Below are positions 1 to 37,378 of a DNA stretch of 37,378 bases, piece after piece. Under the pieces are notes generated by a model. It searched no databases and was not told the origin of the DNA. It saw only the letters and a program-made list of their open reading frames with translations. This DNA comes from Bacteroidota bacterium. Its GTDB lineage: Bacteria; Bacteroidota; Bacteroidia; NS11-12g; UBA955. The translations under genes and the position numbers were made by a program. The stretch spans positions 1-37,378 of the forward strand of contig JAURIG010000007.1 of assembly GCA_030832905.1 (NCBI GenBank). The letters run 5' to 3'. How positions within the stretch are numbered: position 1 is the stretch's first letter; each line of letters starts with the position of its first letter.

Positions 1-1287
1 TTTTTTGAATTGGCCTATGCCACAATGCATACCACAGGTCAAAGTTTTATGATGAGCTTTCAAGCCTCAGGGCCACATGCTTGTGATAGAGCATTGGAAG
101 TAATGGCTACTGCATATGAGCAATTGACATACTATCCTAATCAAGTGAATTGGGTAAAGCCAATGGGCAAGTTTGATTTGTCTCTTCACAAAACCTATTC
201 ACCAATTCCTAAAGGCATTGGTTTGGTGATTGGTTGTTCTACTTTCCCAACTTGGAATACCGTTCCAGGTTTGTATGCCAACTTAATGACTGGCAATGTA
301 TGTATCGTTAAACCACATCCTAAAGCCATTTATCCTATAGCTATTTTTATTGAAGCATTGCAAACCGCTATGATAGCCGCAGGGGTAAATCCTCATAGCA
401 TTCAATTGGCGGCAGATACCATTGAAGCCCCTTTAAGCAAAACACTTGCAGAGCACCCTGCTGTTCAATTAATTGATTACACTGGTGGCAATGCATTTGG
501 TGATTATGTTGAATCACTTCATAAAACTTGTTTCACTGAAAAAGCAGGTATCAATTCTATCCTATTAGATTCGTGTAAGAACATAGATGCCGTTGCTCAA
601 AACATAGCCTTTGCTGTGTCTTTGTATTCAGGTCAAATGTGTACGGCTCCTCAGAATATTTATATTGCCAAGCAAGGCGTTCAAACTGAAGAAGGGCTTG
701 TATCTGTAGCAGACGTTCAACAAAAAATTGTTATGGCCATTAAAGGCTTAATGGACAATCCAAAAGCGGCTGCACCAACATTGGGTGCCATTCAAAATGA
801 TGCGACCATTAGCAGAATACAACAAGAGCTTCAATTGCATGCTGATAAAGTATTGACCTATGACACCAATGTTGTGAATGCAGAGTTTGAATCAGCACGC
901 CTACAAACCCCAAGTGTTATTGCTTGTTCTGTAGAAGATAAAAACATCTACATGAAAGAATGTTTTGGGCCTATGATTTATTTAGTGCAAACAGAGAGCT
1001 TTGAGCAATCATTGTCTGTTGTTCAGGTATCAGCGCAATCTCATGGCGCGATTACCTGCTCTGCCTATACAACTGATGCGGCTAAATCCACTGCTATTCA
1101 AGTAGCTATGAATGCTGTCTTTACACCTGTATCCTTTAATTTCATCGGCGCTGCTTTTGTTAATCAGCATGCTGCCTTTAGTGATTTACACGTATCTGGA
1201 GGCAATCCTGCAGGGAATGCAACCTTTACCAATACTGACTTTATAAACAAACGTTATATCTGGATAGGCAATAGATATATGTTGTAA
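1..1287 (+). CDS. PaaN-like aldehyde dehydrogenase family protein, 5' truncated by the window edge
   Basis: Frame is open through base 1 (FFE-LAYATMHTTGQ...). Contains aldehyde dehydrogenase-like GQMCTAP active-site Cys context and VIGCSTFPTWNTVPGLYANLMTGN; overall resembles PaaN-type ALDH. Confidence 0.8.
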   Translation, partial: FFELAYATMHTTGQSFMMSFQASGPHACDRALEVMATAYEQLTYYPNQVNWVKPMGKFDLSLHKTYSPIPKGIGLVIGCSTFPTWNTVPGLYANLMTGNVCIVKPHPKAIYPIAIFIEALQTAMIAAGVNPHSIQLAADTIEAPLSKTLAEHPAVQLIDYTGGNAFGDYVESLHKTCFTEKAGINSILLDSCKNIDAVAQNIAFAVSLYSGQMCTAPQNIYIAKQGVQTEEGLVSVADVQQKIVMAIKGLMDNPKAAAPTLGAIQNDATISRIQQELQLHADKVLTYDTNVVNAEFESARLQTPSVIACSVEDKNIYMKECFGPMIYLVQTESFEQSLSVVQVSAQSHGAITCSAYTTDAAKSTAIQVAMNAVFTPVSFNFIGAAFVNQHAAFSDLHVSGGNPAGNATFTNTDFINKRYIWIGNRYML

Positions 1288-1299
1288 CGAATATTTTAT

Positions 1300-1307
1300 T
1301 AAATTTG
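1300..1307 (+). promoter_or_regulatory. Bacteroidota-type -7 element TAAATTTG, 4 nt before the yceI-like ATG
   Basis: Exact match to the TAnnTTTG consensus; ATG at 1312. No good -33 element at the canonical spacing. Confidence 0.45.
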
Positions 1308-1311
1308 TACC

Positions 1312-1980
1312 ATGAAAAAATCAATCTTCATTTTATCATTAGCAGCAGTATTCGCTGCTTGTAACAATCAAGAAGCTACTCAAGCTTCAGATCAAGCTGC
1401 AGTGAGCACAGACTCTACTGGCATCAACTACTCAATTGATACCATCGGTTCAATAATTGGTTGGGATTCTAAAAAAATCGTTGGCGGTCATAACGGAGGT
1501 ATTCGTTTAAGCAGCGGTTCATTAAACATTAAAGATGGTAACATCGTTTCTGGTGGATTCGTAGTCAACATGAACACCATTACCAATGCTGATTTGCCAA
1601 ATGACAAAGACAGTTTGAACTACCACTTAGTTGGTCACTTAATGTCTCCAGATTTCTTTGATGTAGCCAAATACCCAACTGCTAAATTTGATGTAACTAA
1701 CGTAACTGTATTAAGCAATGATGCTGCAGGTAACACCCACACCATCAGCGGTAACTTGACCGTTAAAGATTCAGTTAAAAACATCAGCTTCCCAGCTAAA
1801 GTTGCCATCAATGGCGATGAATTAACTGCTACAGCTACTGTGGTTATCAACCGTTTAGATTTCGGCATTAAATACAATTCAGTATCAGCATCACCAGCAG
1901 CTTTATTAAAGAAGTTAGGTGACAATGCCATCAAAGATGAGTTGACCATTTCAATCAATTTGAAAGCTAAAAAAGGTTAA
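1312..1980 (+). CDS. YceI family lipoprotein
   Basis: Lipoprotein signal (FAAC) followed by YceI-like pattern (SIIGWDSKKIVGGHNGGIRLSSGSL... NHLVGHLMSPDFFDVAKYPTAKFDVT). Confidence 0.9.
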   Translation: MKKSIFILSLAAVFAACNNQEATQASDQAAVSTDSTGINYSIDTIGSIIGWDSKKIVGGHNGGIRLSSGSLNIKDGNIVSGGFVVNMNTITNADLPNDKDSLNYHLVGHLMSPDFFDVAKYPTAKFDVTNVTVLSNDAAGNTHTISGNLTVKDSVKNISFPAKVAINGDELTATATVVINRLDFGIKYNSVSASPAALLKKLGDNAIKDELTISINLKAKKG

Positions 1981-2019
1981 TAATACCCTCATTTTTAAGT
2001 TTGTTTTTAAGATCAAAGA

Positions 2020-2044
2020 CCCCGCTAATTGGCGGGGTTTTTTG
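2020..2044 (+). terminator. Rho-independent terminator downstream of the yceI-like gene
   Basis: CCCCGC-taattg-GCGGGG followed by a T run. Confidence 0.85.
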
Positions 2045-2095
2045 TTGTTTTAGCCTGAATAGGTCTGCAAAATATTTAGTATCATTGCACTACAA

Positions 2096-2602
2096 ATGAA
2101 CAAGAAGCAATTTTTAACACTGTTGTGGTTGCTCATAGGCTGCATTATGTGTGTCTTATTGTTTCGTTCTGTTCGTTCCAGTATGCAAGCAAAGTCTATA
2201 GATGCCTATGACAAGGCGCTTATCATTGGCAGACTTGACACTTTAAAAGCTTTGCAAGTGGCTTATAGGTCAGTTAATGGTTATTATGCTGCGGATTTCA
2301 ATACCCTTGCAGATTTTGCTCAAAAAGCGCAATTAATGGAGGTTTCAGAAGGACAATCTTCTGTGGCTGATACCACCTTAAGACCTTTGTTTGATATACA
2401 GCATTCTGACTTTGATATTTTGCATTTAGGCTATGCAGATAGGGCTCAAAAATTCCCTTTTGTATTCGAGGCAGCATACACTGTTCAATCTGGTGATACT
2501 TTGCCTTACTTTGATATTGCTACACCAGCAGCTTTAGGGAAAGACCGTGTGTTAAACATTGGCAATAAAACATTAAATACGATTGATGGCAATTGGAGAT
2601 AA
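2096..2602 (+). CDS. Hypothetical protein with N-terminal transmembrane segment
   Basis: ORF with hydrophobic N-terminus (FLTLLWLLIGCIMCVLLF); followed by the DUF3822-like gene with small overlap. Confidence 0.75.
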   Translation: MNKKQFLTLLWLLIGCIMCVLLFRSVRSSMQAKSIDAYDKALIIGRLDTLKALQVAYRSVNGYYAADFNTLADFAQKAQLMEVSEGQSSVADTTLRPLFDIQHSDFDILHLGYADRAQKFPFVFEAAYTVQSGDTLPYFDIATPAALGKDRVLNIGNKTLNTIDGNWR

Positions 2603-3290
2603 AAAACATATAGTTGCGGAACAGCCGCTCAAAGCGGATGAAAGCATTAACCTTTGCAATGTTTACCGCTGCGATTGGGAAGCATATGAAGTCTTGTCTG
2701 TCTATTCTGTGTTGAGTAAGCAATTACTAGCCTATAAAGTCATGCACAAAGGCCATGCAGATCAAGATGAATGGTTAAGCATGCCCTTCAATAAGAAGTT
2801 AGTAGTGAGTCAAATCCCTAAAGTACAGGTTGTGCCCAATCAGTTTGCACAGAACCATGCTTCTGATCAATTGCCTTTCGTGATTGAAAGTGATTTGCCC
2901 AAAGACCATAAGCATATTTTAGAAGGCATTGCCCAATGGCAATTGCAAAAAGGCAGTGGTCAACAATTGTTTGTATGGTATCAAGACAATCAATTGCTGG
3001 TTGTATTGTTTAACCAAAAGCAATTGCAATTTTCCAATGTGTTTGCGGCCAATACTGAGCACGAAGTATTGTATTTCATTGTTGCGGCCATTCAAGCCGT
3101 TCAAATGGAACAAAGTCAATTGACTTTGACAGTTAGCTATGATTTATGGCAAAATTCGGCCCTAATCAACTTTTTAAAGCCATACTTTCAGGGGGTAGAT
3201 TGTTTGCGTTTGCCCTATGAATTAGATGCAGAATTGCTTGATTTAACTGCATGGTTAATGCCCAATGAATTAATGGCACAATGCGAATAA
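2586..3290 (+). CDS. DUF3822 family protein
   Basis: Sequence character plus typical Bacteroidota neighbourhood immediately upstream of rsmD-coaD. ATG at 2586; ORF track starts at TTG 2583. Confidence 0.75.
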   Translation: MAIGDKKHIVAEQPLKADESINLCNVYRCDWEAYEVLSVYSVLSKQLLAYKVMHKGHADQDEWLSMPFNKKLVVSQIPKVQVVPNQFAQNHASDQLPFVIESDLPKDHKHILEGIAQWQLQKGSGQQLFVWYQDNQLLVVLFNQKQLQFSNVFAANTEHEVLYFIVAAIQAVQMEQSQLTLTVSYDLWQNSALINFLKPYFQGVDCLRLPYELDAELLDLTAWLMPNELMAQCE

Positions 3291-3814
3291 TTCAAGGCTT
3301 ATATAAAGGGTTTCAATTCCCGGTTTATCACGGTTCCAATACCAGGCCAACTTCAGATTTGGTCAAAGAGAGTTTGTTCAATAGTCTTGCTCCTTATTTA
3401 GATATAGAGGAAATTAAAGTATTAGATCTGTTTGCTGGTACTGGTAATATTGGATTAGAATGTTTATCAAGAGGGGCCGCCTCTTTGGTTAGTGTTGATC
3501 TTGCTGCCAAAAACAGTCAATACATGCAGGCCATTAAGAGCAAATTGCAAATTGAACACTGGCAAATCGTTAAAAGTGATGCCATAAAGTTTTTAGAACA
3601 CAATCAGAGTCCTTTTCAACTCATTTTTGCCGATCCGCCTTATGATTATCCCAATATTCATACTTTGGTACAAAAGGTTATTCAAGCAGATTGGTTTTTG
3701 AGTCAACCAAGCCTATTTGTTTTAGAGCATGTAGACCGTTTGGTATTCCAAGACAAATTGGTATTTTTGAAGAAGCAATACGGCAATACCGCCTTTACTT
3801 GCTTTCAATCCTAA
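3281..3814 (+). CDS. rsmD: 16S rRNA (guanine(966)-N(2))-methyltransferase RsmD
   Basis: MRIIQGLYKG...TRPTSDLVKESLFNSL, VLDLFAGTGNIGLECLSRGA, IFADPPY motif. Confidence 0.95.
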   Translation: MRIIQGLYKGFQFPVYHGSNTRPTSDLVKESLFNSLAPYLDIEEIKVLDLFAGTGNIGLECLSRGAASLVSVDLAAKNSQYMQAIKSKLQIEHWQIVKSDAIKFLEHNQSPFQLIFADPPYDYPNIHTLVQKVIQADWFLSQPSLFVLEHVDRLVFQDKLVFLKKQYGNTAFTCFQS

Positions 3815-3818
3815 ACCT

Positions 3819-4277
3819 ATGTTAAAAACAGCAGTGTTTCCGGGGTCATTTGATCCGATCACCAATGGTCATTTAGACATTATTCAAAAGGCTGCTCAGC
3901 TGTTTGATAAAGTGATAGTAGCGGTTGGTCACAATGCAGATAAAGCCTCTATGTTTTCTGTTGAGCAACGCTTAGAATGGATCAAACAATCTTGTGCGCA
4001 TTTGCCTCAAGTTGAAGTGAAATCTTATACGGGCTTAACCATTGCCTTTTGCCAAGAGCAAGGCGCCGCTTTTTTAATCAGAGGTTTGCGCTCAGGTTTA
4101 GACTTTGAATACGAACAAAGCATAGCCTTTGCCAACAAAGAAATGAACGCCCAAATTGAAACCGTGTTTTTATTAAGCAGTCCGTCGTATTCTAATATCA
4201 GTTCTACTATAGTTAGAGATGTGATTAAACACAAGGGCAATTACAAGGCCTTTGTGCCCGCTGCCGTCCAATTTTAA
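3819..4277 (+). CDS. coaD: Pantetheine-phosphate adenylyltransferase
   Basis: AVFPGSFDPITNGHLDII, FLIRGLRSGLDFEYEQSIAFANKEMN, SSPSYSNISSTIVRD. Confidence 0.97.
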   Translation: MLKTAVFPGSFDPITNGHLDIIQKAAQLFDKVIVAVGHNADKASMFSVEQRLEWIKQSCAHLPQVEVKSYTGLTIAFCQEQGAAFLIRGLRSGLDFEYEQSIAFANKEMNAQIETVFLLSSPSYSNISSTIVRDVIKHKGNYKAFVPAAVQF

Positions 4278-5173
4278 GCTTGAAAGGCTTGAATGATTTT
4301 GTCTATTTGATGGGCTATACTTTGCCCAGAAGCTTGATAACTGTTGTACAGATTCATTAAGACCCTTAAAATAATCGCCTCATTGCTGCATGGTAATAGG
4401 TTTTGAGGATGCAGCGGCAAGCCCATTTCTTTAATGATATTGCTGAGTTGCTCTTGATTGAATACACCACCGCCATTATAGGCATTGATGTAAAATTTGA
4501 TTTCACCTTTGGCGATGTGCGATATGCTTTGCTTATCGTTGAAATGGTCTAAGTTTTCTGTTTCTTGATCTTCCACGTATGCCATAATGAAATGGCGTGG
4601 CAGATTGATGCCATACACTGGTATGTTTAATCTTTGAGCCACTAAAATGTATACAATAGACAAGGCAATGGGATTGCCTTTTTTAGTGTTCAAGACTTGA
4701 TTGAAATAACTGTTATCTGGGTTTAAGAAGTCTGCCTCATTGGCTCTAAATCCATGTAATTGAAATAAGATATAGTTTAAGATTTTAACCTTTTCAAAAG
4801 AGGTTAAGTCATAATGAAACTCCAACCAAGCATCGAGTCTTAAAGACTCTATTTGTTCGCGTAAATGCTCTGGTTTTACATCAGGGTATTTGAATTGAGC
4901 AATGTAGGCGAGGGGTAAAATTAGGTCTGAACTATCTTTCGCTTTCCAGTCCAGTATTTGTTGGCCAAAATGCTGAATGCGAATGCTGTCTATGCAAAAT
5001 TCTAAACGCTGTTTAGCTAACTCTGAATCAATGTGGGTGTATAAGAAGGCGTCTAATAGAGGCGTTTGGTCAATGTGGCATTGACTCAGTGCTTCGATTG
5101 CAGAATTGCCAACGGTTTCGTCAGGGTCTTCAAGCAAACTCAGCAAAGCTTTGATTTTGCTGTCTTCAAGCAT
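4274..5173 (-). CDS. Transglutaminase-core2 / SirB1-like protein
   Basis: LNYILFQLHGFRANEADFLNPDNSYFNQVLNTKKGNPIALSIVYILVAQRLNIPVYGINLPRHFIMAY is characteristic of SirB1-type Transglut_core2. Confidence 0.85.
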   Translation of the reverse strand: MLEDSKIKALLSLLEDPDETVGNSAIEALSQCHIDQTPLLDAFLYTHIDSELAKQRLEFCIDSIRIQHFGQQILDWKAKDSSDLILPLAYIAQFKYPDVKPEHLREQIESLRLDAWLEFHYDLTSFEKVKILNYILFQLHGFRANEADFLNPDNSYFNQVLNTKKGNPIALSIVYILVAQRLNIPVYGINLPRHFIMAYVEDQETENLDHFNDKQSISHIAKGEIKFYINAYNGGGVFNQEQLSNIIKEMGLPLHPQNLLPCSNEAIILRVLMNLYNSYQASGQSIAHQIDKIIQAFQA

Positions 5174-5175
5174 GT

Positions 5176-7557
5176 TTATTTCTTAGACTTGGCTTTTGCT
5201 TTCGCTTTTGCTTTGGGAGCCGCCTTAGCTTTTGCCTTGACTTTTGCTTTTGGTTCTGCATTCGCACCTACTTTACCTTTAGATTGGGCTTGTACCATTT
5301 CCATAACTGATTCAAAGGTCAATTGGTCCAGGTTGCTGTCTTTTGGTAATTTGTAGTTATTGCGTTTGTAGGCAATGTAAGGGCCCCAACGGCCTTTTAA
5401 AATTTCTAAATCAGCATCTTCTTTAAAGGTTTTTAGCACCTTTTCAGCTTCTGATTTGATTTTATTGTCTATGAGTTCAATGGCCTCCTCGATTGTGATT
5501 TCGAAGATGTCTTTGTCTTTAGGAATGGAGGCGAATAAGCTACCAAATTTAATGTAAGGACCGAACTTGCCAATAGCTGCCGTTACTGGAGTTTGCTGGT
5601 AACTACCAATGGTTCTAGGTAGTTTAAACAGTTCAAGGGCTTGCTCAAGGGTAAGGGTTTCAAGGGATTGACCAGAACGCAAGCTGGCGAATTTTTTGTC
5701 TTCATCTTCTTGATCACCAATTTGAACCAAGGGGCCATAACGGCCAATTCTACCAATAATTGGTTTGCCAGAAACAGGGTCGTTACCAATCACTCTTTCA
5801 CCTTTAACGCGTTCTGCATTTTCAAGGGTTTTGTCGACATCTTTATGGAATGGCTTGTAAAAACGGTCTATCATTTTTGTCCAAGCTTGCATGCCTTGCG
5901 CTATTTCGTCAAATTCTTTTTCAACGCTAGCGGTAAAGCTATAATCCATAATGGATTCAAAATGTTCGTTTAAGAAATCGGTTACCAAAATGCCAATGTC
6001 AGTAGGGAAGAGTTTGTTTTTCTCTACGCCGGTATTTTCTGTATTGGTTTTAACGGTAATCTCATTGCCTTTTAAAAGGGCTGTTTGAAAAGCTCTTGGT
6101 GTACCTTCTCTATTTTCTTTTACCACATAACCTCTCTTTTGAATGGTTAAGATGGTTGGAGCATAGGTTGAAGGTCTGCCAATGCCTAAATCTTCAAGTT
6201 TTTTAACCAAGCTGGCTTCCGTGTATCTTGGAGCTGGGCGACTGAATTTTTGTTCAGACAACATTTGTGTTAAATCTAAAGCTTCACCCACTTTTAAAGG
6301 TGGTAGAATGTCTTTGTTGTCATCATCGTCTTCGTCGTCTTGACTTTCCATATACACCTTTAAAAAGCCATCAAATTGAATCACTTCACCTTCGGCTTTA
6401 AGGTTTTGCTTGGCCTTGCTAACATTGATATCCACCAAGGTGCGCTCAAGTTCTGCATTGGCCATTTGACTGGCAATAGCGCGTTTCCAAATGAGCTCGT
6501 ATAATTTCATCTCTTGAGGATCTTCACCAGCCTTATGGTGGTCAAAATAGGTCGGTCTGATGGCCTCGTGCGCTTCTTGAGCACTTGCGTTTTTAGTGGT
6601 GTAGTTTCTTGGGGCACTGTATTCAGCTCCGAAGGCTGCTTTAATCTCTTTCTCAGCGCCTAAAATAGCCGTTTGAGATAAATTAACAGAGTCCGTTCTC
6701 ATGTAGGTAATATGACCCGCTTCGTAAAGCTTCTGAGCCAATAACATGGTCTTGGCCACTGGGTAACCTAATTTTCTTGAGGCTTCTTGTTGAAGCGTAC
6801 TGGTTGTAAACGGTGCCGCAGCTTTTCTTTGAGCTGGTTTTACCTCAATATGGTTAACAGTGAAATCGCTGTCTTGTGCTTGTTTCAAAAAGGCAATGGC
6901 TTCCGCTTCTGTTTTGAATCGGGTAGGCAGCTCCGCTTTAATGGCTTTCTTATGGCCTTTTTTGGTGAATTCTGCGGTAATTCTGAAATCAGAAACAGAA
7001 GTAAAATGGTTCACCTCGCGTTCTCTTTCTACAATTAATCTCACCGCTACCGATTGCACTCTGCCTGCAGATAAAGAAGGTTTTACTTTTCGCCATAAGA
7101 TAGGCGACAATTCAAAACCCACTAAACGGTCTAAAATTCTTCGAGCTTGCTGAGCGTCAACAAGGGCTTTGTCAATGCTACGCGGGTGTTTAATAGCGTT
7201 TTCAATGGCTGGTTTTGTGATTTCATGAAACACAATACGCTTGGTTTTTTCTTCTTTCAATCCAAGGACTTCAAACAAGTGCCAAGAAATAGCTTCTCCT
7301 TCGCGGTCCTCATCGGAAGCTAACCAAACCATTTCGCTTTCTTTGGCTAATTTCTTTAACTCGTTCACTACTTTGACTTTGTCTGGTGAAACGATGTAAT
7401 TGGGTTTAAACCCGTTTTTTATGTCAATGGCGCTATCGCCTTTGTCTAAATCTCTAATATGTCCAAAGCTAGAACGAACAGTATAATCCTTTCCGAGGAA
7501 TTTTTCTATGGTCTTAGCTTTAGCAGGAGACTCAACAATTACTAAGTTTTTAGTCAT
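5176..7557 (-). CDS. topA: DNA topoisomerase I (type IA) with Lys/Ala-rich C-terminal tail
   Basis: NLVIVESPAKAKTIEKFLGKDY, SDEDREGEAISWHL, ITYMRTDS, DLGIGRPSTYA; C-terminal PKAKVKAKAKAAPKAKAKAKAKSKK. Confidence 0.98.
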   Translation of the reverse strand: MTKNLVIVESPAKAKTIEKFLGKDYTVRSSFGHIRDLDKGDSAIDIKNGFKPNYIVSPDKVKVVNELKKLAKESEMVWLASDEDREGEAISWHLFEVLGLKEEKTKRIVFHEITKPAIENAIKHPRSIDKALVDAQQARRILDRLVGFELSPILWRKVKPSLSAGRVQSVAVRLIVEREREVNHFTSVSDFRITAEFTKKGHKKAIKAELPTRFKTEAEAIAFLKQAQDSDFTVNHIEVKPAQRKAAAPFTTSTLQQEASRKLGYPVAKTMLLAQKLYEAGHITYMRTDSVNLSQTAILGAEKEIKAAFGAEYSAPRNYTTKNASAQEAHEAIRPTYFDHHKAGEDPQEMKLYELIWKRAIASQMANAELERTLVDINVSKAKQNLKAEGEVIQFDGFLKVYMESQDDEDDDDNKDILPPLKVGEALDLTQMLSEQKFSRPAPRYTEASLVKKLEDLGIGRPSTYAPTILTIQKRGYVVKENREGTPRAFQTALLKGNEITVKTNTENTGVEKNKLFPTDIGILVTDFLNEHFESIMDYSFTASVEKEFDEIAQGMQAWTKMIDRFYKPFHKDVDKTLENAERVKGERVIGNDPVSGKPIIGRIGRYGPLVQIGDQEDEDKKFASLRSGQSLETLTLEQALELFKLPRTIGSYQQTPVTAAIGKFGPYIKFGSLFASIPKDKDIFEITIEEAIELIDNKIKSEAEKVLKTFKEDADLEILKGRWGPYIAYKRNNYKLPKDSNLDQLTFESVMEMVQAQSKGKVGANAEPKAKVKAKAKAAPKAKAKAKAKSKK

Positions 7558-7571
7558 CTTTGAGTTTAAAA

Positions 7572-9656
7572 TCAGTTTGCAAATATGACCTTTTTATTGA
7601 TAACTTGGTTATTCGACCTAATTTTTAGTATGTAAAGGCCATTATCAATCAGGGCATTTTTGTGGTATTGAACTTGAACTTGGCCTTCAGCTTGAGTTGG
7701 CATTAATACAGTGTCAATTATTTGTCCTTGTAAATTTTCTAACCAAATTTCAGTTTCACCAGAATTGTGTTCATAGCTTATGTTCAATAATCCTTCGCTT
7801 GGGTTAGGGAAGATGTTAAGCGCTTTTATGCTCTCTACAGCACTGATATCTGTATTGTACTGGCCAATATTGATTTCGTCAATATAGATTGGATTGCCTG
7901 CGCCGCTAACTAATTCAATCATAAAGGCAATATTGCTATCTTGTTCAAAGCTGTTTAAACCAAAGCTTAATTGTTTCCATTGGTTACTTGCATTAGGTTT
8001 GAAAGTAGGCGAGAAGGTGCTGGTATAGGCCAAGGCTGTGGCACCTCTGTAAATGAATTGAGTCCAATTGTAGTTGCAACCTTTAGAGTAATATAAACGA
8101 AACTCTTCAGTTGAAGTCGCACTTTGTCTGATATAAGCCAACATTAAAGAGAGTTTAGGGCTCTTGCCAGCTAAAGGGCGCATATCGATTTGAGGGGTTA
8201 CCAATTGGAAGCGCATGCCGGCTGGAACTGAACTACTAATTGGCGCATATAAACTATTGTTGCCTCTGTAGCCTGTTGTAGTATCTCGGGTTAATTTAGT
8301 GGCTGTTGGATCTAAAATGCGCCAACCTGTATTGGTGTTCCAATCTGCTTTGCCAAAATCTTGACTAACTGATGGTTTGTTAGGGGCAATGCGCGGTTTT
8401 ACTTCAACGTAATTGTCAATATTTAAAGTGTTTGATCCGTTGGCGTTGGTTACGGTTAAAGTGACTTTGTAAAAACCTGGCGTGCTGTAGGTCACTACGG
8501 CAGTGTCTTTATTGGTGCTGCTAATGTTTGCACCAACAAATTGCCATTGTTTACTTGTTACTTGTGCTTTGCAAGAGTTGTCGTAATAGTATACTGGGTC
8601 GCCTGCGCAAACCACACGGGCCGAACTTGAGAAAAAGGCTAAAGGCACCACATTGCTTTTGTTAACGCCTGTAGCTATTAAGTTAGCGGCTGAAACCAAG
8701 TTACTTCTGAAACTGTAGCCAGTAATCACATTGTGCATGCGTGTTTTTTGATTGTTGCTGAACATGCTTTGGCAAGTGCCTTGAGAATAATCCATATAGT
8801 TTTCCCATTGGTCAATCAAATCGGGAGCATCGGTATTACAAGAATTGCCATTGGCCGGGCAGTTGGCGTTGGTAAACGTGCCTGCTACAGGAGGGGTGTC
8901 TGCACACAAATCGCCTTTTGAACTCCCTGTGCCTGCGCAACCATCTTCAAAAGTGTGAAACAAACCAAGATAATGGCCAATTTCATGTGTCAGTGTTCTG
9001 CCTGCATATGTTGGATTGCCTGTGCCAATTGTGCCCATACAATCAGATCTCATAACAATGCCATCCATATTGCCCATGCCACCAGCAACAGCACTTGGTA
9101 AGTAGGCGTACCCTAAGGTAGTGCCGCCTGTGCCACTGTTGTCTTGAATGGAGCTAACCACCCAAATGTTTAAGTATTTTCTATAATCCCAACGCGCACC
9201 TGTAATGGATTTTACATTGTCTCTTGCGTCCACATGCAAAGGGCTGTATACGCGGTTAATGCCATCTGTGCAGTTGCCACTTGGGTCCACTTGAGCCAAA
9301 CGGAATTCAATTTGACAATCAGCGGCAACACTTGTAAAAGGTGCTCTGATCGCTGTTTTGTTTGGGTTGTTTAAACTAAAGTCTTGATTGAGTATGCGGA
9401 TTTGATCTTCAATTTGCGCTTTAGAAATGTTTTCTGGGCCGTTTGTGTGTATAACATGAAACACCACTGGAATAATGTATTTGGTAACACGCTTGCTCGA
9501 ACTGATTTGCGCAATAGAATTGTTAAAGGCTTGCTCTTCTTGGACAATATTCGGATGCAAGGTTTTTGCAATCTTGTGGTATTGGTCAGTTAAACATTGA
9601 GCAGAGACGCTGATAGCAGATGAAACAACAAATACAGCTAGTAAAATTTTTTTCAT
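7572..9656 (-). CDS. M43-type (pappalysin-like) secreted zinc metalloprotease with PKD-like domain and T9SS C-terminal sorting domain
   Basis: Signal peptide, HEIGHYLGLFHTF zinc motif, MDYSQGTCQSMFSNNQKTRM Met-turn region, PKD-like segment, C-terminal IFPNPSEGLLNISYE...NGLYILKIRSNNQVINKKVIF. Likely start ATG 9656. Confidence 0.92.
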   Translation of the reverse strand: MKKILLAVFVVSSAISVSAQCLTDQYHKIAKTLHPNIVQEEQAFNNSIAQISSSKRVTKYIIPVVFHVIHTNGPENISKAQIEDQIRILNQDFSLNNPNKTAIRAPFTSVAADCQIEFRLAQVDPSGNCTDGINRVYSPLHVDARDNVKSITGARWDYRKYLNIWVVSSIQDNSGTGGTTLGYAYLPSAVAGGMGNMDGIVMRSDCMGTIGTGNPTYAGRTLTHEIGHYLGLFHTFEDGCAGTGSSKGDLCADTPPVAGTFTNANCPANGNSCNTDAPDLIDQWENYMDYSQGTCQSMFSNNQKTRMHNVITGYSFRSNLVSAANLIATGVNKSNVVPLAFFSSSARVVCAGDPVYYYDNSCKAQVTSKQWQFVGANISSTNKDTAVVTYSTPGFYKVTLTVTNANGSNTLNIDNYVEVKPRIAPNKPSVSQDFGKADWNTNTGWRILDPTATKLTRDTTTGYRGNNSLYAPISSSVPAGMRFQLVTPQIDMRPLAGKSPKLSLMLAYIRQSATSTEEFRLYYSKGCNYNWTQFIYRGATALAYTSTFSPTFKPNASNQWKQLSFGLNSFEQDSNIAFMIELVSGAGNPIYIDEINIGQYNTDISAVESIKALNIFPNPSEGLLNISYEHNSGETEIWLENLQGQIIDTVLMPTQAEGQVQVQYHKNALIDNGLYILKIRSNNQVINKKVIFAN

Positions 9657-9728
9657 GAGATTTAAAAGCAAAAATAAGGTTTTATCTCATAAGACCATCA
9701 AATTCAGGCCAATTGTGTCAGTAAGTGG

Positions 9729-10784
9729 TCAAAATTTGTACTTTAAGTTCAAAAGTAGATGATCCATGAGGGTAATGGCGCACATGGCTTCAACAATAGG
9801 AACAGCTCTAGGCACTACACAAGGGTCATGTCTGCCTTGTATTTGATGGGTAATTGTTTCGCCGTTTTGTTGCAACATAGTTTGCGGAAGGGCTATGCTT
9901 GAAGTGGGTTTAAAGGCCACTTGTAAGCAAATGTCTTTGCCATTGCTAATGCCACCGGTAATGCCGCCATCATGATTGCTATTGCCAGCGCCAGAGTCGT
10001 TGTTTTGACTGCCTTTGCGCTTAGCGCCTTCAAAGCCTGAACCGAAGCTTAATCCTTTAACGGCGTTGATGCTGAATATAGCTTTTGCCAAATCGGCATT
10101 GAGTTTATCGAAGACTGGTTCGCCCAATCCAACAGGGCAATTTTGAATTCTGCAAGCGATTTGTCCGCCTAAGCTATCGCCTTCTGCAGCAGTAGTTTCA
10201 ATGGCGGTTTGCATGGCCAATGCCATTGCCGGATGAGGGCATCTTACGCTATTGTTTTCGGCTGTTTGCCAATCCAATTCAAAAATGTTGTCTACTTCAA
10301 TGTGGCCTATTTGAGCAACTACCGCCTGAATAGTTATATGGGCGGTTTGAGCTAAGTACTGTTTACACAAAGCGCCTGCTGCTACCCATGCTGCCGTTAT
10401 TCTAGCAGAACTTCTGCCACCACCTCTGTGGTCTCTGTGACCATATTTCTTTTGGTAGGTAAAATCAGCATGCCCAGGTCTGTACAAGTCTTTTAGAGCA
10501 TCGTAATCTTTGGGCGCTTGATTGGTGTTGGGAATGAGTATCGCAATGGGGCTGCCAGTGGTTTTGCCTTCAAACACGCCAGACACAATGCTGAATTCAT
10601 CGGCTTCTTGTCTGCTAGTGCTTACGCTGGATTGCCCTGGTTTGCGGCGCTTGAGTTCTGCTTGAATCTGAGCTTCATCAATGGCAAATCCTGATGGAAA
10701 ACCATCAATGACAACACCTACCATGGGCCCATGAGATTCACCAAAGGAGCTTATCTGTATATTTTTGCCTATGGAGTTGGCCAT
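9729..10784 (-). CDS. aroC: Chorismate synthase
   Basis: SFGESHGPMVGVVIDGFPSG, GHRDHRGGGRSSAR, RHDPCVVPRAVPIVEAM. Confidence 0.98.
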   Translation of the reverse strand: MANSIGKNIQISSFGESHGPMVGVVIDGFPSGFAIDEAQIQAELKRRKPGQSSVSTSRQEADEFSIVSGVFEGKTTGSPIAILIPNTNQAPKDYDALKDLYRPGHADFTYQKKYGHRDHRGGGRSSARITAAWVAAGALCKQYLAQTAHITIQAVVAQIGHIEVDNIFELDWQTAENNSVRCPHPAMALAMQTAIETTAAEGDSLGGQIACRIQNCPVGLGEPVFDKLNADLAKAIFSINAVKGLSFGSGFEGAKRKGSQNNDSGAGNSNHDGGITGGISNGKDICLQVAFKPTSSIALPQTMLQQNGETITHQIQGRHDPCVVPRAVPIVEAMCAITLMDHLLLNLKYKF

Positions 10785-10795
10785 TGCGCTTTACC

Positions 10796-12337
10796 TTATT
10801 TAGCAAAGTTCACTGCACGCTTTTCGCGAATAACAGTGATTTTGATTTGACCTGGGTAGATCATTTCCTTCATGATTTTTTGAGAAATCTCGAAGCTAAG
10901 GTGATCTACTTCAGCATCGCTTGAACGATCGCTGTCTACCATTACACGTAACTCTCTACCGGCTTGAATAGCAAATGCTTTTTCAACGCCTTTAAAGCTC
11001 ATGGCAAGGGCTTCTAAGTCTTTCAAACGTTTGATGTAGTTTTCAGTGTCTTCACGACGGGCACCTGGTCTTGAACCGCTAATGGCGTCACAAGCTTGAA
11101 TGATTGGAGACAACATTGAAGTCATTTCGATTTCATCGTGGTGAGCACCAATGGCGTTCACAACCTCAGGATGTTCGCCGTATTTTTCAGCCCATTTCAT
11201 ACCCAATAAAGCGTGCGGCGTTTCAGCATCATCTTCGGGCACTTTTCCAATATCGTGTAATAAACCAGCGCGTTTAGCTAATTTGGCATTTAAGCCTAAT
11301 TCAGTGGCCATGGTCGCACATAAGTTGGCCACTTCACGGCTGTGTTTTAATAGGTTTTGACCATATGAAGAACGGTAGCGCATTCTGCCTACAATTCTGA
11401 TCAATTCAGGGTGTAAGCCGGTGATGCCTAAATCGACCACAGTTCTTTGGCCAATTTCAATGATTTCTTGCTCTATGTCTTTTCTGGTTTTTTCAACGAT
11501 TTCTTCAATACGGGCAGGGTGGATTCTGCCGTCAGCTACTAATTTGTGTAAAGACAAACGGGCAATCTCTCTGCGCACCGGATCAAAGCCAGACAATACG
11601 ATTGCTTCTGGGGTGTCATCAACAATGATTTCAATGCCAGTAGCAGCTTCTAAAGCTCTGATGTTACGGCCTTCTCTACCAATGATTCTGCCTTTAACAT
11701 CATCGTTTTCTAAGTTGAAGACGGTAACGGTATTTTCGATGGCAGTTTCAGCGGCAGTTCTTTGAATGGTTTGAAGCACTATGCGTTTAGCTTCTTTAGT
11801 AGCGTTTAATTTCGCTTCTTCAATAATGATTTTGCTTTGAGAAATAGCATCGGTGTGCGCATCTGCTTTAACGGCTTCAATCATTTGGGCTTTGGCGTCA
11901 TCAACACTTAAGTTCGCTACTTTTTCAAGCATTTTGATTTGTTGTTGACGGCTTTGTTCTACTTCATTTTCTTTACGTGCCAAGGCTGATTGTTGGTTGG
12001 CGATTTGGCCTTTTAATTTTTCCAACTCATCTTCTTTGGTTTTGTAAGTTTTGATTTTGTCATCAAGCGATTGTTCCTTTTGTTTGATGCGGTTTTCAGC
12101 TACTTGGATTTCAGAGTTGCGCTTTTGAACTTCTTTTTCGTGTTCAGATTTTAAAGACAAAAAACGCTCTTTTGATTCAAGCATTTTAGATTGTTTTACA
12201 GCCTCTGCTTTGCTTTTGGCTTCTTCGAGGTATAAATTGGCTTGGTCTTTGAGTTGTTTTTTGAGTATTGGCATGCCAGCAAAATAGCCTATGGCCATAC
12301 CAATCAATGCAGAAATTACAATGTACAGTATTATCAT
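10796..12337 (-). CDS. rny: Ribonuclease Y
   Basis: N-terminal TM, coiled coil, KH ([45 protein letters not shown]), HD domain (LLHDIGK). Likely start ATG 12337; ORF extends to 12370. Confidence 0.96.
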
Positions 12338-12381
12338 TTTAGTATAGGGTTTATGATTCCCTTCTACCAAATGCTTTCAGC

Positions 12382-12684
12382 TTACCTGTTTAGAATAGAT
12401 TCCAACTCAGACAATTGTTTTTCGATGGGCGAAAAATCAATAGCGATGTTCTTGAATCTGTCATTCTCTTTAGATTTGTTCAGAGCATCAACAGTAAACT
12501 CTAGGGCAGCCATAGCTAGTCCGTCGATATTATCTTTTACTGAAAAATTGCTGTTAAAAAAGCCCATTTTGTCGTTGAGTATTTTAGCAGCTTTTCTGAC
12601 GTATTCTTCTTCATTGGCTTGGATTTTCAGAGGGTAAATTCTGTCGCCAATATTTACCTTAATTGAAATTTGATCGTTTGCCAT
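12382..12684 (-). CDS. zapA: Cell division protein ZapA
   Basis: ISIKVNIGDRIYPLKIQANEEEYVRKAAKILNDKM is ZapA-like; adjacent to rny. ATG at 12684 preferred over the longer ORF start. Confidence 0.85.
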   Translation of the reverse strand: MANDQISIKVNIGDRIYPLKIQANEEEYVRKAAKILNDKMGFFNSNFSVKDNIDGLAMAALEFTVDALNKSKENDRFKNIAIDFSPIEKQLSELESILNR

Positions 12685-12797
12685 GATTGGTTTGCATTGA
12701 AAGCTTTTAGTGAAAAGCGAATTCTCTTGCAAGTTTAAGCATTTTTTTTGACATTTCAATCAGGGGCTTGTAATTGCCCTAGAGCAGAGACTTTGCC

Positions 12798-13091
12798 TTA
12801 GTCTTTGATAATGGTTTTGGTTTTATTCATTAGTTTGATGATGGCGAATAAGACCATAGCAATGATGAGAAAATTAATACAATTGGCTATGAATTTGCCA
12901 TAAGTGAAGGAGCCTGCTTCGAGGTCTTCAATGTGGTCAAAGCCAATTAAGAGGGTTATGAGTGGCATAATGATGTCGTTCACTATGGAGTTAACGATGT
13001 TTTGAAAGGCGCCCCCTAAAACCACGGCTATCCCTAAGTCTACTACATTGCCTTTGTTGATGAAGGTTCTAAATTCTTGTACAAATTTCAT
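12798..13091 (-). CDS. mscL: Short large-conductance mechanosensitive channel MscL
   Basis: KFVQEFRTFINKGNVVDLGIAVVLGGAFQNIVNSIVNDIIMPLI matches MscL TM1; ends shortly after TM2. ATG at 13091. Confidence 0.88.
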   Translation of the reverse strand: MKFVQEFRTFINKGNVVDLGIAVVLGGAFQNIVNSIVNDIIMPLITLLIGFDHIEDLEAGSFTYGKFIANCINFLIIAMVLFAIIKLMNKTKTIIKD

Positions 13092-13115
13092 AATGTTAGG
13101 CAAGATATAAAAAAA

Positions 13116-13140
13116 AACGAGACCACAGTGGGTCTCGTTT
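13116..13140 (-). terminator. Strong hairpin terminator of sucC, potentially bidirectional
   Basis: Perfect inverted repeat AAACGAGACC-acagtg-GGTCTCGTTT with an A run on the left (U run in the minus-strand transcript). Confidence 0.85.
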
Positions 13141-13161
13141 AGGTCGTTATTGAGCTTGGGC

Positions 13162-14373
13162 TTATGCCAATACAGATTTAACTAATTCAGCAGCTTCTTT
13201 TAACAAGATGGCTGATCTTACTTCTAATCCGCTTTCGTCGATTAATTTTTTAGCTTCTTCAGCGTTTGTGCCTTGTAAACGCACAATGATTGGCACATGG
13301 ATATTGCCCATTTTTTTGTAGGCATCTACAACCCCTTGAGCCACACGGTCGCAACGAACAATACCACCAAAGATGTTGATCAAAATGGCTTTTACGTTAG
13401 GGTCGCTTAAGATGATTTTAAATCCTGCTTCAACAGTTTCTGCATTAGCAGTACCTCCTACGTCTAAGAAGTTAGCAGGTTCGCCACCGCTTAATTTAAT
13501 AATGTCCATAGTGGCCATTGCTAAACCAGCACCGTTTACCATACAACCTACGTTGCCATCCAATTTCACATAGTTAAGGTTGAATTTTTTAGCTTCTACT
13601 TCAGTTGGATCTTCTTCGCTTTCGTCTCTTAAAGCTTCGTAGTCTTTGTGTCTGTATAAAGCGTTTTCGTCTAAGTCAACTTTAGCATCTACCGCAATGA
13701 TTCTGTCATCAGAGGTTTTTAATACCGGGTTGATTTCGAACATAGCGCTATCAGTTTCTTCGTAGGCTTTGTATAAAGCAGTTACGAATTTTTCCATTTC
13801 TTTTTCAGCTTTACCAGTAAGGCCTAAGTTGAAAGCGATTTTACGGGCTTGAAAACCTTGGAAACCAATTTTAGGATCTACCCATTCTCTGTGTAGTTTC
13901 TCTGGAGAGTGTTCTGCCACTTCTTCGATGTCCATACCACCTTCAGTGGTGTAAATGATAACGTTTTGGCCTTTCGCTCTGTCGAGTAAAACGCTCATGT
14001 AATATTCTTTTGGTTCGCTTTCGCCTGGGTAGAAGACGTCTTGAGCCACTAATACTTTATTGACTTTTTTGCCCTTAGGGCCAGTTTGAATGGTGACTAA
14101 AGTATTGCCAATCAAATTGCTTGCAATGGTTTTAACATCGTCAAGGTTTTTGGCTAAGGCAACACCTCTTTGTTCGCTGCCTTCAATTTTGCCTTTACCT
14201 CTGCCACCTGCGTGAATTTGTGCTTTTAGCACTACCCAACTGCTGCCGGTTTGAGCTTGTACGTCTTTTGCGGCTTGAACTGCAGCCTCTGGGGTGTCAG
14301 CTACGATGCCTTCTTGAATGGCTACGCCATAAGATTTTAAAATTTGCTTGGCTTGGTATTCGTGAATGTTCAT
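13162..14373 (-). CDS. sucC: Succinyl-CoA ligase (ADP-forming) beta subunit
   Basis: [82 protein letters not shown]. Confidence 0.97.
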
Positions 14374-14466
14374 GGATGAATCTGAATTTCTGTTTTAAAG
14401 TGGGCGAAAATACAAAAAAATATTGTTTTGTTTTGAATAAAATTAAAACCAAATTCGCAGGTAAGC

Positions 14467-15120
14467 ATGATAGAGACTAAACAATTGATTAAACAATTTG
14501 GCGATTTGCAGGTGTTGAAGGGGATTGATTTGAGCATTGCCGATGGCGAAATGGTATCAATTGTTGGCGATTCTGGAGCGGGTAAAACCACCTTGCTGCA
14601 AATTTTAGGCACATTGGACAGGCCGAGTTCAGGCGCTGTAATATACGATGGGGTAGAGGTAAGTCAATTGCAAAGCAATGCCTTGGCCGATTTCAGAAAT
14701 AAGCATATTGGCTTTGTTTTTCAGTTCCACCAATTGTTGCCTGAGTTTACTTGTATAGAGAATGTGATGATGCCAGCCCTTATTCAGGGAATGGGGCAGC
14801 AGGCGGCTATAGAGAGAGCTACTTATTTGTTGAATTATTTGGGGCTTAGCCACCGTTTAGAGCATAAACCCAATGAGTTGTCTGGCGGCGAACAACAGCG
14901 TTGTTCTGTAGCAAGGGCGCTCATGAACCAGCCTAAGGTGGTATTTGCAGATGAGCCAAGTGGTAACCTTGATAGCCGCAATGCGGCAGATTTGCATCAA
15001 TTGTTTTTAAACATTCGCAAAGATTTTGGCACCAGCTTTATTATCGTCACACACAATGAGGAATTGGCGGCTTTGGCCGATCGTAAATTAATCATGAAAG
15101 ATGGCGTTATTAGTGCATGA
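14467..15120 (+). CDS. ABC transporter ATP-binding protein, LolD-like
   Basis: Walker [44 protein letters not shown]. Confidence 0.9.
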
Positions 15121-15161
15121 GACTTTGCCCACTAGGGCTTTGCTGTTCAGATTTTAAAGAT

Positions 15162-15809
15162 ATGAAATGGGAAATTACGCTTGTCATTTTGAGTGGTGTA
15201 TTCGCCCTTCTTCCTGTTTTTTGCGGTTTGTTAGTGTTTCGCAATGCGCCCCAATACATTAAAGTATTTTATGCTTTTGTCTGTTTTACGTTTTTGTTCG
15301 ATGTACTATCAACTTCAATGGCTTTTAATGGCATTCACAATGAAGGGATGGTGAAATTATACATGCTCATTGAATTCGGATTTTTCGCATGGTTTTTAAA
15401 TTGGTCAATACAACATGCTATGTGGCCTAATTGGATTATTCTATTGATGTTGTCAGGTGCTGTTTTGATCTGGTATTTAAACATAGAGTCGGCTTCTGCT
15501 TTCAACTACTTTGTCTTGTATCTGTTAATTTTAACTATTGTTCAGTCGATTTGGGCATTTGGATTTTCATCCTTTTTGAATTCAGATATGGCTTTTTACC
15601 AATTCATCACTTGGGTTTTAATAGGCCGTTTTGTTGGTAATGTGCTATTGTTGTTTGCGTATGGATTAAGTGCTAAGTTTTATTTTGGTAGTAAAATGCC
15701 CTACATTGGGTATTTAAGAATGGTGCTGAATAGTAGTGCTTCCATAGCAATAAATTTTATTTATGCCCTAGCTTTATTAAAAATTCTAAGATTTCAGAAA
15801 TCTAAATAA
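15162..15809 (+). CDS. Hypothetical multi-pass membrane protein
   Basis: Several hydrophobic segments. ATG at 15162 preferred over the ORF-track start, which overlaps the ABC gene stop. Confidence 0.7.
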   Translation: MKWEITLVILSGVFALLPVFCGLLVFRNAPQYIKVFYAFVCFTFLFDVLSTSMAFNGIHNEGMVKLYMLIEFGFFAWFLNWSIQHAMWPNWIILLMLSGAVLIWYLNIESASAFNYFVLYLLILTIVQSIWAFGFSSFLNSDMAFYQFITWVLIGRFVGNVLLLFAYGLSAKFYFGSKMPYIGYLRMVLNSSASIAINFIYALALLKILRFQKSK

Positions 15810-15901
15810 TTGCCCAATTAATCTTTTAGGATAAATTATTGTTATAAAAAGGCTAATATTTTAACCAATAAGAGTCATCAATCGCAAATTAAAATCCCGC
15901 C

Positions 15902-16000
15902 CTAGCGAATAACCTCAAAGCTGCCTTTGTAGGTTTGAGTGTTGTTGAGTATGTCTTTGAGGAAAATAGAAGACAACTCACATATATTATTATGGGAGGC
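15902..16000 (-). pseudogene. Possible relic C-terminal coding tail (CHU_C/T9SS-like ending)
   Basis: Minus-strand frame between stops reads SASHNNICELSSIFLKDILNNTQTYKGSFEVIR*; no start codon or upstream domain. Ending resembles Bacteroidota gliding-motility-associated C-terminal domains. Confidence 0.35.
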
Positions 16001-16008
16001 TGATTAAC

Positions 16009-17010
16009 TTATTGTTTCGCACTGGGTTTAAATAAGCGCTCATAGTTCTCCTTGTATGGACTTGAAAATGAAAGGTTGTTTTGCATGTGAAACACAATAC
16101 AATCTTCAAGTATAGTTTGGAGGGCCTTGTGCTCTAAAATAAGCTTCTCTATAGGTAAAAACGCAAAGTAAAAATTAAGTTTATAGCCCTGGATGTTGCC
16201 ATAAAAAGAAGCGCTTACCCCAGAAAGCTTCATGGCCTTTGACGTCAGGTTTACCGTATAATACACAAAAGGCATTTGCGAACTATCATTTAACAAAGCC
16301 AAGCAAGGGGTTATTAATAATGAATCATAGCCTATTGTAGGGTCGTCAGGGTCAGTAGATACAAAAACAGGATAGCTATCGCTGCCTCTCTCAAGTTTCT
16401 CTTTCTCAGACATTAATTCACTCAGTTCTATGTTTTTATAGACCAATGCACCAGGGATAACACTCGCTTTATACAATTCAATATTAACCGCCATCAGTAA
16501 GTCAAAACTCTTTGCAGGAATATTGCTCAACAAACATTGCTCACTATTGCTATACAATTGAAGGTAAAGTAATTCACTGCTATTCAAAAGACTTGTGACC
16601 TCTTTAGCCTCAAAGTTAACAAGAGCCCCACGTTCCAATAACTGTATGCCAATAAACTGCTTAGCCTTATACAAAGCAAAGCAAGGTTCTTGGCTCAATT
16701 CATAAAAGGTAGTATCGTGCCCAATTGTAGGGTTGTTAGGATCCGTAGAAATAAATGCAGTCACTTGAGTTTGAAACAAGGCAAGGGCTTGGGCAGGAGC
16801 AATAGGTTTGTCTCGTAAAAAGCTCTGCTTAAATTTGTTGTCATTCAAATGCTCAAGAATTTTATTGCCAATACTTTGGTGTTGTTTGAGCGCCCAAGCA
16901 CCAAGCACGTTTGCATCTATTCTATTGTCTATCGTTTCTGCATAAGTCAACAAGTTGGCAAAGCAAAAGACCATCAAGACAATGCGTTTTATTAAAAAGT
17001 TTTTTATCAT
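16009..17010 (-). CDS. Hypothetical secreted protein with an internal duplication
   Basis: N-terminal signal-like segment (FLIKRIVLMVFCFANLLTYA); two copies of FISTDPNNPTIGHD / FVSTDPDDPTIGYD about 130 aa apart. Confidence 0.7.
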   Translation of the reverse strand: MIKNFLIKRIVLMVFCFANLLTYAETIDNRIDANVLGAWALKQHQSIGNKILEHLNDNKFKQSFLRDKPIAPAQALALFQTQVTAFISTDPNNPTIGHDTTFYELSQEPCFALYKAKQFIGIQLLERGALVNFEAKEVTSLLNSSELLYLQLYSNSEQCLLSNIPAKSFDLLMAVNIELYKASVIPGALVYKNIELSELMSEKEKLERGSDSYPVFVSTDPDDPTIGYDSLLITPCLALLNDSSQMPFVYYTVNLTSKAMKLSGVSASFYGNIQGYKLNFYFAFLPIEKLILEHKALQTILEDCIVFHMQNNLSFSSPYKENYERLFKPSAKQ

Positions 17011-17073
17011 AAGGGAAATAAATTAACTCAAATATATGTCTTCAAAATCAAAGTATCTTCAATTAAAATTATT

Positions 17074-17081
17074 TACCTTCG
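17074..17081 (+). promoter_or_regulatory. Candidate -7 element TACCTTCG upstream of the aminopeptidase gene
   Basis: One mismatch to TAnnTTTG, 10 nt before ATG 17092. Confidence 0.25.
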
Positions 17082-17091
17082 CAATTAGAAT

Positions 17092-18390
17092 ATGAAATAC
17101 CAAAGCATAGATCAATCTTTATTTGTTCAGAACAGGCAAAAATTCATGGCACAAATGCAGCCCAACACCATTGCCATATTCAGAAGCAATTATGAATACA
17201 CCCGCAATGGCGATGCCACCATGGACTTCAAACAACACTCTGATTTTTTTTGGTTAACTGGTATAGATCAAGAAGACAGTTATTTAATCTTATATCCAGA
17301 CAGCCCTGAAGCCGCCTTTAAGGAATGTCTCTACTTAAAACAAACCAATGCCTCTATAGCTATTTGGGAAGGGCATAAATACACCAAAGCAGAAGCAACA
17401 GCCTGTTCGGGTATAAACTCTGTTCAATGGAACGACAGTTTTTTTAGTCAAATCCGTTCCAAAATCAATTATGCCTCTGGCATCTATTTAACCCTCAACG
17501 AAAACGACCGCTTCACTTATAAAGCCCCTTATGCAGATTTGGATTTTGTGCGTCAAATTCAAAACGATTACCCACTGCACACCTATTACAGAGCGGCGCC
17601 CATCTTACAGCGTTTAAGAAGCATCAAATCTGAAATAGAAATTGGCTTGGTTAACCATGCTATAAGCATCTCTAAAAAAGGCTTTGAACGCATTATGGCC
17701 TTTACAAAGCCTGGGGTTATGGAATACGAAGTAGAAGCAGAACTCATTCACCAATACATCAAAAATGGCGCAACAGGACACTCGTTTCATCCCATTGTAG
17801 CCAGTGGTGCCAACGCCTGCGTGTTGCATTACATAGACAACAACCAAACCTGTAAAGACGGCGATTTATTATTAGTCGATTGCGGTGTAGATTACGCCAA
17901 TTACGCCTCAGATATGACCCGCTGTATACCAGTCAATGGCAAATTCTCAGACCGTCAAAAAGCAGTGTACAACGCTGTGCTCAGAGTTATGAGAGGCGCA
18001 ACCAAACTATTAACGCCTGGCACCAAACTCATGGATTACCACGCCATAGTTGGTAAAGAGCTTATGGAAAAAGAACTAGTAGATTTAGGCCTCATCAGTC
18101 TTCAAGACATCAAAAATGAAGACCCAGCTTGGCCAGCATACAAAAAGTATTTCATGCACGGCACCAGCCATTTCTTAGGCATAGACGTACACGATGTGGG
18201 CATGCGCTATGAACCAATGCAAGCCAATATGTTGTTTACCTGCGAGCCAGGCATCTACATACCAGAAGAAGGCATAGGGATAAGAATCGAAAACAATATC
18301 GTCATAAGCAACGACGGCCCAATTGATTTAATGGACGCCATCGGTATGCCTATTGAAGTAGAAGAAATCGAAGCCATTATGGCCCAATAA
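17092..18390 (+). CDS. Xaa-Pro aminopeptidase (PepP-like, M24B)
   Basis: AMP N-terminal domain, LLLVDCGVDYANYASDMTRC, HGTSHFLGIDVHDVG, FTCEPGIYIPEEGIGIRIENNIVI. Confidence 0.94.
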   Translation: MKYQSIDQSLFVQNRQKFMAQMQPNTIAIFRSNYEYTRNGDATMDFKQHSDFFWLTGIDQEDSYLILYPDSPEAAFKECLYLKQTNASIAIWEGHKYTKAEATACSGINSVQWNDSFFSQIRSKINYASGIYLTLNENDRFTYKAPYADLDFVRQIQNDYPLHTYYRAAPILQRLRSIKSEIEIGLVNHAISISKKGFERIMAFTKPGVMEYEVEAELIHQYIKNGATGHSFHPIVASGANACVLHYIDNNQTCKDGDLLLVDCGVDYANYASDMTRCIPVNGKFSDRQKAVYNAVLRVMRGATKLLTPGTKLMDYHAIVGKELMEKELVDLGLISLQDIKNEDPAWPAYKKYFMHGTSHFLGIDVHDVGMRYEPMQANMLFTCEPGIYIPEEGIGIRIENNIVISNDGPIDLMDAIGMPIEVEEIEAIMAQ

Positions 18391-18398
18391 TACCAAGT

Positions 18399-18845
18399 AT
18401 GTCTAGAGCACAAAATCCGAACCTGGTATTTCACAACCTCATAGTGTTGGTGTCTAAATTGCGCCGAAAACTCGATGCGCAAATAGAAGCAGAACTCCAT
18501 TACAGAGGCTATGAGCAATTTAAATCCTCTTATTTGCCCATCTTTTTGCTCTTGCACAATCAAGGTCAAACCACCGTTCAAATTGCAGAAGCCTGCGGGG
18601 TAACCAAGCAAGCCAGTAGTAAACTCGTTCTGGAAATGCACGCCCTCGGTTGGCTTAAAACCCAAATCAATAAAGCAGACAGACGCTCAAGCATTATTTT
18701 GTTAAGTGCTAAAGGTAAAAGAATGTCTTTAGATGTCAGAAAATGTCTGTCTAAACTCACAGACAATTACAAATCCTTAATGGGCAAAACCAAATACGAA
18801 CAATTGGTGGAACTGCTCGATATCATGTGGGTATTACACGAGTAA
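18399..18845 (+). CDS. MarR family transcriptional regulator
   Basis: Winged-helix pattern TTVQIAEACGVTKQASSKLVLEMHALGWLKTQINKADRRSSIILLSAKGK. Confidence 0.8.
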   Translation: MSRAQNPNLVFHNLIVLVSKLRRKLDAQIEAELHYRGYEQFKSSYLPIFLLLHNQGQTTVQIAEACGVTKQASSKLVLEMHALGWLKTQINKADRRSSIILLSAKGKRMSLDVRKCLSKLTDNYKSLMGKTKYEQLVELLDIMWVLHE

Positions 18846-20078
18846 TCAATACAAATTCAAAAGCAATTCTAAAGCTTTGTGCTTCATGCCAAAACGCTTG
18901 GCCAACGATTGATTCACCAAGTGGCCCTTGTAAATATAAACCCCTTGTCTGAAGCCTTTGGCTATTTTCAATAATTCATGAAAGCCGCCATAGTTAGCCA
19001 TATCATTGATCAAAGGCGTAAAAATATTACTCAAAGCATAAGACGCTGAACGCGACACCCTCGCGGTAATATTAGGCACACAATAATGAATCACATCGTG
19101 TTTCTTAAACACTGGGTTTTTATGGTTAGTGATTTCAGACGTTTCAAAAACACCGCCTTGGTCAATACTCACATCAATAATGATGCTGTTCGGTTTCATT
19201 TGACTCACCATTTTTTCAGTCACTACTACAGGTGAACGGCCACTCTCACCGCGCAATGCGCCAATGGCAACATCACAGGTTCTAAGCGCTTCTGCTAAAA
19301 TATTCGGTTGAATGGTAGAGGTAAATAATTTGTTGCCTAAATGCTCTTGTAAACGTCTTAAGCGGTACAGTTCGTTGTCAAACACCTTCACGTTTGCGCC
19401 CAAGCCCAAGGCTGCTCTGCAAGCGTATTCACCTACAGCGCCAGCGCCTATCACAACAATTTGTGTAGGTGGAATGCCTGTAAAGCCACCCAATAATTCC
19501 CCTTTGCCAATATTGGCATTGTTTAAGTATTCTGAGGCCAACAATATAGAAGCATGCCCAGCCATTTCACTCATCGCTCTGATGATAGGGAATGAACCGC
19601 TATCGTCTTGCAAAAATTCATAGGCAATCGCATTCACCCGTTTTAAAATCAATTTGTTCAGAAGAATCGGGTCGATTTGATCTAACTGCAAAGCAGATAA
19701 TAATATTTGATCTGGTCGCATCAGTTCAATCTCGGCATCAGTAGGAGGTTCTATTTTCAGAATCACATCTGCTTTGAAAATCTCTTCATGTGTATGCGCT
19801 ATTCTAGCCCCTGCTTCGCTAAAGCGTTCATCGCTAAAATTACTGGCATACCCAGCCTTTGATTCAATCACAATTTCGTGGCCATTTTGCACCAAATATT
19901 CAATGGCAGAAGGCGACAAGGGTACGCGGTTTTCTTGTGAGGTAATCTCTTTGGGAATGCCAATGAACAATCTACTGTGGTTCTTTTTAATGGGCGCTGC
20001 CATTTCTAAGGGTTGCATGGCAAAAGCTTCTTTCGCCAATTCGTTAAACGTTACCAGACCTTTTTTTTGTTCAGACAT
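18846..20078 (-). CDS. ald: Alanine dehydrogenase / PNT family
   Basis: IGIPKEITSQENRVPLSPSAIEYLVQNGHEIVIESKAGYASNFSDERF, VVIGAGAVGEYACRAALGLGANVKVFD, IHYCVPNITARVSRSASYALSN. Confidence 0.92.
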   Translation of the reverse strand: MSEQKKGLVTFNELAKEAFAMQPLEMAAPIKKNHSRLFIGIPKEITSQENRVPLSPSAIEYLVQNGHEIVIESKAGYASNFSDERFSEAGARIAHTHEEIFKADVILKIEPPTDAEIELMRPDQILLSALQLDQIDPILLNKLILKRVNAIAYEFLQDDSGSFPIIRAMSEMAGHASILLASEYLNNANIGKGELLGGFTGIPPTQIVVIGAGAVGEYACRAALGLGANVKVFDNELYRLRRLQEHLGNKLFTSTIQPNILAEALRTCDVAIGALRGESGRSPVVVTEKMVSQMKPNSIIIDVSIDQGGVFETSEITNHKNPVFKKHDVIHYCVPNITARVSRSASYALSNIFTPLINDMANYGGFHELLKIAKGFRQGVYIYKGHLVNQSLAKRFGMKHKALELLLNLY

Positions 20079-20184
20079 GATGTTTACCTTTCACTTAGTT
20101 TCAAAACAAAAATACAGATAACTTTACACAATAACAATCTCAAAATGCGAATAACTAATCGTTGGTAGTCAAGGCAATCTTGCG

Positions 20185-20192
20185 TAAATTTG
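20185..20192 (+). promoter_or_regulatory. TAAATTTG -7 element with TTGG 19 nt upstream, 6 nt before ATG 20199
   Basis: TTGG (20162-20165)-N19-TAAATTTG. Confidence 0.5.
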
Positions 20193-20198
20193 TAAGCC

Positions 20199-21575
20199 AT
20201 GATGAAGCTGCAAAACTGTATAATAGGCTTTTGTATGATCGTGTTTGGAAGTAGTCTCCAAGCCCAAAATTCTATTGGCAGAATTGACAGTTTAACGCAT
20301 CTGTTCATGGAGCAAACCATGAGTCAGCCATTGGGGAATTTAAGTGCAGAAGAGGTCTTGAATTTAAGCGAAGAGCGGTTCAATCAATTGGTGGCTCAAA
20401 TGGGTACAAGCATACCCTTTAAGTACGATGCCTCTGTGTTGTTGCAAATGACATACATGAAGCACCCCAACAGTACGTTTTTAAGCAAAGCCTGGTCGCG
20501 CAAAAATCTTTATTTCAGGGTATTTGAAGAAGTGCTCGACAAAAAAGGCATGCCTGATGAGATCAAATATTTATCGATAGTAGAATCTTTGTTAAGCGCT
20601 AATGCCGTTAGTTGGTGCGGTGCTACAGGCTTGTGGCAATTCATGCCTGCCACAGGTAAAATGATGGATCTTCAAATCAACGAAGATGTAGATGAGCGCA
20701 AAGACATTTATAAAAGCACAGAAAAAGCCTGCGACTATTTATTGAGCATGTACGGCCTCTACCACGATTGGTTATTGGCCTTGGCAGCATACAATGGTGG
20801 GCCGGGTAATGTCAATAAAGCCATAAGGGCTTCAGGAGGCAAACACACTTTTTGGGAAGTGAAAAAATATTTGCCAAAAGAAACTCAAAACTATGTACCG
20901 AAGTTTTTAGCCACAGCCTTTCTAATGACCTTTTCGCCACCAACCGCCTCAAGCAATAACTTGTTGCAAGCCCATGAAACTTTGGTGCCGGTGTACATGT
21001 GTTGCAAGGTTGATATGAAATTGGTTTGTGCCTTAGTGAACGTATCTGAAAGCGAACAACTCGAATGGAACAGCGCTTATAAAAGCGGCATCATCCCTGA
21101 AAACACAGACAACAAAAAAATCGTATTGCCCTATCAAAAAGCCATGCAATTGGCCGAGTGGCAAGACAGCGTATACACCATTAGCAACAATGCGTTTAAC
21201 CCTGAAGACTTCATTCAAAAGACTTCGGTTTTAACCCATCATGTGGTTGCAAAAGGACAAACCTTAGCGCAAATTGCCAACAAATACGGGGTTTCTGCTT
21301 CAAGTATCAAAAAGTGGAACAATTTAAAGTCGAGTAAGTTGAAAGCCGGGAAAAACCTGCGTATCTTTAAAACTGAAACCATTCAATTGCCAGTGACCAC
21401 GCAACATCCTTTAGGTTTGATGTATTACATAACAGATAACGACGCCCAAACTTTAACAGACATTTGCGGCAAATTTGCAGAGTTTGATTTGCTTAAAACC
21501 TGTGCGATGAATGCGATTGATAATCCTCAAGCCCCAATAGGCAAGGGTAAACTGATTAAATTGTATATAAAATAA
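20199..21575 (+). CDS. MltD-like lytic transglycosylase with LysM
   Basis: SIVESLLSANAVSWCGATGLWQFMPATGKMM, LAAYNGGPGNVNKAI, LysM HHVVAKGQTLAQIANKYGVSASSIKKWNNLKSSKLKAGKNLRIF. Confidence 0.93.
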   Translation: MMKLQNCIIGFCMIVFGSSLQAQNSIGRIDSLTHLFMEQTMSQPLGNLSAEEVLNLSEERFNQLVAQMGTSIPFKYDASVLLQMTYMKHPNSTFLSKAWSRKNLYFRVFEEVLDKKGMPDEIKYLSIVESLLSANAVSWCGATGLWQFMPATGKMMDLQINEDVDERKDIYKSTEKACDYLLSMYGLYHDWLLALAAYNGGPGNVNKAIRASGGKHTFWEVKKYLPKETQNYVPKFLATAFLMTFSPPTASSNNLLQAHETLVPVYMCCKVDMKLVCALVNVSESEQLEWNSAYKSGIIPENTDNKKIVLPYQKAMQLAEWQDSVYTISNNAFNPEDFIQKTSVLTHHVVAKGQTLAQIANKYGVSASSIKKWNNLKSSKLKAGKNLRIFKTETIQLPVTTQHPLGLMYYITDNDAQTLTDICGKFAEFDLLKTCAMNAIDNPQAPIGKGKLIKLYIK

Positions 21576-22642
21576 TGAACTGTTTGTCTTGGAAAAATTA
21601 CTTAGTGTTTTGCTTGTGCTTGCTAACAGCCTGTAATCGGTTTAAGCATCAATTGCCAGAAGCCACTGGAGATCTTGGTACATTGGTAATCGTTACAGAC
21701 GCTAAAACTGATCAGCAACTCAAGCCTCAAATTGAAGCTTGTTTTTTAAAGCCAGTTGAACATTTGCCAACTGCTGAGCCTTTTTTTGAAGTCAAGCATT
21801 GTTTGCCAGAAACTTTTTACAAACATTTCTTCACCCACAGAGTGATTTTAGCGCTTGTAAGTGCCGATCAAATGGAAGCCTATGCAGACATGCTAGAAGG
21901 GATGGATGAAAGCGCTATTCAGTCTGCAATTCAATCGCCTGATGCTAAAATATTAAGCAACCGCAATGTGTTTGCGAAGTATCAACATATTGTGTTTTTA
22001 TTTGGGAAAGATGCGTCTGATTTACAACGCAAATTGATACAAGCTAAAATGCCATTAAGTACTGCGTTAATGCAATTTGAAATCAAAAATCAACACGATG
22101 AATTGTTTGCAGATACGGCAGCATGTATGGCCAACTTTAACAGCATTAAACAAAATTTTGGCATAGGGGTTAAGATCCCTAAAGCTTTTGTTTTGAAATA
22201 CCATAATCAAAAAACCTATTGGTATGAATTGAGTACAACTGAAAACAACACACCTAAAACCATTGGCTTAATCATTCATGTTTATCCTTATACGAATTTA
22301 AATGCCTTAACGTATGAGTCCATTCGAACGGTTAGGGATACCGTTATGAAACATGTTGTCAAAGGCGAATTACCTGGCACCTATATGGGGACCTCTAGCA
22401 GTACACAATATCCGACTGCAAGCATTGAGACCATACAAGTCAATGGGCGCTTAACTAAAAAGGTTAGAGGCTGGTGGACCATCAGAGGTTTAAGTCAGGC
22501 GGGGCCATTTATTCGATATGTTGTATTGGATGAGCCTAAGCAACAATTGTTTGCTTTTGAAGGATTTGTTTACAAACCCAATATTGAAACCAAGGAAAGG
22601 GATTTACGACTCATTGAGTCTATAGCATTGAGCATAGAATGA
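21575..22642 (+). CDS. DUF4837 family lipoprotein
   Basis: Lipoprotein signal (LLTAC), LGTLVIVTDAK..., GTYMGTSSSTQYPTASIETIQVNGRLTKKVRGWWTIRG; TAATG overlap with upstream gene. Confidence 0.8.
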   Translation: MNCLSWKNYLVFCLCLLTACNRFKHQLPEATGDLGTLVIVTDAKTDQQLKPQIEACFLKPVEHLPTAEPFFEVKHCLPETFYKHFFTHRVILALVSADQMEAYADMLEGMDESAIQSAIQSPDAKILSNRNVFAKYQHIVFLFGKDASDLQRKLIQAKMPLSTALMQFEIKNQHDELFADTAACMANFNSIKQNFGIGVKIPKAFVLKYHNQKTYWYELSTTENNTPKTIGLIIHVYPYTNLNALTYESIRTVRDTVMKHVVKGELPGTYMGTSSSTQYPTASIETIQVNGRLTKKVRGWWTIRGLSQAGPFIRYVVLDEPKQQLFAFEGFVYKPNIETKERDLRLIESIALSIE

Positions 22643-23208
22643 AAAAGAGAATTGTGATTTTTGCCTCAGGCAGTGGCAGCAATGCCTTGAATTTGATTCA
22701 ACACTACAAAGCCAATCAAATGGCAGAGGTGTTGATGGTGTTTTGCAACAAAGCAGAAGCAGGCGTATTGTCAAAAGCCCAAGCTGAGCAAGTGCCCACT
22801 CGAGTCTTTAATCGCCATGATTTTTACGAAACCGATCGCATCATTCAAGAGGTGAGCGCCTTGTTTGTGGATGTTGTGGTGTTGGCGGGTTTTTTATGGT
22901 TGGTGCCTGCTGCTTTTATTCGCGCTTTTGAAGGCAAGATCATTAACTTACATCCTTCTTTATTGCCTAAATATGGAGGGAAAGGCATGTATGGTCACCA
23001 TGTTCATGAAGCAGTATTAGCGGCCAAAGAAACCCATACTGGTATAACCATTCACCTTGTAAACGAACAATTTGATCAAGGCGAAATTGTGTTTCAAACC
23101 GCCTTCCCAATTCAAGCCGGCGATGGCTTAGTCGAAGTGGAGGCCAAAATACATGCTTTAGAGCATCAGTATTTACCCATTGTGATCGATGGGTTTTTAA
23201 ACCAATGA
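22639..23208 (+). CDS. purN: Phosphoribosylglycinamide formyltransferase
   Basis: IVIFASGSGSNALNLI, INLHPSLLPKYGGKGMYGHHVHEAVLAAKETHTGITIHLVNEQFDQGEIV. Confidence 0.97.
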   Translation: MKKRIVIFASGSGSNALNLIQHYKANQMAEVLMVFCNKAEAGVLSKAQAEQVPTRVFNRHDFYETDRIIQEVSALFVDVVVLAGFLWLVPAAFIRAFEGKIINLHPSLLPKYGGKGMYGHHVHEAVLAAKETHTGITIHLVNEQFDQGEIVFQTAFPIQAGDGLVEVEAKIHALEHQYLPIVIDGFLNQ

Positions 23209-24137
23209 GAAGTCTTAAAGTATTGTGTTTGCTCTTGCCCAAAATGGCAAGTGCATGGGGCTTTTTGGGCCATCAAACCATTAACCATTTGGCGGTATTC
23301 TCTGTGCCTAAACCTTTGTTCGGTTTTTACAAAACCCATATAGATTACCTCACCCAACACAGCACAGATGCCGATCAAAGGCGTTATGTATCAGAACATG
23401 AAGCTTGCCGACATTATTTGGATGTGGATTTCTACGAGGAAGCCCTGCCACTTGACACATTGCCTTTAAGCATGGACTCTGCTATACAAAGGTATTCTTC
23501 AGATACCGTTATGGCCCATGGCATTGTACTTTGGCATGTTAATACGGTTATGCATTGGTTGAGCAAAGCCTTTGAAACGCGTCAGGTAGATGCCATCTTA
23601 AAATTAAGTGCAGATTTGGGTCACTATGTAGGCGATTTGCATGTGCCTTTGCACACGAGCTCCAATTACAATGGTCAAAAAACCAATCAAAAAGGCATAC
23701 ATGCTTTATGGGAAAGCAGGCTCACTAAGTTGTATTTGGATTCGTTTGAACTGTTTGTTGGTCAAGGCCAATACATCGCCAATGTGCAACCCCATGTTCG
23801 CAAAGCGTTTCAAGCCAGTCATTGCTTAGTAGACTCCGTCTTGACAATTGAAAAAGCCCTTAGGGCTGAATTGCCTGAAATGTCTGTGTATGCATGGGAG
23901 CAGAATGGTCAAAGCACTCAGCAAGTATACAGTGAACAGTTTTGCAAAGCCTATCATACGCGCTTAAACGGCATGGTTGAGCAACGCTTAAAAGCCAGTA
24001 TATTGTTGTTGGCAGATTTGTGGTATACCGCTTGGGTCAATGCCGGTCAACCAGATTTGTCTAACTTAAAACTCAAAGCTGATTCCGAGCCTATGAGTAA
24101 TCATGCGGGCAAAATGTTAGGCCGTTCTGAAGATTAA
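23205..24137 (+). CDS. S1/P1 nuclease / zinc-dependent phospholipase C-like hydrolase
   Basis: ASAWGFLGHQTINHLAV N-terminal Trp/His, HGIVLWHVNTVMHWL, LGHYVGDLHVPLHTSSNYNGQKTNQKGIHALWES. Confidence 0.85.
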   Translation: MRSLKVLCLLLPKMASAWGFLGHQTINHLAVFSVPKPLFGFYKTHIDYLTQHSTDADQRRYVSEHEACRHYLDVDFYEEALPLDTLPLSMDSAIQRYSSDTVMAHGIVLWHVNTVMHWLSKAFETRQVDAILKLSADLGHYVGDLHVPLHTSSNYNGQKTNQKGIHALWESRLTKLYLDSFELFVGQGQYIANVQPHVRKAFQASHCLVDSVLTIEKALRAELPEMSVYAWEQNGQSTQQVYSEQFCKAYHTRLNGMVEQRLKASILLLADLWYTAWVNAGQPDLSNLKLKADSEPMSNHAGKMLGRSED

Positions 24138-25204
24138 AACCAACGTTTCTTCTTGAAGTAAATCAACATGCTCACAGTGACTAAAGCACTAATGATCCAG
24201 AAATAAAAGTACCCATTTGGGTTGTCTATAGCTGGAAATACTTTGAAGTTCATGCCGAACACGCCGGTTATAAAACTTAAAGGCATAAAGATGGTACTTA
24301 TAATGGTTAGGACTTTCATGACTTGATTCAAGCGATTGCTCATGGTGGTAAAATACATGTTCATCAAATCGCTCAATAAGTTCCTGTTGTTCTCTATGGT
24401 GTCATAAGCCTGATAGGTGTGGTCATACACATCTCTAAAGTATTTTAAACTTCGTTCCTCAATTAAATTCTGATGGCCAGAGTCAAGCTTATTTAGGGCT
24501 TCGCGCATAGGTAAAATGTGTTTGCTCAACAACATCAATTCCTTTTTAATGCTCTGAATTTTTTGCGAGGTGCCTGCTTGAGGCTTGTGCATGGTTTCGT
24601 CTTCAATGTCTTCTACCATGTCGCCAATCTTATCAATCAAAATAAAGTATTGGTCAACAGCAGTATCTAAAATTTTATACAATAAGTAATCCGATTTGCG
24701 GTTGCGAATATTGCCCATTGAGGTATGCAAACGCTTAATGATTTCAGTAAACAATTCGCTGTCGGTTTCCTGAAAAGATATTAAACAATTCTTGGCTAAA
24801 ATGATACTGATTTGTTCTGAGTCTATGCAAGCGTGTTCTTGGTCCCAATACAGGTTTTTGAAGGTCACAAAAAGGTATTGTTCAAACTCCTCGATTTTCG
24901 TGCGTTGTTGAGTGTTGAGAATATCTTCTTGCACCAAACTGTGGATGTCAAACACATTGCAAATAGCCTCTATTTTTTCACTGTCTTGTATGCCAGTTAC
25001 CGATATCCATGAAATGGTTTCACTGATTGCAAAGGTTTTCAGTTCATCAATATTGTTTACATAGATTTCATTGATTTGGTTGTCATTATAATCAATGACT
25101 TTGATTTGGGTAGCCTGTTCTCTATCCTGGCCAACATAAACCATACTGCCACTCGGTAAATGCGATTTAGCAGAGAGTCTGTTTTTGCGTTTGCGTTTGG
25201 CCAT
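24134..25204 (-). CDS. corA: CorA family Mg2+/Co2+ transporter
   Basis: C-terminal MKVLTIISTIFMPLSFITGVFGMNF with the GMN motif. Confidence 0.96.
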   Translation of the reverse strand: MAKRKRKNRLSAKSHLPSGSMVYVGQDREQATQIKVIDYNDNQINEIYVNNIDELKTFAISETISWISVTGIQDSEKIEAICNVFDIHSLVQEDILNTQQRTKIEEFEQYLFVTFKNLYWDQEHACIDSEQISIILAKNCLISFQETDSELFTEIIKRLHTSMGNIRNRKSDYLLYKILDTAVDQYFILIDKIGDMVEDIEDETMHKPQAGTSQKIQSIKKELMLLSKHILPMREALNKLDSGHQNLIEERSLKYFRDVYDHTYQAYDTIENNRNLLSDLMNMYFTTMSNRLNQVMKVLTIISTIFMPLSFITGVFGMNFKVFPAIDNPNGYFYFWIISALVTVSMLIYFKKKRWF

Positions 25205-25214
25205 TTTAGTGCAA

Positions 25215-26561
25215 TTAAATACCTGTGTAATTAGATGGGGTAATGAGTCTTAGGCGCGCTTTGATGTCTTCCGCTACATCCAATTCATCAATAAAGGTTC
25301 TGATGGCAGCAGCGTCTATGTGGGTATTGGTTCTGGTCAAGGCCTTTAATGCTTCGTATGGGTTAGGGTAGGCTATGCTGCGCAATACCGTTTGAATGGC
25401 TTCCGCCACTACCGCCCAGTTGTCTTCTAAATCTTGGTTCAATGCCGCTTCGTTCAAAATCAATTTGCCCAAACCTTTTTCTATGCTGCTGTAGGCAATA
25501 AGACCGTGCGCAAATGGTACACCAATATTTCTCAAAACCGTTGAATCGGTTAAGTCTCTTTGCAATCTTGAGATCGGTAATTTGCTTGACAGATGGTCTA
25601 GTATAGCATTGGCAATACCTAAGTTGCCTTCTGCGTTTTCAAAGTCAATTGGGTTGACTTTATGTGGCATGGCACTGCTGCCAACTTCACCCGCTTTTAA
25701 TTGTTGTTTGAAGTAATCCATTGAAATGTACTGCCAAATGTCGCGGCACAAGTCTATCAATATGGTGTGAATGCGTTTGAAGGCATCGCACATAGCAGCT
25801 AAGTTGTCATAGTGTTCTATTTGAGTGGTAGGAAAGCTTCTGTCTAAACCTAAAACTTGGTTCACAAAGGCATTGCCAAAAGCTTGCCAATCATGAGCAG
25901 GGAAGGCTACATGGTGGGCATTAAAGTTGCCTGTCGCACCACCGAATTTAGCAGAAAAAGGCACCATTAATAATTGTTGGTATTGGGCTTTTAAGCGGGC
26001 CACAAAGACCATAATTTCTTTGCCTAATTTCGTAGGGCTGGCAGCTTGTCCATGGGTTTTAGCCAACATCGGAACGGCTTCGTATTGAATCGCCATGGCT
26101 TCGAGTTGTTGAATCAGTTTTTGCAAACTTGGTAAAACTACTTTGTGTAAAGCGTCTTTGATACTTAATGGAATTGCTGTATTGTTGATGTCTTGACTGG
26201 TTAAGCCAAAATGTACCCATTCGCGGTAAGCGCTTAAGCCCATTTTATCCATTTGATCTTTCAAATAGTACTCCACTGCTTTCACGTCGTGGTTGGTGGT
26301 TTTTTCAGTGTGTTTGATCCAAAGTGCAGCCTCTTCATTGAATTGCAAATACAAGTTGCGCAAGGCATTTATTTGTTGTTCGTTGAATGCGGTGTTAAAT
26401 CCAACCATTTTTTGTGCATTCAAAAAGATCAGGTATTCTACTTCTATTTGAACGCGGTATTGGATTAAACCGTATTCTGAAAAATACTCGGCAAGTGCAT
26501 TGGTTTTGCTTCTGTAGCGACCATCTACAGGACTTATAGCGGTTAATTCGTTGAGCTGCAT
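25215..26561 (-). CDS. purB: Adenylosuccinate lyase
   Basis: LTAISPVDGRYRSKTNALAEYFSEYGLI, TSQDINNTA, GEVGSSAMPHKVNPIDFENAEGN. Confidence 0.97.
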   Translation of the reverse strand: MQLNELTAISPVDGRYRSKTNALAEYFSEYGLIQYRVQIEVEYLIFLNAQKMVGFNTAFNEQQINALRNLYLQFNEEAALWIKHTEKTTNHDVKAVEYYLKDQMDKMGLSAYREWVHFGLTSQDINNTAIPLSIKDALHKVVLPSLQKLIQQLEAMAIQYEAVPMLAKTHGQAASPTKLGKEIMVFVARLKAQYQQLLMVPFSAKFGGATGNFNAHHVAFPAHDWQAFGNAFVNQVLGLDRSFPTTQIEHYDNLAAMCDAFKRIHTILIDLCRDIWQYISMDYFKQQLKAGEVGSSAMPHKVNPIDFENAEGNLGIANAILDHLSSKLPISRLQRDLTDSTVLRNIGVPFAHGLIAYSSIEKGLGKLILNEAALNQDLEDNWAVVAEAIQTVLRSIAYPNPYEALKALTRTNTHIDAAAIRTFIDELDVAEDIKARLRLITPSNYTGI

Positions 26562-26707
26562 CGATGCAAATATACAGCATCTGTTTTAAAAAGTCTTTGA
26601 AGCGTGTAGACATTGCTCATCCCTTTAATCAGATGTTTGTCGAAAAGCCTTGATGACGCCAATAACATGGGGTTATTTTGCAAGTTCAAAACAAAGCCAT
26701 TGCACAC

Positions 26708-28465
26708 ATGAAATCATTTTTGAAATATACTTTAGCCACCGTGTTTGGGGTGTTTATTGCCCTATTGATGTTGGGGGTCTTGTTGTTCTTTACTGTTTTA
26801 GGTTTGGTCAGTTCAAAGACCCATCAAACCGTTACGGTTAAAGACAATTCTGTTCTTGAACTCCACTTAGATTACACCATTACCGAGCGCAGTCAAGCTG
26901 ATTTTTTGAGTTTGTTCTCTCAAGATGGCGAATACCAATTTATGGGTTTAGACAAAATCCTTTTGGTTTTAGAGCAAGCTAAAAATGATCCGAACATCAA
27001 AGGCATACTCATGCACACCAATGTGACTGGTACAGGCTATGCTACCACCCAAGAATTGCGCAATGCTTTGTTGGATTTTAAATCAAAAGGGAAATTCATT
27101 TATACCAGCGCCCCGTATTACGACGAGAAAAGTTATTACTTAGCTTCTGTAGCAGATTCTATATTTATTGAGCCAAGTGGCAATATTCTGCTCAATGGTT
27201 TGTCTGCTAATATTATGTTTTACACTGGTGCACTCGAAAAATTGGGGGTAGAAGTACAATACGTAAAAGTGGGGGCATACAAAGGCGCCATTGAAGCCTT
27301 TACCCGCAAAGACTTAAGCCCAGAAAACAAATCGCAAATAGCAGCTTACTTGAATGATATTTACAGCCAATTCATTACTGATGTTGCTAAGAGCCGTCAC
27401 ATCGATACCGCCACTTTGAATAAAGCCATTTCGAATTTCGAGATCAAAACACCTAAACAAGCCATTGCCATGAAATTGCTCGATGGCATGTTGTATTCTG
27501 ATCAAATCATGAACCGCATCAAACGTCGATTGAGTTTGAAAAAAGAGGCTGAATTGCCAATGGTAAAAGCAGGTGTATACGCTCAAAACATTGATTCGCC
27601 AGAAGAAGAAACTGATAAAATTGCGGTAGTGTATGCCGTTGGTGAAATCGTTGATGGAGAAGGCAATCAAGACAATATCGGTTCTATAACCATGTCAAAA
27701 GCCATTGCCAAAGCCAGAGAAGATAAACACGTTAAAGCCATTGTTTTGAGGGTGAATTCACCTGGAGGAAGTTCTTTAGCCAGTGATGTGATTGCCAGAG
27801 AATTGGCCTTGTGTAAAGGCGTAAAGCCAGTTGTAGTATCAATGAATGACTACGCTGCAAGTGGGGGTTATTATATCAGTGCCTTAGCGGATAGCATTAT
27901 TGCTATGCCTGCCACCATTACAGGTTCAATAGGTGTGTTTGGTTTGTTCCCTAATATGCATGAGTTGTTGGTCAATAAAATGGGTTTGAGTTTTGAAACA
28001 GTTAAAACAGGCTTACACTCAGATTTTGGTCGTGTTGATCAAGCCTTAACTGAAACCGATAAAGCATATTTACAAGCCATGGTAAACCGTATCTACGATG
28101 ATTTTACCACTGTGGTAGAAAAGGGTAGAGCGCTTGATTCTACTTACGTGGAGTCTATTGCCCAAGGGCATGTTTGGACGGCTACACAGGCTGTTAAAAA
28201 TGGCTTGGTCGACAGTTATGGCGGCATACAAAAAGCCATTAATATTGCGGCTTATTTGAGCAAAACCAAAACCTATAGTTTAGTGGCCTACCCTAAGGTT
28301 GAAAATCCAATTGAGTTGTTGTTGAATCAAGGAACAGAAGTCTTAGCCGAGCAAAAACTCAAATCAGAATTGGGCGTATTCTATCAATATTACAAAGGTT
28401 TGCAAGAAGGCATTAAAGCTCAAGGCTTTCAAATGCGCATGCCATTCAATGTGTTGATTGATTAA
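26708..28465 (+). CDS. sppA: Signal peptide peptidase SppA, 67 kDa type
   Basis: Duplicated Clp-like fold; IVLRVNSPGGSSLASDVI, MNDYAASGGYYISALADSIIAMPATITGSIGVFG. ATG 26708 preferred. Confidence 0.95.
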   Translation: MKSFLKYTLATVFGVFIALLMLGVLLFFTVLGLVSSKTHQTVTVKDNSVLELHLDYTITERSQADFLSLFSQDGEYQFMGLDKILLVLEQAKNDPNIKGILMHTNVTGTGYATTQELRNALLDFKSKGKFIYTSAPYYDEKSYYLASVADSIFIEPSGNILLNGLSANIMFYTGALEKLGVEVQYVKVGAYKGAIEAFTRKDLSPENKSQIAAYLNDIYSQFITDVAKSRHIDTATLNKAISNFEIKTPKQAIAMKLLDGMLYSDQIMNRIKRRLSLKKEAELPMVKAGVYAQNIDSPEEETDKIAVVYAVGEIVDGEGNQDNIGSITMSKAIAKAREDKHVKAIVLRVNSPGGSSLASDVIARELALCKGVKPVVVSMNDYAASGGYYISALADSIIAMPATITGSIGVFGLFPNMHELLVNKMGLSFETVKTGLHSDFGRVDQALTETDKAYLQAMVNRIYDDFTTVVEKGRALDSTYVESIAQGHVWTATQAVKNGLVDSYGGIQKAINIAAYLSKTKTYSLVAYPKVENPIELLLNQGTEVLAEQKLKSELGVFYQYYKGLQEGIKAQGFQMRMPFNVLID

Positions 28466-30411
28466 TTCACACTGGTCACTTTAAACACAGTTCGTCTGTT
28501 CTGGGCTCTGCCTTGTTCAGTCTTGTTGTCTGCAATGGGTTTAGCATCACCATAACCAATGGCCGATAATCTGCTCGCATCAACCCCTTTTGAAATCAAA
28601 TAATCTTTAACGGATTTGGCCCTGTTTTGAGACAAGGTTTTGTTTTTAATTTTGTCGCCAGTGTTGTCTGTATGACCTCCAATTTCAATTTTCATGAAAG
28701 GGAATTTTTTCATCAAGTAGACGAGTTTATCCAATTCAGCCAATGAGTTCTGTTGCAGTTCGAATTTGTCAACTTCAAAAAACACATTGTTCAATACCAC
28801 TTCAATGTCAGTAGCAGGTTTGGTTAAAGGCACATCCAATTGAAAAGGTTCTAATTTGCTGTGTGTTTTCAGTGAGAAGTTAGCAGAATAAAACAAATAA
28901 TTGGTTTTGTCTATGGTTAACATATAGTCTTTGTTTGAAGGCAATACGATAAAGAAATTACCGCTGCCTTTTTGACTTTTGGTGCTCATGATGATTTTGC
29001 CTGTGCTCAGGTCTGTGAGTTCGATATCGGCTTCTATTTTCTCTTTGGTTTGGGCATCGTATACTACGCCATTCACAAAGCTAACTGGGTTTGGTTTTAA
29101 AGCAGCAGGCAGTTCGAATTTGTAGATGTCAAGCCCACCAAAACCACCTGGTCTTTCTGAACTTAAATACCCGAATTCACCCAGTCTATCAACGATGAAT
29201 CCCAATTCGTCTTTTTCTGAATTGATAGGGTAGCCAATATTGCTGCAGGCGTCGAATTTGCCCTCTGCATTTTTCTTAGCCATAAAAATATCAATACCAC
29301 CAACCCCCGGTTGTCCATCGCTGCTGAAGTACAAGGTTTGATTGTCATAATGAATAAACGGCGATTGTTCTTCTCCTGGCGTATTGATTTTTGGGCCTAG
29401 GTTCACTGGTAATTGAAAGTGCCCATCTTTAAAGGTAGACATCCAAATATCAGCACCGCCATAGCCACCTGGTCTGTCGCTGGCAAAATAGAGGGTCATG
29501 CCATCAGGGCTAATAGATGGTTGAGCGTCCCAACTGCTGGCATTGATTGGTGCCCCCACGTTAATGGGCTTAGTCCATTGGCCATTATAATAGCCTGATA
29601 AATAAATATCAAAACCACCCATACCAATTGGTAAGCCGCGTTCATCAACTCTGTCTTTAGCAGAAAAGAAAATGTTTTTGCCATCAGCTGTTATTGAAAT
29701 GGTGCCTTCATTGGCGTTGGTATTGACGGGTTCTGGCAATCTTACCGCTGGGCTGTAGAGGCTGTCATTCACTTCTGATCGGTAAAAGTCTTCAAAATGA
29801 CTGCCGTTAGAGCGGGTCATCATGCGGGTAAAATAAAAGTATTTGCCGTCGAGGGTTAAGCCTGGCCAGTATTCGCCATTGGCCGTGTTTACATTGGGTC
29901 CTAAGTTGATTGGGTTAAAGGGGACAGGGTTGGCGTATAGAGCTTTTAATAAGTCCAAATTGGCCAATATTTTTTTAGCTTCTTCCTCGTAGCGCACACT
30001 GCGTCTGATTTTGGCATTGAGGTAGGTGTTCAATGAAGTGCGGGCATCGTCAAATTGCATCAACATGCGTTGGCAACGACCGATTGAAAAATAAATACTG
30101 AGGTTTTCAGGGTCGAGTTCTAAGGCCTTGTTCAATGAAAACAATGCATTGTTAAAGTCTTTGATGTCGTATTCAATTTGACCTTTGTATTCCCAGAGTT
30201 TAGCGTAAGTGCTGTCTTTCTTAATACCTTTTTTACAAATATCAAGTGCTTTATAAGCAGAGCCCCCTGGCTTCATCAGCTCCAAATAGGCTTCTTCGGC
30301 ATATTTGTCAACTGGGTTGTCTTTATCTGATTGTCTGTTTTGTGCCTGACAGCTGCTAATAATGAAAAGGCTTAGCAAGCATAGCAAAAAGGGTTTTAAT
30401 GGTTTGATCAT
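28462..30411 (-). CDS. PorE-like OmpA family lipoprotein: TPR + PD40 beta-propeller + carboxypeptidase-regulatory-like domain + OmpA C-terminal domain
   Basis: Lipobox SSCQAQ; TPR-like KLWEYKGQIEYDIKDFNNALFSLNKALELDP; repeated PD40 blades (TLYFASDRPGGYGGADIWMS); CRD-like ...FVNGVVYDAQTKEKIEADIELTDLSTGKI; OmpA IEIGGHTDNTGDKIKNKTLSQNRAKSVKDYLISKGV. Confidence 0.9.
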   Translation of the reverse strand: MIKPLKPFLLCLLSLFIISSCQAQNRQSDKDNPVDKYAEEAYLELMKPGGSAYKALDICKKGIKKDSTYAKLWEYKGQIEYDIKDFNNALFSLNKALELDPENLSIYFSIGRCQRMLMQFDDARTSLNTYLNAKIRRSVRYEEEAKKILANLDLLKALYANPVPFNPINLGPNVNTANGEYWPGLTLDGKYFYFTRMMTRSNGSHFEDFYRSEVNDSLYSPAVRLPEPVNTNANEGTISITADGKNIFFSAKDRVDERGLPIGMGGFDIYLSGYYNGQWTKPINVGAPINASSWDAQPSISPDGMTLYFASDRPGGYGGADIWMSTFKDGHFQLPVNLGPKINTPGEEQSPFIHYDNQTLYFSSDGQPGVGGIDIFMAKKNAEGKFDACSNIGYPINSEKDELGFIVDRLGEFGYLSSERPGGFGGLDIYKFELPAALKPNPVSFVNGVVYDAQTKEKIEADIELTDLSTGKIIMSTKSQKGSGNFFIVLPSNKDYMLTIDKTNYLFYSANFSLKTHSKLEPFQLDVPLTKPATDIEVVLNNVFFEVDKFELQQNSLAELDKLVYLMKKFPFMKIEIGGHTDNTGDKIKNKTLSQNRAKSVKDYLISKGVDASRLSAIGYGDAKPIADNKTEQGRAQNRRTVFKVTSVN

Positions 30412-30443
30412 GTACTGAGGTATAAACGATTTATATTGTTAAC

Positions 30444-30953
30444 TTATTGTAGGGCGCTTCTTTTGCCGAGTTCTATCACTGCCATATTGTGAATCTGCCC
30501 ATTTGATATTTCAAATTGTATCATGGTGCGCATGTGGTGGAAGCCGTGTCTGCCTGCGGCGCCAGGATTGATAAAAAGGATATTGAGTTCTGGGTCTTTC
30601 ATGACCCTTAGTATGTGGCTGTGGCCACTAATAAATACTTTAGCAGTGCTTGATTTGATTAAGGTTTTTACCCCGGGTTTGTAATGGCCAGGGTAGCCGC
30701 CAATATGATGCATTAAAACAGAAAGGCCTTCGCAATCAAACACATTGCTTAGAGGAAATTGTTGTCGGATACTTTGGCCATCAATGTTGCCATAAACTCC
30801 TCTTATGGGTTTGTTTAAAGCCTCAATGCTGTTGACCAAATCCATGTTGCCCCAATCGCCTGCATGCCATACCTCATCGGCTGTTTTGACATGCTTTAAA
30901 ATAGAGTCCTCGTTGCAACCGTGGGTATCACTCAGCAATAAAATCTTTTTCAC
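30444..30953 (-). CDS. YfcE/MJ0936-type metallophosphoesterase
   Basis: ILLSDTHGCN, WHAGDWGN, VYGNIDG, SGHSH, NPGAAGRHG. Confidence 0.93.
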   Translation of the reverse strand: MKKILLLSDTHGCNEDSILKHVKTADEVWHAGDWGNMDLVNSIEALNKPIRGVYGNIDGQSIRQQFPLSNVFDCEGLSVLMHHIGGYPGHYKPGVKTLIKSSTAKVFISGHSHILRVMKDPELNILFINPGAAGRHGFHHMRTMIQFEISNGQIHNMAVIELGKRSALQ

Positions 30954-30994
30954 TTATGGCAAAATAATTCTTTCTTTGCCAAATAAAAAAATAA

Positions 30995-31615
30995 ATGAGT
31001 TTTATTCTATTGGGACTTACCGTTCTGTTGTCAATTATGGCATTCAATCAACCAGTATTGTTTGAAAAGGCTTTGTTTAGACCTTATGCCATTAAACATC
31101 AACAGCAATATTGGCGTTGGATTTCTGGCGGTTTTATTCATGCTGATTATGGCCACTTAATCGTCAATATGTTGTCGTTTTATTTTTTTGCAGAATGGGT
31201 GCAAATGTTCTACGATAATTTACTGCCCTTGCCTGCTGGAGTTTTGTTCGTCGCTTTTTATGTTTTGGCGATACTCATGAGCAGTATGTTTGATTATTAC
31301 CGCTATCAAAACACCTACACATACTCTGCTTTAGGCGCATCAGGTGCGGTAGCTGCGGTGATCTTTTCGTTTATATTATTTCAGCCTTTTCAATCGATTT
31401 ACTTGTATTATGTGATCAAAATTCCGGCTTGGTTGTTTGGTGTTTTGTATTTGTTTTACGAGTATAAGATGGCTCAAAAGGGCCGCGATAACATAGGCCA
31501 TAACGCTCACTTTTTTGGGGCGCTGTTTGGTTTTTTCTTCCCCATTGTCCTAAAACCTCAATTGGCCATTCAATTTATACTGACATTTAAAGAAATGATA
31601 TTGTCTTTCTTTTAA
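30995..31615 (+). CDS. Rhomboid family intramembrane serine protease
   Basis: GGFIHADYGHLIVNMLSFYFF, ALGASGAVAAVI (GxSG), C-terminal NIGHNAHFFGALFGF His. Confidence 0.92.
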   Translation: MSFILLGLTVLLSIMAFNQPVLFEKALFRPYAIKHQQQYWRWISGGFIHADYGHLIVNMLSFYFFAEWVQMFYDNLLPLPAGVLFVAFYVLAILMSSMFDYYRYQNTYTYSALGASGAVAAVIFSFILFQPFQSIYLYYVIKIPAWLFGVLYLFYEYKMAQKGRDNIGHNAHFFGALFGFFFPIVLKPQLAIQFILTFKEMILSFF

Positions 31616-31650
31616 ATGTCTTATTTTTGATTTTTCGTATACATCTCCGC

Positions 31651-32103
31651 ATGAATAAAATACTTTTAAGCCAAATTGGTCAAGATCTTCAAGCTGCTTT
31701 GTCGCAGCAATTCAATTTAGAAGCAGATCGTGTTCAAGCAATGGTTACTGAACTAAAAGGGGCACTTCAAGATGGCCTCAAGCAGTTTGTAATCAAAAGT
31801 GGGAGTAAAGAGTTAGAAGATCTGGTTATTAACACCAAGCCCTTTCAAGGCTCAGGTTTTCAAGCCTACATGAATGCTTTGTTGGTGAAAATCTTAATTG
31901 AAAAATCCAAAATAGACGCTGGCATTGCGCCAGAACTTGCCGATTATTCTTCTCGATTTTTAGTTGATGCAATACAAAAAGCCTTTGTTAATTCAGGTGA
32001 AAGTCCAGATTTTGATGGGGTTTGCAATTTCTTGCAAGTAGACAAGAATCTTTTAAAAATGATCAATTCCCCAATGGGGAAGATGTTTGGCAAGTTGTTT
32101 TAG
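31651..32103 (+). CDS. Hypothetical protein
   Basis: Coding-like ORF between rhomboid and pyrH; ATG 31651 ([14 protein letters not shown]). Confidence 0.7.
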
Positions 32104-32807
32104 CTGACTAAAGTCCCTACTTTTTCGCCTTTCATTAAGCGTTGTAGGTTGCCATGTTTATTCATGTCAAATACCAAGATAGGCAATTTGTTTTCTTGAC
32201 ATAAAGTAATGGCAGTCAAGTCCATAATACTGAGGCCTCTTTCATATACCTCAGCAAAAGTGATGGTATCAAATTTAGTGGCATCACTGTGTTTTTCAGG
32301 GTCAGCTGTGTAAACACCATCAACACGGGTGCCTTTTAAGATTAAGTCTGCTTCTATTTCAACCGCTCTTAATGAAGCCGCTGTGTCAGTTGTAAAGTAT
32401 GGATTGCCAGTGCCAGCGCCAAATATCACTACACGACCTTTTTCTAAGTGTCTTACTGCTCTTCTGCGAATGAAAGGTTCGCAAATTTGTTCCATTTTAA
32501 TGGCAGATAAGAGTCTGGTTTTAACATTGACTTTTTCAAGTGCACCTTGAAGCGCCATGGCGTTAATCACAGTGGCTAACATGCCCATGTAATCACCTTG
32601 AGCTCTGTCAACTAAACCGCCTTGTACACCTTGCACCCCTCTGAAGATGTTGCCGCCGCCAATCACAACAGCTACTTCAACGCCTAGGGCAACGGTTTCT
32701 TTGATTTCAGTTGCATATTGTTCAAGGATCTTAGGATCAATACCGTATTGTTGATCTCCCATTAAAGATTCTCCACTAAGTTTGAGCAGTATGCGTTTGT
32801 ATTTCAT
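32100..32807 (-). CDS. pyrH: Uridylate kinase
   Basis: [69 protein letters not shown]. Confidence 0.97.
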
Positions 32808-32870
32808 GATGTTTGAGACGGATTTAGACGCAGCAAATTTAATATATTTTTTCGATACTTCTTGTGTGCT

Positions 32871-32878
32871 TATCTTTG
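32871..32878 (+). promoter_or_regulatory. TATCTTTG -7 element 4 nt before ATG 32883 (mtgA)
   Basis: Exact TAnnTTTG match; supports ATG 32883 over the longer ORF start. Confidence 0.4.
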
Positions 32879-32882
32879 CTCT

Positions 32883-33638
32883 ATGCCTTTAGCACCTTTT
32901 TTGGCCAAATGGTTAGTGTGGGCCGTCATTTGGAAATGGATCAAACGCATTGTTTTAGGATTTTTTATCTTAAGCATTGGATTGGTCTTATTGTATAAGT
33001 GGGTGCCCGTACCTGTTACGTATTTTATGGTGTCTCGCTGTGTTGAGCAAGCCATAGATGGCGAGCCTGTTCAGTTAAAAAAAGACTGGGTTTCATTAGA
33101 CGAAATATCGCCTTACATCCAGTTGGCAGTAGTCTGTGCTGAAGATCAAAATTATTTAAAACACAACGGCTTTGATTATGGGGCCATCAGAAAAGCTCTC
33201 AAATTCAATGAGGCTATGGAAAAGAAAGGTAAATCTAAGCGAAGAGGTGCTAGTACGATCAGTCAACAGACCGCTAAGAATGTGTTTTTGTGGCATGGTA
33301 GAAGTTGGATTCGCAAAGGCTTTGAAGTCTATTTTACCTTTTTAATAGAATTGTTTTGGAGCAAAGAGCGCATCATGGAAGTGTACCTCAATGTGGTTGA
33401 ATTTGGCAATGGGGTATATGGTGTAGAAGCTGCGGCTCAAAATTATTTGCATTGTTCTGCGGCAGAATTGAGCCCGAAGCAAGCTGCATTAATGGCGGTT
33501 GTTTTACCAAATCCGCGCAAGTTTTCTATAGCGCATCCAAGTCCCTATGTGTTAAAACGCAGAGCATGGTGTTTCAAACAAATGCGTTTTTGGGGCTTGC
33601 ATTTGGAATACGATCGAAGTGTAGAAGAACAGGATTGA
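32883..33638 (+). CDS. mtgA: Monofunctional biosynthetic peptidoglycan transglycosylase
   Basis: [91 protein letters not shown]. Confidence 0.95.
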
Positions 33639-33758
33639 TGTCATAAAATCTGACAAGCTGTCTTTTGATTTTGGCCTCGCGACAGGACTTTGTCATAATT
33701 TGCCGAATGGCACAATAACTGATGATGCAGCATCGAACATTTAAATTAATTACAACAT

Positions 33759-34028
33759 ATGAATATTAAACCATTAGCAGATCGAGTTTTAGTTGAGCCT
33801 GCTGTAGCAGAGCAAAAAACAGCAGCTGGTATCATTATCCCAGACACCGCTAAAGAAAAGCCTCAAAGAGGAACAGTGGTAGCAGTAGGTACTGGAAAAA
33901 AAGACGAACCAATGACTTGCAAGCCTGGCGACACCGTGTTGTATGGCAAATATGCAGGAACAGAGATTCAAGTAGAAGGTAAAGATTACTTAATCATGCG
34001 CGAAGCAGACATTTTCGCAATTCTTTAA
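33759..34028 (+). CDS. groES: Co-chaperonin GroES
   Basis: [44 protein letters not shown]. Confidence 0.98.
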
Positions 34029-34053
34029 TTGAGGTATTCATTTAATTATTTAA

Positions 34054-35700
<1,647 letters not shown>

Positions 35701-35728
35701 GCCCACTTATCAAAAACAACAATTATTT

Positions 35729-35760
35729 AAAGAGAGCAGCTTGGTCTGCTCTCTTTTTTT
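35729..35760 (+). terminator. Rho-independent terminator of groESL
   Basis: AGAGAGCAG-cttggt-CTGCTCTCT followed by T run. Confidence 0.92.
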
Positions 35761-35790
35761 GTTTAATTTTGATTCAAATAAGAAACGCTT

Positions 35791-36681
35791 ATGAAACAAA
35801 TTTTCACTTTATTGACCTGCTTGTTATTTAGCAGTTTAATGGCTCAAACTCCTTCTGACACCATTTACAAAAAGAACAAAGAAGTAGTGCTAGCTAAGAT
35901 TGTCGAAATTGGAATTGATGAAGTCAAATACTCGCCTCAATTTAATCCTAATAACTTAGTATTGGTCATTGATAAAACAGAAATAGAGCGCATAGTGTTT
36001 GCCAATGGTATGGTGCAAACTTTTGCAGATCCAATGAAAGATAAAATAGTTTATGCAGATAATAGAACCCAAAATTTAAAGTTCAATTATTTATCGCCAA
36101 CGGGTGATCGCATTCAATTGAATTATGAAAAATCAATTGCTCCAGGCATGAGTTATGAGGTTGGTTTAAATGCCATTGGTGTAGGCAAACGTTTTGGCAA
36201 ATACACACCTGTTGGTGCCCTTGTTAATGCAGGTATTAGATTTTACCGCATGCCAGAAATGAAAAGCCGTTCTGATCGCTATTCGCATTTGTTGAATGGG
36301 TCTTTTTTTCAACCAACCATAGCTTTTGGTACAACCTTTTACCAACACGATGTTTTACAATATGATTACAACACTTATCAATCAACAGTTGTAGATGTTA
36401 AATCCAAACAACAAAATTTTCTAACCGTTATGATGCAGTTCGGAAAGCAGTTTGTTTTCGCTAATAGATTTAGTTTTGAAACGTCCGCAGGCGTTGGTTA
36501 TGGCACTTATACTGGTCAAATTACCGATCGTTATAATTATCTATACAATTCTTTTTACAACGATTACCGAGCTGATGCCTATGGCTATTATCCAAACAAT
36601 CGCTATGGTTTTGCTATTTTATCGAGAGAAGTACCGCTGTGTTTTAATTTGCAATTGAAGCTTGGTTATTTGATCAAATAA
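35791..36681 (+). CDS. Hypothetical secreted/outer-membrane-type protein
   Basis: Signal peptide (MKQIFTLLTCLLFSSLMAQT), DTIYKKNKEVVLAKIVEIGIDEVKY, Tyr-rich alternating segments consistent with beta strands. Confidence 0.75.
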   Translation: MKQIFTLLTCLLFSSLMAQTPSDTIYKKNKEVVLAKIVEIGIDEVKYSPQFNPNNLVLVIDKTEIERIVFANGMVQTFADPMKDKIVYADNRTQNLKFNYLSPTGDRIQLNYEKSIAPGMSYEVGLNAIGVGKRFGKYTPVGALVNAGIRFYRMPEMKSRSDRYSHLLNGSFFQPTIAFGTTFYQHDVLQYDYNTYQSTVVDVKSKQQNFLTVMMQFGKQFVFANRFSFETSAGVGYGTYTGQITDRYNYLYNSFYNDYRADAYGYYPNNRYGFAILSREVPLCFNLQLKLGYLIK

Positions 36682-36683
36682 AC

Positions 36684-37103
36684 ATGCAAGCTGCTTTTGT
36701 AATTGAAGAAGCCATAGAATCAGACCTGATTGATATTTTAGAATTGCTGGAGTCTATGAACTTAGATATGGATCAGGTTCATGCCCAGCAATTTTATTTA
36801 GCCACCTTGAACGATGAAATCCTTGGCTTGGGAAGAATCTTAGAACACGATGGCTGTGCTGAGTTATGTTCTTTGGGGGTTGTTGAATCCCACAGAAGAC
36901 AAGGGATTGGTTCAAAATTGGTGAATGCCTTAGCCTCTAAAACGCCAACTAAACCATTGTATGTAGTCACTGAAATTCCAGACTATTTTTTACGTTTGGG
37001 ATTTGCGCCTTCTGAAGTTTATCCTATTGAAATTGCCGATAAATTACAGCGTTGTATTGATTTGTACGATTGTCAGTCGCCAGTTGTTTTGGCGCTTGTT
37101 TAG
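36684..37103 (+). CDS. GNAT family N-acetyltransferase
   Basis: LCSLGVVESHRRQGIGSKLVNALASK (Q/RxxGxG/A acetyl-CoA site), YFLRLGFAPSE. Confidence 0.88.
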   Translation: MQAAFVIEEAIESDLIDILELLESMNLDMDQVHAQQFYLATLNDEILGLGRILEHDGCAELCSLGVVESHRRQGIGSKLVNALASKTPTKPLYVVTEIPDYFLRLGFAPSEVYPIEIADKLQRCIDLYDCQSPVVLALV

Positions 37104-37131
37104 AGACTTTATCTTTAACTTGTTTTTTCGT

Positions 37132-37325
37132 GCATGGGGTGTTCTTCACCCCATGCTGAATGTATGACGATTTAACTCAAGGGTGAAGAACACCCTTGAG
37201 ACGAAGATTATTTGTGTATGGGGTGTTCTTCACCCCATACTGAATAGATGACGATATAACTCAAGGGTGAAGAACACCCTTGAGACGAAGATTTTTTCGT
37301 GTATGGGGTGTTCTTCACCCCATAC
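37132..37325. repeat. Alternating A-B-A-B-A tandem array of palindromic hairpins, period 84-85 bp
   Basis: A1 37132-37156, B1 37176-37200, A2 37216-37240, B2 37260-37284, A3 37301-37325; each a perfect 10-bp stem with 5-nt loop; conserved spacers. Confidence 0.97.
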
Positions 37326-37378
37326 TGAATATGATAAATGAACAATAAAGAAACGTATCATAAAAATGTATTCAAAAT

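Follow-up and report, generated by a model that had tools for sequence, protein, structure and literature searches.

The window, that is, the whole stretch of DNA analysed here, is 37,378 bases long and represents the entire contig C220 of a Bacteroidota genome (G000). Downstream of a GNAT acetyltransferase gene, the window contains an array of hairpins, each with a perfect 10-bp stem and a 5-nt loop (Table 1). The original prediction placed five such hairpins at 37132-37325, and its coordinates, stems, loops and spacers were all reproduced. A scan of the window finds exactly five perfect 10-bp/5-nt hairpins, all of them in the array, compared with a chance expectation of 0.05 for the whole window. 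The only tandem array reported by Tandem Repeats Finder lies at 37126-37331, with a period of 84 and 93% matches, and folding of the array as DNA yields -61.4 kcal/mol versus -19.2 for shuffled sequences (z -13.7).

Table 1. Features of the hairpin array in the window, with the hairpins at a transposase gene of a congener (G009). CM, covariance model.
Feature	Position	Strand	Sequence	Basis or remark
GNAT acetyltransferase gene	36684..37103	+		host context, outside the element; ends 28 bp before first hairpin
First 84-bp unit (R+ spacer L-)	37124..37207	.		direct repeat D1
A1 5' tag, abutting stem	37128..37131	+	TCGT	sequence; GT invariant in 31/31 aligned members
Hairpin A1 (R type)	37132..37156	+	GCATGGGGTG-TTCTT-CACCCCATGC	sequence; CM match 37126-37162 +
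Hairpin B1 (L type)	37176..37200	-	CTCAAGGGTG-TTCTT-CACCCTTGAG (on - strand)	sequence; CM match 37170-37206 -
B1 5' tag	37201..37204	-	TCGT (+ strand: ACGA)	sequence
Second 84-bp unit	37208..37291	.		direct repeat; 92% identity to first
A2 5' tag	37212..37215	+	TTGT	sequence
Hairpin A2 (R type)	37216..37240	+	GTATGGGGTG-TTCTT-CACCCCATAC	sequence; CM match 37210-37246 +
Hairpin B2 (L type)	37260..37284	-	identical to B1	sequence; CM match 37254-37290 -
B2 5' tag	37285..37288	-	TCGT	sequence
Third unit copy, ~half length	37292-37330	.		direct repeat
A3 5' tag	37297..37300	+	TCGT	sequence
Hairpin A3 (R type)	37301..37325	+	GTATGGGGTG-TTCTT-CACCCCATAC	sequence; CM match 37295-37331 +
G009:C34 hairpins (L077)	1213-1232, 1284-1303, 2085-2104, 2155-2174			two-type inverted GTTGGTG...CACCAAC

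The hairpins had been described as two alternating types, A and B. The arms of the two do differ; however, their loops (TTCTT in A, AAGAA in B) are reverse complements of each other, and A and B are therefore opposite-facing arm variants of one asymmetric element. Here, A is called the R type, and B, as read on the minus strand, is called the L type. When both are read in the TTCTT sense, they share the core GGGTG-TTCTT-CACCC, differ in the outer five pairs, and have a GT that abuts the 5' side of the stem (within TCGT or TTGT in the array). Thus read, the five hairpins run R+ L- R+ L- R+, so that the unit consists of two inverted hairpins, spans 84-85 bp, and is tandemly duplicated. Between units 1 and 2 the stem of A has undergone a paired change, from GC...GC to GT...AC.

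A covariance model search of G000 finds 21 members at 11 loci, on 11 contigs. Thus, a single chance occurrence, which would have disposed of the original prediction, does not account for the array. By ORF calls all 21 members are intergenic, barring overlaps with ORFs of <=79 aa, which are probably not real genes. Each consists of 25 nt plus the tag, has a common core (usually GGGTG-TTCTT-CACCC), and carries GT immediately before the stem (21/21). The types that predominate elsewhere in G000 are CTCGAGGGTG and GTTTGGGGTG, and another paired change is present in two copies with GTTTGGTGTG opposite CACACC. The members form doublets with the tags outside (window A-B, C179, C185, and C234), doublets with the tags inside (window B-A), and a tandem doublet (C1), and single copies occur at other loci. 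The hairpins bear no constant relation to gene ends, as their neighboring genes may be convergent, divergent, or arranged in one direction. At C234, the product of the adjoining gene has a T9SS type A sorting domain at its end, from which the phylum Bacteroidota can be deduced. Two other kinds of repeat were noted in these regions. Degenerate tandem repeats of 6-7 bp (with period 7 for CTATACC/TAGGGTT/AACCATT) are found in the vicinity of hairpins at roughly half of the 11 loci (L139 615-644 and 760-790; L144 4089-4132; L148 5113-5200; L143 1528-1575), and a palindrome of another sequence, AAAAACCCTAG-TAACC-CTAGGGTTTTT, occurs near an L-type hairpin as two copies 173 bp apart (L147 3090-3108 and 3263-3281, G000:C231).

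The same covariance model identifies 13 copies in G009, 8 in G007, and 4 in G010. These three genomes, out of 16 congeners, carry hairpins that are built in the same way but have diverged in their loops (TTTTY or TTTCC) and in their arms, for example CTCAAGGGTG and TCATGGGGTG. One of the congener arm types is identical to the window L stem, and the loop is 5 nt in nearly all copies. A further local array, composed solely of R-type hairpins at a spacing of ~130-160 bp, is present in G009:C99. No family members are found in the 13 other congeners or in the 91 genomes searched from outside the genus but within the order (model, E 0.001); among the genomes searched, the family is thus limited to four species of one genus. 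The model search also finds no hairpin near the orthologues of the window GNAT gene on contigs of five congeners. These orthologues are only 38-45% identical, and the relatives are too distant for an empty site to be demonstrated. A pattern scan of public genome contigs and viral contigs yielded 22 matches, which were rejected as chance since each has 0-2 outer arm pairs; one of these, in Fluviicola, sits in a coding ORF. Lone matches to GGGTG(N5)CACCC in G024, G031, and G057 were likewise set aside, being without outer arms.

The distribution bears on the explanation that the array is an artefact of assembly or a CRISPR-like structure. The contig does end 47 bp past the array, and a position close to a contig end is shared by several other copies. 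However, the presence of copies on 11 contigs and, with different sequences, in three other genomes already refutes an artefact for the family. A CRISPR array can be rejected because the spacers are repeats of each other rather than unique, and because there are two repeat types. The chance that either accounts for the array is therefore negligible.

An alignment of 31 members from the four genomes reveals paired changes at 7/10 stem positions, with 100% standard pairs and zero G-U pairs. Since this alignment was restricted to perfect stems, and some omitted copies have one or two mismatches, the figure of 100% is partly a result of selection. Within the aligned members, the inner half of the stem is nearly constant (GGGTG/CACCC), and the outer half is variable and always complementary. 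The absence of G-U suggests a constraint or a correction process that operates at the level of DNA.

The stem changes are pertinent to two functions that the original prediction had offered. One is an RNA structural array, in which transcribed hairpins would act as terminators or as stabilisers of the 3' ends of mRNA. Such a role would be consistent with the strong folding, with the start of the array 28 bp past a stop codon, and with the location of several copies between convergent genes. However, the stems contain no G-U pairs, other copies lie between divergent genes (for example, C1 and C185), and no promoter or terminator signal is present at the hairpins; indeed, an intrinsic terminator was rejected because no T tract directly follows the stem of any array hairpin on its 3' side. 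In addition, no Rfam match exceeds a gathering score, and the matches below threshold are all to RNA families of eukaryotes or archaea. An RNA function is thus quite improbable. The other proposal, repeated binding sites in duplex DNA, would make the hairpins operator-like sites for a dimeric protein, such as a nucleoid protein, gyrase, or a regulator. The 25-bp dyads have constant inner half-sites as expected for this, and BIMEs/REPs are reported to bind several host proteins (PMC2817692). Yet the outer arms vary within a single genome while staying complementary, which a fixed dimer would not need; moreover, the tag is one-sided, and the copies share no common position relative to promoters. 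Operator-like sites are consequently even less probable than an RNA element.

The remaining proposal, a REP/BIME-like family, has fared well: the hairpins are dispersed and intergenic, alternate between two palindrome types, and have relatives in three sister species. By a five-point definition (as quoted in PMC12306157), REPs are extragenic, palindromic and able to form a stem-loop, ~14-40 nt long with a consensus, multicopy, and usually transcribed. The window family is extragenic, stem-loop-forming, short with a common consensus, and multicopy. In BIMEs, REPs are regularly spaced in alternating orientation, as is observed in the window array and in the inverted pairs at C179, C185, and C234. 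The assignment to REP/BIME is based on the asymmetric hairpin with its fixed 5' foot, the inverted doublets, the intergenic dispersal, and the restriction to one clade. The statement in the original prediction that no standard feature explains the array was too strong.

REPs of the GTAG superfamily are associated with RAYT (TnpA_REP) transposases, and a RAYT search of the own genome, as the original prediction had proposed, came up empty. No match to Pfam Y1_Tnp is present in G000, G007 or G010. A genus RAYT profile, built from seven divergent RAYTs of the genus, also reveals no Y1 transposase in G000 (85.5% complete) or in G007, which carries the repeats and is 98% complete. This profile added a single gene in each of G010 and G009; both are of another type and have GTAGAGACAGGG...CCCTGTCTCTAC palindromes alongside. 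In G009 and G010, which like G000 and G007 are incomplete genomes, none of the transposases found is flanked by the window hairpin family; since other hairpin families are present at the RAYT loci of congeners, these loci were set aside. ORFs adjacent to the hairpins were also rejected as hidden transposases. Their translations are unlike transposases (several, named by eye, read as superoxide dismutase, sigma factor, or DAHP synthase), and they have no mutual homology except for one superoxide dismutase pair, from G000 and G007, in which the hairpin is on opposite sides of the gene.

A transposase locus of matching design is nevertheless present in a sister species. G009 contains three REP-type genes of ~180-200 aa with the motifs MPNHxH and YIHxNP; judged by length and motif, these appear closest to subclass 2.6 (PMC6006769). 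The transposase at G009:C34 matches NCBIfam NF047646 (REP-associated tyrosine transposase) with an E value of 7e-22, just under the cut-off. On each side of this gene there is a hairpin pair, ATTGTTGGTG-TTAT-CACCAACAAT (+) and GCTGTTGGTG-TTAT-CACCAACAGC (-), whose members are separated by ~70 nt. Among these four hairpins, an outermost one is a variant with changes. As in the window, there are two outer-arm types with one core, in inverted orientation, with 10-bp stems and an inner GGTG/CACC, although the sequence differs. The locus looks like a Bacteroidota REPtron. With up to two mismatches allowed, G009 contains no further copy of its hairpin, except for one weak match at C102. At C202 of G000, a seven-pair hairpin of the G009:C34 kind, GTTGGTG-TTGT-CACCAAC, lies less than ~50 bp from an R-type hairpin, a lone co-occurrence that is suggestive only.

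Other transposase genes of the genus have hairpins of their own. Short hairpins are found near small TnpA genes that resemble subclass 1.2 (YxxNQExHH; L060, L061, L063, L067, L068, and L073), a subclass generally without such structures (PMC6006769); at L060 (G009:C133), CACCCC-GMT-GGGGT is present about three times on each side. Another TnpA type (L160, G010:C123, and L164, G009:C100) has GTAGAGACAGGGCATGCCCTGTCTCTAC palindromes beside and within the reading frame. In G015, a 234-aa RAYT is flanked by CCTTCCAGGTC...GACCTGGAAGG hairpins (L064 1101-1125 and 1944-1968, G015:C67), and a similar hairpin is located near the GNAT orthologue of that genome (L167, G015:C47).

We consider it likely that the array represents a cluster of the BIME type, formed by a small REP family that is specific to this lineage and whose non-autonomous hairpins probably spread by means of a Y1/HUH transposase supplied in trans. 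One element comprises the 5' tag ending in GT, the 10-bp stem with its constant inner and variable outer half, and the pyrimidine loop, and the basic unit is an inverted pair of related hairpins (R+, L-) with the tags outside. The transposase would recognise the tag together with the stem and the loop in one of the two strands, allowing the elements to spread as single-stranded DNA hairpins during replication. The 84-85 bp pair of the window array was later duplicated in tandem, giving ~2.5 units as assembled. The proposed single-strand Y1 mechanism is extrapolated from the known workings of IS200/IS605 and TnpA_REP (PMC6006769). The failure to find the enzyme counts against this mechanism, most of all in the case of G007, which is 98% complete. 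In view of that failure, the family may no longer be active, or it may be served by an unrecognised enzyme.

The missing enzyme also leads to a competing explanation, in which an orphan palindrome family has arisen through recombination, replication slippage, template switching at hairpins, and spread inside longer mosaic repeats, with copying of one arm from the other keeping the stems perfect. Besides the lack of a Y1 gene in G007, this would fit the tandem duplication of the 84-bp unit, the paired stem change between units 1 and 2, and the degenerate repeats that accompany the hairpins at roughly half of the 11 loci. It would also fit a hybrid at C234:5017 (L148 5017-5031), an extra to the 21 members, which fuses the L 5' arm with the R 3' arm, is without the GT foot, and looks as if two hairpins had recombined within the shared core. 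However, such processes account poorly for the dispersal to unrelated intergenic sites, the invariant, one-sided GT tag, and the largely unrelated 3' flanks, and we regard this origin as unlikely. Equally doubtful, more generally, is that a two-type hairpin family has spread in a Bacteroidota genus without any Y1/HUH transposase, whether through another kind of enzyme or through host replication/repair alone. If this were true, the family would be an example independent of the CGTC REPs, for which likewise no transposase is known.

REP families are best described in Proteobacteria, and to our knowledge those beside the TnpA_REP genes of Bacteroidetes are poorly catalogued. The latter have been termed atypical (PMC6006769). 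The window family combines a clear anatomy, carriers and non-carriers within one genus, and the REP-transposase locus of matching design in a sister species. Consequently, it can be used to test which foot is recognised by a TnpA_REP from Bacteroidota, and by what means a REP family persists when it has no dedicated transposase. Its interest resides chiefly in its orphan status together with that locus. No description of the family was found in the literature reached by our searches.

Among known systems, the REPs/BIMEs of the GTAG superfamily, which are found with RAYT (TnpA_REP) in E. coli and others, resemble the window family in being short intergenic palindromes with an unpaired, conserved tag at the 5' foot, in having two alternating types, in occurring as clusters and singles, and in their lineage specificity. 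In contrast to GTAG/GTRG REPs, however, the tag of the window family ends with GT at the stem and has no AG, the 10-bp stem is uninterrupted, the copy number is low, and no flanking RAYT was found. The CGTC-tagged REPs, which occur in Bacteroidetes among others (Di Nocera 2013, PMC3733652), have a loop of 4-5 nt and no dedicated transposase; the window family shares with them the 5-nt loop, the inverted pairs with tags outside, and the lack of such an enzyme. Unlike these REPs, it has a GTC foot only in L-type copies and in two R-type copies of G009, so that it cannot be defined by a CGTC/TGTC tag. In addition, CGTC REPs have an 8-9 bp stem, two initial A-T pairs, and a CCA tail, whereas the window family has 10 bp, mixed first pairs (in none of the aligned copies are the first two stem pairs both A-T), and no CCA, and it forms a clustered array. 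In Bacteroidetes, TnpA_REP subclass 2.6 is associated with atypical REP structures that lack GTRG (PMC6006769). Here the phylum is the same, the hairpins are also without GTRG, and the G009:C34 transposase, with its similar inverted two-type layout, fits by length and HUH motif; yet no such gene was found beside the window hairpin family, and the hairpins that flank G009:C34 differ in sequence. Finally, REPINs are inverted REP doublets that form long hairpins. The R+ L- pair of the window likewise has perfectly complementary 15-nt cores plus TTCGT/ACGAA tags, but it is part of a tandem array rather than a single doublet, and folding predictions favour the individual hairpins over the long one. 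The window family is thus a member of neither the GTAG nor the CGTC superfamily, and it can be described as ordinary in kind and unusual in detail.
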